Source of the DNA: an uncultured Bacteroidales bacterium
GTDB taxonomy: Bacteria > Bacteroidota > Bacteroidia > Bacteroidales > Bacteroidaceae
Direction: 5' to 3'
Length of the DNA: 57,852 nucleotides
NCBI GenBank assembly: GCA_902773055.1
Contig: CACYCZ010000124.1
Location: 1-57,852, forward strand
A program made the translations under genes and the position numbers. How positions within the stretch are numbered: the stretch's first letter is position 1; each line of letters starts with the position of its first letter. A model generated the notes under the pieces. That model saw only the letters and a program-made list of their open reading frames with translations. It did no database searches and was not told where the DNA came from. Below, in pieces: positions 1 through 57,852 of this stretch.

Positions 1-298
1 CCTCTACCAGCGCCCCGTCCAGTTGCTCATAATACACATCGCTCCAGTGTGTTTTGTTCCAATGATAGGCAGGTGTCACGGCAGAGAATTGTTCTCTGAG
101 CTCGATATTCCTGTCTGGTGACAACTTCAAGGCGATTCTTGAAACTCCGTCCTTCATATCATACCTGCCATCGCCTAACCACAGACAGACGAATATCTTT
201 CCCTCCAAGCGGAAGTTAAGGATATCTTCACCAAACGCTTGGTCTTCGGTCACTCCTGGGAGCGACAACGTGTAGTCTCTGACCTGCTCAATGTTCAT
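1..298 (-). CDS. MmcQ/YjbR family protein (partial, 3' end outside window)
   Basis: The reading frame opens at an ATG (298..296) and stays open for 99 codons to the window edge. The protein begins MNIEQVRDYTLSLPGVTED and continues with a segment containing FRLEGKIFVCLWLG and an ALKLSP strand, the pattern of the small MmcQ/YjbR (CyaY-like fold) family. Members are about 110-120 residues, so only the last few residues should be missing. Its ATG overlaps the stop of the nitroreductase gene as ATGA, so the two are probably translationally coupled. The family is often called DNA-binding on structural grounds, but its cellular role is not settled; I assign none. Confidence 0.82.
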   Translation of the reverse strand, partial: MNIEQVRDYTLSLPGVTEDQAFGEDILNFRLEGKIFVCLWLGDGRYDMKDGVSRIALKLSPDRNIELREQFSAVTPAYHWNKTHWSDVYYEQLDGALVE

Positions 299-981
299 AC
301 CCACTCAAAATGCTCATTTCCGGCACCAATCTCAAAGTGGTATTTGGCTATGCCCAAATCCATCTTTGTATAGCCAATCATAGAAAATCCCTTCTTTGCT
401 CTTATTTGATGACAGTTGTTTGTCACTCCGACATATTCAAACGAGAACTTCTGCTGGTTTACGGCTGTTGGGGCAAGCAGGGCTGCTTCTACACCTTTCT
501 TGAACCAGGGCGGCGTGATGCCATTGGCATTGCTCACTTGCTCAACGGTCTTGGTCTTATGGCCTGCGCCTTGTGCCTCACCGTAGCCGATGGCAATGTA
601 ACAGGCAATCTTCTCGTCTTCGCAAAGCTCATATGTTCCCGGCACCTTTGAGTAGGAGAGACCTACCCAGCAGGTGTTCAATCCAAGCATCTGAGCCAAC
701 AACACCAGATGCTCACCATAGTAGCCTATGCGTTCATCAAGGCCATTGTCTCTTTTTCCGGCCATTACGATGTAATTGTCGACATTACGGAACTTGCCGT
801 ATTTGGCTATAGTTCCTTGAAAAGCCTTTGGCTCGTTGAGGATGAGCTGCATGTGCAGATTCCCTTCACGGTTGAGAACGACTATCTGCTCTTCAAGCTC
901 CTTGACAACATCATCAGCCAAGGGTTGATTCTTGTATGCCCTTACACTGTGGCGGGCTTGTATTGCTTCCTGTATCGTCAT
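295..981 (-). CDS. Nitroreductase family protein (TM1586-type)
   Basis: A 228-residue protein starting MTIQEAIQARHSVRAY; the RHSVRxY motif binds the FMN phosphate in nitroreductase-fold flavoproteins. Later segments (GYYGEHLVLLAQMLGLNTCWVGL, given here as family pattern, and IACYIAIGYGE) fit the two-lobed TM1586-like nitroreductase group, which carries two half-domains in one chain; the second half shows LLAPTAVNQQKFSFEY. It is expected to be a cytosolic FMN-dependent NAD(P)H oxidoreductase with unknown natural substrate. The gene overlaps the MmcQ-like gene downstream by four bases. The 147-bp gap to the C1 peptidase gene contains only a hairpin, so this pair is probably transcribed separately from it. 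Confidence 0.85.
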   Translation of the reverse strand: MTIQEAIQARHSVRAYKNQPLADDVVKELEEQIVVLNREGNLHMQLILNEPKAFQGTIAKYGKFRNVDNYIVMAGKRDNGLDERIGYYGEHLVLLAQMLGLNTCWVGLSYSKVPGTYELCEDEKIACYIAIGYGEAQGAGHKTKTVEQVSNANGITPPWFKKGVEAALLAPTAVNQQKFSFEYVGVTNNCHQIRAKKGFSMIGYTKMDLGIAKYHFEIGAGNEHFEWV

Positions 982-1078
982 TGCATCATGATGTTTTTTT
1001 GACTGACTGCAGTGTGCTTTCTCAGTCGGTTACAAAAGTGTGGAATTTATGCTGTGGCTTGTTTCTTTAGGCAGAAAT

Positions 1079-1116
1079 ATACATGGAGAGCCCAGTTGGC
1101 TGGGCTCTCCATGTAT
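1079..1116. terminator. Perfect 17-bp hairpin after the C1 peptidase gene
   Basis: Arms 1079-1095 and 1100-1116 are perfectly complementary (stem ACATGGAGAGCCCAG plus two A/T pairs) with a TTGG loop. It lies 13 bases past the stop of the minus-strand C1 peptidase gene. On the minus strand it is followed by ATTTCT, only a weak U-tract, so it is a probable but not classical intrinsic terminator. Confidence 0.6.
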
Positions 1117-1128
1117 GAGAAGGAGTTA

Positions 1129-2331
1129 TTATTGGAGTTTTAACTTTTTGGCAATGTGCTTTGGCAGGGCATCCTTGTGGAGGAGGATATTGATGGTCTT
1201 GTATGCGACAAAAGCTTTGGAGATGTAGCATTTTCCATGATATTTGTTATAATCTCCCCAAGAGTTCTTCATCATGAAATATTCTTTTCCATTCTGGTCT
1301 TTTACAAGGCCATAGATCAGCATACCGTGATCATCGGTTGTTTCCCAGTTATCGAAAGCCTCCTGGCGCAATTCCTGAGTTACTTCTATTTCGTTTTGTG
1401 AATTTTTTATCATGTCTTCTTTTCCGGCATCTCCTTGCCAGCGTGCCTGGTCGGAGCCGCTGTTGTCTTTGGTCTTGCTCTCTTTGGGCATTAAGACAAC
1501 TTCATGTTTGCGGAATGAAGGCTCGCTGACATCAGAGCCCCAGGCAAAAGTATAGCCGTGCCGAACGGCATAATCCATAACCTCCATAAATTCATCAAGT
1601 GGAAGGTTGTAGCTCAATCCCCAGCGCCAGTTATCCTGTATCTCAATGGCAAATTGGCTGTAGAAAGGATGGTGGGTAAATGAGGTGAGGGAAATATAGT
1701 CGTCCATGTTTAATCCCAGACTTTCAGCGAAGGAGTGGGGAGTGTATTCTTTCTGCTCGAAAGTGAATTTCTCAGGTGTCTCACCGATGTATGCGTTGTA
1801 GATTCCCTGCAGGCCTTTCTGCCATACTTTGGAAAGCTTTTTCAAGTCGCTTTTGGCAATAGCCTGTACGTAGGCTGATGATACTTTGTCAAGTTCAGTG
1901 TGGTTGAACAGTGAGTCACCATAGAGGCTGCCTGGCTTTGGCATAGCATCTTCAGGGCAGATGCCATAATTCTTGATGCAGTATACGGCATCGTAGAAAC
2001 TGCCTCCCTGTGAGAAGGAAATGTCTCCGTGGGTTCTGACTGCGGCTTTGGCACGATCCAGGTATGTTTTTTCTACCAGATAGGCTTCGCACAGATCATA
2101 TTCCTTTTTAGTTGTGCGAAGAAGTTCGGCCTCAAAGAAGCCTAAGGACGAGAAAGCCCAGCACGTACCTGACCTGTTCTGATTCTTGACAGAAGTGATG
2201 GGGTTTTCTTTGATTACGGTAAAGCGCAGGGAGTCCTTGGTGGCGTCCTTGTCTTTTTTCTCCTGTGCATACACACTGCCTGTAAATAATAACAGGCATA
2301 GTGCCAGTGTAATTTTCTTGTTTAATAACAT
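1129..2331 (-). CDS. C1 family cysteine peptidase (bleomycin hydrolase/PepC-like), secreted
   Basis: A 400-residue protein with a Sec signal peptide (hydrophobic residues 7-19, then VYAQ cleavage region). The papain-type active site is visible: NQNRSGTCWAF with Cys57, TDDHGMLIYG carrying the catalytic His near residue 343, and MMKNSWGDY with the catalytic Asn near 366. The long segment between Cys and His and the spacing fit the C1B bleomycin hydrolase/PepC branch, but unlike cytosolic PepC this one is exported, probably to the periplasm. Bacteroidales commonly have such exported aminopeptidase C homologues. It lies 18 bp downstream of the aminopeptidase P gene on the same strand, so the two form a peptide-degradation operon ending at the hairpin 1079-1116. 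Confidence 0.9.
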   Translation of the reverse strand: MLLNKKITLALCLLLFTGSVYAQEKKDKDATKDSLRFTVIKENPITSVKNQNRSGTCWAFSSLGFFEAELLRTTKKEYDLCEAYLVEKTYLDRAKAAVRTHGDISFSQGGSFYDAVYCIKNYGICPEDAMPKPGSLYGDSLFNHTELDKVSSAYVQAIAKSDLKKLSKVWQKGLQGIYNAYIGETPEKFTFEQKEYTPHSFAESLGLNMDDYISLTSFTHHPFYSQFAIEIQDNWRWGLSYNLPLDEFMEVMDYAVRHGYTFAWGSDVSEPSFRKHEVVLMPKESKTKDNSGSDQARWQGDAGKEDMIKNSQNEIEVTQELRQEAFDNWETTDDHGMLIYGLVKDQNGKEYFMMKNSWGDYNKYHGKCYISKAFVAYKTINILLHKDALPKHIAKKLKLQ

Positions 2332-2349
2332 ATGTGTTGTTTTATAGGA

Positions 2350-3753
2350 TTATTCATATTTGTTTTTAGCCATGTATTCCTCGATGTCATCAATGTGATA
2401 GGGTATGATGGTATGTCCCAGCATACGGGCGCCGTCAGCCGTGATGAGAAGGTCGTCTTCGATGCGTATGCCGCCAAAATCGCGATATTTGTCTATTGCA
2501 TCAAAATTGAGGAATTCGGCATTTGTATTATTCTTTTTCCACAGGTCGATCAGTGCGGGGATGAAATATATTCCCGGTTCATCGGTGACGACGAAGCCTT
2601 CCTCTAATTTCCTGCCCATACGCAGACTTGAAGTCCCGAATTGGGAAGAGGGTTGTATCTCGTCATCGAAACCTACATAAATCTGCCCGAGCGATTCCAT
2701 GTCGTGTACGTCCATACCCATCATGTGTCCCAGGCCATGAGGGAGGAACAAGGCGTGTGCTCCTGCCTGTACAGCTTCCTCGGTATCTCCTTTCATGAGG
2801 CCGATTTGCTTGAGTCCGTCGGTCAGATGGCGGCAGATGTCCATATGTACGTCATACCACTTTATTCCAGGTTTAGCCAGGTCTAAAGTTTTGTCGTGAC
2901 ACTGTTCAACGATGGTGTATATCTCTTTCTGCTTATTTGTGAATTTCCCGCTGACCGGTACCGTGCGTGTGTTGTCGGAACAGTAGTTGTCGTTGGTTTC
3001 TGCACCTGCATCACAAAGAAGCATCCTGCCGGCTTCAAGGTAGTTGTCCGAAGGGTAGCCGTGCATGACCTCGCCGTGAGTGGTAACGATGTTTGGAAAG
3101 GAGACCATAGCGCCTAACGAATTGGCTACGCCTTCAATGATACCGCTGATGAAATGTTCGGTTACGGCAGGTGAGCAGAGTTTCATGGCTGTCGTGTGCA
3201 TCTTGTATCCTATGGCGCATGCGCGCTCGATTTCCTTGATTTCGGCCTTGCTCTTAGTGGAGCGAAGTGCTACGACAGCCTTGATCAGTTCAATGGATGC
3301 GGCTTTTTTCTGTTCAGAGGGATGAATGCCCAGCAGGTCATTGAAAAATATTTGTATATCATGCCGGTATGGGGGCAGGAAGTGAATCTGCTGACCTTTG
3401 TTTGTGGCCGTTTTGACGAGTTCGTTTATTTTGGCGAAAGGCATAGACTGGTTTATTCCTACCTGTTCTGCCAGTTCCTTGACACTCTCAATGTTGCCAA
3501 ACCAGATGATGTCATCAATGTCAATATCGTCTCCCAAAAGATATTCTTCGTCATTGTCAACGTCAATGACTCCAATGAGTCCTTCTCTGTTCAGTCCGAA
3601 GAAATAAAGGAAGGTGCTGTCTTGGCGATGATGATATGAGTTATAGGGCCCGTTTGCCGGTGACTCGTTGTTTCCTGGGAAAATAAGCAAGCCGCTTCCC
3701 ATGATTTTTTTCAGTGACTGTCGTCGGGAAATATATGTCAGTTTGTCAAACAT
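2350..3753 (-). CDS. Aminopeptidase P family (Xaa-Pro) metallopeptidase
   Basis: I start at the ATG 3753..3751 (MFDKLTYISRRQSLKK, 467 residues) rather than an upstream in-frame codon, because the upstream codons overlap the likely promoter at 3778-3785. The N-terminal domain runs to about residue 170. The C-terminal pita-bread domain shows the five expected metal ligands: LLCDAGAETNDNYCSDNTRT (two Asp), HGLGHMMGMDVHD (His), VVTDEPGIYF (Glu) and GGIRIEDDLL (Glu). It removes N-terminal residues that precede proline, in the cytosol (no signal peptide seen). It is followed after 18 bp by an exported C1 peptidase, so the pair likely serves peptide use. Confidence 0.92.
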   Translation of the reverse strand: MFDKLTYISRRQSLKKIMGSGLLIFPGNNESPANGPYNSYHHRQDSTFLYFFGLNREGLIGVIDVDNDEEYLLGDDIDIDDIIWFGNIESVKELAEQVGINQSMPFAKINELVKTATNKGQQIHFLPPYRHDIQIFFNDLLGIHPSEQKKAASIELIKAVVALRSTKSKAEIKEIERACAIGYKMHTTAMKLCSPAVTEHFISGIIEGVANSLGAMVSFPNIVTTHGEVMHGYPSDNYLEAGRMLLCDAGAETNDNYCSDNTRTVPVSGKFTNKQKEIYTIVEQCHDKTLDLAKPGIKWYDVHMDICRHLTDGLKQIGLMKGDTEEAVQAGAHALFLPHGLGHMMGMDVHDMESLGQIYVGFDDEIQPSSQFGTSSLRMGRKLEEGFVVTDEPGIYFIPALIDLWKKNNTNAEFLNFDAIDKYRDFGGIRIEDDLLITADGARMLGHTIIPYHIDDIEEYMAKNKYE

Positions 3754-3777
3754 AAAAAAAAGTTGTTGTTTCTTATG

Positions 3778-3785
3778 CAAAATTA
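3778..3785 (-). promoter_or_regulatory. Bacteroidetes -7 element for the aminopeptidase P gene
   Basis: The minus strand reads TAATTTTG, matching TAnnTTTG, 24 bases upstream of the chosen ATG. No clear -33 TTTG at the usual spacing. Confidence 0.5.
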
Positions 3786-3819
3786 ATACAATCAAAAAGA
3801 AAAACTAAGTAAATTTTGC

Positions 3820-3827
3820 TATTTTTG
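3820..3827 (+). promoter_or_regulatory. Bacteroidetes -7 element for the GH109-type operon
   Basis: TATTTTTG matches TAnnTTTG and sits 31 bases before the ATG at 3859, within the 105-bp divergent region. No convincing -33 box. Confidence 0.5.
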
Positions 3828-3858
3828 CACTCTAAGTAATCATTAAATATAATATTGT

Positions 3859-5367
3859 ATGAAGCACTTTTTTTCATTTGTTTTATTATGCTCTTTGATT
3901 TTGCCTGTCACAACCAGCGCCAAGACTTCCTGGCATTGGGATAAAGGTACTATAATTGTCGATACGCCGTCACGTCCTGCCGGTCAGCAGGATGCTTTGG
4001 GGCTTAAGGTTGCTCCAATACCTGTTGTCAGGGTTGCCTTTGTTGGTTTGGGAATGCGCGGGCCGGCAGCGGTTAAGCGATGGACATATATTCCCGGTAC
4101 TCGTATAGTGGCATTGTGTGATGCTGAAAAGGGCAGGGTAGATTCATGCCAGCAGATATTGACCCAGAAGGGGCTGCCGAAGGCAGAATCCTATTATGGG
4201 GAATTCGGATACAAGGCCCTGTGTGAGCGTGACGACATCGACTTGGTATATGTCGCCACCGACTGGCTCCATCATGTTCCCGTTGCCAAATGTGCGCTTG
4301 AGCACGGCAAGCATGTCGCTGTTGAGGTGCCTGCTGCCATGAATCTGCAGGACTGCTGGGATTTGATCAATCTGGCAGAGAAAAACCGCCTCCATTGCAT
4401 GATGCTGGAAAACTGCTGCTATGACTATTTTGAACTGAACACGCTGAATATGGCGCAGAATAATGTGTTCGGTGAAATCCTGCAGGTGGCCGGGGCTTAT
4501 ATTCATTGTCTTGACGATTTCTGGCCAGAATTCTGGCATAACTGGAGAATGCTGTATAACCAGGCTCACAGAGGCGATATTTATCCTACCCACGGCTTAG
4601 GTCCTGTTACCCAGTTGCTCAATATACATCGTGGCGACAGGATGAAGACATTGGTTGCAATGGATACAAAGGCCGTTGGAGGGCCTGAATATGTCAAGAA
4701 AGCGACTGGAAAACTGCCTGATGATTTCCGTAACGGTGACCACACTACAACCTTAATAAAAACGGAGCAGGGAAAGGTCATAGAGGTTCAGCATGACGTG
4801 ATGAATCCCCGTCCATATAATCGTCTGTACCAGCTGACTGGTACAAAAGGATATGCAAGCAAGTATCCTACGCCAGGCTACGCGCTTAGTGCTTCGCAGA
4901 TGAAAGCATCGGGCGTGAAGCCGGATCAGGATAATCTGAGCGGACATGAGTATCTGAAACCGGAAGACTATAAGGCTTTGGTTCAGAAGTATGAATCCCC
5001 AATTGTCAAGATATACGGCAAGAAAGCAAAAGAGGTCGGAGGACACGGCGGTATGGATTTTATTATGGACAGCCGTTTGGTGTACTGCCTGCAGAATGGC
5101 CTGCCACTGGATATGGATGTATACGATTTGGCTGAGTGGTGCTGTCTGGCCGAGCTTGGCGAATTGTCGATGGATAATAATAATGCTTCGGTGGCTATAC
5201 CAGACTTCACTCGCGGTAAATGCTACGAAAAGAAGGAGTTCTCCCATGCTTTTGCCACGCAGGAGCAGGAGCAAAAGAGTGAATACATAGCTAAAACCTA
5301 TACCGAGGCATTAAAGACTAAGGGGGCTGCTGCTGCCGAGAAAGTATTGAAGAAATTGCTTAAATGA
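3859..5367 (+). CDS. Exported Gfo/Idh/MocA-fold glycosidase, GH109-like (alpha-N-acetylgalactosaminidase type)
   Basis: A 502-residue protein with a Sec signal peptide (hydrophobic stretch to VTTSA). A Rossmann fold begins near residue 57 with VAFVGLGMRGPAA, the NAD-binding glycine motif; the EVPAAMNLQDCW and MMLENCCYD segments and GDIYPTHGLGP match GH109 enzymes. GH109 cleaves terminal alpha-linked GalNAc by a redox cycle: NAD+ oxidises C3, the glycosidic bond is eliminated, water adds, and C3 is reduced. The specificity is inferred from family only; some GH109 members act on other sugars. First gene of a tight trio, overlapping the next gene as ATGA. Confidence 0.85.
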   Translation: MKHFFSFVLLCSLILPVTTSAKTSWHWDKGTIIVDTPSRPAGQQDALGLKVAPIPVVRVAFVGLGMRGPAAVKRWTYIPGTRIVALCDAEKGRVDSCQQILTQKGLPKAESYYGEFGYKALCERDDIDLVYVATDWLHHVPVAKCALEHGKHVAVEVPAAMNLQDCWDLINLAEKNRLHCMMLENCCYDYFELNTLNMAQNNVFGEILQVAGAYIHCLDDFWPEFWHNWRMLYNQAHRGDIYPTHGLGPVTQLLNIHRGDRMKTLVAMDTKAVGGPEYVKKATGKLPDDFRNGDHTTTLIKTEQGKVIEVQHDVMNPRPYNRLYQLTGTKGYASKYPTPGYALSASQMKASGVKPDQDNLSGHEYLKPEDYKALVQKYESPIVKIYGKKAKEVGGHGGMDFIMDSRLVYCLQNGLPLDMDVYDLAEWCCLAELGELSMDNNNASVAIPDFTRGKCYEKKEFSHAFATQEQEQKSEYIAKTYTEALKTKGAAAAEKVLKKLLK

Positions 5368-6164
5368 GAAAATATATAGTTGCTGCCGCATTGCTGTTGA
5401 CACAAGGGGTGTCTCTTGCGACTGACGCGGATACATTGGTGATTGTTCAAAAGAAATGTGCTACGGCAACGTCTCTTCCAAATGGCGGACGGGCGGAATG
5501 TAATATCATATCCGCTTGTCCGCAAACTGATAATATGCAGTTTAACAACAGCTTTGCGACGTGGTTGGGCGAAACGGCAAAGATGTTGTCAATGCCGGAT
5601 GCCAGCAGCTCTCTGCTGCTGTCTTCTGTTGAGCAGATGTTCTATCTGAACCTGAAAAAGGAAATGGCCTCAGTAACCCAATCATCCAAAAACCAGATGC
5701 CTTACAATGTTGCTATGGATGTGGAGGTGAGGAAAATGCATGAGAAAAAAGGTTTTATAACTTTCCGTCAGGACTGGATTTATTATTCTGCACAGGGTTC
5801 CCGCTCAGAGATTGTCAGGGAGAGAACTTTCCTGAAAACCACCGGTGAAAGTCCGAAGTGGACAGATGTAATATTGCCTAAGAGGCGAACTCAGTTCAAC
5901 AAGGCTGTGATAGCAGCCTTGGAACCATTCTTCGGGGTAAGGGACCTGGATAACCTGAAATCAAAACTTAAGAACGGGGATGCTGTCTCGTATCAGAATT
6001 TTCCGTTGCCGGCTGAAGGGCCGTGTTTCGAGAGTGCCGGTCTGCGGATTATTTATGCCCTGGATGAGATAGCTTCGTCCGAAGTGGGGCATCCGTCGGC
6101 CTTAATACCTTATTCTTCTATTATGTCATGTTTGACATCTTATGCTAAAAAACAAATCAAATAA
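5364..6164 (+). CDS. Exported DUF3298/RsiV-like protein
   Basis: A 266-residue protein with an N-terminal signal peptide (MRKYIVAAALLLTQGVSLAT). The C-terminal half shows the pattern of DUF3298 domains: FITFRQDWIYYSAQGSR, then LKTTGESPKWTDVIL, and a final strand region FPLPAEGPCFESAGLRIIY followed by ALIPYSSIMSCL. That family includes the extracellular domain of anti-sigma factor RsiV and the deacetylase-associated PdaC region, but most Bacteroidales members are uncharacterised periplasmic proteins. It starts inside the stop of the GH109-like gene (ATGA) and overlaps the next gene by one base (TAATG), so all three are probably co-translated. Function not assigned. Confidence 0.72.
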   Translation: MRKYIVAAALLLTQGVSLATDADTLVIVQKKCATATSLPNGGRAECNIISACPQTDNMQFNNSFATWLGETAKMLSMPDASSSLLLSSVEQMFYLNLKKEMASVTQSSKNQMPYNVAMDVEVRKMHEKKGFITFRQDWIYYSAQGSRSEIVRERTFLKTTGESPKWTDVILPKRRTQFNKAVIAALEPFFGVRDLDNLKSKLKNGDAVSYQNFPLPAEGPCFESAGLRIIYALDEIASSEVGHPSALIPYSSIMSCLTSYAKKQIK

Positions 6165-6775
6165 TGGAAGCAGATACGAATACGCCAGTATGGGAAGACA
6201 ATGTTATCCTGGTCGACGCAGACTGGCTGGATAAGTTTGTCTTTAATATTTCGGTAAACTTTGAAAGAGTTCTGGAACGTCCCATTCCAAAGGCTGATTT
6301 GGCCCGTTGGGTTGATTATGTCAGTCTGGACGGTGGTCTGCGGCCTGGAGATAACAGCATCCAGGTCGTGCTGATATCTGAAAAGGGAATACTGGACAAT
6401 TGTGTGCCGCAGTCTCTGGCCGAAGAATTGGATGGACAAGCTGTTAAAGACAATATCGGGGAATTCCTGTTCTCGTATGTCCCTGTTGAAAGAAAATTTG
6501 TGACAAGAAAGGATTTGTATGTCCAGAGCCTTGAGGCGCTCCTGTCTGAAAGCCGTATACAAAGGCTGATGCTTATTCCTGATATTGATGAATATGGAAT
6601 GTCTGTCAGAGAAGTCCTGGCCCGAAACACGTATGCCGAAAAGAATGTCACGGTCTTTGCCCAGGAACCTTTGACCGGATTCAGATGCAGTCAGGAGATA
6701 CTTACATATTCCATACTTGCAACACTGGGAATCAGCAGCGATGAATTTGAAAAAGAACTGAATCCGATGTCCTGA
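6164..6775 (+). CDS. Conserved Bacteroidales-type hypothetical protein
   Basis: I do not recognise this 203-residue protein. It has no signal peptide or membrane segment and is acidic (WEDNVILVDADWLDKFVFN near the start). Visible features are a run of predicted alternating strands and helices, including NSIQVVLISEKGIL, RIQRLMLIPDIDEYG and NVTVFAQEPLTGFRCS, which suggests a compact alpha/beta fold. It starts at the A of the preceding TAA stop (TAATG) and is the last gene of the GH109-like trio, ending just before the terminator at 6818-6880. It is likely a real gene because of its length, the overlap and normal codon use for the neighbourhood. Confidence 0.75.
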   Translation: MEADTNTPVWEDNVILVDADWLDKFVFNISVNFERVLERPIPKADLARWVDYVSLDGGLRPGDNSIQVVLISEKGILDNCVPQSLAEELDGQAVKDNIGEFLFSYVPVERKFVTRKDLYVQSLEALLSESRIQRLMLIPDIDEYGMSVREVLARNTYAEKNVTVFAQEPLTGFRCSQEILTYSILATLGISSDEFEKELNPMS

Positions 6776-6817
6776 AAGATATATCGTTCTGCGCCTGAAG
6801 TATGGTGCCTGAGTGAG

Positions 6818-6880
6818 TACACCTTTAAGCGATACAGTGCGGCCGTGTGGCAGTGCAATCGTTTAAAGGTGTATTTTTTT
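6818..6880 (+). terminator. Intrinsic terminator of the GH109-like operon
   Basis: Arms 6818-6833 and 6858-6873 (TACACCTTTAAGCGAT with ATCGTTTAAAGGTGTA) pair along 16 bp with one G-T pair, followed by seven T at 6874-6880. Confidence 0.88.
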
Positions 6881-6984
6881 GCTATATTTACAGGCGGAGC
6901 GATACTGGCATGTTTTACCTGTTTTTAATAGATTTTAACATTTTAAGCATCTTTGTCTTGAATGCCTGAGTACCACGTCTGGAG

Positions 6985-7096
6985 GGTATTGCAGAGGGGG
7001 TGAATTTTGCAGGCCTGCCAGTTTTTGCTACAAAGCCTTCCAGCAAAAACCAGCAGGCCTGCCAGCAAAAACTGTAAGGCCGCGGAGAGAAGAATG
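6985..7096 (-). repeat. Copy A of the four-unit AGGCCT / 22-bp hairpin element
   Basis: The 524-bp gap 6776-7299 holds a terminator, this repeat and a promoter element. Four units lie at exact 22-bp steps with cores at 7011, 7033, 7055 and 7077; two cores are exact AGGCCT, the others AAGCCT and AGGCCG. Arms 7011-7038 and 7055-7082 match at about 21 of 28 positions around a 16-nt loop. Compared with copies B and C it is inverted: the conserved flank (AAAATT then a C-rich run ending CTCTGC on the minus strand) lies to the left. It is the most degenerate of the three copies. Confidence 0.85.
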
Positions 7097-7267
7097 GAAC
7101 GGCGGAGGGTGCAAAAAACAGTCAAGAAGTATTAATTTTATTTAAAACCCTGCCGGCTGTTTGCGAAGCGTAATGCGGAAAATGAGGCAGGTTGCAGGCG
7201 GAAGGCGTTTTTTCCTGTTTTTATATATTTTGCCTGTAAATCCTGCCTAATCTCCCGATTTTATTTG

Positions 7268-7275
7268 TATCTTTG
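7268..7275 (+). promoter_or_regulatory. Bacteroidetes -7 element for the CASDH-recA pair
   Basis: TATCTTTG matches TAnnTTTG, 24 bases before the ATG at 7300. No clear -33 box at 19-21 bp. Confidence 0.5.
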
Positions 7276-7299
7276 TGAAAATATAAACATACATACAAA

Positions 7300-8526
7300 A
7301 TGGGAAAGGTTTTGATTATCGGTGCTGGCGGTGTGGCAACAGTAGCTGCATTCAAGGTTGCAAAAAATCGTGATGTTTTTACAGATATCATGATTGCCAG
7401 CCGTACAAAGGAAAAATGTGATGCTATAGTAAAAGCAATAGGAGACGAATCCATCAAGACAGCAAAGGTTGATGCTGACAATATTGATGAGCTGACGGCC
7501 TTATTTGACAGTTTCCGACCAGATATCGTGATGAACCTGGCATTGCCTTATCAGGATTTGACTATTATGGAGGCTTGCCTGAAAAGTCATGTCAACTATC
7601 TGGATACAGCAAACTATGAGCCGCGCGACGAGGCTCATTTTGAATACAGCTGGCAATGGGCATACAAGAAGAGATTTGAAGATGCCGGGCTGACGGCAAT
7701 CCTGGGATGCGGGTTTGATCCGGGTGTCAGCGGCATATATACGGCCTATGCTGCCAAGCATCATTTTGATGAAATACATTATCTGGATATCGTTGACTGC
7801 AATGCCGGTAATCACCATAAGGCTTTTGCAACAAATTTCAATCCTGAGATAAATATCCGTGAAATCACCCAGAAGGGATTGTATTACAAAGACGGCAATT
7901 GGATTGAGACAGAGCCTCTGTCAGTGCATCAGCCGATTACGTATCCCAATATCGGCCCGCGCGAAAGCTATCTGATGCATCATGAGGAATTGGAAAGTCT
8001 GGTGAAAAATTTCCCGACCATTAAGCAGGCCCGTTTCTGGATGACCTTTGGACAACAGTATCTGACATATCTGGATGTTATCCAGAATATTGGCATGAGC
8101 CGCATTGATGAAATCGTATATGAAGCACCGGCTGCAGACAACAGTGGCAGGATGGAAAAAGTCAAGATTGTCCCGTTGCAGTTCTTAAAGGCTGTCCTGC
8201 CTAATCCTCAGGATCTTGGAGCCAACTACGAAGGTGAAACCAGTATCGGCTGCCGAATCCGTGGCGTGAAAGATGGAAAAGAAAGGACCTATTATGTGTA
8301 TAATAACTGCAGTCATCAGGAGGCATACAAGGAGACGGGAATGCAGGGTGTAAGTTATACCACTGGTGTTCCGGCCATGCTCGGAGCGCGTATGTTCATG
8401 CTTGGTCTTTGGAGGAAACCTGGTGTCTGGAATGTTGAAGATTTTGACCCGGATCCATTCATGGCAGAATTGAACAAGCAAGGGCTGCCCTGGCATGAGG
8501 TCTTTGACGGTGATTTGGAATTATAG
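7300..8526 (+). CDS. Saccharopine dehydrogenase-family protein, probable carboxynorspermidine/carboxyspermidine dehydrogenase
   Basis: A 408-residue cytosolic protein. The N-terminus MGKVLIIGAGGVATVAAFKVA is a Rossmann dinucleotide motif; ILGCGFDPGVSGIYTAYAA and the HHKAFATNFNPEINIREI segment are typical of the Lys1-like group that Bacteroides uses to condense aspartate semialdehyde with a diamine (NADPH-dependent) to make carboxyspermidine, the precursor of spermidine. The length fits that group, which is shorter than fungal saccharopine reductase fusions. It precedes recA by 24 bp on the same strand, an arrangement seen in Bacteroidales, although a bcp peroxiredoxin gene that I recall between them in some Bacteroides is absent here. 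Confidence 0.85.
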   Translation: MGKVLIIGAGGVATVAAFKVAKNRDVFTDIMIASRTKEKCDAIVKAIGDESIKTAKVDADNIDELTALFDSFRPDIVMNLALPYQDLTIMEACLKSHVNYLDTANYEPRDEAHFEYSWQWAYKKRFEDAGLTAILGCGFDPGVSGIYTAYAAKHHFDEIHYLDIVDCNAGNHHKAFATNFNPEINIREITQKGLYYKDGNWIETEPLSVHQPITYPNIGPRESYLMHHEELESLVKNFPTIKQARFWMTFGQQYLTYLDVIQNIGMSRIDEIVYEAPAADNSGRMEKVKIVPLQFLKAVLPNPQDLGANYEGETSIGCRIRGVKDGKERTYYVYNNCSHQEAYKETGMQGVSYTTGVPAMLGARMFMLGLWRKPGVWNVEDFDPDPFMAELNKQGLPWHEVFDGDLEL

Positions 8527-8550
8527 TAAAACAATAATATATTATCGAAA

Positions 8551-9627
8551 ATGGCGAAAAAAGAAGCAGTTACCCCAGTTGGCGGTAACGAAAAATTAAA
8601 AGCATTACAGATGGCAATGGCCAAAATCGAAAAGGATTACGGCAAAGGCTCTATTATGAAACTTGGTGATGAAGAGGTTACCTCTGTAGATGTAATACCG
8701 TCAGGCAGTATAGCACTGAATTTGGCTTTAGGTGTCGGCGGCTATCCACGTGGCAGAATTATTGAAATATATGGTCCTGAAAGTTCAGGTAAAACGACTT
8801 TGGCCATGCATGCTATCGCTGAAGCGCAGAAGATGGGAGGTATAGCAGCATTTATTGATGCAGAGCATGCCTTTGACCGTTTCTATGCGGAGGCATTGGG
8901 TATAGACGTAGAGAATCTGCTGATATCCCAACCCGATAATGGCGAGCAGGCTCTTGCCATAGCTGATCAGCTCATACGCTCTGCTGCCATAGATATTGTC
9001 GTTATTGACTCAGTTGCAGCTCTGACACCTAAGGCAGAGATAGAGGGCAGTATGGGTGACAACAGGGTAGGATTGCAGGCGCGTCTGATGAGTCAGGCCC
9101 TTCGTAAGCTTACGTCTGAAATCAGCAAGACAAATACGACATGTATCTTTATCAACCAGTTGAGAGAAAAAATCGGCGTGATGTTTGGAAATCCAGAAAC
9201 GACGACTGGTGGCAATGCTCTGAAGTTTTATGCCAGCGTGCGCCTGGATATCCGCCGCGTGACGACACTCAAGAAGGGAGAAGAATCCATCGGAAATCAG
9301 GTCCGCGTGAAGGTTGTCAAGAATAAGGTAGCACCTCCTTTCCGTCGTGCTGAATTTGAAATCATGTTTGGCGAGGGTATCTCCCGAGTAGGTGAAGTCG
9401 CCGATATGGCTACCAGTCTTGATATTATTCAGAAAAGCGGTTCATGGTTCAGCTATGAGGGCAACAGGATTGCTCAAGGAAGGGAAGCCGTCAAGTCGGT
9501 ATTGAAGGATAATCCGGATCTGATGGCTGAATTGGAGCAGAAAATCATGACTAAAATAACTCAGGACAAGAAGGCTCTGGAATCCGCCATTCCGACAGCA
9601 GATCCTTCTGAAGACGTAGAAGACTAA
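8551..9627 (+). CDS. recA: Recombinase RecA
   Basis: A 358-residue RecA, which binds single-stranded DNA, catalyses strand exchange and triggers LexA-type autocleavage. The Walker A motif GPESSGKT is at residues 75-82, followed by the family signatures [30 protein letters not shown] (shown as family pattern), [22 protein letters not shown] and [14 protein letters not shown]. The C-terminus is acidic (PSEDVED), as usual. It lies 24 bp after the CASDH-like gene and is followed by a strong bidirectional-looking terminator, so the two form a short operon. I see no obvious SOS box immediately upstream. Confidence 0.98.
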
Positions 9628-9640
9628 GTATTAACGATAA

Positions 9641-9692
9641 AAGTCCTTAGCTATATCAACTAGAGTTGAATGATATGCTAAGGACTTTTTTA
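9641..9692 (+). terminator. recA terminator
   Basis: Arms AAGTCCTTAGC (9641-9651) and GCTAAGGACTT (9677-9687) are perfectly complementary, with a further inner CAAC/GTTG pairing, followed by a T-run to about 9691. Confidence 0.9.
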
Positions 9693-9708
9693 TTTAAAAG
9701 AGTATTTC

Positions 9709-12700
9709 GTGAGAATTTTATTTATCGGGCTACTTGCCATATCATCCTTGTTTGCCAATGCCCAAGGCAATATCGACAGTATCAAGGCTGAATTTTGTAA
9801 TATATCAGACAGCCAACAGCTTGCGGTATATTGGTATTGGCTGGCAGGCAATATGTCCAAGGAAGGGGTGGTCAAAGATCTCCGTGCAATGAAACAGGTG
9901 GGTATAAACCGTGTCCAGATAGGTATGATAGGCGAAGGACAAGGTGCCCCCGTAGGGCCTGTCAAAGCGTTTACGCCAGAATGGTGGGATATACTGCATC
10001 AAGCGTTGAAAACAGCGGGAGAACTGGATATAGAAGTAGGAATATTTAATTGCCCGGGATGGAGTCAAAGTGGTGGCCCGTGGGTTAAGGCAAATCAGGC
10101 AATGCGCTATCTACATTGTACAAAAGACACTGTCGAAGGTGGAAAAATGCTGTCCCAGACCTTTACACTTCAAAACAGTGAAGCAGAAAGGGTAAAATTG
10201 CTGGCATATCCTCTGATTGAATCCCATGTGCAGATGCGTGTGCCGGAATTTATTCCTCAATCAAAGGAGATACATTTCTACAGCAGTCAGCCGGTAACAA
10301 TACGCAGCCTTCAGATCTTCCCTGTAGAAAAGCAACAGACCTCTGACGCAGAACTCTATGTAAAAGTATCTGACGGCTATAAACTTATCAGGCATTTTGC
10401 TGTTGACAGAAGTAATTCGGAACTTAATGTCGGTTTTGCGCCATATGCACCAATAGCAGTTTCTCTTCCAGAGACAACGGGCAAGGAGTTTAAGTTGGTA
10501 TTAGGCAAGGAAGGTATTGCCCGGGATGTTGTATTGAGTGACATACCTGTGGTTGAAAGCTATCCCGAAAAATCTCTTGCCAAAATGTGGCAGACGCCTC
10601 ATCCTATGTGGGAGGCCTATCTCTGGCGCAAGCAGCCGATATACCCTTCAGCGCTGGCAGTTAATCCTGATGATGTTATTGACTTGACTGAGAAAATAAA
10701 GGATGACGGTCGTCTGGAATGGAATGCTCCTAAGGGGAAATGGGTCCTCCTTTATACTCAGATGCTACCCACCGGGACCAAAAATGCTCCGGCCCCGAGT
10801 GAGATAACAGGTTATGAAACCGATAAGATGAGTAAGAAGCATATCAGAGCCCACTTTGACAATTATATCGGAGAGATTCTGCGGAAGATACCAGCTCAGG
10901 ACCGAAAGTCATTCAGAATAGTAGTAGAAGACAGTTATGAGACTGGCGGACAGAACTGGACGGATAATATGATACCTGATTTTATAAAGGCTTACGGCTA
11001 TGATCCCGTTCCGTATCTTCCTGTTTTTGCTGGTGTTGTTGTTGGGAGTGAAGAACAGTCAGACCGTTTCCTATGGGATGTCAGACGACTGGTTGCCGAT
11101 GAAGTGGCATATAATTATGTAGGAGGCCTTCGTGAAGTAAGCAACGAATATGGGCTGACAACATGGCTTGAGAATTATGGCCATTGGGGATTTCCTGGCG
11201 AATTCTTGCAATATGGCGGCCAAAGCGATGAGATTGCAGGCGAGTTCTGGAGCTTCGGGACTTTAGGCGACATTGAAAATCGAATAGCATCATCGTGTGG
11301 CCATATTTATGGCAAGAAAAAGATTTGGGCAGAATCTTTTACATGTGGCGGACCGGATTTTACACAATATCCCGGACAGATGAAGCAACGTGGCGACAGG
11401 TTTTTTGCAGAGGGAATAAATGCGACCTTGTTGCATCTTTATATCCAACAGCCCAATGATGACGTGCCGGGTGTCAATGCTTGGTTCGGAAATGAATTTA
11501 ACCGCAATAATACGTGGTTCTCCCAGATGGATGTTTTTGGCAGATACCTGAAACGTTGCAACTATCTTCTGCAACAAGGGCAATATGTCGCAGATGTGGC
11601 CTATTATATTGGCGAAGATGCTCCAAAGATGACAGGCAACCGCGTTCCAGAGTTGCCGAAGGGATATTCTTTTGACTATATCAACGCAGAGGTCTTGATG
11701 ACGGCTTCGGTTAAAAACAAGCGGCTGCATTTGCAGAGCGGAATGGAGTATGCTGTATTGGTTTTGCCGCCATTGAGTGCTATGTGGCCGGAGTTAATGG
11801 CTAAATTGAAAGAATTGGTTGAAAACGGCCTTGTCCTTGCCGGTCCTGCTCCGGACCATTCCCCCAGTCTGAAGGATTATCCGCAAGCCGACATCAGCGT
11901 CAGAGAAATGGCAGAGGAAATATGGCAGACAACATCAAAACCATATTCTGACAAGATAAAATACGGCAAAGGCAGAATATATAAAAATGTCTCATTGGAA
12001 CAAGTCTTTGCGGATCTGAATATCGTTTCTGATTTTATCGCCGATGACAGTGAGTTGCCGCTGCTGTTCTTGCATCGGACAATAGGTGATAATGACGTTT
12101 ATTTTATATCCAACCAGTCAGGTAAAGCGGTTTCTTTCAACGGATTTTTCCGGGTACTGGGCAAACGGCCGGAATTATGGAATCCTCAAGATGCAACTGT
12201 CAGACTATTGCCGGAATATCGTGAGAGGACTGCTGCAACGGAGGTTCCAATGCAGTTGGAGGCATTTGAAAGCGCATTTGTTGTATTTGGTTCCAGAGAT
12301 AATGTTTCTCAAGACGGCAGGAATTACCCGGAAAGAAAATTGGTGCTGGCAGTAAATACACCTTGGACGGTTTCTTTCCAGCAGGGTAGAGGTGGACCGG
12401 AACAGTCAGTAGTATGCGATACCCTGTTTGATTGGAAAAACAATGCGGATGCAAGGATAAAGTACTTTTCAGGAACAGCGGTGTATAAAACCAAAGTGAA
12501 GATTGCCAAAATTCCTTCAGGACAGATATATCTTGATATGGGCAAAGTGATGGTAATGGCAAAATTGCGTGTCAACGGACAAGATGTCGGCGGTGTGTGG
12601 ACGCCGCCATATCGACTCAACATTACACCATATATCAGGAAAGGGCAGAATGAGATAGAGGTTGAGGTCGTAAATTGTTGGCGCAACAGATTAATAGGAG

Positions 12701-12825
12701 AAAAGTCAGTCCTGAAAGCGGAGACATTCACCAAACAGTCGGTAACATATCTGAAAGCGGATTCAGAACTTCAGTCTTCAGGTCTGTTAGGTCCTGTTGA
12801 GATAATATCTTTTGATTTCAAATGA
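9709..12825 (+). CDS. Glycoside hydrolase family 106-like, probable alpha-L-rhamnosidase, exported
   Basis: A 1038-residue protein read from a GTG (9709), which places a good signal peptide (RILFIGLLAISSLFANAQ) at the N-terminus; no in-frame ATG offers this. The N-terminal barrel shows VYWYWLAGNMSKEGVVKDL, AMKQVGINRVQIGMIG and IFNCPGWSQSGGPWV, the hallmark strands of GH106 enzymes, which remove alpha-L-rhamnose from pectic or glycoside substrates by inversion. VVEDSYETGGQNWT and WAESFTCGGPDF carry candidate catalytic acidic residues. The C-terminal part, with KVMVMAKLRVNGQDVGG and NEIEVEVVNCWRNRLIG, is a galactose-binding-like domain typical of the family. It overlaps the GH127 gene as ATGA. 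Confidence 0.85.
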   Translation: MRILFIGLLAISSLFANAQGNIDSIKAEFCNISDSQQLAVYWYWLAGNMSKEGVVKDLRAMKQVGINRVQIGMIGEGQGAPVGPVKAFTPEWWDILHQALKTAGELDIEVGIFNCPGWSQSGGPWVKANQAMRYLHCTKDTVEGGKMLSQTFTLQNSEAERVKLLAYPLIESHVQMRVPEFIPQSKEIHFYSSQPVTIRSLQIFPVEKQQTSDAELYVKVSDGYKLIRHFAVDRSNSELNVGFAPYAPIAVSLPETTGKEFKLVLGKEGIARDVVLSDIPVVESYPEKSLAKMWQTPHPMWEAYLWRKQPIYPSALAVNPDDVIDLTEKIKDDGRLEWNAPKGKWVLLYTQMLPTGTKNAPAPSEITGYETDKMSKKHIRAHFDNYIGEILRKIPAQDRKSFRIVVEDSYETGGQNWTDNMIPDFIKAYGYDPVPYLPVFAGVVVGSEEQSDRFLWDVRRLVADEVAYNYVGGLREVSNEYGLTTWLENYGHWGFPGEFLQYGGQSDEIAGEFWSFGTLGDIENRIASSCGHIYGKKKIWAESFTCGGPDFTQYPGQMKQRGDRFFAEGINATLLHLYIQQPNDDVPGVNAWFGNEFNRNNTWFSQMDVFGRYLKRCNYLLQQGQYVADVAYYIGEDAPKMTGNRVPELPKGYSFDYINAEVLMTASVKNKRLHLQSGMEYAVLVLPPLSAMWPELMAKLKELVENGLVLAGPAPDHSPSLKDYPQADISVREMAEEIWQTTSKPYSDKIKYGKGRIYKNVSLEQVFADLNIVSDFIADDSELPLLFLHRTIGDNDVYFISNQSGKAVSFNGFFRVLGKRPELWNPQDATVRLLPEYRERTAATEVPMQLEAFESAFVVFGSRDNVSQDGRNYPERKLVLAVNTPWTVSFQQGRGGPEQSVVCDTLFDWKNNADARIKYFSGTAVYKTKVKIAKIPSGQIYLDMGKVMVMAKLRVNGQDVGGVWTPPYRLNITPYIRKGQNEIEVEVVNCWRNRLIGEKSVLKAETFTKQSVTYLKADSELQSSGLLGPVEIISFDFK

Positions 12826-14558
12826 GATTCCAGAGTTTCATATTATGTTTGTGCCCTTTTATAATGGGATATGGAGACATACAGGTGTCTCCTTTGGCAT
12901 TTGACGATATCTATGTGAAAGGCGAATTGCTGAAGCGTTTGGAGTATAACTTCATGCGCTTGGAAGAAGAAAAGTATCAGCCCCATAAGGTTTTTCTTAC
13001 CATGCAGCAAAGTGGTGACTGGCCAGGTGACACAGAAGGCCGTACAATCTTGGGATTGGTTATGGATGCTCAAGCCACTCACCGCACTCCACGCTATTTG
13101 AAAGATATAATGACCTTGTTGCCCGAACATCTTAATGAGAACGGGTATATGGGACCGGTGTTCCCTGATTTTATGCATGAGCAGCAGCTTGCAGGTAACG
13201 GGTGGTTGCTGCGTGGACTGTGTGAATATTATCTGTGGACTCAGGAGGAATGGGTGCTGGACATAATCAGGAACATTGCGGATAATTTATTCTTGAAGGG
13301 AAAAGGTTGCTACGCAAGGTATCCGATTAATCCAAAAGAAAGGAAACGGAATATTGGTGCTGAATCTGGAAACATTTCCCAAACAATCAATGGCTGGAAA
13401 CTGTCGTCTGATATTGGTTGTGTCTTCATTGGCATGGATGGGTTGATACAGGCCTATGAGATATTGAAACAGGCTTCTCTTGTTCCTGTTATAGACGAAA
13501 TGGTAAACCGCTTTTTACAGGTCGATCTGTTGGAAATCAAGGCTCAGACGCATGCTTCTCTGACCGCATGTCGCGGATTGATACGATATGCTGACATATC
13601 AGGGAATCAACGGTATGTCAATGAAGCCGAAAAGCGTTTCCGCTTGTATATGGAGTATGGTATGACAGAGAATTATGAGAATTATAATTGGTTCGGCCGA
13701 TATGATACCTGGACAGAGCCATGTGCAATCGTAGATTCCTATATGTTGGCAGTTCAGTTATGGCAGCATACTCTTAATCCAGACTATCTTGAACTGGCTG
13801 AAAAAATCTATTACAATGCGTTATGTCGGACACAGCGTCGTAATGGTGGCTTTGGATGTGATAATTGTCCTGGATTAGCGATAAAGACGCCGTATCTCAA
13901 TGTCCATACCCCTGAGGCACATTGGTGTTGTACTATGCGCGGAGGAGAAGGACTTTCCCGGGTTGCAGAATATACGGCTTTTGTGGATAACGGGAAAATT
14001 TATATTCCCTTTTTCCGTAATGCTGAATTCAAATATGTTTCAGGTTTTCGGAGCATTACTTTCGTAGAAAGCACGGACTATCCGTGGGGTGGTAAAGTGA
14101 AATTCTTGGTGAAAGGGAATTCTTTAGGAAAACTGACATTGTGTTTTCCCGCTTATTCGTGGATGAAGAGAATAAGAATGAGCATTAATGGGAAGGAAAT
14201 AGCGTGTAATCAGCAAGGCAGATATCTGCAGTTAAATACCCGATTAAAAGCTAAAGACGAGATTGAACTGCATTTTGTGCTCGAAACTGTATGCCAACGG
14301 CCTGTTAACCGTCAAAATACAAGGCCTGATGAAATGTTGCTTTTTTATGGTCCGTTGCAATTGTGTAGTGACTCGGATTCTCATATTTTATTGCAAAATG
14401 ACACTAAACTTGCCCCCCAATCTGATGGTTATTTCTATTCTGATGATTCTGATGTGCACCTAAAATCAATTTATCATTTAATGAACCCTCATATTTGGGA
14501 ATCAGGTAAACCCCCTTTCCAGATTTTATTCAGCAAGAAAAAAATACGGCAGGAATAG
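12822..14558 (+). CDS. GH127-family-like glycosidase (probable beta-L-arabinofuranosidase)
   Basis: A 578-residue protein with an (alpha/alpha)6 barrel pattern (QQLAGNGWLLRGLCEYY, SLTACRGLIRYADISG). In characterised GH127 enzymes a cysteine nucleophile is held by a zinc site formed by Glu-x-Cys and two adjacent Cys. Here the matching residues are Glu299 and Cys301 (WTEPCAIVD) and Cys369-Cys370 (EAHWCCTMRGG), so the catalytic zinc-thiolate site looks intact. The N-terminus has a short hydrophobic stretch that may be a signal peptide. Translation is coupled to the GH106 gene (ATGA), suggesting joint attack on a rhamnose- and arabinose-containing glycan. The exact linkage specificity is inferred. 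Confidence 0.82.
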   Translation: MRFQSFILCLCPFIMGYGDIQVSPLAFDDIYVKGELLKRLEYNFMRLEEEKYQPHKVFLTMQQSGDWPGDTEGRTILGLVMDAQATHRTPRYLKDIMTLLPEHLNENGYMGPVFPDFMHEQQLAGNGWLLRGLCEYYLWTQEEWVLDIIRNIADNLFLKGKGCYARYPINPKERKRNIGAESGNISQTINGWKLSSDIGCVFIGMDGLIQAYEILKQASLVPVIDEMVNRFLQVDLLEIKAQTHASLTACRGLIRYADISGNQRYVNEAEKRFRLYMEYGMTENYENYNWFGRYDTWTEPCAIVDSYMLAVQLWQHTLNPDYLELAEKIYYNALCRTQRRNGGFGCDNCPGLAIKTPYLNVHTPEAHWCCTMRGGEGLSRVAEYTAFVDNGKIYIPFFRNAEFKYVSGFRSITFVESTDYPWGGKVKFLVKGNSLGKLTLCFPAYSWMKRIRMSINGKEIACNQQGRYLQLNTRLKAKDEIELHFVLETVCQRPVNRQNTRPDEMLLFYGPLQLCSDSDSHILLQNDTKLAPQSDGYFYSDDSDVHLKSIYHLMNPHIWESGKPPFQILFSKKKIRQE

Positions 14559-14625
14559 AATTGGGAATGGTGACGATTATTTAGTAATCGTTTATTTTAA
14601 TTAAAACGCATCGTAGGCTTGATAT

Positions 14626-14663
14626 ACAAAAAAGGAGACTTATGTAAGTCTCCTTTTTTGTGT
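14626..14663. terminator. Bidirectional terminator between GH127 and tRNA-Tyr
   Basis: ACAAAAAAGGAGACTTA (14626-14642) pairs perfectly with TAAGTCTCCTTTTTTGT (14645-14661). The A-run and T-run make it usable from both sides, serving the plus-strand glycosidase pair and the minus-strand ribH-tRNA unit. Confidence 0.88.
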
Positions 14664-14745
14664 GGGTAGTGATGGATTCGAACCACCGAAGGTAAAAACC
14701 AGCAGATTTACAGTCTGCCCCATTTGACCGCTCTGGAAACTACCC
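14663..14745 (-). tRNA. tRNA-Tyr (GTA anticodon)
   Basis: On the minus strand the 7-bp acceptor stem GGGTAGT (14745-14739) pairs with ACTACCC (14670-14664), discriminator A at 14663. The D-loop region AGAGCGGTCAAATGGG, the anticodon arm CAGACTGTAAATCTG, a long class II variable arm and the T arm GGTTCGAATCC are all present. CCA is not encoded. It follows ribH by 22 bp on the same strand and is followed directly by the terminator. Confidence 0.97.
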
Positions 14746-14767
14746 GCCTTATTTTGATGCAAAATTA

Positions 14768-15265
14768 CTAAATTTTCTTTAGGGAGCGAAAGAAATCGAT
14801 CATTTTTATTGCAGTAATGGCAAATTCATCACCTTTATTCCCGATGATGCCTCCGGAGCGTTCTTCGGCTTGCTGAAGATTATTTGTTGTGAGTACTCCA
14901 AAGACTACAGGAACATCGCTTTGTTGGTTTATGGAAGCAATGCCTTGCGTAACTCCGCTACTGATGTAATCAAAGTGGGGTGTATCACCTCGGATTACAC
15001 AACCGATAGCGATAACGGCATCTACGAGATGGCTCTTTGCCAGTTGGGCGCTGCCGTATATAAGTTCAAAGCTTCCTGGAACATGTCTTGTGATGATATC
15101 TGTTTCACAAACTCCGTATTGTTTCAAGGTTTTTATAGCGCCTTCCAGCAAATCGGAGGTAATATTGCTGTTCCATTCGCTTACAACTATACCAATACGC
15201 ATACCTTTTGCGTCGGGTATACCGGCAGCAGCGATATTTTCTGCATTATATAAGCTTGAAGCCAT
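14768..15265 (-). CDS. ribH: 6,7-dimethyl-8-ribityllumazine synthase
   Basis: A 165-residue enzyme that condenses 5-amino-6-ribitylaminouracil with 3,4-dihydroxy-2-butanone 4-phosphate in riboflavin synthesis. Signatures are visible: [20 protein letters not shown] (substrate-binding Trp/Asn region), [30 protein letters not shown] with the phosphate-binding and catalytic His region, and [21 protein letters not shown]. Length and order are normal for the family, whose members form a 60-mer or pentamer in the cytosol. It starts 6 bp after the TPR protein gene, on the same strand, and is followed by tRNA-Tyr, so the three are likely co-transcribed from the promoter near 15987. Confidence 0.96.
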
Positions 15266-15271
15266 ACTTTA

Positions 15272-15943
15272 TTATTTTGTGGCGCGCTCAATGTATTTGT
15301 TGATATTTTGGCTTATTGCGCTTGCTGGATATTTTTCCTTAATTTCCAGATAGAGTTTACGCGCTTCTTCAGTCTTCTTTTGACTTTCCAAGAGGGTGCC
15401 AGCTTGAAGCAGGAATACAGGACTCAGACTGTTGTTGTCTGCTTTGGCAGCAGCTTCTTTCAGCAAGGAGATGGCTTTGTCAACATTGCCGTCTGTAGCA
15501 TAGCAATTTCCCAATGCAGCAAGTGCCGCAGGTGAAATCATCTGGTCTCCTTTACTACTGAATTCCTCCAAGTATTTGATGGCATTTTTTGCATCTCCTT
15601 TTTGGGCATAACTTAGTCCGGCATAAAGGTTAGCCAGATTACCAGCTTTGGTGCTACTGTATTTCTTGGCAATGTTTACAAAGCCGGTAAAATCAGTTTT
15701 GTCACCATTCAGGGCAAGGTCAAAGTTTCCTAATGCAAAATAATCCTGCCCCTTGGACAGAAGATAACTTGCTTTTTCTTCATTAGGTTTAACAACTAAT
15801 GTCTGATAAGCGTATATGCCACCAACGACAATGATAATGGCAGCAATTACGCCAATAAAAATTTTTTTGTTCTTTTCAATGAATGCTGTTGATTTGTCTA
15901 CTGCACTCATGCTGAATTCTTGTGTGTTTTCTTGTGTAGCCAT
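15272..15943 (-). CDS. Membrane-anchored tetratricopeptide-repeat protein
   Basis: A 223-residue protein with one transmembrane helix near residues 31-50 (IFIGVIAAIIIVVGGIYAYQ) and a periplasmic TPR region after it (DYFALGNFDLALNG, LYAGLSYAQKGDAKNAIKYL, AALGNCYATDGNVDKAISLL, EARKLYLEIKEKYPAS). This layout resembles YfgM-like proteins of the Sec/BAM periphery, but many Bacteroidetes TPR proteins share it. It is first gene of the TPR-ribH-tRNA-Tyr unit and is divergent from recF. No enzyme motif is present; the role is likely protein-protein interaction and remains unassigned. Confidence 0.85.
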   Translation of the reverse strand: MATQENTQEFSMSAVDKSTAFIEKNKKIFIGVIAAIIIVVGGIYAYQTLVVKPNEEKASYLLSKGQDYFALGNFDLALNGDKTDFTGFVNIAKKYSSTKAGNLANLYAGLSYAQKGDAKNAIKYLEEFSSKGDQMISPAALAALGNCYATDGNVDKAISLLKEAAAKADNNSLSPVFLLQAGTLLESQKKTEEARKLYLEIKEKYPASAISQNINKYIERATK

Positions 15944-15986
15944 TTTATATTTTTGTTTTATTTATTCAAAATAAGTATTTGTTCTG

Positions 15987-15994
15987 CAAAATTA
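15987..15994 (-). promoter_or_regulatory. Bacteroidetes -7 element for the TPR-ribH unit
   Basis: The minus strand reads TAATTTTG, 43 bases upstream of the ATG at 15943, in the 178-bp divergent region shared with recF. Confidence 0.5.
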
Positions 15995-16090
15995 CTTAAT
16001 TATTCATGGATTAGGAAATGAATTTGCCGAAATTTTACTCTTTTATTTTTTTTATTGTCTTGTTGCAGAGTATTTATGCTTAATAAGATG

Positions 16091-16098
16091 TAAATTTG
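16091..16098 (+). promoter_or_regulatory. Bacteroidetes -7 element for recF
   Basis: TAAATTTG matches TAnnTTTG, 23 bases before the recF ATG at 16122. Confidence 0.5.
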
Positions 16099-16121
16099 TA
16101 TAGATTTTGATATGATTATAA

Positions 16122-17225
16122 ATGTTTTTAGAACGATTCTCGATAATTAATTTCAAAAATATCAAACAGGCAGAGCTTGCCTTTTCACATAAGATGAACT
16201 GCCTTGTCGGGCAAAATGGTGTCGGCAAGACAAATGTGCTTGACGCAATATATTATTTATCTTTTTGTAAAAGTGCTCTTAATTCTGTTGACTCTCAGAA
16301 TATATGTCATGATGCGGATTTTTTCCTTCTGCAAGGGCATTATCTGGATTCTGATACGGGTCGGGGGGAGGATATATCTTGTGGCTTGAAAAGAAATCAC
16401 CGTAAAATTTTTAAGCGTAATGGTAAGGAGTATAACAAGTTGTCAGAGCATATTGGGCATGTTCCGCTTGTAATGATATCTCCTCATGATATTGAATTAA
16501 TCATAGGCGGTGGGGAAGAGCGTCGGAAATTTATGGATATAGTGATCTCGCAGTATGATTCAGATTATCTATATGAAGAGATCAAGTATAAGAAAGCGCT
16601 GAAGCAGCGTAATGCATTGCTGAAGCAAGACCCTCCTGCCGATGCAGATTACATATCCGTGTATGAAAATGTCATGGCTCAGTCAGGAGAGCATATACAT
16701 ACTGTGCGGCAAGAATTTCTGAATGATTTTACCCCGTTGATGCAAAGCATATATTCGCAACTTGCCGATAGCTCCGAAAGTATTTCGTTGGACTATGTGT
16801 CCAATTGCCAATCTGGTCAGTTACTGCGCCAAATTCAGGAAAGTCGTATGAAAGATACTATTTTAGGCTTTTCTCTCTGCGGTGTGCATCGCGATGATTT
16901 GGAGATGACATTGGGCGGCTATCCGATTCGCCGGGAAGGTTCCCAGGGACAAAGCAAAACGTATCTTGCAGCACTTAAACTGGCACAATTTGAATTTATA
17001 AAGATGAAAAGCGGTCAGATACCCTTGTTGCTGTTAGATGATATATTTGATAAACTAGATGCTTCTCGGGTAGACAAGATTCTGAAATTGGTGTCTCAAG
17101 ATAGTTTTGGACAGATATTTATTACTGATACAGATCGTAATTATATATCAGAAATGGTAAATCATACAGGGATGGATGCTCGTATATTTGAGATTTCGGG
17201 AGGAACAGTAATCAATGAAATATAA
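16122..17225 (+). CDS. recF: DNA replication and repair protein RecF
   Basis: A 367-residue SMC-like ATPase that helps load RecA at single-stranded gaps. The N-terminus MFLERFSIINFKNIKQAEL is the standard RecF opening; Walker A GQNGVGKT is at residues 30-37, the signature region is REGSQGQSKTYLAALKLAQ, and Walker B is PLLLLDDIFDKLDASRVDKI. Length is normal. It overlaps the following DUF721 gene by 11 bases. It is placed away from dnaA/dnaN, as is common in Bacteroidales, and is divergent from the TPR-ribH unit. Confidence 0.96.
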   Translation: MFLERFSIINFKNIKQAELAFSHKMNCLVGQNGVGKTNVLDAIYYLSFCKSALNSVDSQNICHDADFFLLQGHYLDSDTGRGEDISCGLKRNHRKIFKRNGKEYNKLSEHIGHVPLVMISPHDIELIIGGGEERRKFMDIVISQYDSDYLYEEIKYKKALKQRNALLKQDPPADADYISVYENVMAQSGEHIHTVRQEFLNDFTPLMQSIYSQLADSSESISLDYVSNCQSGQLLRQIQESRMKDTILGFSLCGVHRDDLEMTLGGYPIRREGSQGQSKTYLAALKLAQFEFIKMKSGQIPLLLLDDIFDKLDASRVDKILKLVSQDSFGQIFITDTDRNYISEMVNHTGMDARIFEISGGTVINEI

Positions 17226-17505
17226 TAAATCAGAATCGATAACGGATTTATTGAATCAGTATCTCCGTACAGAGGGGCTGGAATCTCCTCTGAATGAATA
17301 TCGCTTGATGGCAGCCTGGCCTGTTGTAGTTGGAGATGTCATTAATCGTAATACTCAGAATATGGTGATAAAAAATCAAATCTTGTTTGTTGATGTGAAA
17401 TCACCGGTGGTGCGTCATGAGTTGATGATGCGTCGTGAAGAACTTGTGGAGACCTTGAACCGGGAGGTCGGTGCAAGAGTTATTTCAGAGATTCGGATAA
17501 GATGA
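17215..17505 (+). CDS. DUF721 protein, DciA-like
   Basis: A 96-residue protein starting MKYNKSESITDLLNQYLRTEGLESPL with the conserved LMAAWPVVVGDVINRNTQNM core and the final VDVKSPVVRHELMMRREELVETLN helix region. This is the DUF721 (DciA) family; DciA proteins act as loaders or regulators of the replicative helicase DnaB in bacteria lacking DnaC. The gene overlaps recF by 11 bases, a linkage widely conserved in Bacteroidetes. Its TGA stop directly abuts the TGA of the convergent gene, forming TGATCA across 17503-17508, so the two 3' ends have no gap and no room for a separate terminator. Confidence 0.9.
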   Translation: MKYNKSESITDLLNQYLRTEGLESPLNEYRLMAAWPVVVGDVINRNTQNMVIKNQILFVDVKSPVVRHELMMRREELVETLNREVGARVISEIRIR

Positions 17506-18039
17506 TCAAGTAATTACTTCATCCATCTTGATGTCATGTTCTTCATGGCATATATGAGGAAGAATCTGAAAAGGAAATGCAATGCCGATTTTATATGTGT
17601 TTGACAGGTCGTGGTTGGCCAATAATCTGTCATAAAATCCCATACCTCTTCCTAAGCGATAGCCATTCTTGTCAAATGCGATACCAGGAATCAGTGCAAG
17701 GCTTATTGAAGGATAGTCAGTGAAAGCCTCTGTCGTCGGTTCCGTGATGTGCATATAGCCTTCTTGTATGCTTGATACGGAATAATAGGGGTGTAACGTC
17801 AGTCCGTTGTCATTTACTTTAGGTAAGAGAATAGTTTTCTTTTGGCACCAGTTGTCAATGAACTGGTGAGTGAAAACCTCGTCGGGAAGGGAATAATAGA
17901 GAATGATGATTGGGGCCGCACGGAAGGCCGGATGACATTCGACATGAGACATTGTCTCTGCCGACAGCTGACGAAGTTGGTCGGGGGTGAACTGTTTCTT
18001 ATATTCCTGTATGAGCCTTCGTTGTTCGCTCTTGCACAT
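17506..18039 (-). CDS. 5-formyltetrahydrofolate cyclo-ligase
   Basis: A 177-residue enzyme that converts 5-formyl-THF to 5,10-methenyl-THF using ATP. Family features seen are the basic N-terminal MCKSEQRRLIQEYKKQF, IILYYSLPDEVFTHQFI, the PKVNDNGLTLHPY region, LALIPGIAFDKNGYRLGRG and MGFYDRLLANHD, whose GRGxGFYDR segment is the ATP/phosphate loop. It is the last gene of the minus-strand operon M3 peptidase, dCMP deaminase, S41 protease and this gene, with a 21-bp gap upstream. With dCMP deaminase it links the operon to one-carbon and thymidylate metabolism. Confidence 0.93.
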   Translation of the reverse strand: MCKSEQRRLIQEYKKQFTPDQLRQLSAETMSHVECHPAFRAAPIIILYYSLPDEVFTHQFIDNWCQKKTILLPKVNDNGLTLHPYYSVSSIQEGYMHITEPTTEAFTDYPSISLALIPGIAFDKNGYRLGRGMGFYDRLLANHDLSNTYKIGIAFPFQILPHICHEEHDIKMDEVIT

Positions 18040-18060
18040 TTTTTTTGCCGGCTTTTGTTC

Positions 18061-19692
18061 CTATTGTTTTTCGGGCGCCTGTGGCATATGCTTGTTTTCT
18101 GCGAATAGTCTTTGTGCTTCTTTGACGTTGGGGTCTGTCAAATTACTGAATTTGATTCTTGTTTCAGTATCATAGAAATCTTCTAAGATCAGCGATATAA
18201 GTGTATTCTGCAGGAGAGCGTATGATTTTTTCAGCAGATTGTTGCGTTGTTTAACTCCATTCTGTGCTGCGTATAGGGCAAATTTATGTGGCAGGTCTGC
18301 TTTTTTCAGTTTTTTTACGGTCTCTTCCCAGTTTTGGTGTCCATTAAGGATTTCCCTGTTGTTGTCAACATAGATGTATGCGAATTTTGACACCCATCCT
18401 TGGTTTATAGCTTGTATATAATATGATGTTACTCCGAGAGTGTCTTCTGCAACAAAATAGTCAGGCATTACGCCTCCTTCGCTATAAACGGTCCTTCCTA
18501 ATCGTGTCTTGAATTTTTTTCCGTTAAGATGGATGCTGTCTTGTGATATATATTCTCCATTCTGAGCTCGTTTGACTAAGTCCATGCGATAATCTTCTCC
18601 TTCTCCCTGTGTGTATGGTTTCTGCAAGCAGCGGCCGGATGCGCTGTAATAGCGTGCTATGGTCAGGCGCAGGAGGCTTCCGTCGGGAAATTGGATGGGT
18701 TCTTGGACGAGTCCTTTTCCAAATGTCCTTCGCCCTACAATGACGCCTCTGTCATTGTCTTGTATTGCTGCGGAGAAAATCTCGCTTGCAGATGCTGAGG
18801 TTTCATCAACCAATACGATGAGGGGTAGATCCTGATAGCTGCCTCTTCCGTCGCTGGTGTATTCGGCACGTGGGGATTTTCTGCCTTGGGTATATACTAT
18901 GAGCCTGTCCTTGGGCAAAAATTCGTTTGCCATTCTGATTGCGGGAGCCATGAAGCCGCCGCGGTTGCCTCGGAGGTCAATGATGAGCTGCTTGAATCCT
19001 TCATGGTTTAGTTTTGCAAGTGCTACAAGCAGTTCCGGGTAGGTCGTGTCACTGAATGTACTTATTTGGATATACCCGGTAGTGTCGTCAAGCATATATG
19101 TTGCGGTGATGCTTTTGACCGGCACGTCACCGCGTGTTATTGTATAGCTTAATAATTTGGTCGCGCCTTTTCTCCTGATGCCTAATACTACTTTAGAGGA
19201 TTTTGGACCTTTCAGGTGTTTCATGGCATATTCGTTTGTCAGTTTTTTCCCGACAAGACTCTTTCCGTCTACTGTAATAATTTGGTCTCCTGCCTTTAAG
19301 CCCACTTCTTCTGACGGTCCTCCTTTGATGACCCTGACTATGCGCGCGGTGTCATTAAATATCGTGAATACGACACCGATGCCCGAGAAACTCCCTTTTA
19401 AATCCTGCATTTCATTTTCAACATCTTTGGCACAGACATAGGATGAATGAGGGTCAAGTTCTGATAATATCTGTGGCATGGCTTTCTCGGTAAGGTCGCT
19501 GATGTCTATTTTGTCTACATATTGGTCATCAATGATATGTAGCAGGTCATTGATCTTGTTGCTGCTGGTATTGATGATGCTTAGCCTGTTGCCTGTGAAA
19601 TGGTTGGCATAGAAACTGCCGATAATAAGTCCTATGATGATGCTGACTGATATTATAAGCGGTATATATTTTGTGGAGCGGTTGTTAACCAT
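18061..19692 (-). CDS. S41 family carboxyl-terminal processing peptidase
   Basis: A 543-residue CtpA/Prc-type serine protease. A signal anchor occupies residues 10-30 (YIPLIISVSIIIGLIIGSFY), followed by an N-terminal helical cap, a PDZ domain (GIGVVFTIFNDTARIVRVIKGG region and LKAGDQIITVDGKSL) and the catalytic core. IDLRGNRGGFMAPAIRMAN, LIVLVDETSASASEIFSAA with the nucleophile Ser and GVIVGRRTFGKGLVQ with the general-base Lys are all present, so the Ser-Lys dyad looks active. It cleaves C-terminal tails of envelope proteins in the periplasm. Gap to the upstream dCMP deaminase gene is 24 bp. Confidence 0.94.
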   Translation of the reverse strand: MVNNRSTKYIPLIISVSIIIGLIIGSFYANHFTGNRLSIINTSSNKINDLLHIIDDQYVDKIDISDLTEKAMPQILSELDPHSSYVCAKDVENEMQDLKGSFSGIGVVFTIFNDTARIVRVIKGGPSEEVGLKAGDQIITVDGKSLVGKKLTNEYAMKHLKGPKSSKVVLGIRRKGATKLLSYTITRGDVPVKSITATYMLDDTTGYIQISTFSDTTYPELLVALAKLNHEGFKQLIIDLRGNRGGFMAPAIRMANEFLPKDRLIVYTQGRKSPRAEYTSDGRGSYQDLPLIVLVDETSASASEIFSAAIQDNDRGVIVGRRTFGKGLVQEPIQFPDGSLLRLTIARYYSASGRCLQKPYTQGEGEDYRMDLVKRAQNGEYISQDSIHLNGKKFKTRLGRTVYSEGGVMPDYFVAEDTLGVTSYYIQAINQGWVSKFAYIYVDNNREILNGHQNWEETVKKLKKADLPHKFALYAAQNGVKQRNNLLKKSYALLQNTLISLILEDFYDTETRIKFSNLTDPNVKEAQRLFAENKHMPQAPEKQ

Positions 19693-19716
19693 TGTCTTGT
19701 AGTGGTTTTGATGTTC

Positions 19717-20172
19717 TTATTTGTTTTTGTTGTCTAATTGGAGATGTTCGACTATGATGTTGGCTTTTTTCAGCAGATCTATGCCGTCGGTAATGCGGTA
19801 GGGCTCGCCATATACGACTCTCTTGATGCCCGACTGAATGATGAGTTTTGCACATTCAAGGCAGGGGGATGCTGTTACATACAGGGTTGCTCCGTCGCTG
19901 TTGTTGTTGGAACGTGCCAGCTTGCTGATTGCATTTGCTTCTGCATGGAGAACATATGGATATGTGATGTTATTTTCATCTTCGCATATGTTAGGAAAGC
20001 CTGACGGCGTGCCGTTATATCCATCGCTGATGATGGCATTGTCCTTGACAATCAATGCGCCGACCTGTCTTCTTTTGCAATATGAATTTTCAGCCCAGAT
20101 GTTTGCCATACGCAGATAACGGCTGTCGAATGTTGCTTGCTTTTTTTTGTTCTCACTCATTTTTTGCTGCAT
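19717..20172 (-). CDS. Deoxycytidylate (dCMP) deaminase, ComEB-type
   Basis: A 151-residue zinc deaminase making dUMP from dCMP for thymidylate synthesis. The zinc and catalytic motif VLHAEANAISKLA (His and Glu) and the second ligand pair ASPCLECAKLIIQSG (two Cys) are intact; GALIVKDNAIISDGYNGTPSGF is the family's nucleotide-binding segment. Translation may begin at MQQKMSENK (20172) or at the fifth codon Met. The first choice overlaps the upstream M3 peptidase stop by one base (TAATG), typical of coupling. Riboflavin/competence-type CMP/dCMP deaminases share the fold, but size and motifs favour dCMP deaminase. Confidence 0.93.
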   Translation of the reverse strand: MQQKMSENKKKQATFDSRYLRMANIWAENSYCKRRQVGALIVKDNAIISDGYNGTPSGFPNICEDENNITYPYVLHAEANAISKLARSNNNSDGATLYVTASPCLECAKLIIQSGIKRVVYGEPYRITDGIDLLKKANIIVEHLQLDNKNK

Positions 20173-22253
20173 TATTTAATGATTCCATCTCGCCGCAATA
20201 GGGCGTCGATGGTCGGAGCTTGTCCCCGGAAGTTGCTATAAAGTACGTTAGGATCTTTGGTAGAGCCTTTTGACAGAATATTATCTCTGAACCGCGTAGC
20301 TGTTTCCCTGTTAAAAATACCAGTTTCCTGGAAGAAGGAAAAAGCATCGGCATCAAGGACTTCCGCCCATTTGTAACTATAGTATCCTGCTGCATATTCG
20401 CCAGTCATGATATGTTGGAATTGTGTTGACATGCAGACTTGCAGTTTTTCGCTGTTGATGATGGCTTTGGCCCATGATTTTTTTTCAAACGAGACGATGT
20501 CTTCTGTCAGAGGGTGTGTAAGTGTATAATATGCCATGTCCAGCAGACCGTAACTCACTTGATTCAGGCAGGCTGATGCGACGCGATAGTTGCGGCTTCT
20601 GATAATTTTGTCAATCATTTCTTCTGGTATGGCTTGCCCGGTCTTGTAGTGGAAGGCAAACGTCTTGAGGAAATCCTTTTCAAGGGCATAGTTTTCCATG
20701 AATTGAGAGGGCAACTCTACGAAATCCCAATATACGTTGGTTCCCGATTGAGAAGGAAATCTGGTGTCACTGAAAATCTCGTGCAGTGCGTGCCCGAATT
20801 CATGGAGGAAGGTCGTGACTTCGTTCAGAGTCAGCAAGGCGGGTTTCTTTCCTGTGGGTTTGGAAAAGTTCATTGTAATACCGACGTGTGGCCTTATGTT
20901 TCGGCCATTGTCGTCATGATACTGGCTTCTTATGCCGAAGGTCCAGGCTCCGCTCTTTTTGTTGTTTCTGGGATAAAAGTCTGCGTATAGCAGTGCCAGC
21001 AGTTTCTTGTCGGTATCATAGACCTCATAGACTTTTACATCTTTATCCCAAGTGGGGATATTATGGTTTTCCTTAAAGTCAATGCCATAGAGCGTATTGG
21101 CTAATTTGAATACGCCGTTGATGACTTGTCCTATTTCAAAATAGGGACGCAGTTTTTCCGAGTCAAAGTCATAATGCTTTACTTTAAGTAAATAGCTGTA
21201 GTATGCATAATCCCACGGTTTTACTTTGCCTAATTGCGGCGTGGTTTCTTTGATGAATTCTTTGAGCTGCCTGTCTTCGACTCGTGCGTGGGGCTTGTAT
21301 TTTTCTATAAGCTCATTCAGGAAATGGTTTACCTGTTCTTTGGAACCGGCCATGCGTTTGGTCAAGACGTAATCGGCATAGCAGTCATAACCAAGAATCT
21401 GTGCTTTTTCCTGACGTAAATTGACAATGGTTCTCACAAGGTCGCGGTTGTCATATTTGCCTTTTTTCATGCACAGGCGGTTGTATGCCAGCCATACCTG
21501 CTTTCTGAGCTTCCGGTTCTTGCAGTAGACAAGCAGTGGGCGAAAACTGGGGCCTTGCAGGGTGAAGGCCCATCCTTCCTTACCTTTCTCTCTTGCTGTC
21601 TGTGCTGCGCTCTCCAAATGGTGTGCATTCAGGCCTTTCAGCTCGTTGCGTTGCTCAACTGTAAGCAAAAAGCGGTTGGTGTCGTCAAGCACGTTTTTGG
21701 AAAACTGCAACGTTATTTTGCTTAATTCCGTGGATATCTCTTTCAATCTTTCCTGTTTCTCTCTTGGAAGATTTATGCCACGTTTTATAAAGTCTTCATA
21801 GGTGGTGTCCAGCAGTCTCTGTTCTTCAGCTGTGAGTTTTTCCTGTTTCTGCTTGACGGCTTCAATGCGCCTGAAAAGGCTTTTGTTGAAGTTGATATTA
21901 TTGTAGTGCTCGCTGACCTGGGGAGACAACAGTTGTGCCATTTCCTCTAATGTGTCGGTAGTCGCGTTGGAAAGGAAAATGCCCAGTACTGTCATGGCCC
22001 TGTCAAGAATTTTTCCTGTATGTTCCAAAGGCAGCAGCGTATTTTGGAATGTAGGTGTTGCAGAACAGTTGACAATTTCACTGATTTCTTTGTCCTCCTG
22101 CTCCATGCCGTAGATTATAGCTTCTTGGATGTCTTCCTCCTGAATCTGGTTAAATGTAATGGCTTCAAAAGGGGTATCGGGCATGAAAATCAGTGTATTC
22201 ACATGATTTTTTGCAGCATGGTTTTCTATGATGTGTTCTTTATGTTTCTTCAT
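20172..22253 (-). CDS. M3 family metallopeptidase (peptidyl-dipeptidase Dcp/oligopeptidase A-like)
   Basis: A 693-residue thimet-oligopeptidase-like enzyme. The zinc site is LNEVTTFLHEFGHALHEIF near residue 485, giving HExxH with a downstream Glu in SGTNVYWDFVELPSQFMENY. Helical N-terminal domains (residues about 40-330) form the closed channel that limits substrates to short peptides. No signal peptide is visible, so it should act in the cytosol on oligopeptides, including those from protein turnover. The first gene of the four-gene minus operon; the repeat element copy B lies upstream of it in the 432-bp gap. Confidence 0.94.
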   Translation of the reverse strand: MKKHKEHIIENHAAKNHVNTLIFMPDTPFEAITFNQIQEEDIQEAIIYGMEQEDKEISEIVNCSATPTFQNTLLPLEHTGKILDRAMTVLGIFLSNATTDTLEEMAQLLSPQVSEHYNNINFNKSLFRRIEAVKQKQEKLTAEEQRLLDTTYEDFIKRGINLPREKQERLKEISTELSKITLQFSKNVLDDTNRFLLTVEQRNELKGLNAHHLESAAQTAREKGKEGWAFTLQGPSFRPLLVYCKNRKLRKQVWLAYNRLCMKKGKYDNRDLVRTIVNLRQEKAQILGYDCYADYVLTKRMAGSKEQVNHFLNELIEKYKPHARVEDRQLKEFIKETTPQLGKVKPWDYAYYSYLLKVKHYDFDSEKLRPYFEIGQVINGVFKLANTLYGIDFKENHNIPTWDKDVKVYEVYDTDKKLLALLYADFYPRNNKKSGAWTFGIRSQYHDDNGRNIRPHVGITMNFSKPTGKKPALLTLNEVTTFLHEFGHALHEIFSDTRFPSQSGTNVYWDFVELPSQFMENYALEKDFLKTFAFHYKTGQAIPEEMIDKIIRSRNYRVASACLNQVSYGLLDMAYYTLTHPLTEDIVSFEKKSWAKAIINSEKLQVCMSTQFQHIMTGEYAAGYYSYKWAEVLDADAFSFFQETGIFNRETATRFRDNILSKGSTKDPNVLYSNFRGQAPTIDALLRRDGIIK

Positions 22254-22483
22254 CTGTTATAATGAAATACAAAATTACCACAAAGTTTTTATTGCAGAAA
22301 GCCTGTCGGGAATATATTTCCACCAAACTGCATATTGGACAGGATTAAACATGATTTTGGAGCACTTTCGCATGAGGAAAACTGTCGCCTGTAGGCTGCT
22401 GTTTTTTCAGAAGAGCTAATTTAGTAAATTTTAACAAAAATTGGGTGTCTTGTGTCTTCTCCTGTGAAGCTTTAAAATTTCTC

Positions 22484-22600
22484 AGGCCTTGCAGTTTTTA
22501 CTGGCAGGCCTACAAAATTTCACCAGCAGGCCTGCCAGTAAAAACGCGCAGGCCTGCAAAATTTGACCCCTCTACAGTGGCTTCTGAGAGGGGTGGAGGA
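22484..22600 (+). repeat. Copy B of the four-unit AGGCCT / 22-bp hairpin element
   Basis: The 432-bp gap 22254-22685 between two minus-strand genes contains this element and otherwise only AT-rich sequence. Four exact AGGCCT cores start at 22484, 22506, 22528 and 22550 (exact 22-bp period). Arms 22484-22511 and 22528-22555 match at 24 of 28 positions around the 16-nt loop 22512-22527. After the last core comes the family flank (GCAAAATTTGACCCCTCTAC), where ACCCCTCT (22566-22573) and AGAGGGGT (22587-22594) form a second 8-bp stem. It has no ORF or cas-like neighbours. Confidence 0.9.
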
Positions 22601-22685
22601 TTTAAGGTAAAATGAGTTGCTTGTATGTTAATGGTTGTTAATTAATCAGGATGCCTGCAGGAATGGAAGCGACAGGAAAATGGAC

Positions 22686-23222
22686 CTATCCGAAGAGTTC
22701 GTGCCACGCCATAAATTTGTCAGCCTGCTCCTGGCCGAACTTCAGCAGGCTGTTGTAGACATCCTGAGGTGTCTTTTCCCTGTTCAGTTTGGATTTTGAG
22801 TAGAATTTGTCGGCATAGCAGATGACTTGTTCTTCCATGGTTTCGGGGATATAGTCTTGAACAGGTATGGGGATGTGTAAGTTCTGTATGGTTTCTTTAG
22901 TCAGTCCGGTTCCGGTATGTCTTTCACAGATTCTGGCATATACATCCAATCCTTCTTGCCGAAGCAATTGTCCTCCTAAAAAGCCATGGGCAAGATAGCT
23001 GGCTTTGCCGTGGCAATGAATTGACGGGGCGTCAGTGAGGAATATGCCGATGTCATGCAACATTGAACCTTGTTCCAATATGTCTTTGTCAAGATTCAGC
23101 TCCGGGTGTGTGTCTGCAACATATAGAGCCCTTCTGCATACTTGGAGACTATGGGTGATGAGTGTTTTCTTGAGTATATTGTCTTCAGGATAATACTTGT
23201 CAATAATGCTTAAAGCATTCAT
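22686..23222 (-). CDS. HD-domain phosphohydrolase (HDIG type)
   Basis: A 178-residue protein with the HD metal site: LITHSLQVCRRAL (His24), GSMLHDIGIFLTDAP (His56-Asp57) and a later ERHTGTGLTKE segment carrying a further His. This matches the short HDIG proteins, cytosolic phosphohydrolases or nucleotidases of largely unknown substrate. The C-terminal half holds VICYADKFYSKSKLNREKTP, with the conserved Asp that completes the metal site. Its ATG overlaps the stop of the C10 protease gene (ATGA), so it is the second gene of a two-gene unit. The coupling to an exported protease gives no obvious functional hint. Confidence 0.87.
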   Translation of the reverse strand: MNALSIIDKYYPEDNILKKTLITHSLQVCRRALYVADTHPELNLDKDILEQGSMLHDIGIFLTDAPSIHCHGKASYLAHGFLGGQLLRQEGLDVYARICERHTGTGLTKETIQNLHIPIPVQDYIPETMEEQVICYADKFYSKSKLNREKTPQDVYNSLLKFGQEQADKFMAWHELFG

Positions 23223-25147
23223 TTCTTGAATATTTTTGTTGTCTTATTAGAGTCTTTAATGATATATATGCCTTTGGCCGGTTCCTGCAGGAGTTTGATA
23301 CCGTCTAAATTATAATACTCCCGTTTTCCGTCGGTATGTAAAGGATTGCTTATGTTGCTTAATTCCTGCAAAGTGGTAAATTGGACGCCGTGCATTTCTG
23401 ACCATGTGTTTCTGACAATGATGGTGTATTTGGTGTCAGGCTTGAGGTTGCTGAAAGTCACAGAGTCGGTAAAATTTCCGCCAGGTTGAAGATTCAGGAC
23501 GGTATAATGCTGCATTCCGAGTGATTTCGGATTATAATCTCCTTCGTAAAGACAATAGAATACATGGTTGCCGGACCAGTAAGTTTCCGATGTGTTGCTG
23601 TATTTGACATTCAGGGTCACCTGACTGGTGGTAGGCACAGGGGGTAAAATATCAACATTGACCTTAGGTGCTTTTGAATAAGCAACTTCAATGGTGTCGC
23701 AAAAAGTAGAAGTGCTGTCATCGGTAAATCCTGTAAGTATCCTTTGGCCGGTTTTCGTGAATGTACAGTATGCTGTAAGGCATTCTGAGCTATGTGGGGC
23801 GAGTTCGCATCCGGCCAGTGCTACATAGTCGATATCCTGTTCCGTGACATCCTTCTTGCCAGGGGGATATGTCGTGAGCAGGAACGAACTGATAACGGTC
23901 TCATCACTGATATTCCTCACAAAGATTTTCGCTGTTACATACCTGTTCAGGTCAGGCTGACGTGTAAACCTCACAGAGTCTATTTTTAGCCAGCTGGTCA
24001 ACGATAAAGGGCAGTCGATGACATATTCTAATGTGTCGGGGTGAAGCAGCAGGACTTCCTGATTGCAGTAACATCCAAAGAGCTGACCGTTTGGCGTCGT
24101 TTCACGCGGATCTTCATAGGTGTTTAGTATACTTAGGTCAAAATAGCCGTCGTATTCTCCGCCATATCCCCAGAGAATGTGGTACATGCCGTCAGCGTCA
24201 ATGCCGTCGACAATGAATGCATGCCCGGCTTGGGCTGTGGTGTATCCGGCAAAGAGGATGGGGCGGTGATTGCGCAGTTCTTCATATAGCAATTTGTGCC
24301 AGTTCTCAGCATTGAAGTCGGAGGAATAGATATGTCTGACATATTTATATCCGAATGATTGTCTCATTGTCTTTATCAGATTGCTGATGTTTGCTCCCGA
24401 AGAACTTGGCCCCCAGTTCATGTGGGTGGCTATGCCGCAGTAATAGCTGAGGTCTGCAACGGCTTTGGCCTGAACATCATTATATTCTCCTTCGTTGTAT
24501 TGTGCAAGAATGTTTTCGTAGTCGATGGCTGTGCCCGTGGGAATGGTGTCCACGGCATAGTGAGATGTCGTCCATCCGTAAAGGGTATCAAGAATTTGTG
24601 CCGGATATTTATAATAGGAAATAACCTGTTCCAAAGCTGTCGCGATGCATCCGACGATGGTCTTTTCCTCGCTTCCGTTGCTGTGCCTGTAGACAGGGCA
24701 GCTTGCATTGAAAGGTTCTTCCTGATGTCTGACAAAAGGAACAAAAGGTTTGACAGGTTTGTCAGGAGCGGGCTTATATATACTTCTGCCGTTAAGCTGG
24801 GGCGAAGTCTGCTCAGTAAACTGCAGTGCCTTGTTTTGAGCGTCAATAAGGATAAGGGTGCTTGTGGGAATGGTTTTTGTGTGGGTAGTGCCATATCCCA
24901 ATATATGGGGAGACTCTTCTGTTCCTCCAATTAAGACGAAATCATCCTCCAGGGTAAAGCAATATGTGTAGCTGTTTTGTAAAAGTTGGTTTTCTGCTGT
25001 ATGGCGTGAGATATATGCCTTTGAATGTGCTGCACGCTTTCCATACCATTCCATTGCCGTCTGGTAGGCCGTGGTTTGTGAAATCGGGGTGGCAAATATG
25101 GCCAGAGGCAGTATAAACAACAGGGCGATGCCGAAAAAGAACCTCAT
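23219..25147 (-). CDS. C10 family (streptopain-like) exported cysteine protease with C-terminal sorting-like tail
   Basis: A 642-residue preproprotein: signal peptide (FFFGIALLFILPLAIFAT), a Spi-like propeptide to about residue 125, then the catalytic domain. The nucleophile is Cys167 in TIVGCIATALEQVISYY and the base is His309 in AQAGHAFIVDGIDADG, followed by HILWGYGGEYDGYFDL with the family Trp. Residues about 390-595 are beta-rich, with a fibronectin-like part ending near YTIIVRNTWSEMHGV. The last 40 residues (REYYNLDGIKLLQEPAKG, then IYIIKD and a basic end) resemble the C-terminal tail of Prevotella exported proteins linked to type IX secretion. Likely surface-exposed or secreted. Confidence 0.9.
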   Translation of the reverse strand: MRFFFGIALLFILPLAIFATPISQTTAYQTAMEWYGKRAAHSKAYISRHTAENQLLQNSYTYCFTLEDDFVLIGGTEESPHILGYGTTHTKTIPTSTLILIDAQNKALQFTEQTSPQLNGRSIYKPAPDKPVKPFVPFVRHQEEPFNASCPVYRHSNGSEEKTIVGCIATALEQVISYYKYPAQILDTLYGWTTSHYAVDTIPTGTAIDYENILAQYNEGEYNDVQAKAVADLSYYCGIATHMNWGPSSSGANISNLIKTMRQSFGYKYVRHIYSSDFNAENWHKLLYEELRNHRPILFAGYTTAQAGHAFIVDGIDADGMYHILWGYGGEYDGYFDLSILNTYEDPRETTPNGQLFGCYCNQEVLLLHPDTLEYVIDCPLSLTSWLKIDSVRFTRQPDLNRYVTAKIFVRNISDETVISSFLLTTYPPGKKDVTEQDIDYVALAGCELAPHSSECLTAYCTFTKTGQRILTGFTDDSTSTFCDTIEVAYSKAPKVNVDILPPVPTTSQVTLNVKYSNTSETYWSGNHVFYCLYEGDYNPKSLGMQHYTVLNLQPGGNFTDSVTFSNLKPDTKYTIIVRNTWSEMHGVQFTTLQELSNISNPLHTDGKREYYNLDGIKLLQEPAKGIYIIKDSNKTTKIFKK

Positions 25148-25243
25148 TTTTTTCTTGGGTATAGCGAATGTTCGTTATGCAAAAGTAATGAATTTGCTAC
25201 CTTTGCAGAGGGTAATTTTGCCCAAAAATTAAAAAAAATAATA

Positions 25244-27298
25244 ATGAATCAAACAACGACAAACAGAAGGTCGGTCTTGACGTTCAAACGTTTTTCCTAC
25301 AAACCTTATTCTGTTTTTTGCAGTCTGAAACGTGAAATTCATATCGGATGCCTGTCAGTAGTTACATTGACTGCAGCGCATAACGGTGTGTTGGCATCAC
25401 GTTCCGACAGTTTGCAGATACTGCAGCAGAAACAGCCGGAGGGTGAGTTGAGCGAAATTGTTGTCAGTGGCCGCATTCCTGTCACGCTGGAACAATCTGC
25501 CAATAAGGTAGAAATTATTTCCCGTGACGAAATTGAAAAAGCCAGAGTGCAAACCATCAACGATTTGTTGAAACTATGCGCCAGTGTTGATGTGCGCCAA
25601 CGTGGAGCATGGGGAGTGCAGACAGACATTGGTATAGGAGGAGGAACAAACGAACAGGTCAGCATACTGATAAACGGTATATGCGTCAACAATCCTCAAA
25701 CGGGACATCTTACAGCCGACTTTCCTGTGGCAATACGAGACATTGAAAGAATAGAAGTGTATGACGGGGCATCAGCCCGTTGTTTTGGAAGTCAGGCATT
25801 AAACGGAGCAATCAATATTATTACACGCTGTGAAAAAAAGGATAATGCAGGTATTTCATGCGAATTAGGAAGTTATGGTACTGCGGGTATAGGTGGCTTC
25901 GGTAACCTGTCAACCTCAGGATATTCTCAGCGTCTGAGTGCTGAATATATGCGTAGTGACGGAGCAACCACCAACAGCGATTTTCAAAGAGTAAAAGCTT
26001 TTTATCAAGGTAATTATAAGGTAGATAATGCCAGCTTGAAATGGCAGGCTGGTTATAATTACCAGCGCTATGGTGCCAATACGTTCTATAGTGCTAATTA
26101 TCCTAATCAGTGGGAACGCAACAACAGGGTTCTTCTGTCCTTGGGGGGACACTCACAGCTTGGCAAATTGAAATTGGAACCGGTATTGTCAATGATTCGT
26201 TCCTATGACCATTTCCAACTGATACGCGGAACGCATACAACTGAAAATTTTCATCGGAATGACGTCTTTACATCAGCCGTGAATGCTTATACGCACTGGG
26301 CTTTAGGGCGTACAGCCTTTGGCGGTGAATTGCGTCATGAGGGAATACTGAGTTCCAATTTAGGAAAACCTCTTGATGAAAGCCGCTATGTCAAGGTGGA
26401 AGGTCATCCTGATATTTCTTACACGCGGCGTGATATTCGCAACAATGCCAGTTTCTTCCTTGAGCATCTGGCTTATATCCATGATTTTACTATGTCAGCA
26501 GGTGTGATGGCGAATCGCAATTCTTCTGTTGATGACCGGTTTCGGTTCTATCCAGGGGTAGATATCAGCTGGCGTGGTATAAAACGGGTAAAACTATATG
26601 TTTCATACAATCGCTCACTGCGCTTGCCGTCATTCACGGACCTTTATTACAAGAGTCCGACTCAGGAAGGAAATGTAGGCTTAAAACCCGAGGAAATGTC
26701 TACATCGAAGATAGGTGCCGATTATGCGTATAAGGCGTTGAGTTTTTCGCTTCAAGGTATCTATCGTCATGGTACAGACATGATAGACTGGGTAATGTAT
26801 CACGCCAATGACATATATCATTCAACTCAGTTTAAATTAGACAACTATGAACTGCTTGCCCACGTGAACATTGATTTTACCCGCACCAGATATATTGACC
26901 CGTTTCTCCAATCGCTCAAGATATCCTATATGTTCAATCATCAAAAACGATTTAATAGTACAGAAGTCTTCAAATCCAACTATGCGTTGGAGTATCTGAG
27001 GAATAAGTTGACGCTGAATCTGAATCATCGGATATATGGCCCGTTGAACGCATCATGGTACTGGATATGGCAGGATAGGATGGGGGGATATTTGATGACA
27101 GAAAACCATAGTGGAACAGTGCAGTTAAAAACCTATTCACCTTATTCCTTGGTTAACCTGAAAATCAGTTATTCGCAACCCCGTTATTCTGCGTTCATCA
27201 GTATGGAAAATATGACCAATCATACCTATTATGATTTTGGCAGTATTCCTCAACCGGGTTTTACCTTTTTGGTTGGGTTTGATGTGTCATTAAAGTGA
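25244..27298 (+). CDS. TonB-dependent outer-membrane receptor (BtuB-like)
   Basis: A 684-residue receptor. The long basic N-terminus (FKRFSYKPYSVFCSLKREI) before the hydrophobic signal segment resembles the extended signal peptides of Bacteroides BtuB-like receptors. The plug domain has LSEIVVSGRIPVTLEQSA (TonB box region), DEIEKARVQTINDLLKLC, SILINGICVNNPQTGHL and RIEVYDGASARCFGSQALNG, then INIITR, before a 22-strand type barrel. It moves a substrate across the outer membrane using TonB energy. There is no SusD partner, so vitamin, metal-chelate or small ligand uptake is likelier than glycan uptake. It is divergent from the C10 protease across 96 bp; I see no room for a cobalamin riboswitch. 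Confidence 0.88.
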   Translation: MNQTTTNRRSVLTFKRFSYKPYSVFCSLKREIHIGCLSVVTLTAAHNGVLASRSDSLQILQQKQPEGELSEIVVSGRIPVTLEQSANKVEIISRDEIEKARVQTINDLLKLCASVDVRQRGAWGVQTDIGIGGGTNEQVSILINGICVNNPQTGHLTADFPVAIRDIERIEVYDGASARCFGSQALNGAINIITRCEKKDNAGISCELGSYGTAGIGGFGNLSTSGYSQRLSAEYMRSDGATTNSDFQRVKAFYQGNYKVDNASLKWQAGYNYQRYGANTFYSANYPNQWERNNRVLLSLGGHSQLGKLKLEPVLSMIRSYDHFQLIRGTHTTENFHRNDVFTSAVNAYTHWALGRTAFGGELRHEGILSSNLGKPLDESRYVKVEGHPDISYTRRDIRNNASFFLEHLAYIHDFTMSAGVMANRNSSVDDRFRFYPGVDISWRGIKRVKLYVSYNRSLRLPSFTDLYYKSPTQEGNVGLKPEEMSTSKIGADYAYKALSFSLQGIYRHGTDMIDWVMYHANDIYHSTQFKLDNYELLAHVNIDFTRTRYIDPFLQSLKISYMFNHQKRFNSTEVFKSNYALEYLRNKLTLNLNHRIYGPLNASWYWIWQDRMGGYLMTENHSGTVQLKTYSPYSLVNLKISYSQPRYSAFISMENMTNHTYYDFGSIPQPGFTFLVGFDVSLK

Positions 27299-27340
27299 CG
27301 TTGCTTCAATATTTTTAAACAAGAAATAAGGGCTGAATTT

Positions 27341-27384
27341 TACCCGCAGGACAAAGCGTGTTCTCCGTTATTGTCTTGCGGGTA
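27341..27384 (+). terminator. Hairpin after the TonB-dependent receptor gene
   Basis: TACCCGCAGGACAA (27341-27354) pairs with TTGTCTTGCGGGTA (27371-27384), 14 bp with one G-T pair and a 16-nt loop, followed by TCTTTG, a weak U-tract. Probable terminator of the receptor gene. Confidence 0.55.
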
Positions 27385-27390
27385 TCTTTG
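27383..27390 (+). promoter_or_regulatory. Possible -7 element for the DUF1080 operon
   Basis: TATCTTTG matches TAnnTTTG but overlaps the hairpin's right arm and would leave a leader of about 160 nt before the ATG at 27554. Uncertain. Confidence 0.3.
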
Positions 27391-27553
27391 TGAGAATAAT
27401 CTTGAATAGAAGAATGAATTTCCTTTTTCCCAACTTCAGGTGAAATATGATACCCTCTGGTTTCTTTATTTTTTTCAAAAATATTCTCTATGTGATTGAA
27501 GAAAATTGATTAATTTTACAATTCTAAAAGAATACTATATAAAACATAATAAG

Positions 27554-28579
27554 ATGAATAGACATAAATTGCTATTGATTAACTTCTTGATAGGCATTTG
27601 TACATTGACATTTGCACAGAATGCTCCACTGGAACCATATACTTTGGGACCGAACACTCCAGAGAACGAGCTGATAAAATTGCGTTATGCTATGGAGACT
27701 TCCAATATGAAAGCAGACCAAAAACGGATATTGCAGAAAATAGCCGATACAGGTACATTTCTTGGCATGATGTATGCATCTCAGTTTATGGATGATGATA
27801 TATTGAAGAAAGATGCAGCCAAGGCAGTGGCAACAATTGCATTGGCTCATGCGGATTATAACGGTGCAGTAACACGTCGGTTGCTCCGTAAAGCGCAACT
27901 GTTGGTTTCCTCCAAGATGCGTAAAAAACTGCAGAGTTATATTTCATCTTCGTCTGAGGTGGGCTTTGTTTCATTGTTTAACGGCAGAGATCTTACAGGA
28001 TGGAAAGGTTTGGTGCAAAACCCAATCAAACGTGCCAAAATGAGTTATGAAGAACTGCAACAGGCTCAAGTGAAAGCAGACGAGGTCATGCGTCAGGATT
28101 GGAAGGTTGTTGACGGCCTTTTGACTTATGTCGGACATGGTTATGACAACATATGTACAGAAGCTCAATATGGCGATTTTGAAATGTATGTAGATTGGGC
28201 TCTTGATCCCAGCGGTAAGGAACCGGACGCAGGTATATATTTAAGAGGAACGCCCCAGGTGCAGATATGGGATACCGCACGTGTTAACGTGGGAGCTCAA
28301 GTGGGCTCTGGGGGGCTCTATAATAATAAACAATATGAAAGCAAACCATCTGTAGTCGCTGACAATAAAGTAGGTATTTGGAACAGTTTCTTCATCAGAA
28401 TGCTTGGAGATAAAGTGACAGTGTGGCTTAATGGTGTCAAGGTGGTAGATGGCGTGACAATGGAAAATTATTGGGATCGTAATCAGCCGATATTTCCAGT
28501 GGAGCAAATCGAACTTCAGGCTCATGGCAGTAAGGTTTATTACAGAGATATCTATATCAGAAGATTGGACAGAAAATAA
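27554..28579 (+). CDS. Exported DUF1080 protein, 3-keto-glycoside hydrolase/lyase-like
   Basis: I start at the ATG 27554 because MNRHKLLLINFLIGICTLTFAQ is a clear signal peptide; an earlier in-frame ATG at 27506 would precede it with 16 charged residues. The 341-residue protein has a helical domain (residues about 35-130, with many Ala) and a DUF1080 concanavalin-like domain from residue 136: FVSLFNGRDLTGWKG, WKVVDGLLTYVGHGYDN, DAGIYLRGTPQVQIWD and VYYRDIYIRRLD. DUF1080 proteins of Bacteroides 3-keto-glycoside loci cleave oxidised (3-keto) glycosides by elimination or hydrolysis. The role here is inferred from domain and operon. Confidence 0.85.
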   Translation: MNRHKLLLINFLIGICTLTFAQNAPLEPYTLGPNTPENELIKLRYAMETSNMKADQKRILQKIADTGTFLGMMYASQFMDDDILKKDAAKAVATIALAHADYNGAVTRRLLRKAQLLVSSKMRKKLQSYISSSSEVGFVSLFNGRDLTGWKGLVQNPIKRAKMSYEELQQAQVKADEVMRQDWKVVDGLLTYVGHGYDNICTEAQYGDFEMYVDWALDPSGKEPDAGIYLRGTPQVQIWDTARVNVGAQVGSGGLYNNKQYESKPSVVADNKVGIWNSFFIRMLGDKVTVWLNGVKVVDGVTMENYWDRNQPIFPVEQIELQAHGSKVYYRDIYIRRLDRK

Positions 28580-28599
28580 AATATAAAGATATAATTATT

Positions 28600-29886
28600 A
28601 TGAAACAAAACAGACGTACTTTCCTGAAGACTATGGGAGCAGCTGGACTGTTTACCATTGTGCCGAGGAAGGTTCTTGGTGGAAAGGGTTATATAGCCCC
28701 GAGTGATCAGTTGACTAAAGGTATAATAGGTGTAGGTGGTATTGGACGGTCCAACTATCATTTTAATAGTGATGAAAGATGCCGTTTGATTTCTGTCTGT
28801 GATGTAGACAGTAAACATCTGCAAAAGGCTCTTGATTTGGGTAAATCTAAATTGAATCTGACCTTGAAACCATACCACGACTTCCGTGACTTGATACAAG
28901 ATGCCAACCTTGATATCGTCCATATAGCTACTCCGCCACATTGGCATGCTTTGATGGCAGTGGAGGCAGCCAAAGCCGGTAAGGATATTTGGTGTGAAAA
29001 ACCATTTACCCGTACAATAGGAGAAGGTAAAAGAGTTATTGAAGCTGTACATCGGTATAATAGAATTTTGCGACTGAATACATGGTTCCGTTTTAAAGAT
29101 ACATTCTATGGACTCGGCACAACAGTTCAGCCTCTGAAAAAACTGGTTGACAGTGGTATGTTGGGTTGGCCTTTGAAGGTAACGGTATCAGGTATCACAG
29201 GGTTTACATGGAAATTTTACTGGGTAGGTAAGGAGAATCTTGAACAGCAGGAAGTGCCTGCAGAACTGGACTATGATATGTGGCTGGGCCCGGCACCGTA
29301 TAAACCTTATAACGCCCATCGGGTGCATCAGACATTCCGTGGTTATTGGGACTATGACGGGGGAGGACTGACCGATATGGGCCAGCATTATTTGGATCCT
29401 GTCCAATATCTTTTGGGTAAAGATAATGATTTCCCTGTAAAAGTAGATGTGGATGCTCCTCAGCAGCACCCTGATGCAGTAGGTATCTGGCATAAGATCA
29501 CTTATACTTATGAAGATGGTTGCCAGATTGTCTTGGAAGGCGAAGGATATGAAAGTAAATCAAAGATTCCTTATATAGAAGGACCGAAAGGAAAAGTCTA
29601 TAAAGGCTTTGAATGCACCATTCCTGATATTATGAACAAGTTGGCAGAATATCCCGATCCTGAGCCACAAAGAACTGATTTCGTTGATTGTGTTCGGACA
29701 CGACAGAAATTTGCCCTCAACGAGGAAAACGGCCATCACAGCTGTACTTTGGTAAATATGGCTGCAGTGGCTTTGAGATTAGGACGGAAAACACTGAATT
29801 TTGACAAACAGACACAAACATTTATTGGTGACGATGCTGCAAATGCCTTGATAGATCAGCCAATGAGAGGACCTTGGAAAATTTAA
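28600..29886 (+). CDS. Gfo/Idh/MocA oxidoreductase with Tat-type signal (putative glycoside 3-dehydrogenase)
   Basis: A 428-residue protein. The N-terminus MKQNRRTFLKTMGAAGLF is a twin-arginine (Tat) signal, used to export proteins already folded around a cofactor. The Rossmann domain follows: GIIGVGGIGRSNYHF, ISVCDVDSKHL, IVHIATPPHWHALM and the Gfo/Idh signature DIWCEKPFTRTIGEG with EKP. The C-terminal domain carries DGGGLTDMGQHYLDPVQYLL with conserved Asp/His of the active site. In the 3-keto-glycoside loci such enzymes oxidise the sugar at C3 with NAD(P). The gap to the DUF1080 gene is 20 bp. Confidence 0.88.
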   Translation: MKQNRRTFLKTMGAAGLFTIVPRKVLGGKGYIAPSDQLTKGIIGVGGIGRSNYHFNSDERCRLISVCDVDSKHLQKALDLGKSKLNLTLKPYHDFRDLIQDANLDIVHIATPPHWHALMAVEAAKAGKDIWCEKPFTRTIGEGKRVIEAVHRYNRILRLNTWFRFKDTFYGLGTTVQPLKKLVDSGMLGWPLKVTVSGITGFTWKFYWVGKENLEQQEVPAELDYDMWLGPAPYKPYNAHRVHQTFRGYWDYDGGGLTDMGQHYLDPVQYLLGKDNDFPVKVDVDAPQQHPDAVGIWHKITYTYEDGCQIVLEGEGYESKSKIPYIEGPKGKVYKGFECTIPDIMNKLAEYPDPEPQRTDFVDCVRTRQKFALNEENGHHSCTLVNMAAVALRLGRKTLNFDKQTQTFIGDDAANALIDQPMRGPWKI

Positions 29887-29924
29887 GTGTTGTAATATTG
29901 TATAATTATCAAATAATTCAAAGG

Positions 29925-32900
29925 ATGAAAACAATAAGGATATCAGTTATATTATTTCTGATGTTGCTATGCCTTGGTGTGAAGGCACAGACTGACAGCC
30001 GCAACAGAACGAAAGAGACTATAGTGCAGGATGGGCTTGCTCAATTGCCTGCAAAAAACCTGAAAGTATTTGAACAGATTACTTCCGAAATAGCAGGAAC
30101 AGGAAAAGAAGGCATGGAGATGCTGGTAGGTATGATGCAGCCTGCTGCTAAAGCAAAGAATGCAACATTCGAGTATGCGATAGATGGTGTAGTAAGTTAT
30201 GTGTCTGAAAAAAAGAACGCTTCGCTAAAGGAAAATGTACTGAAAGGATTAATGGCAGGCTTTGATAAATGTACGGATGATGTAAATCGTGCTTTCCTCA
30301 TAACAGAAATGGCAAGAATTGCTACGGCAGAAAATGCCTCCTTTTTTGCAAAAATGCTGTCTGACGAAAAACTTGTAAATGTGGCTGTCAGTGCGCTCGC
30401 GTCAATAAAAGGAACCGATAATGTTATAGCAGACTTGATAAAGAAGAGTTCTACCCCAAAATCAAACTTGGCATATTTAGCTTATGTAAAAAAACTGCAA
30501 GGTGTTGAAGACGGTCTACTCTCGTGGATAAAAGATGCAGATGAAACGACATTGGCTTCAATATATAATGCTTTGACAGTATGTGGAGGTGAAAAGTCTG
30601 TTAATTTACTGAAGGTTGCGGCTCAGTCTAAAAAATTCGCTAATGATGCAACCGGTGCAACGGATGCTTACCTCCAGCTTTTAAATAATATAAAATCTGA
30701 TGACATAGTTATTGCATCAGCAAAAACACTTCTTAAGAGTGACAAAGAGCCAATCAGATGTGCAGGGTTGCGATTGCTGCTGCAAAGGGATAAGACTAAT
30801 GCTATTAAAAATGTAATGTCTGCCTTGAAGGATGCTTCTCCTCAGTATAGAAATACTGCCCTGAATCTTGCTCAAGAAGTTGCAGGTAAAGGAATATTTG
30901 ACAAAATAACTGCTAAGAAATTCAGCAATGGTGCGACTGCAGATATTATCAGATGGATAGGTAACAACAAACGTACAGAGCAGATAGGGTATGTTGTTAA
31001 GGCTATTCGTCAGCATAGTGATTCTACTATAACGAGAGCAGCTATAGAGGCTGCTGGCAAAATTGGGACAGACGATGCTCTGGCTATATTGATACAGGAA
31101 TTGTCAGGAAACTATGCTGCAGAGGCAAAGAAAGCTTTGACATCCTATAATGGCAAAATCAACAGTGGTATCGCACAGGCACTGACGAATCAAGATAAAA
31201 ATATATGTAAAAATGCATTGGAATTAGCCTCAACACGTCATATATATAATACATACAACACAATTCTGAACTTAACAAAGTCTGATGACTCCGCAATTCG
31301 TGATTTGGCATATAAATCTTTAGCAGGGGTCTCAACAACTGGCAATTTTGAGGAATTGTGTAAGTTAATGGAAGATAAAAAGGATGGCAAGACTGTAGGC
31401 TATTTGCAGAAGGCTGCACAAAAAGCTATCCAATCATTGTCCGCGGAAGAACAATATAATTTGGTAGAAAAACATATAACTCAAACATCTTCACCGTCTT
31501 TGTATTATCCATTACTCGCTCAGGTAAGTAGTGCGAAAGCTATTAATAAACTAAAATCTGAGTATGAGGCAAATCGTAATAATCGCGATGCAGCTTATAA
31601 GGCATTGTTGCAAGTTGACAATCCTGATGTTGCAGAGGTACTATATAATATCTGTAGGAAGGATGGTTCTAAGGTCAACGAAGCATTGGAACGTTATCTC
31701 AGTCTCGTCCGTAAATCAGACAGCAATCCTACGCAGAAATACTTATTATACAAACAGGCTCTTGAGTTGAATCCGACGAATGATGCAGTGAAGCGCAAGG
31801 CGTTAGATTATCTTGCAGAGTGTCATCAGTTGCCGGCTTTAGTTTTGGTATCTAAATATATGGATAATGATGCAACTGCGATGAAAGCTGCCACGACAGT
31901 AAAAACGATTGCCTCAAAGACCCCTTCAATACAGGGAGGACTATTGGTAAAGGATGTTCTGACTAAGGCTTTGGAAGTTTTTAAAGCCCAAACAAACAAT
32001 GCTGATGCCGGATATGCTGTAGATGAAATAAATGGGCAGATATTGCCGAAATTTTCTCCCAATGGCTATGTAAAGATTGAGCCACAAATTAATACGGAGA
32101 GGATATTGCTTGGAACTAAGAAATATGAGAATTTTGAATTATATATGGAATGGAAGTCTACGGATAATGCGATGCTTAAACTGCGTAGTATGCCACAGCT
32201 ATTGTATGCTAAGGATAAGATTTCAGTGAATGCAAGCAACGTAGTAGAGTCCATAAATCCAGACGATTGGAATATGCTATTTATAAAAGTTGTAAATGAC
32301 CGTCTCCATGTAGAAAGTAATGGGCGTACTGTTGTTGATAATTTTATAATGAAGAATTCGCCAGAGACTTTGCCCCTAAATAATGAAGGAATTATAGAAA
32401 TTCAAAAATTGAATTCAGATTTTTCTATACGTGATGTCTATATTAAGGAATTGCCGTCAACTCCGATTTATAGACTGACGGCAGATGAAGAGAAGGCTGG
32501 TTATGAAGTTCTTTTTGACGGAAGGAATCTGGATAAATGGCAAGGGAATCTGACCGACTATGTACCTTTGGATGGCAATATATATGTCAGTGCGAAATAT
32601 GGTGGTACAGGTAATCTGTATACCAAGAAAAGGTATAGTGATTTCATCTATCGCTTTGAGTTCTGTTTTGATGAGCCTGGTGTTAACAATGGTATTGGTA
32701 TTAGGACAAACATAGGTACTGATGCAGCTTATGATGGCATGGAAATACAAGTTTTGGACCATGATGATCCTATATATAAAGGCCTGCATGATTATCAGAG
32801 GCATGGTTCTGTATACGGAATAATAGTTCCTAAACATATTATTTTTGATAAAGTCGGGACTTGGTATTCAGAAGAAATACGTGCTATCGGTGACCATATT

Positions 32901-33134
32901 ACCGTGATTGTGAATGGTGATGTCGTATTGGACGGTAATATCCGTGAAGCATGTCAAGGGCATAATGTGGCGCCTGACGGAGGGAAGGTGAATCCTTATA
33001 CAGTGGATCATAAAAATCATCCAGGCTTGTTTAATAAAGATGGATATATTAGTTTCTGTGGTCATGGCGTTGGTGTCAAATTCCGTAATGTGAGGATATT
33101 GGATCTCAGTAAATCCAAAAAGAAAAAAAGATAA
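29925..33134 (+). CDS. HEAT-repeat protein with two C-terminal DUF1080-type domains
   Basis: Starts at ATG 29925, which gives the signal peptide MKTIRISVILFLMLLCLGVK then AQTD; the longer frame from 29874 overlaps the previous gene without a signal. The 1069-residue chain has a long alpha-helical solenoid (about residues 60-690; repeats such as EAAGKIGTDDALAILIQEL and AIRDLAYKSLAGVS), a first jelly-roll of DUF1080 type (from about 712, YENFELYMEWKSTDNAML) lacking the usual LFNG/LFDG opening, and a second complete DUF1080 domain from about 857 (YEVLFDGRNLDKWQGN, NGIGIRTNIGTDAAYDGMEI). Probably a periplasmic enzyme with a scaffold-like solenoid acting with the small DUF1080 protein. Confidence 0.86.
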   Translation: MKTIRISVILFLMLLCLGVKAQTDSRNRTKETIVQDGLAQLPAKNLKVFEQITSEIAGTGKEGMEMLVGMMQPAAKAKNATFEYAIDGVVSYVSEKKNASLKENVLKGLMAGFDKCTDDVNRAFLITEMARIATAENASFFAKMLSDEKLVNVAVSALASIKGTDNVIADLIKKSSTPKSNLAYLAYVKKLQGVEDGLLSWIKDADETTLASIYNALTVCGGEKSVNLLKVAAQSKKFANDATGATDAYLQLLNNIKSDDIVIASAKTLLKSDKEPIRCAGLRLLLQRDKTNAIKNVMSALKDASPQYRNTALNLAQEVAGKGIFDKITAKKFSNGATADIIRWIGNNKRTEQIGYVVKAIRQHSDSTITRAAIEAAGKIGTDDALAILIQELSGNYAAEAKKALTSYNGKINSGIAQALTNQDKNICKNALELASTRHIYNTYNTILNLTKSDDSAIRDLAYKSLAGVSTTGNFEELCKLMEDKKDGKTVGYLQKAAQKAIQSLSAEEQYNLVEKHITQTSSPSLYYPLLAQVSSAKAINKLKSEYEANRNNRDAAYKALLQVDNPDVAEVLYNICRKDGSKVNEALERYLSLVRKSDSNPTQKYLLYKQALELNPTNDAVKRKALDYLAECHQLPALVLVSKYMDNDATAMKAATTVKTIASKTPSIQGGLLVKDVLTKALEVFKAQTNNADAGYAVDEINGQILPKFSPNGYVKIEPQINTERILLGTKKYENFELYMEWKSTDNAMLKLRSMPQLLYAKDKISVNASNVVESINPDDWNMLFIKVVNDRLHVESNGRTVVDNFIMKNSPETLPLNNEGIIEIQKLNSDFSIRDVYIKELPSTPIYRLTADEEKAGYEVLFDGRNLDKWQGNLTDYVPLDGNIYVSAKYGGTGNLYTKKRYSDFIYRFEFCFDEPGVNNGIGIRTNIGTDAAYDGMEIQVLDHDDPIYKGLHDYQRHGSVYGIIVPKHIIFDKVGTWYSEEIRAIGDHITVIVNGDVVLDGNIREACQGHNVAPDGGKVNPYTVDHKNHPGLFNKDGYISFCGHGVGVKFRNVRILDLSKSKKKKR

Positions 33135-34384
33135 TGTTATCAGAGAATTTACAGTTACCGGCTTCGATTATTGCTATTGGGGCCGGTAACCGCATGAAAA
33201 CATATATGCACTATCTGGAAGAGCATCCTCAAGAAGCTCGCCTTGTTGCTGTTGTAGAATGTAATGAATTGCGTAGAAATAATTTTGCTGATAAATTCGG
33301 AGTGAGTCAAGAGAATCGTTTTGCTGACTACGAAACATTTTTCAAACATCCAGTTCCTGCTGATGCAATTTTTATATGTACTCCAGATGATGAGCATTTT
33401 CGGCCTTGTTTTCTTGCAGTGCAGAATGGTTATAATGTGTTGTTGGAAAAACCTATAGCACAAAGCTATGAAGAATGCTTGTTGTTAGATAAGGCCGCAA
33501 GAGAGCATGCTGTTGATGTATGTGTTTGCCATGTGATGAGATACTATCCCTGTTATATAAAGATTAAGGAGATAGTTGAAAGCCGGGAATTGGGTGAGAT
33601 TATATCCATACACCATATTGAACGGGTTGGGATGGATAGGATGACTCATAGCTATGTGAGAGGAAAGTGGAATCGTAAGAGTGATTCAAATGATATGTTT
33701 ACGGCCAAGTGCTGTCATGATGTTGATTTTATTTTGTGGCTTTTAGGGCCTGATGTCAGGTGTCGTAAAGTAAGTTCCTTTGGTTCTTTAAAATGGTTTA
33801 GGCAAGAAAATGCGCCAACAGGCTCTGCAGAACGTTGTGTTGATTGTCAGGTTGAAAAAAAATGCCCATTTTCAGCTGTTGATTTATATTGGCGGAGAAA
33901 GGATTGGATTCGAAATATTGATATTTTATCAGGTGAAACCCAAGATGATGCCATTGTAAGGGAATTGAATAAAGGTAGCATAGGACGATGTGTATATCAT
34001 TGTGACAATGATGTCGTAGACCATCAGAGTGTGTTGATAGAAATGGACAATGGGATTACTATAAATATCGATATGGAATGTTTTACTGTGAATGATTATC
34101 GCGATTTGCATATTTGGTTTTCCAACGGCGAGCTCTATCATAATGAGAAGGAAATACGTGTCGTGAGATTTAGTAATCGGAAGGAACAAATTTATGATTT
34201 CTCCAATACGCTTAAAGATTCTTATCATGCAGGTGCTGATTTGAAGATTATTGAAGAATTCTTACATTTTTTGAGACATAAAAAAAACCATGTTACTTCA
34301 TTGTTACATGATAGTCTGGCCAGTCATCAGGTATGTTTTGCAGCAGAAGAAAGCCGCACAACAGGAAAAACGATAATGTTATGA
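33134..34384 (+). CDS. Cytoplasmic Gfo/Idh/MocA oxidoreductase
   Basis: A 416-residue protein without a signal peptide. The Rossmann motif is SIIAIGAGNRMKTYMHYL, followed by AIFICTPDDEHFRPC and NVLLEKPIAQSYEECLLL with the EKP active-site lysine region; KCCHDVDFILWLLG carries the catalytic His/Asp. It contains a Cys cluster ERCVDCQVEKKCPFSAVDLY that looks like a structural metal site found in one Gfo/Idh subfamily. Its ATG overlaps the previous stop (TAATG). As the only non-exported member of the operon, it may reduce the 3-keto sugar released in the periplasm once imported, closing the redox pathway. That role is inference. Confidence 0.87.
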   Translation: MLSENLQLPASIIAIGAGNRMKTYMHYLEEHPQEARLVAVVECNELRRNNFADKFGVSQENRFADYETFFKHPVPADAIFICTPDDEHFRPCFLAVQNGYNVLLEKPIAQSYEECLLLDKAAREHAVDVCVCHVMRYYPCYIKIKEIVESRELGEIISIHHIERVGMDRMTHSYVRGKWNRKSDSNDMFTAKCCHDVDFILWLLGPDVRCRKVSSFGSLKWFRQENAPTGSAERCVDCQVEKKCPFSAVDLYWRRKDWIRNIDILSGETQDDAIVRELNKGSIGRCVYHCDNDVVDHQSVLIEMDNGITINIDMECFTVNDYRDLHIWFSNGELYHNEKEIRVVRFSNRKEQIYDFSNTLKDSYHAGADLKIIEEFLHFLRHKKNHVTSLLHDSLASHQVCFAAEESRTTGKTIML

Positions 34385-34408
34385 AAATAGTTAAATTAAG
34401 ACATAGGA

Positions 34409-35155
34409 ATGGTACTTGTTAAATGGTTAATAGCTTTTGGAAAATATCTTCGGATGTTACATCGGGTCTTTAGCCGACCGGACAGAGTAAGAATGTTTTT
34501 TAAAAAATATTATGCGGAAATATACCAATTGGGCATTGATTCCATTGGAATAGTTTTGGTGATATCTCTTTTTATCGGGGCAGTCATTTGTATCCAGTTT
34601 AAGATGAATATTCAAAGTTCCTGGATGCCCGCATGGGTTCCTGGGTATGCATCCCGAGAAATAATGCTGTTGGAATTTTCATCTTCAATAATGTGTCTTA
34701 TCCTGAGTGGGAAAGTGGGTTCTAATGTTGCTTCAGAATTGGGTACGATGCGTGTAACTCAGCAGATTGATGCTTTGGATATCATGGGAGTGAATTCTGC
34801 GAACTACCTGATTTTGCCAAAGATTGTCGCTTTGGTTTCCATTATGCCGATTTTAGTAACATTGAGTGTGGCCGCAGGAATAGCAGGTGCATATGCTATT
34901 GTATATATTGCTCATATTGGTACTATACGTGATTTGACAATAGGTATGCAATATTCTTTTAATCAGTGGTTTTTTTGGATGGGCGTTATTAAAGCCATGT
35001 TTTTTGGATTTTTGATAACGACAATATCGGCATATTATGGTTATAATGTAAAAGGGGGATCTGTAGAGGTTGGCAAGGCAAGCACAAATGCTGTGGTGAC
35101 GAGCAGTATATTGATACTTGTTACAGACACATTCCTTACGCAATTATTGTCTTAA
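34409..35155 (+). CDS. MlaE-family ABC transporter permease
   Basis: A 248-residue integral membrane protein with about five to six helices. Family features seen are the YAEIYQLGIDSIGIVLVISL amphipathic entry, FIGAVICIQFKMNIQ, SGKVGSNVASELGTMRVTQQ (the conserved MlaE loop), IDALDIMGVNSANYLILPK and the ending SAYYGYNVKGGSVEVGKAST. It forms the inner-membrane core of a phospholipid transporter that maintains outer-membrane lipid asymmetry. It lies 24 bp after the keto-sugar operon and 10 bp before the ATPase gene. No MlaD-type (MCE) gene is present in this window, so that subunit must be encoded elsewhere. Confidence 0.93.
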   Translation: MVLVKWLIAFGKYLRMLHRVFSRPDRVRMFFKKYYAEIYQLGIDSIGIVLVISLFIGAVICIQFKMNIQSSWMPAWVPGYASREIMLLEFSSSIMCLILSGKVGSNVASELGTMRVTQQIDALDIMGVNSANYLILPKIVALVSIMPILVTLSVAAGIAGAYAIVYIAHIGTIRDLTIGMQYSFNQWFFWMGVIKAMFFGFLITTISAYYGYNVKGGSVEVGKASTNAVVTSSILILVTDTFLTQLLS

Positions 35156-35165
35156 ACAAAGGATT

Positions 35166-35921
35166 ATGATAGAATTGAAATCTATAAGCAAGTCGTTTGA
35201 AGGCAAGCGTGTATTGCATGATATAAACGGACTGTTTGAAAATGGTAAGACCAATCTTATTATAGGACGGAGTGGAAGTGGCAAAACTGTGCTGATGAAC
35301 TGTATTGTTGGTTTGATGAGACCGGATGCAGGTCAGATTTTATATGATGGCCAGGATATGCTGGCTCTGTCTAAGAGTTCACTCGTTATGTTGAGACGAC
35401 AAATGGGAATGTTGTTTCAAGGCTCTGCCTTGTTTGATTCAATGACTGTAATAGAAAATGTGATGTTTCCGCTTGACATGTTTTCTACCGATAGTTATAA
35501 AGAGCGTAAACACAGAGCGCAGGAATGTCTGGACAGGGTGAATCTTGGTGATGCAGAGAATAAGTTACCAGGTGAGTTGAGTGGAGGAATGCAGAAACGT
35601 GCTGCAATTGCACGGGCGATATCAATGAGGCCTAAATATCTTTTTTGCGATGAGCCAAATTCGGGGCTGGATCCTAAAACGTCATTAGTAATAGACAATT
35701 TGATTTTTGAAATAACGAAAGAGAATGCAATGACAACTATTGTCAATACCCATGATATGAATTCAGTGATGGGAATAGGGGAGAATATTGTTTTTCTATA
35801 TCATGGTGATAAAGAATGGCAAGGTAACAAGGATGATATTCTGAATTCTCAAAATCAGCGTTTAAATGATTTTATCTTCGCCAGTGATTTTAGTAAAAAA
35901 TTAAGACAGGTTAATGAATAA
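35166..35921 (+). CDS. MlaF-family ABC transporter ATPase
   Basis: The start at 35166 (MIELKSISKSFEGKRVL, 251 residues) is chosen over an in-frame ATG at 35118, which lies inside the permease gene and adds residues without homology. Walker A GRSGSGKT is at 34-41, the signature is ELSGGMQKRAAIARAI, Walker B is YLFCDEPNSGLDP, and the H-loop is IVNTHDMNSVM. The MQKR signature is characteristic of MlaF-type ATPases. It powers the MlaE permease. The end overlaps the DUF5103 gene by 8 bases. Confidence 0.95.
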   Translation: MIELKSISKSFEGKRVLHDINGLFENGKTNLIIGRSGSGKTVLMNCIVGLMRPDAGQILYDGQDMLALSKSSLVMLRRQMGMLFQGSALFDSMTVIENVMFPLDMFSTDSYKERKHRAQECLDRVNLGDAENKLPGELSGGMQKRAAIARAISMRPKYLFCDEPNSGLDPKTSLVIDNLIFEITKENAMTTIVNTHDMNSVMGIGENIVFLYHGDKEWQGNKDDILNSQNQRLNDFIFASDFSKKLRQVNE

Positions 35922-37200
35922 TAAGATTATGGCAAATTTTGCATATTATCGTTTCTGTATATCTTGTCTGATTTTGATAATATCATCTGTTAACTTAAAA
36001 GCTCAATGGATGATAAAAAATTCAGAGCAAATTCATTCCATGGAAATCATAGTGAATGGTATAAAACCTATAATCCCCTGCATTGAACTGAGGAGTCAAG
36101 ATTTTCTGACTTTTTCATTTGACGATATAGCAAAAGATTACCATCGTTATGTATACATAGTGGAGCATTGTGATTTTCAGTGGAAAAAATCAAACCGTAT
36201 CTTTGAGTCTGATTATTTAAGAGGCAGTGTCCGCAGAGTACCGATAGAAGACTACGCAGAAAGTCTCAATACAACAGTGGATTATACGCATTATAGTTTT
36301 TCTTTCCCCAATAGGCAGTTAAATGTTGTGTATTCTGGAAATTACCGTGTACGAGTGTATGATGATGACACCAAGGCTGAGGTTTGCTCTTTTTGTTTTT
36401 GTGTTGTTGAATCTAAGATACCTGTAAACGTTTCAGCAACAACCAATACCGAAATTGATTGGAACAAGGAACATCAGCAATTAAAAATATCACTGAATGC
36501 TCAGCCGTTAAATGTGTATGATGTAAAACGTGAACTGAAAATGGTAGTTGTCCAGAATGGTAGGTGGGATAGAGCTGTATGGAATCCAACTCCAGATTAT
36601 TGTACCCCTCAGGATGTAAAATGGGAGCAATGTAAAGATTTGATTTTTGAAGGAGGAAATGAATTTCGCAAGTTTGAGATGACAAATGTTAAAACAGCCA
36701 TGATGGGGGTAGAGAGCATAAAGTGGTTCAAGCCCTTTTATCATGCGACGTTATTTCCCGGAGTGCATAGTAAGAATTATATCTATAACGAAGACCAAAA
36801 TGGAAAATATTATATAAGATCTTCTGTCTATGATAATGATGCTACGGAGACAGATTATTTGTGGGTTCATTTCTTCCTCAATCATAAACCGGAAGCCCAG
36901 GGAAATATATATATATATGGAGGCTTGACAAATTGGGGTATACTTCCCGAAGCCCAAATGAAATATAATCCTGAACAAAATATATATGAAGGTAGCTTGT
37001 TGCTTAAGGAAGGATATTATAACTATCAATACTTGTATGTTCCGTCGGGTATTGCAAATGGAACGATTTCAACAGTTGAAGGTAATTATTATCAGACAGA
37101 AAATGAATATACTGTTCTTGTATATTATACCCAAAAGGGGAGTCGTTATGATCGGCTGGTAGGATATAGAAATCTGAAATTTGAACCTTCTAAACAATAG
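35914..37200 (+). CDS. DUF5103 protein, type IX secretion system plug-like
   Basis: A 428-residue protein with a signal peptide (FCISCLILIISSVNLKAQ). It is beta-rich, with RSQDFLTFSFDDIAKDYHRY, YIVEHCDFQWKKSNRIFESD, TVDYTHYSFSFPNRQLNVVY and SGNYRVRVYDDD, the recognised pattern of DUF5103 proteins; a later region FFLNHKPEAQGNIYIYGGL resembles a carbohydrate-module fold. A DUF5103 protein (Plug) blocks the periplasmic side of the SprA translocon of the type IX secretion system in Flavobacterium. The presence of a C10 protease with a sorting-like tail fits a working system in this organism. Confidence 0.86.
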   Translation: MNNKIMANFAYYRFCISCLILIISSVNLKAQWMIKNSEQIHSMEIIVNGIKPIIPCIELRSQDFLTFSFDDIAKDYHRYVYIVEHCDFQWKKSNRIFESDYLRGSVRRVPIEDYAESLNTTVDYTHYSFSFPNRQLNVVYSGNYRVRVYDDDTKAEVCSFCFCVVESKIPVNVSATTNTEIDWNKEHQQLKISLNAQPLNVYDVKRELKMVVVQNGRWDRAVWNPTPDYCTPQDVKWEQCKDLIFEGGNEFRKFEMTNVKTAMMGVESIKWFKPFYHATLFPGVHSKNYIYNEDQNGKYYIRSSVYDNDATETDYLWVHFFLNHKPEAQGNIYIYGGLTNWGILPEAQMKYNPEQNIYEGSLLLKEGYYNYQYLYVPSGIANGTISTVEGNYYQTENEYTVLVYYTQKGSRYDRLVGYRNLKFEPSKQ

Positions 37201-37205
37201 TTTTT

Positions 37206-37847
37206 ATGGTACATATAGTTGTAAACTATTCATTATTCTTTCAGATTTGTGATATTTTGGGAACATTGGCATTTGCAATATCTGGACTTCGGTTGGCTGC
37301 CTCAAAAGATTTTGACTGGTTTGGTGCATATGTTGTCGGACTGACAACAGCTATCGGCGGAGGAACAATCAGAGATCTTTTATTGGACATTACACCTTTT
37401 TGGATGACTAATCCGTTCTATATCATATGCTCAGGTCTTGCTCTGCTTCTTGTTATCTTGTTCAAGCAACGCTGGGTCAGTCAAGAGCATACATGGTTTC
37501 TATTTGATGCCATCGGATTGGGCTTTTTCACTGTCACTGGTATTGAGCGTAGTTTATCAGTAGGTTTCCCATTTTGGATAGCTATCATTATGGGAACAAT
37601 GACGGGAGCAGCAGGGGGAATTTTGCGCGATGTGTTGATAAATGAAACGCCACTAATATTTCGTAAAGATATCTATGCAACGGCATGCATTATAGGTGGA
37701 ATAGTCTTTCACATCTGTGATGCAGCCGGTCTTGGTCATGAAATTACAGCTGTTATTGTCTGTCTTGTTGTTATAGCTATCCGTATGCTTTCTGTCAGAT
37801 ATCATATTCAGCTCCCTGTCTTGCATCTAAAAATTAATAAAGAATAA
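37206..37847 (+). CDS. TRIC/UPF0126 family membrane channel protein
   Basis: A 213-residue protein with about seven transmembrane helices in two tandem halves, each carrying the family's glycine-rich motif: TTAIGGGTIRDLLLDITPFW in the first and TGAAGGILRDVLINETPLIF in the second, with conserved Arg-Asp. This is the bacterial trimeric intracellular cation (TRIC) channel family, formerly UPF0126 (YicG-like), which conducts K+ or similar monovalent cations in structural studies; the physiological role is unclear. It starts 5 bp after the DUF5103 gene and is the last gene of the plus-strand block, facing trxB. Confidence 0.92.
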   Translation: MVHIVVNYSLFFQICDILGTLAFAISGLRLAASKDFDWFGAYVVGLTTAIGGGTIRDLLLDITPFWMTNPFYIICSGLALLLVILFKQRWVSQEHTWFLFDAIGLGFFTVTGIERSLSVGFPFWIAIIMGTMTGAAGGILRDVLINETPLIFRKDIYATACIIGGIVFHICDAAGLGHEITAVIVCLVVIAIRMLSVRYHIQLPVLHLKINKE

Positions 37848-38122
37848 AAGATAAGCAAAATACTTTCTGTATTCTGAGGTAACAAGATACTTAAGGGAAA
37901 ATAAGATTTACTCCAATCATAGAAAGGAATATATCCCAGAATTATTTATATTTTCCTGTGCTGAATGTATGTTTCCTATCAGGAAATATATGTTCACCAT
38001 TGGGGAATTTATGTTTACCGATGTTAAATATAAACTTCTGCAGTGTGTAATATTTTTTGTTTGCTTGGTTTAACTTCTTATAATAGCCTTTGCTGGAGAA
38101 AATAATAGTTCTTCTACTTAGT
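37848..38122. other. Intergenic region with degenerate 21-bp tandem repeat
   Basis: The 342-bp gap between the convergent TRIC and trxB genes has no gene. Units starting at 37961, 37982, 38003 and 38024 are 21 bp long and related (GGAAATATATGTTCACC; GGGAATTTATGTTTACC; the outer two are more diverged). The frame is open over these units but has no start codon and is bounded by TAA, so it is probably noncoding or a relic. The perfect hairpin 38123-38180 follows. Confidence 0.6.
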
Positions 38123-38180
38123 AATATGTATCAGTCTATTGCGGCATCAACAATGATGCCGCAATAGACTGATACATATT
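38123..38180 (-). terminator. Perfect 27-bp hairpin after trxB
   Basis: Arms 38123-38149 and 38154-38180 are perfectly complementary over 27 bp with loop ACAA, 10 bases past the trxB stop. The stem has a GC-rich top (TTGCGGCATCA) and AT-rich base. Neither side has a clear U-tract, so it is either a stem-only terminator or a 3'-end stabiliser. Confidence 0.65.
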
Positions 38181-38189
38181 GACTTTATG

Positions 38190-39122
38190 CTATTTTCCTG
38201 CTAAAAATTTTTCAACTTCCATACCTGCACTGGCACCAGATGCGGCAGCTATTACAGCTTGTCGGTATAATGGATCTGCAACATCACCTGCGGCAAATAC
38301 GCCAGGGACGGATGTCTTTGGGGTTTTCCCTTCTGTAATAATATACCCCAAGTCGTCAGTTTTTACCCATGGCTTAAAAATTTCGCTGTTGGGTTGATGA
38401 CCAATGGCAAGGAAGAAACCGTCAATGGGCAAACTATATGTCCTCTCATCGTTTTCTCCTTTTCGGTATACAAGTTGTATGCCTTCAACACCATTTTCAC
38501 CAAATAATCCTAAAGTGTTGGTTTCAAAAAGAATTTCAATCTTAGGATTGTTTTTTACCCGTTCCTGCATGATGTTTGAAGCACGCAGATATGGCTTTCT
38601 GACTATCATATAGACTTTTGATGCCAATGTAGCCAAATAACTGGCTTCCTCACATGCCGTATCTCCACCACCGACAACAGCTACAATTTTCTTGCGATAG
38701 AAGAACCCGTCACATGTTGCACATGCGCTGACCCCCATACCTTTGTATTTAGTTTCATCGGGAATTCCCAAATATTTAGCTGTGGCACCTGTAGCTATAA
38801 CAATTGTTTTTGCCCAAACTTGTGTATTGTCATCAAAAGTCAGTTTATATGGTGCAGAGTCTAAGTCTGCTTTGATAAGAATCTTATTCCATATTTGTGC
38901 TCCAAAGTTTGTTGCCTGTGTTCTCATATTCTCCATAAGAATATTGGCATCTATTCCTTCAGGGAAACCTGGATAATTTTCAACGATTGTGGTTGTGGTT
39001 AATTGCCCTCCTGGCTGTATACCCTCACAAATGACAGTATCTATTCCTGACCGTTGGGTATAGATAGCTGCTGTGTAACCAGCAGGGCCAGAGCCGATGA
39101 CAATACAGGATAAAGTGTCCAT
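38190..39122 (-). CDS. trxB: Thioredoxin-disulfide reductase
   Basis: A 310-residue FAD- and NADPH-dependent enzyme that reduces thioredoxin. The FAD motif IGSGPAGYTAAIY is at residues 9-21; the redox-active CATC is Cys134 and Cys137 in GVSACATCDGFFYRKK; VAVVGGGDTACEEASYLA is the NADPH-binding motif; the C-terminal GVFAAGDVADPLYRQAVIAA is the second FAD signature. Length and order are standard for the low-molecular-weight family. Last gene of the ftsK-lolA-trxB minus operon, 22 bp after lolA. Confidence 0.97.
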   Translation of the reverse strand: MDTLSCIVIGSGPAGYTAAIYTQRSGIDTVICEGIQPGGQLTTTTIVENYPGFPEGIDANILMENMRTQATNFGAQIWNKILIKADLDSAPYKLTFDDNTQVWAKTIVIATGATAKYLGIPDETKYKGMGVSACATCDGFFYRKKIVAVVGGGDTACEEASYLATLASKVYMIVRKPYLRASNIMQERVKNNPKIEILFETNTLGLFGENGVEGIQLVYRKGENDERTYSLPIDGFFLAIGHQPNSEIFKPWVKTDDLGYIITEGKTPKTSVPGVFAAGDVADPLYRQAVIAAASGASAGMEVEKFLAGK

Positions 39123-39144
39123 AAATTATGCTTTTTTGAATGTT

Positions 39145-39789
39145 TTATCTAATATCAACAACAGTAACAGATGGATAGTCTTTGCTATTGAATTCAAATT
39201 TTTGGTTGTCGTATTTTTGTTTGATTTTACACTTTTGTATGCTTATTCTTACCCAATAGTTAGTTCCTTCGCGCATACGGATGCATAAAGGCATATTGGT
39301 TTTTTTGTCAATGGTAACAATCATTTCCTGTACCGATTGCTTTTTGTTGGTTGCCAAGAGTCTGACTTCATTGCAATCATGTCCACGCAGCGATGTAGAG
39401 GTCATTTTATATGTATACCCCTGTTTATATAAGTCGCAGAATAAATAAGGATCCATTGTCTGGCGCTCATGCAAAGACGGAACACTTACGTTAACTTCAT
39501 CATTTGTTTTGTTGAGAGTCCATAAGGTCTTTCCATTATACCAGCAAATGATATTTGTTGATACAAGATTGAATTTATGCCCTTTTAGGTATATTGTACC
39601 ACTTAAATCTCCTTTGGAAGTTTTTTTCATAAAAGAAGATGCAGTAAAATCAACCTCCATATCTCCACTGTTTTTAATGAATTTAGAAGTTTTATCCAGA
39701 ACGGCCTTTGCTTCTTTGGCATCATGTGCAGCAACATTTAAGAAAGATGTAAATATTAGCAACAGGGAGCAAATAAATATTTTATTCAT
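39145..39789 (-). CDS. LolA-like outer-membrane lipoprotein carrier
   Basis: A 214-residue protein with a signal peptide (MNKIFICSLLLIFTSFLNVAA) and a single beta-sheet domain: KSGD-type opening SGDMEVDFTASSFMKKTSKG, YLKGHKFNLVSTNIICWYNG, TLWTLNKTNDEVNVS and EMIVTIDKKTNMPLCIRM. This is the pattern of Bacteroidetes LolA/DUF4292-like carriers, which chaperone lipoproteins through the periplasm. It is placed 2 bp after ftsK and before trxB, an order common in Bacteroidales. A LolC-like permease gene lies just upstream of ftsK, which supports the lipoprotein-trafficking role. Confidence 0.85.
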   Translation of the reverse strand: MNKIFICSLLLIFTSFLNVAAHDAKEAKAVLDKTSKFIKNSGDMEVDFTASSFMKKTSKGDLSGTIYLKGHKFNLVSTNIICWYNGKTLWTLNKTNDEVNVSVPSLHERQTMDPYLFCDLYKQGYTYKMTSTSLRGHDCNEVRLLATNKKQSVQEMIVTIDKKTNMPLCIRMREGTNYWVRISIQKCKIKQKYDNQKFEFNSKDYPSVTVVDIR

Positions 39790-39791
39790 GG

Positions 39792-42221
39792 CTATTTATG
39801 ATTTGAAATAATTTGTTCTAATTGAATTTCATCGTGTACAAGGACGTCTCTTGGCTTGCTTCCTTGACTTGGTCCAACAATGCCAGCGCATTCTAACTGG
39901 TCCATTAAGCGTCCGGCACGATTATAGCCTATGGAGAATTTCCGTTGGATAAGCGATGTTGACCCTGACTGGTTTATGACAATTAAACGGGCCGCATCTT
40001 CAAATAAAGCATCCAGATTTCCATTGCTTAGATCTCCGTTTCCACCTTCTGATGACGATTCATCAACGACATCTGGTAATAAGTAAGGTTGGGGAAAGAG
40101 GTTTTGGGATGATATGTGTTTTACAATTGATTCAACTTCTGGTGTATCAATAAAAGCACATTGTACTCGATCGGGATTATTACCTCCGGCAAGGAACAAC
40201 ATATCTCCCTTTCCAATCAATTGATTAGCACCGGGGCGGTCCAATATTGTGCGTGAGTCTATCATAGCAGATACTCTGAATGCCATTCTTGCAGGGAAAT
40301 TTGCCTTAATGGTACCTGTAATAATATTGGTTGTAGGACGTTGGGTGGCAATAATCATGTGAATGCCAATTGCACGTGCCAATTGGGCAATACGAGCAAT
40401 TGGTAATTCAATTTCTTTACCTGCAGTCATGATTAAATCACCAAATTCGTCAATAATTACAACAATATAGGGTAGGAAACGATGTCCATGTTCTGGATTC
40501 AGTAATCGTTTTTGGAAACGTTCGTTATACTCCTTAATGTTTCTGACTTTTGCAGACTTGAGTAGCTGATATCTGTCATCCATTTCTTTGCAGAGGCTAT
40601 TGAGCGTTTTCTTGACTTTGTTGACATCTGTTATTATGACATCGTCATTCCCGTCATCAACTTTTGCTATAAAGAATTTGTCCAATGGGGAATATACACT
40701 GAATTCAACTTTCTTAGGATCAATTAAGACAAGTTTAAATTCACTGGGATGTTTTTTATATAACAGAGAATTGATGATGATGTTTAGCCCGACCGATTTT
40801 CCTTGGCCAGTTGCACCTGCAACTAATAAGTGAGGCATTTTTGCCAAATCAACCATATAAACTTCATTGGTAATGGTCTTGCCAAATGCGATGGGCAATT
40901 CATAGGTTGACTCTTGAAATTTCTTACTGTTGAAAATACTTTCTGCAGAAACAATCTGTGGTTTCTTGTTGGGAACTTCAATACCAATGGTGCCCTTGCC
41001 GGGGATAGGTGCTATGATTCGAATACCTAATGCGCTTAGGCTAAGGGCTATGTCATCTTCAAGATTTCTAATCTTGGCAATTCGCACACCTCGCGCGGGA
41101 GTTATTTCATACAATGTGATAGTAGGTCCTACAGTAGCATTGATACTTGATATTTCTACACCAAAATTATGTAAAATTGTTATAATACGGTTTTTATTTT
41201 CATTCTGCTCTTTCATATCAATATTAGAGTCAGAAAGATTGTATTTTTTCAGTAAATCTAAAGTAGGGTATTTGTAATGCTCTAAGTCTTTAGTTGGGTC
41301 ATACAAACCCAACGTTTCTGTATAAGTTGCAGCTTCGGTTGGCTGGACTTGGTTTATTTCAAAAGGTGTGTCTTGGAGATTAATGGTTTGATCTGTAATT
41401 TGATCACTTGGGGCAGGAAAAATAGCAGAAGAATCGATTTTGTGCTTAATTCTTTCATCGGAATCAGGTGTGTCTTTTGCAGACAAAGATATTTCCTGTG
41501 AGATTGTTTCTTCTTTCTCATCGTCAGAATCAATTGTTTTAATTTGTTGTATAAACTTATTGTTCTGGTACGTTGTTTTTAAGTTTTTAATGTATTCACC
41601 ATTAAATATTTTTTTCAAAATCAAAATGGTTCGATGACTTAAATATATAAGATAGCATATTGCTGTTATTATAATAAGTAAAAGCAGCCCCGGTGAACCT
41701 ATGAGGGTACATAAATATTCTTTTATGTATTCACCATGTTCCCCTCCTGGCTGAAAGAACATTGATTCGCGAATACGGTTTGGAGTAAAATAAGCCAAGG
41801 AAACAGATAACCAAATCATCAGAAAAGCGAAATTAGTGAATTTCCGCCATAGATTTACTTTATATGCGTGCATCAGATGCAGAGAGAGGAATATTAAGAA
41901 TAACGGAATAAAGCATGATGCTAATCCCATGAAACGGTTTAGGAAATAATTTGCACTGTGAGCTCCAAGGCTCCCCATACTATTATGGCATTGAATATTA
42001 GTATCACCAAGTTGAGATGATTCTAACCAACTTTGATCTTCAGGGCTATACGAGAAAAAAGATAATATTAGAAATATGGAGATAAACATGATTATTAAGC
42101 CCATAACAAATTGTACAGTTTCACCATATTTAATATCTTTTAGCCCAAAGATATCAGATATTTGTGATAGAAAAGATTTATGAACTTTATTCTTAGCTTT
42201 AGGGGAGACTTTTTGCTTCAT
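39792..42221 (-). CDS. ftsK: DNA translocase FtsK/SpoIIIE
   Basis: Start at ATG 42221 (MKQKVSPKAKNKVHKSFL, 809 residues), since the upstream in-frame ATG 42257 lies before the likely promoter. Four N-terminal transmembrane helices (e.g. FVMGLIIMFISIFLILSFF) anchor it at the septum; a linker follows to about residue 330. The motor has LLVAGATGQGKSVGLNIII (Walker A), YIVVIIDEFGDLIMTAG (Walker B) and IATQRPTTNIITGTIKANFP. The C-terminal gamma winged helix (SLIQRKFSIGYNRAGRLMDQ) reads directional DNA signals. It pumps the chromosome through the closing septum. Confidence 0.95.
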   Translation of the reverse strand: MKQKVSPKAKNKVHKSFLSQISDIFGLKDIKYGETVQFVMGLIIMFISIFLILSFFSYSPEDQSWLESSQLGDTNIQCHNSMGSLGAHSANYFLNRFMGLASCFIPLFLIFLSLHLMHAYKVNLWRKFTNFAFLMIWLSVSLAYFTPNRIRESMFFQPGGEHGEYIKEYLCTLIGSPGLLLLIIITAICYLIYLSHRTILILKKIFNGEYIKNLKTTYQNNKFIQQIKTIDSDDEKEETISQEISLSAKDTPDSDERIKHKIDSSAIFPAPSDQITDQTINLQDTPFEINQVQPTEAATYTETLGLYDPTKDLEHYKYPTLDLLKKYNLSDSNIDMKEQNENKNRIITILHNFGVEISSINATVGPTITLYEITPARGVRIAKIRNLEDDIALSLSALGIRIIAPIPGKGTIGIEVPNKKPQIVSAESIFNSKKFQESTYELPIAFGKTITNEVYMVDLAKMPHLLVAGATGQGKSVGLNIIINSLLYKKHPSEFKLVLIDPKKVEFSVYSPLDKFFIAKVDDGNDDVIITDVNKVKKTLNSLCKEMDDRYQLLKSAKVRNIKEYNERFQKRLLNPEHGHRFLPYIVVIIDEFGDLIMTAGKEIELPIARIAQLARAIGIHMIIATQRPTTNIITGTIKANFPARMAFRVSAMIDSRTILDRPGANQLIGKGDMLFLAGGNNPDRVQCAFIDTPEVESIVKHISSQNLFPQPYLLPDVVDESSSEGGNGDLSNGNLDALFEDAARLIVINQSGSTSLIQRKFSIGYNRAGRLMDQLECAGIVGPSQGSKPRDVLVHDEIQLEQIISNHK

Positions 42222-42238
42222 ATGGAGAGTTTTATATA

Positions 42239-42246
42239 CAAATATA
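42239..42246 (-). promoter_or_regulatory. Bacteroidetes -7 element for ftsK operon
   Basis: The minus strand reads TATATTTG, 17 bases upstream of the chosen ftsK ATG (42221), inside the 83-bp gap after the permease gene. Confidence 0.5.
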
Positions 42247-42304
42247 CATAAATCCAATTATATAAGTATTGATAAATGATGGTAATTTTTGTTTCTGAAG
42301 GAAA

Positions 42305-43552
42305 TTATCTGAAAGTTATTGCTTTAGAAGGTGTAATCTTCGTAATTATATAACTTGGTCCCAAGAGACTGACAATACATATTGTAAAAGTTGAAAAACC
42401 AAGAATGAGAATAAGAGGCCAGTTAAATAGAATAGGGACATAACTGACATAGTATTTAGAGGCATCCATGGAAATTATATGCCAATTGTATTGTATAAAT
42501 GATATACCTAATCCAATGACATACCCCCATAATATACCACGACTTGTAATAAAGATTGCATAATATATAAAGATTTTGCGTATGGCTCCATTGGTTGCTC
42601 CTGTAGATTTAAGTATTCCTATAGTAGAGGTTTTTTCTAATATAAGTATAAGTAATCCACTCGTCATTGTCAAGCATGCTAATATAGTCATGAGGACGAG
42701 GATAACAAGCGTATCCAAATCTAATAAATTCAACCAGTCAAAAATCTGTGAATACAACTGCTTGATGGTATATATAACAAGGTCACTGGTATCATAATTT
42801 TTCATGCTACGCATCGCACTGAGTATATCAGAGCATATTTTATCAGCAGATTCTTTATGGTCTATTTTTATTTCAAGAGTGGAACATTGATTTTCATTCC
42901 ATTTTTTTATTTGATTGACGGTATATAAATTTGTATATATGATATTGTCATCAAATTGTTGCATATTAGTGTCAAAGACCCCAATTATGTTAAAACGCCT
43001 GACTTTAATGCTATTATCAAAAAAGTAAGTATATATTTTGTCGTTTAGTTTCAGATTGAGTTTGTGAAGGATAGATTGGCTGACTAGTACACTATTTAAG
43101 TCTTCTTTTTTGGAAAAATTAGGCATACGTCCAGCAACTAGATTCTTCTTTAGAAAAGTAGAGGTGTTTTCAGGACAAATACCCTTGAAATATAATCCCT
43201 TATAATCAGTGTTTGTTTTGATTAGACCAAATATATTTGAAGATCGTTCTATTTTATCTATTCCTAGAATCTTTTGTAATGTGTTGACAAAGTCTTTTGA
43301 GCTGTTTATTGGATAACTTTCAGGAGAGGATGTTGAGTGAATATGCATAATCTGTATATCCGAGCCAAAATCAATGATTCTACTGGAAATTTCATTCTTA
43401 AATCCTAATACAACACATAGAGAAACAATCATCACAGTAAGTCCTGTAGCAATGCCACAAACAGCGATATTTGTAGCTAACTGTGATACGGGTTTCTTAT
43501 TACAAGAATCCTTATATAGTCGTCTGGCAATATGTAGGGCGTAATTAAACAT
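42305..43552 (-). CDS. FtsX/LolC-like ABC transporter permease
   Basis: A 415-residue protein with four transmembrane helices: one near residues 27-49 (NIAVCGIATGLTVMIVSLCV) and three in the last 150 residues (TLVILVLMTILACLTMTSGL; IFIYYAIFITSRGILWGYVI; LFNWPLILILGFSTFTIC), enclosing a large periplasmic domain. The last segment ITKITPSKAITFR is typical of LolC/LolE, which extract lipoproteins from the inner membrane. The cognate ATPase is not next to it. It overlaps the PLP-binding protein gene by 8 bases. LolC assignment rather than generic MacB/FtsX is based on topology and the conserved start NYALHIARRLY. Confidence 0.86.
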   Translation of the reverse strand: MFNYALHIARRLYKDSCNKKPVSQLATNIAVCGIATGLTVMIVSLCVVLGFKNEISSRIIDFGSDIQIMHIHSTSSPESYPINSSKDFVNTLQKILGIDKIERSSNIFGLIKTNTDYKGLYFKGICPENTSTFLKKNLVAGRMPNFSKKEDLNSVLVSQSILHKLNLKLNDKIYTYFFDNSIKVRRFNIIGVFDTNMQQFDDNIIYTNLYTVNQIKKWNENQCSTLEIKIDHKESADKICSDILSAMRSMKNYDTSDLVIYTIKQLYSQIFDWLNLLDLDTLVILVLMTILACLTMTSGLLILILEKTSTIGILKSTGATNGAIRKIFIYYAIFITSRGILWGYVIGLGISFIQYNWHIISMDASKYYVSYVPILFNWPLILILGFSTFTICIVSLLGPSYIITKITPSKAITFR

Positions 43553-44240
43553 TTATGTTTGCTCGATTACTATAGGAACGTTCTCCAAAAATTGTAGTAC
43601 CAATGCGGATCATGTTACTTCCTTCTTTTATTGCAATTGGATAATCACTGCTCATTCCCCATGAACAAAATCTAAAATTTTCGTCATTCTTAAAGAAGTT
43701 GTCTTTTATGTTATTATACAAATTTTTTAATGTATGAAATTCATTCTGAATAATAGTTTCGTCCTGTGTGTGTGTTGCAATACCCATTATTCCACTTATG
43801 GAGATGTTTCTTAAATCTTTCCAACTATTCTGTTCGAGCATTTTTATGCAATTTGATGCTGTAAAACCAAATTTTGTTTCCTCATTACCAACGTGAAGTT
43901 GCAACAAGCAAGGTACATTTTTTTGCCATTTTTTTGCGTGCTTGTCTATTTCTTTAAGTAAATCATAACTATCTACAGAGTGTATCATTTTGATAAATGG
44001 GACGATGTATTTGACTTTATTCTTTTGCAAATGCCCTATAAAATGCCATTCTATATCTTGAGGAAGGATGGGGAATTTTTTGCATAATTCTTGAACGATA
44101 TTTTCTCCAAAAATGCGCTGTCCTACTTGATATGCATCTAAAATCTCAGAACATGAATGATATTTTGAAACGGCTATAAGAGATACATAAGATGGTATTG
44201 AGGACTTGATCTGTAGAATGTTATTACCGATTTGGCTCAT
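43545..44240 (-). CDS. YggS-type PLP homeostasis protein (PLPBP)
   Basis: A 231-residue protein with the alanine-racemase-like barrel. The PLP lysine is Lys26 in LIAVSKYHSCSEILDAYQVG; other family segments are RIFGENIVQELCKKF, DIEWHFIGHLQKNKVKYIV, LLQLHVGNEETKFGF and the phosphate-binding ending CSWGMSSDYPIAIKEGSNMI followed by RIGTTIFGER. It has no known enzymatic activity; it binds and buffers pyridoxal phosphate in the cytosol. Gap to the DUF4494 gene upstream is 14 bp, a conserved pair in Bacteroidales. Confidence 0.94.
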   Translation of the reverse strand: MSQIGNNILQIKSSIPSYVSLIAVSKYHSCSEILDAYQVGQRIFGENIVQELCKKFPILPQDIEWHFIGHLQKNKVKYIVPFIKMIHSVDSYDLLKEIDKHAKKWQKNVPCLLQLHVGNEETKFGFTASNCIKMLEQNSWKDLRNISISGIMGIATHTQDETIIQNEFHTLKNLYNNIKDNFFKNDENFRFCSWGMSSDYPIAIKEGSNMIRIGTTIFGERSYSNRANINV

Positions 44241-44254
44241 TGCGCATATTGTTT

Positions 44255-44680
44255 TTAAAGAAAAACATCACAATAGGTGGTCTCCACTATTGATGCGATT
44301 GTATAGTCCATGACAGAGCCCTTCATCTTGTCCTCCAAAATATTTAAAGCCTGCTTGATATCTTTGGCTTTTATAATAACAAAATTATTGGTTTTTCGCT
44401 CTTTGCCTTTATTTTCGTCAATGGTAATAAACACAAGTTTTAATTTATACCACAATGCATCTTCATATGTGTTTTCATAATAGAGTTCCGCAATTTTGGC
44501 CTTACGGATGTCTGTTACCTCAAATTCACCTCGAATATATGGTTTGAGGTTTTCAACTATTTTTTTTTCTACTTCAACGATGTTAAAAGCATTGACCAAA
44601 TATGATTCTGCTATTTTTTTTAACATGCCATTCTCCAGAGTTTTCTCATATGCTACTTTACAGTCAAACCACGTGTTCAT
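44255..44680 (-). CDS. DUF4494 protein
   Basis: A 141-residue cytosolic protein recognised as DUF4494: MNTWFDCKVAYEKTLENGM, KKIAESYLVNAFNIVEVEKK, ADIRKAKIAELYYENTYED-like central segment (here VTDIRKAKIAELYYEN) and ALWYKLKLVFITIDENKG. The family is confined largely to Bacteroidetes and has no established function. It opens the minus-strand group with the PLPBP and LolC-like genes and is divergent from the acyl-AMP ligase fusion. A TAnnTTTG element lies 23-30 bases upstream. Confidence 0.88.
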   Translation of the reverse strand: MNTWFDCKVAYEKTLENGMLKKIAESYLVNAFNIVEVEKKIVENLKPYIRGEFEVTDIRKAKIAELYYENTYEDALWYKLKLVFITIDENKGKERKTNNFVIIKAKDIKQALNILEDKMKGSVMDYTIASIVETTYCDVFL

Positions 44681-44702
44681 ATTTTTTTCTGTTATATTAT
44701 TG

Positions 44703-44710
44703 CAAAATTA
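44703..44710 (-). promoter_or_regulatory. Bacteroidetes -7 element for the DUF4494 operon
   Basis: The minus strand reads TAATTTTG, 22 bases upstream of the ATG at 44680. Confidence 0.5.
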
Positions 44711-44756
44711 CAAAAGTTTTAGAAGTTCACTTTATCTCTTCACTGATAAAAATGAT

Positions 44757-44764
44757 TAACTTTG
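44757..44764 (+). promoter_or_regulatory. -7 element implying a leaderless transcript
   Basis: TAACTTTG matches TAnnTTTG and ends six bases before the ATG at 44770; a start about 5-8 nt downstream falls on or next to that ATG. CTTTAT at 44730-44735 may stand in for the -33 box at about 22 bp spacing. Confidence 0.5.
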
Positions 44765-44769
44765 CAAAT

Positions 44770-47265
44770 ATGAGTCAAGAATTGCAACTTTTAAAAGAAT
44801 ATGATGGCATTGCTATCATTGACAGGAAAAATAATGTCAGTTATTCTGAGTTATTGTGTCGAATTAATTTTTTCTCAAAATATACTCCTCATGAGAACCA
44901 TGCACGGACAATTATTTTTAGTGAAAATCGAATAGGGTGGATTTATTCTTTGTTTGCAATCTGGAATAATCATGGTATTGCCGTCCCCGTTGATGCAATG
45001 GTTTCTTTTCAGGAGTTTGTATATATATTGAGAGATTGTCAGCCTTTTTCAGTGTGGACAAATTCTAAAAAAAAGGATTTTGTCTATAAGGCGCTCCAGG
45101 AGGCACAGTTAAATGTTCCTGTTATGTTGATGGATAATTATGAGTCTCTTGAAATTTCAACGGAAGAGAAATGTTTTGTGTCGTATGCTGAAGATGATAC
45201 CTCATTAATTATATATACTTCTGGAACGACAGGTAATCCTAAAGGTGTCATGTTGTCTTTTCGAAACATTATGGCTAATGTATATTCCGTTTCTCGGGAT
45301 GTACATATTTACCGCCCAGAATTGCGTACAATGATACTGTTGCCACTTCATCATGTTTTACCACTTATGGGTTCGGTTGTGGCGCCTTTAGTTGTCGGAG
45401 GAGGAGTCGCAATTGCGCCATCAATGAATGCAGTGGATGTGATGAATACGATGCAGCATGGTAAGGTGGGAATTGTTATTGGTGTTCCTCGCTTTTGGAC
45501 AATGTTCTATAGGGGAATTAAAAAGAAAATTGATTCTTCAGTTTTTACTAAAGCCCTGTTTGGTATTTGTAAAAAAGTAGATAATAGTAGTTTTTCCAAA
45601 TTTGTATTTAAGTCTGTCCGAAAAAAAATGGGAGGGCATATAACTTTCTGTGTCAGCGGAGGTGCTGCTTTGGAAAAAGAGATAGGTATTGGGTTGCGGG
45701 TTTTAGGACTGGATGTTTTGGAGGGCTATGGTATGAGCGAGACTGCACCTATGATTTCTTTCACCCGTCCCGATGACATTATCCCTGGTTGTGTCGGAAA
45801 ACCAATGCCTGATGTTTCTGTAGAAATTCGTGATTCTGAAATATTTGTCAAAGGTCCTAATGTGATGCAGGGGTATTATAATAATCCCGATGCGACGTCA
45901 AGTGTAATCGGTGAAGACGGTTTCTTGCGCACGGGTGATTTGGGATATTTTGATAAACAAGGTCGGTTATATATAACAGGCAGGTGTAAGGAAATAATAG
46001 TTTTAAGCAATGGCAAGAATATAAATCCGGCAGAGATTGAGTCTATGCTGGATAAATACTCGGAATATGTCAAAGAGTCGGCTGTATTACAAGAAGGTGA
46101 TATGTTAAAAGCAATTATCGTACCTCAACCTGCATATTGGAATAAGTCTGATTCAGAACTTGATATGATTATGAGAACAGCGGTATTGCAGTATTACAAT
46201 GAAACGGTTCCTTCATATAAGAAAATCATAAACTTCTCAATATATCGTGGGGATTTGCCGCGAACACGTTTGGATAAAATCCAGCGATTCAAATTAAAGT
46301 CTCTTTTGAATGAGACTATTGAATCTCCTCAAGTCATTATTGAGCCTACTTTTTCAGAATATCAGATATTGAAAAATTATATATCCAAGGAAAAAAACAA
46401 ACCGGTTCGCCCAACAGACCATTTGGAGTACGATCTGGTTTTTGATTCTCTAGATAAAGTTGGGTTGCAGGGATTTTTGGAGTATACTTTTGGTATCGAA
46501 ATAGAGCAAGAGCGCCTTTCTAAATTCCAAAATGTAGTGGAACTTGCAGAATATATTTGTGATTATAAGTCATTTGTTGAGCAAGACAATATAGATTGGA
46601 AGGATTATGTGAAAAAAGATATTGATGGAATTAAATTGCCTTCAACATGGTATTCCGGTGTATTGGGGGTAAAAATGTTTGAGTTGGGTGCTAAAAAGTT
46701 TTTTAACTTAAAAATAGAGGGGTTAGAAAATTTACCCAGAAATCAGGCTGCGATTTTTGCTGTGAACCATCAAAGTTATTTAGATGGTTTGTTTGTGATG
46801 TCGTGTTTTAAATCGTCCATGATTCGTGATACGTTTTTTTATGCGAAAGAGGAGCATGTCAGTAATTGGCTGGTGCGTTTCGTGGCTCGAAAACATAATG
46901 TGATTGTATTGAAGTCAACAAATATTAAAAAATCAATCATGCAACTGTCTAAAGTACTCCGAATGGGTAAAAATATTATTATTTTCCCTGAAGGGACGAG
47001 GACGCACGATGGTTGCTTGTCTGAGTTTAAAAAAACTTTTGCAATTCTAAGTAAGGAACTTAATATACCTGTTGTGCCGGTTTGTATTTCGGGCGCCTTT
47101 GAAGCGATGCCCCGTGGTAGTAGAAGACCTCTTCGCCGTCCGGTAAAAGTCAGTTTCTTGCCTGTGAAATTTCCAGAAGTTAGTGATTCGTATGAGTCAA
47201 TTACTCTTCATGTTCATCAGGCCATTGATGATAAATTGCAGTCTTCTCGTCATACAGCATGTTAG
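44770..47265 (+). CDS. Fusion protein: acyl-AMP ligase, acyl-carrier domain, PlsC-type acyltransferase
   Basis: I choose the ATG at 44770 (MSQELQLLKEYDGIAII, 831 residues); upstream in-frame ATGs precede or overlap the promoter element. Residues 1-500 are an AMP-forming acyl-CoA/ACP synthetase: LIIYTSGTTGNPKGVMLS near 150, GYGMSETAPM and LRTGDLGYFDKQGRLYITGR. Residues 520-590 look like a carrier domain with the phosphopantetheine site DSLDKV (Ser560). From about 640 is an acyltransferase with NHQSYLD (His667, Asp672) and FPEGTR. It could activate a free fatty acid, hold it on its own carrier and transfer it to a lysolipid. A phosphopantetheinyl transferase gene lies 3 kb downstream. Confidence 0.9.
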   Translation: MSQELQLLKEYDGIAIIDRKNNVSYSELLCRINFFSKYTPHENHARTIIFSENRIGWIYSLFAIWNNHGIAVPVDAMVSFQEFVYILRDCQPFSVWTNSKKKDFVYKALQEAQLNVPVMLMDNYESLEISTEEKCFVSYAEDDTSLIIYTSGTTGNPKGVMLSFRNIMANVYSVSRDVHIYRPELRTMILLPLHHVLPLMGSVVAPLVVGGGVAIAPSMNAVDVMNTMQHGKVGIVIGVPRFWTMFYRGIKKKIDSSVFTKALFGICKKVDNSSFSKFVFKSVRKKMGGHITFCVSGGAALEKEIGIGLRVLGLDVLEGYGMSETAPMISFTRPDDIIPGCVGKPMPDVSVEIRDSEIFVKGPNVMQGYYNNPDATSSVIGEDGFLRTGDLGYFDKQGRLYITGRCKEIIVLSNGKNINPAEIESMLDKYSEYVKESAVLQEGDMLKAIIVPQPAYWNKSDSELDMIMRTAVLQYYNETVPSYKKIINFSIYRGDLPRTRLDKIQRFKLKSLLNETIESPQVIIEPTFSEYQILKNYISKEKNKPVRPTDHLEYDLVFDSLDKVGLQGFLEYTFGIEIEQERLSKFQNVVELAEYICDYKSFVEQDNIDWKDYVKKDIDGIKLPSTWYSGVLGVKMFELGAKKFFNLKIEGLENLPRNQAAIFAVNHQSYLDGLFVMSCFKSSMIRDTFFYAKEEHVSNWLVRFVARKHNVIVLKSTNIKKSIMQLSKVLRMGKNIIIFPEGTRTHDGCLSEFKKTFAILSKELNIPVVPVCISGAFEAMPRGSRRPLRRPVKVSFLPVKFPEVSDSYESITLHVHQAIDDKLQSSRHTAC

Positions 47266-47337
47266 AAGGCTGCATTTTTTTCTAAAATTTTTATGACAAA
47301 ATTTGTGTTATACAGGCATTGTTCGGATGTATTTTAT

Positions 47338-47345
47338 TAATTTTG
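47338..47345 (+). promoter_or_regulatory. Bacteroidetes -7 element for bamD
   Basis: TAATTTTG matches TAnnTTTG, 16 bases before the ATG at 47362; a TTG at 47319-47321 could be part of a -33 box but is a few bases too close. Confidence 0.5.
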
Positions 47346-47361
47346 CATAGTTTATCGGCTT

Positions 47362-48189
47362 ATGGGAATATACAATTATTTTAAACTGACATTTTTTGTT
47401 TTGTTGCTTGCGTCATGTAATTCCTTTAATAAGGTTATGAAAAATCCTGATACGGATTTTAAGTATGAAATGGCAAAACAATATTTTTTTCAAAATAAAA
47501 ATTCTAATACATCATTTCTTCTAAATGATATTATGCCCGCTCTTAAGGGAACGGAAAAGGGCGATGAGGCAGCATTTCTTTCTGCGATGACGCAATATCA
47601 GTTTCAAGATTATATTGTGGCGAGCGACATGTTTAAGAAATATATGGCGCAATATCCGACTGGAGTATTTGTGGATGTTGCCCATTTTTATTCGGCGTTG
47701 TCTCTATATATGAATACCCCCCAAATAGAATTAGACCAAACCAGTACATATCAGGCTGTTTCAGGATTGCAAAATTATATTGAATCAAGTTATGACGGAC
47801 AATTTGTAGAAAAAGCCCGTGATATGATATATGAACTGCAGGATAAGTTGGTGATGAAGGAATTCCAAGCTGCGAAACTATATTATAATTTAGGGGGCTA
47901 TATTGGTAATTCTACGATGGGAGGTAATAATTACGAGGCGTGTATTGTGACATCTGAAAATGCAATAAAAGACTATCCTTATACAAAAATGAAAGAAGAG
48001 TTTTCTTTCTTAATATTAAAATCCAAGTATAATCTTGCTCAACAAAGTGTTAAGGATAAAATGAAAGAACGTCTCGAAAATACGATAGATGAATATTATG
48101 GTTTTCTCAACGAATATCCTTCTTCGAAATATCTTGATGAAGCAAAGCGTATTTTTGAGAAAGCTCAGGATAAGTATAAATCATTATAA
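47362..48189 (+). CDS. bamD: Outer-membrane assembly lipoprotein BamD
   Basis: A 275-residue lipoprotein: the signal ends in LLLASCNSF, a lipobox whose Cys becomes lipidated. The rest is a helical TPR array: MAKQYFFQNKNSNTSFLLND, EAAFLSAMTQYQFQDYIVAS, GVFVDVAHFYSALSLYMNTP and ENTIDEYYGFLNEYPSSKYL. BamD works with BamA to insert barrel proteins into the outer membrane. The order bamD, omega-like RNA polymerase subunit, DUF4293 is a Bacteroidales signature, which strengthens the call; spacing to the next gene is 12 bp. Confidence 0.93.
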   Translation: MGIYNYFKLTFFVLLLASCNSFNKVMKNPDTDFKYEMAKQYFFQNKNSNTSFLLNDIMPALKGTEKGDEAAFLSAMTQYQFQDYIVASDMFKKYMAQYPTGVFVDVAHFYSALSLYMNTPQIELDQTSTYQAVSGLQNYIESSYDGQFVEKARDMIYELQDKLVMKEFQAAKLYYNLGGYIGNSTMGGNNYEACIVTSENAIKDYPYTKMKEEFSFLILKSKYNLAQQSVKDKMKERLENTIDEYYGFLNEYPSSKYLDEAKRIFEKAQDKYKSL

Positions 48190-48201
48190 AAAAGATATAA
48201 T

Positions 48202-48531
48202 ATGGCAAATAAAAAAGGAAATTCTTCCACAACTGTAACACGTAACATTGTTGATTTCAGTAAAAATACAGATAACGTATACGAGAGTGTAGTGATTATG
48301 GGCAAGCGTGCCAATCAGATTGCTGTTGATGTTAAGTCTGAATTGCAGTCAAAACTGAAGGAGTTTGGAATAAAGAATGATACATTGGATGAGGAATTTG
48401 AGAATCGTGAGCAGATAGAAATATCCCGCCACTATGAAAAAATGCCTAAGCCGTCACTGATTGCTGAACAGGAGTTCTTGGATGACAAGATATATTTCCG
48501 CAATCCTTCGTCAGACAAAGACAGGTTATGA
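48202..48531 (+). CDS. RNA polymerase omega-like (RpoZ/Rpb6) subunit
   Basis: A 109-residue protein with the Rpb6/omega core: NTDNVYESVVIMGKRANQIA followed by VDVKSELQSKLKEF. The Bacteroidetes form carries an extra C-terminal tail, seen here from about residue 60 (EFENREQIEISRHYEKMPKP). Omega binds the beta-prime subunit and helps assemble RNA polymerase. It lies between bamD and the DUF4293 gene, overlapping the latter as ATGA, so these genes are probably translated together. Confidence 0.9.
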   Translation: MANKKGNSSTTVTRNIVDFSKNTDNVYESVVIMGKRANQIAVDVKSELQSKLKEFGIKNDTLDEEFENREQIEISRHYEKMPKPSLIAEQEFLDDKIYFRNPSSDKDRL

Positions 48532-48908
48532 TTCAAAGGATTCAGAGTCTGTATCTCTTGTTTGCTATTATATTAATAGCGATTGTATTTCTTGCCATTA
48601 AACCTGTTTTTCCGCAACAGATAGGTTATGTTGGTTTAGTTATATTGGCAGGTATAACGTCGGCTGTTTCCTTATTTCTTTTTAAGCAACGAAGAAAACA
48701 AATGAAACTAATTTGTGCCGCTGTTATAGAGTTGTGTGCAGCCATTGTTGTTTTCTGTATTGCGTTATATGTGCAGAAAGATACCATATCTTGGTCTTCC
48801 TGTAGCGTGATTGTTCTTTCTGTGGTGGCTATCCTGTTTAATTATTTGGCATGGAGAGCTGTCCGTCGTGATGAGATGAAGGTAAAGAGTGCAGACCGAA
48901 TACGTTAA
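48528..48908 (+). CDS. DUF4293 membrane protein
   Basis: A 126-residue protein with four predicted transmembrane helices (LYLLFAIILIAIVFLAIKPV; IGYVGLVILAGITSAVSLFL; LICAAVIELCAAIVVFCIAL; SCSVIVLSVVAILFNYLAWR) and the characteristic opening MIQRIQSLYLLFA and ending AWRAVRRDEMKVKSADRIR. This is DUF4293, a Bacteroidetes family of unknown function that regularly follows the omega subunit gene. It begins within the stop of that gene and is followed after 6 bp by ssb. Confidence 0.9.
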   Translation: MIQRIQSLYLLFAIILIAIVFLAIKPVFPQQIGYVGLVILAGITSAVSLFLFKQRRKQMKLICAAVIELCAAIVVFCIALYVQKDTISWSSCSVIVLSVVAILFNYLAWRAVRRDEMKVKSADRIR

Positions 48909-48914
48909 CAGTAT

Positions 48915-49274
48915 ATGTCATTGAATAGGGTAATGTTAATAGGAAATGTCGGCAGAGACCCAGAAATAAGGTATGTCTCTAAGGATGTTGCGGTTGCGAC
49001 AATTACGTTAGCGACAACAAACAATGCGTACACGACAAAAGACGGTATCAGTGTTCCCGAAAGTTCTGATTGGCATACGATTGTTTTGTGGCGTAATTTG
49101 GCTAAAGCAGCAGAAACTTATGTACGCAAAGGTGATAAGATATATGTTGAAGGGCAAATACGTTATTCGTCTTATACGGACAAAGCTGGCATAAGCCGTA
49201 CAAGATGTGAAATTTGGGCAGAAAAGCTTGAATTGTTTAATTTCCATAATAATCCAGGCGAAAATAAGCCGTAA
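48915..49274 (+). CDS. ssb: Single-stranded DNA-binding protein
   Basis: A 119-residue OB-fold protein: MSLNRVMLIGNVGRDPEIRY, VAVATITLATTNNAYTTKDG, DWHTIVLWRNLAKAAETYV, KGDKIYVEGQIRYSSYTDKA and TRCEIWAEKLELFN. These are the standard SSB strands. The chain stops soon after the OB fold, so it lacks the long acidic tail with the DDDIPF-type end that recruits partner proteins in other SSBs; that short form is common among Bacteroidetes SSBs in the ssb-gldE context. It lies 3 bp before gldE. Confidence 0.93.
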   Translation: MSLNRVMLIGNVGRDPEIRYVSKDVAVATITLATTNNAYTTKDGISVPESSDWHTIVLWRNLAKAAETYVRKGDKIYVEGQIRYSSYTDKAGISRTRCEIWAEKLELFNFHNNPGENKP

Positions 49275-49277
49275 ACA

Positions 49278-50408
49278 ATGTCTGCCGCTATAATCGTACT
49301 GTTGATAGTCTTGTCTTTGCTGTTTGTGTATGTGTCGGCAGTTTATAGATTTTCTTCACAACTGAGTGATGAAGGTTTCTCTCAGATTTATGCTGCTGGT
49401 AATAGCTTTGAGGATGATGTATTGATTGCTCAAAGTATTAATATTTTCTTGTTGGGAATTTCCGTTCTGTTATTGTTTGCTTTGGCATATTTGTCTGGGA
49501 TTCAGTTTTGGATTGTCCTCGTAATAGTTTTATTGTTTTTTAGCATTCTGCTGTCTTTGGGGCAAAGCTGGTCCGGTAAAGGTCTTACTGTCTTTTATTT
49601 CCCTGTCAAGGCGTTTGTGCATTTTGTGGCTCGTTTACGGAGTTTCTGGTCTTTCTCCAGGCACGGGAAACCCAATAGTTCATTAGAGTCATCCGATAAT
49701 TATTCTCCTAAGCAAGAAATGTTGAAGGAAATTTTACATTTTGGAAATGAAACGGTCAAGGATATTTTGACATATCATGTAGATATTGTTGATATTGATT
49801 ATAGAATGACTTTTCATGAGGTATTGGATATTATTGCACAAAACAAGTATTCGCGGATGCCGGTTTATTCCAATAATAAGGATAATATAGTTGGTGTATT
49901 GTATATTAAAGATCTGCTGTCTCACTTGGAGGAACCCGATGATTTTTGTTGGCAGAATCTTATAAGACCTCATATTTGTGTTCCTGAAACCAAAAAGATA
50001 GACAACCTTCTGAGGGAGTTTCAGACAAAGAAAATACATTTGTCAGTAGTTGTTGACGAATATGGCGGCGTAACAGGGGTCGTCACTCTTGAAGATATCA
50101 TTGAGGAGATATTGGGTGAAATCAATGACGAGTTTGATGATGATAAGAGTTTGTATATTAAGATAAGTCGTGACACTTATATTTTTGATGCCAAAATTAC
50201 GATACTGGAATTTTGCAGGATTTTCAATATTGATGACAATTTCTTTGAAGAAATGGGTGACGATACAAGTACTCTGGCTCGTTTTGTTATAGATTTGATC
50301 GGAGATGTTCCCAGAAAGCATCAAATAGTAAGATATAAACAGTTTGTTTTTGAAATACTGAATGTTGATGCCCGTCATGTCTCTAAGATAAAGGTATCAC
50401 GTTTTTAA
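49278..50408 (+). CDS. gldE: GldE-like CNNM/CBS transporter-associated protein
   Basis: A 376-residue membrane protein. Two or three N-terminal helices (IIVLLIVLSLLFVYVSAVY; SINIFLLGISVLLLFALAYL; IVLVIVLLFFSILLSLGQSW) form a reduced DUF21/CNNM region. CBS domains follow: HEVLDIIAQNKYSRMPVY, IVGVLYIKDLLSHLEEPDDF and LSVVVDEYGGVTGVVTLEDI, then IIEEILGEINDEFDDD, and a C-terminal CorC/HlyC domain. GldE was first linked to gliding motility in Flavobacterium, but homologues occur in non-motile Bacteroidales, often between ssb and a PPTase gene as here. It is shorter than usual GldE, mainly in the membrane region. Confidence 0.87.
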   Translation: MSAAIIVLLIVLSLLFVYVSAVYRFSSQLSDEGFSQIYAAGNSFEDDVLIAQSINIFLLGISVLLLFALAYLSGIQFWIVLVIVLLFFSILLSLGQSWSGKGLTVFYFPVKAFVHFVARLRSFWSFSRHGKPNSSLESSDNYSPKQEMLKEILHFGNETVKDILTYHVDIVDIDYRMTFHEVLDIIAQNKYSRMPVYSNNKDNIVGVLYIKDLLSHLEEPDDFCWQNLIRPHICVPETKKIDNLLREFQTKKIHLSVVVDEYGGVTGVVTLEDIIEEILGEINDEFDDDKSLYIKISRDTYIFDAKITILEFCRIFNIDDNFFEEMGDDTSTLARFVIDLIGDVPRKHQIVRYKQFVFEILNVDARHVSKIKVSRF

Positions 50409-50417
50409 GGAATCGTC

Positions 50418-51098
50418 ATGCCGTTATCAAACTTTATGAATGTTGACGATATCCAGATTTATGTCTGGAAAATATCTGAGTCTCCTGAGGAGTTGGCAGC
50501 TCTTTTAGGAAATCAATCATTCTATAGACAGGTTCAACAGAAGTTTAAGCCTTTGAGCCGTCAGCAGGAGGCTATGATTGAGCAGATACTTATTGAGAAA
50601 CATTTCAATAGTCACGAAGTTGTTCTCTCTCATAAACAAAACGGCATGCCGTACGTTAGAAACAGATTGTCTAATATCAGTATTTCCCATACCAAGGGGT
50701 GGGTGGCTGTTGCCTTCTCAGAAAAAAGTCATTACGGCATAGATATAGAGACTATTCAGTCGCGACACCGGGTAGATGGGATTTCCGAATACTTTATGAC
50801 CTCTCGCGAAATGCCTGTGAATGCCCAAGCTCTGCCGCTATACAAACTTGTTCTGTGGTGTGCAAAGGAAAGTATTTTTAAATCCCAGATGGACGGTGTT
50901 GCTAATCATATGAAAGATTTTTTTATTCCACCTTTTGTATTTAGGCCTGAAGGAAATTTTCCGGCATTCATTTTGAGTCAGCATGGTGATGGAAAGGTTT
51001 CTGTCAGATATTTTTGCAATCAAGACTATATTCTTACGGTAGCTCAGATTACGTCCTCCTGCGGCAATAGTGATGCAGGTGAGGTTGTCGGAGAGTGA
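50418..51098 (+). CDS. 4'-phosphopantetheinyl transferase, Sfp-type
   Basis: A 226-residue enzyme that transfers phosphopantetheine from CoA to carrier-protein serines. Family motifs are YVRNRLSNISISHTKGWVAV, the metal-binding HYGIDIETIQSR (Asp near residue 110) and VLWCAKESIFKSQMDGV (Glu and Lys of the WxxKE motif). It ends the ssb-gldE unit, 9 bp after gldE. Natural targets would be the fatty-acid acyl carrier protein or the carrier domain of the acyl-AMP ligase fusion 3 kb upstream; the latter is inferred. Confidence 0.92.
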   Translation: MPLSNFMNVDDIQIYVWKISESPEELAALLGNQSFYRQVQQKFKPLSRQQEAMIEQILIEKHFNSHEVVLSHKQNGMPYVRNRLSNISISHTKGWVAVAFSEKSHYGIDIETIQSRHRVDGISEYFMTSREMPVNAQALPLYKLVLWCAKESIFKSQMDGVANHMKDFFIPPFVFRPEGNFPAFILSQHGDGKVSVRYFCNQDYILTVAQITSSCGNSDAGEVVGE

Positions 51099-51290
51099 AA
51101 TAATTGGCAATAATAATAGCTAAGATTTTAGGTATTATGAAATTGCGAATCTCTTGTGAAAATCCCTCCTTTATTTCTAAGGAATGAAGATATCCTTCTT
51201 TGTTTCTTGCTGAATTTGCATATCAATTTGTAAGAAATTAACAGGAATTAACTTTTTGCAGCATCCCGCATTTTTGTCTTGTAAAGTTGC

Positions 51291-51400
51291 AGGCCTGGCG
51301 GTTTTCACCAGCAGGCCTGCGCGTTAAATTTTGTAGGCCTGCCAGTGAAAACTGCCAGGCCTACAAAATTTACCCCTGCTACAGTATGCTCTGGTGAGGG
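51291..51400 (+). repeat. Copy C of the four-unit AGGCCT / 22-bp hairpin element
   Basis: The 499-bp gap 51099-51597 lies between convergent genes and holds this element plus the terminator at 51469. Four exact AGGCCT cores start at 51291, 51313, 51335 and 51357, an exact 22-bp period. Arms 51291-51318 and 51335-51362 match at 25 of 28 positions, one mismatch being a G-T pair. The flank after the last core, ACAAAATTTACCCCTGCTAC, aligns with copy B. The stretch before the array (ATTAACTTTTTGCAGC) resembles the same side of copy A. Confidence 0.9.
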
Positions 51401-51468
51401 TGTTGTTTAAGAAAAAGCCTGTCTTTTGAATGTTAAAGATTGCTAATATCCGTTTTTCCTGACAAATT

Positions 51469-51500
51469 AAAACAAGGGGCCGCTAACGGCCCCTTGTTTT
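51469..51500. terminator. Bidirectional terminator between PPTase and alpha-galactosidase genes
   Basis: AAAACAAGGGGCCG (51469-51482) and CGGCCCCTTGTTTT (51487-51500) are perfectly complementary around a CTAA loop, with A- and T-runs on the outer ends, so it can stop transcription from both convergent genes. Confidence 0.88.
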
Positions 51501-51597
51501 GGATAGTTGAAGAAGTGTACAGGATTTCCAGTTGGTGCTGGAATGATTATCCTGTTTTAATTCTTTCTGTTGTCTGGAGAAATGTCAGGATGCAGAA

Positions 51598-53238
51598 TCA
51601 TGTATTTTTCTTTTCTTTTTCCTTTCTGAAATTGCCTTCAAGTTTTTTATTCGTGATACCGGGATATAGTTTGTAGAATGCGGTTCCATGGGGAGCTACT
51701 TCGCATTCCCAGCGCTCGCGTTCGCCGATGGTCGCGATATCTTGCTGACGCCACAGGTCGCGGATTGTCTGAAATCCTGTAAGTCCCAATTTATGTGGTA
51801 TAAAGCCTATTGTATGCGGCAGCTTGTCTAAGTTGAAGAGGGCAACGGCCAGAGAGCCGTCTTCAAGAGGCTTGACATATATGGCAATGTCTTCGTGGCG
51901 GGAATAGCAGGTTCCCTGATATCCCAGCGGATCTTGGTTGACATCCAGTACCTCATTGTTGCATAGCAGGCTGAGTGTAAAGTCATCAAGCATATCCATG
52001 TCGCAGCCGAGGAGCATGGGGGAAGCTAAAATAGCCCATAGGGTTATGTGGGTGTATTGTTCATCGGGCGTGAGCTGTGTCCAATGGTAATGACGGCCCC
52101 AACCGACTTTGCCGAGGACAAGCATGTCTGCATCTGGCCAATGGCCGGGAGAGCGGTATGGTGCCCATTGGTCTTGTCCTTGGAATCCTATTGTAGACAT
52201 ACTTTCCCATGTATCGCGGATGTCTCCGGTTGTCCGCCAGCATTCAGCCTGTTTAGCCAATATAGGTCCTAAAGCGACACGCGATGAGTTTGAGATAGAA
52301 TATACAATGTCACGTCCTGTTTCATCAATAGCTTTACGCATATCCTCCAGCCACCAGCGGTCATTCAGATTCCAGTCGTATTTCAGATAGTCGAATCCCC
52401 ATTCTGCCCATTGTCTGGCATCTTGTTTGGCAAATGAATATTTACCAAAGGACCGAATATCTTCCTTTCCGACTTTTGTGCGGTCCAAGCGATAGTCTTC
52501 ATCGACAAGCCCTTGCTCAATCCACCAATATGTTCCGTTCAGATTGTCGCATGAAGAACCGATATGACTAGCATATGTGCTTTGCCATGGGCCGGAGTAA
52601 ATGCCGGCCTTAAGTCCTAAAGCATGAATGCTGTCAACGAGCGCTTTCATGTTTGGAAATTTCCTGTTGGGCTGGATAGCGTTGTATTTTCCTCCGCGTA
52701 TGCTTTGCCATCCGTCATCAATATTGATGTATGACCATCCGTAGTCTGCCAGCCCTGTGGCAATAAACGTTTGAGCAGAATGTAGAATTTTTTCTTGGTT
52801 GACTTGGATTCCCCAGCAGTTCCATGAGTTCCAGCCTAACGGCGGAGTTAGTGCAATGTTGTCGCCAATTTCAATCCTTAGAGTCCTTTCGGTTGAGCCG
52901 AGTTCATTTCGGGCTTGGAGTCGTACCTTGTAAGAACCTCTTTTGTTTGTCTTTCCAGTAATAATGCCCGTTGCAGAGTTGAGGTGCAGTCCTTTAGGCA
53001 GACCTGTTGCACTGAACGATATCGGGCGTTGACCCGTGGCGGGAATTCTATACAAGAAATCAGCTCCGGGGCGGGCTCCATAGACTTTGGGGCCATTGAT
53101 GCGGGGTGTCTTCGGAGCTTTGGGGGTAAGGATGTACCGAGTGTAATCGGGGGGGATGATACTGTCTTGAGCTGTTATGAAAAGATTGGAAAACATTGCA
53201 AGGCAGAGCGATAAGATAATAAGCTTCATTGTCATCAA
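51598..53238 (-). CDS. GH27 alpha-galactosidase, exported
   Basis: A 546-residue protein with a signal peptide (LIILSLCLAMFSNLFITAQ); the start may be 53238 or the in-frame ATG 53229. Residues about 40-125 form an immunoglobulin-like domain (putative Ig fold, LPKGLHLNSATGIITGKTNK), then the GH27 barrel: LTPPLGWNSWNCWGIQVNQE, YINIDDGWQSIRGG, FDYLKYDWNLNDRWW with the nucleophile Asp near 288, and GHWPDADMLVLGKVGWG with the acid/base Asp. GH27 enzymes release terminal alpha-D-galactose (some act on N-acetylgalactosamine or beta-L-arabinopyranose). It lies 70 bp after trkH and ends at the shared terminator. Confidence 0.93.
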   Translation of the reverse strand: MMTMKLIILSLCLAMFSNLFITAQDSIIPPDYTRYILTPKAPKTPRINGPKVYGARPGADFLYRIPATGQRPISFSATGLPKGLHLNSATGIITGKTNKRGSYKVRLQARNELGSTERTLRIEIGDNIALTPPLGWNSWNCWGIQVNQEKILHSAQTFIATGLADYGWSYINIDDGWQSIRGGKYNAIQPNRKFPNMKALVDSIHALGLKAGIYSGPWQSTYASHIGSSCDNLNGTYWWIEQGLVDEDYRLDRTKVGKEDIRSFGKYSFAKQDARQWAEWGFDYLKYDWNLNDRWWLEDMRKAIDETGRDIVYSISNSSRVALGPILAKQAECWRTTGDIRDTWESMSTIGFQGQDQWAPYRSPGHWPDADMLVLGKVGWGRHYHWTQLTPDEQYTHITLWAILASPMLLGCDMDMLDDFTLSLLCNNEVLDVNQDPLGYQGTCYSRHEDIAIYVKPLEDGSLAVALFNLDKLPHTIGFIPHKLGLTGFQTIRDLWRQQDIATIGERERWECEVAPHGTAFYKLYPGITNKKLEGNFRKEKEKKNT

Positions 53239-53308
53239 AAACTTTAGTTGAAAATAATTATAGGTTTATTATTCAGTTAATTAATACTATGATAGGAACG
53301 ACAGGTAA

Positions 53309-54766
53309 TTAGTCGTTCTTCCAGAATGCAAAGGTCAGAGGAAGCATGACGCTGAATATTTCTAAACGGCCGGCAAGCATAAGGAAGGAACATAGCCATT
53401 TAGCCATCGGAGGTAGGGCATTGAGGTCGTCTAATGGGCCAAAGGTATGTCCAGATATAGGGCCGATATTTGCGACACAGGATATTGCCAGATTCGTTGA
53501 ATCAAGAAGGGGGAGTCCCATGGCATCAAAAGCAAGTGTACCGCACATAATGAGCAGGGCGAACAGTACAAAGTAGGATAGCAAAACATGTTCGGTAGAT
53601 TCATATACGGGCACTTTATTTACTCTGACAGGAATGATGGCATTGGGATGTAACAGGCGTTTAAATTGGCATGTGGCAGTCTTGAATACTATAAGTATCC
53701 TGACAGCTTTAAGGCCGCCGGTGGTGCTTCCTGCACATGCACCCATTGTGTTTAACATTAGAATCAATAGCCACATCGGAGGAAACCATAAAGTGTAATT
53801 GTCCGAAACGAAGCCTGTTGTGGTTTGCAGCGATATGACATTGAAAAAAGCTACCCTCAAAGCGTGAGCAGGAGAATAATGATTGTAAAAAATAAGGGAT
53901 AGGGTACAAAGGGTGCCGATAGTGACAACAATGGCAAGAAAGAAGCGCAGTTCCTCATTTTTGAACAAAGCTTTGACTTTGTGCTTGAAAATGGCCAGAT
54001 ATAATAAGGTAAAATTGAGTCCGGCGATGAGCATAAAGATTGCCATGACAAAATCGGCACATGGTAAGTCATAGTATAGCACACCGTTTGAACGTGGTGC
54101 AAATCCTCCGGTTGCCATTGTTGACATGGCAAAATTAAGGCTGTCAAAAAGGGTCATCCCACAACCCCATAGGCAAAGGGTGCAGACAAGAGTCAGAAAA
54201 GCATATAGCGACCACAGCCATTTTGCCGTGGTGCCGGAACGTGGGTGTACTTTTTCAGAAGACAGGCCTATCTTTTCTGCAGTAAGTAATTGGGCTCCTC
54301 CCTGTAGATTGTTTGGCAGCAAAGTGATGGTAAAGAAAACAATTCCCAATCCGCCAATCCAATGAGTCAGGCTTCTCCAGAAAAGCAAACTATGGGGAAG
54401 TTGGTCAATATTGTTCATTGCAGAAACTCCTGTTGTCGTGAATCCGGACATTGCCTCAAAGAAGGCAGTCGATATGGAATCACAGAAACCACTCATGAGA
54501 AATGGAATCATGCCAATGAGGGAAAAGATAATCCAAACGACAGCGACAATGAAATATGCCTCCCGCCGATTAGGATAGCGCCGACACTTGCGGCAAGTGT
54601 AATATAATGTGCTGCCCAAGAGTAAAGATAAAGAAGATGAAAGGGCAAAGGTCCTGACTTGACTCTCCCCGTAGTAAAAAGCTATGACCAGACATATTGC
54701 CAGCAATAATCCCTCTAATATGATGAGCATGCCGATATATCTTGATATGGTCTTTAGTGAAATCAT
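53309..54766 (-). CDS. trkH: TrkH-family potassium uptake protein
   Basis: A 485-residue integral membrane protein with four pore-loop repeats typical of TrkH/KtrB. Selectivity-type segments include FFEAMSGFTTTGVSAMNNID, FAMSTMATGGFAPRSNGVLY, FFNVISLQTTTGFVSDNYTL and LAISCVANIGPISGHTFGPL, each around a conserved glycine. It forms the K+ pore and is regulated by the nucleotide-binding TrkA subunit, encoded 3 bp upstream. The dxs-trkA-trkH order is tight and probably one transcript. Confidence 0.95.
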   Translation of the reverse strand: MISLKTISRYIGMLIILEGLLLAICLVIAFYYGESQVRTFALSSSLSLLLGSTLYYTCRKCRRYPNRREAYFIVAVVWIIFSLIGMIPFLMSGFCDSISTAFFEAMSGFTTTGVSAMNNIDQLPHSLLFWRSLTHWIGGLGIVFFTITLLPNNLQGGAQLLTAEKIGLSSEKVHPRSGTTAKWLWSLYAFLTLVCTLCLWGCGMTLFDSLNFAMSTMATGGFAPRSNGVLYYDLPCADFVMAIFMLIAGLNFTLLYLAIFKHKVKALFKNEELRFFLAIVVTIGTLCTLSLIFYNHYSPAHALRVAFFNVISLQTTTGFVSDNYTLWFPPMWLLILMLNTMGACAGSTTGGLKAVRILIVFKTATCQFKRLLHPNAIIPVRVNKVPVYESTEHVLLSYFVLFALLIMCGTLAFDAMGLPLLDSTNLAISCVANIGPISGHTFGPLDDLNALPPMAKWLCSFLMLAGRLEIFSVMLPLTFAFWKND

Positions 54767-54769
54767 CTT

Positions 54770-56113
54770 CTATGCAAAGAAAGAACTGAGTTTACTTAAA
54801 TCGTTTTCTAAGCAGAAGGCGACAACGTGATCACCCTCCTCAATATGCGTATTTCCGTTAACCAGAACACCTTGGTCGCCTCGGATAAGACCACCGATTG
54901 TACATCCTAATGGCAAATTCAAGTCTTTGACAAGTTTCTTTGTTATTCTGGAATTGGGTTTGACGTTAAATTCTGCGACATCAGCGTTGGCAACCATAAG
55001 GGATTTTACGTTGGTAACATCGGCTTTCAGCATCATTCGGTAGATATAGCTTGCAGCGATAGACTGTTTGTTAATAAGTGTACCGATATCAAGGCTTTCT
55101 GCCATATCAACGAAGCTAAGATTACTGAGCATGGCAATGGTCTTGCTGACATTCATGCGCTTAGCTGTAAGACATCCTAGAATATTGGCTTCCGAACTGG
55201 ATGTCAGTCCAACAAAAGCTTGTGTATTTTGGATGTTCTCTTCCGTCAGCAATGATATATCCCGACCGTCTCCGTGGATAATCATGACATTTTTTTTGTC
55301 AATGAGTTCGTTAAGTTGCTTGCATCGTTCACGATCTTTCTCTATGATTTTGATGTTAATGTTGTCGGGCATCATCTTTGTTGCGTAGGCAGCCGTACGA
55401 CCTCCTCCCATAATAATGACGTTTTTAACATCGGGATAATCAGTTTTCCCGGTAATCTCCCGAATATATGGCATGTATTTTCGAGTTGTCATGAAGTAGG
55501 CAAGATCGTATGCATGAAGACAATCGTTACCATGAGGAATCAGTGTTTCTCCATGTCTTTTGATAGCTACAATGTGATACGGTGCATTGGACATGCCTAT
55601 ATCTTTTAGAGGAATATTCAGGATTTGGCAATTTTCACGGACTTTTATACCCATCATCAGCAAATCACCCTTTTCAACTTCCCATATTTGGCGTATCCAG
55701 CTGCGCTGTACGTTGCTGGCAATTTCTTCTGCAGCTATCATCTCAGGCATGATGAGAGAATGAATACCGACTTCCTTGAAAAATTCTTTATTTTTTGCCT
55801 GAAGATATTCCAGGGATTCAACGCGGGCAACAGTTTTCTTGGCTCCCATTTTACTGGCTAACATGCAACATGTAAGATTTTCAGTTTCATTGGGAGTCAC
55901 ACCGATGACCAGGTCAGCATTGCTGACACCAGCCGAGCGCAGTCCTTCTATGGATGTTGGAGAAACAGGGCATCCCATAAGATCATAATTTGCAATGAGA
56001 TTTTCAAATTTCTCGGGACTGGCATCCATAACGGTTATATCGTGTCGTTCACGTGATAGCAATTTCGCTAAATGTGTGCCGACAGCACCGGCGCCACCGA
56101 TAATAATTTTCAT
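54770..56113 (-). CDS. trkA: Trk potassium uptake regulatory subunit TrkA
   Basis: A 447-residue cytosolic protein with two RCK/TrkA-N Rossmann domains, each followed by a TrkA-C domain. The first opens with [20 protein letters not shown], binding NAD(H); [20 protein letters not shown] is its dimer region. The second opens near residue 230 with [20 protein letters not shown] and ends with the ligand-binding [20 protein letters not shown]. It controls the TrkH pore in response to NADH/NAD or ATP. The ATG overlaps the dxs stop (ATGA). Confidence 0.95.
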
Positions 56114-57852
56114 GATAGTGCTTGTTTTATGGATTGGACATCCAAACCGGCTTTTTCATATAATTTGTCTACAGCTCCATGCTCAACGAAGGTGTCTGGT
56201 AATCCCAAAATAGTCAGAGTGCCATGGTACTTCTTTTCTGAAAGATACTCTGCTACTGCACTGCCGAAACCACCTTCTTTTGAGCCGTCTTCAACTGTTA
56301 CAACCCGGTCGAATTGATTTATAACATTATCCAGAATCTGTGTATCCAAAGGCTTGACAAACCTCATGTCAAAATGAGCGATAGAATAATTCTTTTTCTC
56401 TGCGTATATTTCGTGAATTGCTGTTTGCACACTATAGCCTAATGGGCCAAATGTCAGTACTGCGAGATCAGTACCTTGGGACAGTTGCCGGCCTTTGCCA
56501 ATGTCAATAGGTTCCAGCTTACACTTCCAGTCTATATCCTCACATCTGCCTCGCGGGTATCTGATTACAAATGCTCCATTGCCGTCAGCTTGAGCAGTAA
56601 ACATCATTTTCCGCAATTCTTTGCCGTCCATTGGAGAGCAAATGGTCAAATTGGGAATTGGTCTTAATGCAGCAATGTCAAATGCTCCATGGTGAGTGGG
56701 ACCATCTTCCCCGACAAGGCCAGCCCTGTCAAGGCATATGATAACGTGCTCGTTTGTGATGGCTACATCGTGTATGATGTTGTCATATGCTCTTTGTGAA
56801 AAAGAAGAATAGATGTTACAGAATGGAACTAATCCCTCAATGGCCATTCCCGCAGAAAATGTAACGGCATGGCCTTCTGCAATGCCTACATCAAAAGTCC
56901 TTTCCGGGAAAATCTCTTGTAGTTTCTCCATTGAACATCCTGTGAGCATAGCAGGTGTTACACCCACGATTTTAGGATTTTTCTGAGCGAGTTCAACTAA
57001 AGTATCGCCAAAAACATCCTGAAATCGAGGTGGCAGACCTTCTGCCGATGTTTGGATGCGCAGACCTGATATCGGGTCGAATTTCCCTGGGGAATGCCAT
57101 ATCGTTGCATCCTGTTCGGCAATTTTATATCCTTTTCCTTTTGTGGTATATATATGTAAAATTTTTGGACCTGTCATGTCCTTAATTTCACGTATAGTAT
57201 GTACTAAATCTTGAATATTGTTGCCATCCATCGGACCGAAATATCTGATGTTTAGTCCTTCGAATATATTCTGTTGATTATTGATTATGGATTTGATTGC
57301 ATTGTTGAATCTTATAATTTTCCTGCGTCCGTTCTCTGTCAGTAATCCCCAGGACTTCATTTTATTGGCAGCTTTATACCGTATGGTATTGTATAGGTTG
57401 CTTGTATGTAAATGTCTGAGATATTGCTTCATACCACCTACGCTGTTACTGATACTCATGTTGTTGTCGTTGAGAATAATCAGAAGATTGTTTGGTGAGG
57501 CGGAAACATTGTTAAGCGCTTCGAATGCCAGTCCACCACTCATGGCGCCATCACCGATTACTGCAACAACATTTTGAGGGTCGTTACGCAAAGCTGCTGC
57601 GACAGCCAGACCTAGCGCAATTGATATGGAATTTGACGCATGGCCACAGGTGTTGACATCATATGGGCTTTCAACGGGGGAAGGGAAGGGGCGGATGCCA
57701 CCTAATTCGCGATTATGCTTGAAGGCTTCTCTTCTTCCTGTAATTATTTTGTGGGCATAGGCCTGATGCCCTACGTCCCATACAATTTTATCATTTGGGG
57801 TATCAAACACATAATGCAGGGCAACGGCAAGTTCGACAGCACCAAGGCTGGA
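56110..57852 (-). CDS. dxs: 1-deoxy-D-xylulose-5-phosphate synthase (partial, 5' end outside window)
   Basis: The frame is open from the window edge (57852) and begins in the conserved [16 protein letters not shown] segment, so roughly 50-70 N-terminal residues are missing. The thiamine diphosphate motif [20 protein letters not shown] ending in NN is intact, as are [49 protein letters not shown] and the substrate-binding [15 protein letters not shown]. It condenses pyruvate and glyceraldehyde 3-phosphate, the first step of the MEP isoprenoid route. It is followed by trkA and trkH with overlapping or near-touching ends. Confidence 0.97.

Follow-up and report, generated by a model that had tools for sequence, protein, structure and literature searches.

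Phased AGGCCT arrays dispersed between the genes of an uncultured Bacteroidales bacterium: a possible platform for a dimeric DNA-binding protein

The window, i.e. the whole stretch of 57,852 bp that was analysed, is contig C124 of the home assembly (2.62 Mb, 153 contigs) of an uncultured Bacteroidales bacterium. Three copies of an element built on AGGCCT palindromes, A, B and C, were found in it, none of them inside the long ORFs of the window (Table 1). Copies B and C have four exact cores each at a spacing of exactly 22 bp. The original prediction had assigned four such cores to all three copies, which was confirmed for B and C but not for A, where two cores are exact and two carry one mismatch. 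The spaced pair AGGCCT-N16-AGGCCT occurs six times in the window, each time in B or C, with 0.01 occurrences expected. The extent first given for the element of copy B, 22484–22600, was too short, as the conserved unit runs over about 22420–22641. A different four-unit array, F2, is also present, and the comparison of the window with 4,227 Rfam families at the gathering threshold resulted in one tRNA only.

Table 1. Coordinates of the features located in the window.
Feature	Position	Strand	Description and basis
Copy A, cores	7011, 7033, 7055, 7077		7011 and 7055 exact; 7033 = AAGCCT; 7077 = AGGCCG
Copy A, complete element	6925..7147	-	HMM match 6970-7089, E 2.7e-28; ends set from family offsets
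tRNA gene	14663-14745	-	Sole Rfam match in the window
Copy B, complete element	22420..22641	+	Left box, four cores, hairpin, right box; from copy alignment, information profile and box offsets
Copy B, left TTAAC box	22420..22436	+	TTTAGTAAATTTTAACA; inverted relative to the right box
Copy B, cores	22484, 22506, 22528, 22550 (span 22484..22555)	+	Exact AGGCCT; three 16-nt linkers
Copy B, C-rich hairpin	22567..22593	+	CCCCTCT...AGAGGGG; 3' of core 4; family-conserved; pairs in the fold of copy B
Copy B, right TTAAC box	22626..22641	+	TGTTAATGGTTGTTAA
F2, window copy	37913..38060	-	Four 21-bp units in a convergent gap; HMM match E 8.5e-26
Copy C, cores	51291, 51313, 51335, 51357	+	Exact AGGCCT
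Copy C, complete element	51227..51446	+	HMM match 51280-51403, E 9.2e-32; ends set from family offsets

The exact three-core pattern, which is its own reverse complement, had 92 matches on the plus strand of the home genome and none in the reversed control, as expected from the claim of many genome-wide copies. A looser pattern, three GGCC at a 22-bp period, gave 111 matches and again 0 in the control. The sample used for the detailed analysis consisted of 40 fetched stretches and the window, together 761,057 bp (29% of the genome), and is biased, because its contigs were picked from those listed with matches. The element profile detected 40 distinct copies in the sample, one of them cut by a contig end, and no tail of broken copies apart from fragments at contig ends; 38 copies were complete enough for gap-free alignment. 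Of the 92 exact triples, 50 are in the sample, from which the total for the home genome is extrapolated to about 74 elements. A first estimate of about 137 copies, calculated from the density in the sample, was discarded, since contigs with matches had been selected. The hexamer AGGCCT itself was counted 270 times in the sample, 125 times within the 38 elements, and 153 occurrences were expected by composition. The suggested role of the hexamer as a methylation target is not supported by these counts.

One polar anatomy with a length of about 220–228 bp is common to the 38 complete copies. The consensus order is an AT-rich left box (TTTAAnAAAATTAACA), about 48 nt, the four cores with their 16-nt linkers, GCAAAATTTACCCC, the hairpin up to GGGGTG, about 30 nt, and the right box (TGTTAATnATTGTTAA), the TTAAC of which is inverted relative to the left one. 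The design of four units at 22 bp turned out to be nearly fixed: four exact cores were found in 12 of the 38 copies, three in 25 and two in 1, and the inexact core was usually core 1, often TGCCC or another variant. The information content was 1.35 bits per position in the array, 1.02 in the hairpin and about 0.45 in the two boxes. The spacers, with 0.24 and 0.12 bits, are weakly conserved, although a slight similarity is kept in comparison with the 0.03–0.04 bits outside the element. The consensus boxes are inverted (TTTAAnAAAATTAACA versus TTTAACAATAATTAACA), and single copies match them at 8–14 of 16 letters on the left and 7–16 of 16 on the right. The best match of the left box was located at one of two offsets from core 1 (36–37 or 46–48 nt) in 27 of 38 copies, and that of the right box at one of two offsets from core 4 (60–61 or 68–71 nt) in 34 of 38. 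At least 13 letters of a box were matched at 46 places in the sample, 34 of them within 120 bp of an element, and one whole-sample shuffle gave 14 in total; at 12 letters the corresponding values were 72 of 198 and 124, a comparison that is not independent, since the box consensus was derived from the elements themselves.

The gene context of the home genome and of the related genomes UBA1391 and G007 was determined with a simple ORF caller, not from curated annotation. The intergenic location claimed for the window copies applied likewise to the sampled genome copies. Of 37 placed copies, 24 were in divergent gaps, 9 in same-direction and 4 in convergent gaps, and 3 further copies were at the edge of a stretch; the divergent share expected by weighting with intergenic bases was 42% (p = 0.004). 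The motif TAnnTTTG, which we take to be the -7 box of Bacteroidetes promoters, was found in 53 of the 60 start-facing flanks, in the interval from the element to the gene, compared with 7.4 expected from shuffles, and in 3 of 17 flanks that face a gene end. It was situated 69–607 nt outward of the element edge and, in 41 of the 53 flanks, at most 50 nt from the start codon. The elements thus lie upstream of promoters. The same motif is common ahead of genes at large, 170 of 254 starts having it at most 150 nt away, and the position of the element alone is no proof of a promoter role.

Tandem-repeat scans of the 761-kb sample showed also period 21 and led to F2, an array of four units of the type TATGTTCACCGATGGTGAACG. 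The sample contains 19 copies of F2. Its pattern matched 55 times on one strand of the home genome and 75 times on the other (control 0), and not at all in 18 genomes of the same genus; with 26 of these 130 pattern windows in the sample, about 95 copies are extrapolated genome-wide. In 16 of 20 start-facing flanks of F2 the TAnnTTTG motif was found, with 2.3 expected. No sampled gap of 100 bp or more held two elements. The 87 gaps of at least 300 bp included 36 with the AGGCCT family (F1), 13 with F2 and 0 with both, with 5.4 expected (p = 5e-4), and in the 46 divergent gaps alone F1 (24) and F2 (6) never occurred together (p = 0.008). That a gap holds a single element and that the two families exclude each other suggests a shared job or a harmful effect of a second element. 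As side observations, one F2 copy (L107 11349-11505) has a perfect inverted repeat spanning two units, and two neighbouring gaps of the home genome (L121 5341-5546 and 6773-6960) carry arrays with a 16-bp period.

None of 60 relatives, made up of 18 congeners, 18 members of the family and 24 of the order, has the exact three-core pattern. The looser GGCC pattern matched in 14 of 150 genomes, and after the home genome the highest counts were 15 in G028 (control 7) and 10 in G125 (control 1). In named genomes the exact pattern was present in at least 94 stretches; 34 of the 80 matches listed came from Prevotellaceae bacterium UBA1391, and among the matches listed were also Bacteroidaceae, Prevotella, Bacteroidales bins, actinobacteria, deltaproteobacteria and other phyla. 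The named genomes that share the pattern, a serine palmitoyltransferase of the CFB type and the promoter box point to the Bacteroidales as the order of the home genome. When these matches were masked, hexamer triples in the surrounding 694 kb clustered at periods 22 (29 clusters, at least 23 of them from UBA1391 alone), 44 (25), 21 (9) and 18 (6). Several gaps of UBA1391 (L041 3913-4039, L078 2795-2907 and others) hold unrelated 22-bp arrays, some of which are near-perfect minisatellites.

Periods were further determined from 7-mers repeated within gaps. A peak at 22 was obtained for the home genome (43 gaps; median over distances 5), for G028 (7; median 1) and G098 (13; median 1), for which 5 of 5 and 3 of 5 stretches, respectively, had been placed on GGCC-pattern matches, and a weaker one for G026 (5 gaps; median 2). 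In the case of G007, of the same genus as the home genome, the peak was at 21 (20 gaps; median 5). Eleven other members of the family, sampled together, gave 13 each at 21, 22 and 42 (median 4), and 10 genomes of other families of the order gave 7 at 21 (median 3), but more at 8. The signals of G020 and G065 were weak, and G018, G023 and G027 had no clear period peak. The non-coding repeats reported by TRF were of period 22 in 71 of 91 cases in UBA1391, a biased count as its loci were fetched by the AGGCCT pattern and those arrays are included unmasked, and in 20 of 22 in G098, 10 of 10 in G028, 3 of 3 in G020, 3 of 6 in G026, 2 of 3 in G023 and 17 of 33 in the home genome, which had 12 more at period 21. 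Only two of five were of period 21 in G007, and none was detected in G018 and G027. Three arrays of period 23 were seen in two other families of the order (G054, G038: L235 8231 and 9647; L228 168), with units CTCACAAGTTTGTCAGTTTTTAC and AATTTGCACAA.

G007 has a family of its own, of about 220 bp, with 21-bp units around GTTTAAAC. The profile of this family gave 24 matches, 16 of which cover most of the element and two of which mark the same place, leaving 15. Stretches similar to TATATAAAA are located in direct orientation at both ends of these elements (L156 5524-5744 and others). Fourteen elements were assigned a context: 3 divergent, 6 tandem, 4 convergent and 1 at an edge; TAnnTTTG was present in 12 of 12 start-facing flanks. 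A general preference of such arrays for divergent gaps was therefore rejected, being true for F1 (24 of 37) but not for G007 (3 of 13 placed) or UBA1391 (10 of 50 placed, in loci fetched by the AGGCCT pattern). Because TAnnTTTG is common before genes and G007 lacks the divergent preference, the upstream placement may reflect only the avoidance of damage.

In the 18 same-genus genomes, 53 non-coding segments around two genes and a few paralogues were scored with a cut-off of at least 36 of 63 matches. The cut-off was reached by 12 segments, and the highest of 53 shuffled segments scored 34. Eight of the 12 have period 21 (six genomes, with one sequence shared by G006 and G016); period 22 is found in one (G001), and the periods of the other three are 14, 16 and 43. 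Arrays of period 21 or 22 were thus detected around the two genes in 7 of the 18 genomes, with three to five units, often four, and the segments seen around these genes in the other 11 contained no array. The original interpretation is supported in part; F2 and the differently spelled arrays of the relatives had been missed.

The closest same-genus genomes, according to four proteins (67–94% identity), are G017 and G004. The divergent gap between the serine palmitoyltransferase and lipid kinase genes is 638 bp with the element in the home genome, and 190 bp in G017 and 125 bp in G004, both without an array. The gap between the genes of rpoN and a cytochrome bd-like oxidase is 653 bp in the home genome and 183 bp in G017, without an array; it is also array-free in G002 (about 370 bp), where the gene start was poorly matched. 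The comparison of orthologous gaps proposed originally thus gave array-free gaps at two conserved gene pairs. Copies A and B gave no clean comparison: no AGGCCT array was found upstream of the copy-A gene in 17 relatives, where the neighbour gene often differs, and for copy B the contigs of the two nearest relatives end about 80 and 50 nt upstream. The segment missing from the array-free gaps is about 450–510 bp long, more than the element itself, and the sequences have diverged too far for its ends to be located. A gain in the home lineage appears likelier than a loss in the relatives.

With moderate confidence, we propose that the arrays are dispersed, lineage-specific, non-coding elements of the MITE/BIME type which provide a phased platform for a dimeric protein. 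The cores are conserved, their spacing is near-constant and the spacers are little conserved, which points to recognition of the DNA by a protein. The four dyads, two helical turns apart, are on one DNA face, an arrangement that suits cooperative binding of dimers. From the observed phasing, palindromes and core conservation we infer a sequence-specific dimeric protein, for which the four dyads would form a cooperative platform; an array of sites for such a protein is our best guess at a function. The element would act as DNA, outside the interval between promoter and gene, and its copies were probably gained in the home lineage, as the array-free gaps suggest. Some relatives retain the plan of the array, with a period of 21 or 22 and three to five (often four) units, but not its sequence, so the recognition and the sequence probably turn over together. 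The middle linker occurs in both orientations, which would be expected if it were flipped by template switching or by recombination between the inverted arms. Candidate jobs are chromosome organisation, insulation between divergent promoters, or transposition only.

In the last case the elements would be purely selfish non-autonomous transposons, the phased sites being bound by a transposase without a host function and the intergenic copies being survivors of selection. We consider this less likely. The end sites to which Tn7- and Mu-type transposases bind are about 22 bp long. The inverted TTAAC boxes near both ends, the slight similarity of the spacers, the absence of the element from relatives, the array-free gaps, and the spread of the G007 family across all gap types agree with mobility, as does a second subtype of 9 of the 38 copies, the flanks of which were judged by eye to be more alike. 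In contrast, no target-site duplication was found in the flank-pair scan of the 38 copies (best z about 3 among about 2,600 combinations, the best 200 of which were shuffled), and truncated copies were seen only at contig ends. Under free insertion, neither the limit of one element to a gap nor the mutual avoidance of two unrelated families would be expected.

The elements might instead be structural DNA, a cruciform absorbing negative supercoils between divergent promoters or a by-product of template switching, with no specific protein. Linkers 1 and 3 of copy B are near reverse complements, and the strand folds into arms with a 16-nt loop; the hairpin proposed for the arrays was reproduced with a smaller loop in copy C, whereas copy A folds in a different register. 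Among the six sequences folded, B, L116, C and A folded well as DNA (z -8.7, -7.3, -6.9 and -4.8, respectively) and L100 (-3.0) and the F2 window copy (-2.0) less well. The strong folds of B and L116 and the preference for divergent gaps favour a structural role, and the orientation of linker 2 can be taken in the same sense: it was the consensus one in 26 copies and the reverse complement in 12 (8 close calls), with linker 1 constant in 38 of 38 and linker 3 in 36 of 38. The two orientations explain the negative dyad score of linker 2 (z -4.5); no dyad excess was detected at cores 1–4, and linkers 1 and 3 gave z 2.5 and -3.4. Nevertheless, a structural role alone is improbable. The other folds are weaker or in another register, and the covariation of the arms is at most marginal: in 23 of the 38 copies, 16 cells with both sides changed were counted versus 10.8 expected, 29 of 500 shuffles were equally high and slid versions were all lower, the excess of complementarity over all 38 copies was z 1.8, and 1 of 16 arm pairs tested singly had p < 0.01. 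Moreover, structure by itself does not require the core letters that are kept.

A role as RNA, be it as a terminator, an attenuator, a 5'UTR structure or a small RNA (the regulatory RNA of the original prediction), is very improbable and was rejected: the stable pairing of the arms in copy B, the C-rich hairpin 3' of core 4, the four copies in convergent gaps and the promoter activity reported for the comparable BrickBuilt element (PMC4596501) would suit it, but the arrays are outward of the promoter boxes, most of which are close to the start codon, the arm and hairpin covariation is marginal, the Rfam search gave no match to the element and the consensus has no conserved T-run.

The platform for a dimeric protein may not be restricted to the home genome. 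We put forward tentatively that many Bacteroidales carry a general class of about four palindromic sites, 21 or 22 bp apart, one per gap, whose letters are replaced wholesale between congeners, and which would be undescribed. Intergenic repeats are usually grouped into families by sequence. In the present arrays the spacing and, roughly, the number of units recur from species to species and the sequence does not, which suggests selection on the phasing together with a protein of quickly changing specificity. Such a class would mean that a nucleoprotein system operates across the genome and that its recognition code evolves fast, i.e. a rapidly turning-over factor that organises the chromosome or insulates promoters. 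Congeneric species would then serve as natural replicates for finding the protein and its role between genes, and the class would help to explain why gaps long in one species are short in close relatives.

In comparison with known systems, the elements have the traits of MITEs in being short, non-coding and dispersed with common ends (40 copies in 761 kb). The MITE-like character suggested earlier is supported in part, by the inverted TTAAC boxes near the ends and the array-free gaps in two relatives, but no target-site duplication was found. REP and BIME elements are short intergenic palindromes in many copies with a sequence varying by species, associated with RAYT transposases and GTAG/CGTC tags. 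The elements studied here are likewise short, palindromic, intergenic, multicopy and of species-differing sequence, and differ in the four-unit array with its 22-bp phase. The Y1_Tnp domain (PF01797) had 0 matches in the home genome, which is 95% complete, and at least one in 30 of the 61 genomes searched; the suggested RAYT-type REP identity was rejected on this account. No GTAG/CGTC tag was seen by eye in the consensus, and some copies contain GTAG at the junction of linker 3 and core 4. Lacking a target-site duplication and a RAYT gene, the element falls outside the MITE and REP classes or does not clearly belong to them. The BOX and RUP elements of streptococci are short modular intergenic elements with hairpins and no genes; we know of no two-turn four-core array among them.

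The earlier statement that no described family with this design is known agrees with the Rfam result and with the openly licensed literature, in which neither a four-unit array at 22 bp nor a two-turn class of the Bacteroidales was found described; the arrays may represent an undescribed class of DNA element. The TAACTGA direct repeats of Beggiatoaceae and some Bacteroidetes are likewise abundant intergenic repeats ahead of genes, but they are reported as heptamers close to start codons without 22-bp palindromes (PMC4679880) and were rejected as unrelated. The closest published element found is the BrickBuilt MITE of Porphyromonas gingivalis (Klein et al. 2015, PMC4596501). BrickBuilt is reported to form species-specific, always intergenic tandem arrays of a 23-nt unit, AGAYCATARTATCCTCTCRTRTG, with 1 to 22.8 units per copy, leader and tail parts, terminal inverted repeats and IS5-like GAGACC ends, both end repeats being kept in only 4 of its 19 copies, and promoter activity has been reported for it. 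Both elements are intergenic arrays of Bacteroidales with a unit of about two helical turns, and the consensus boxes near the ends of the present element are inverted as well, whereas the arrays of the home genome are distinguished by the 22-bp AGGCCT unit, the four cores and a different sequence and ends.
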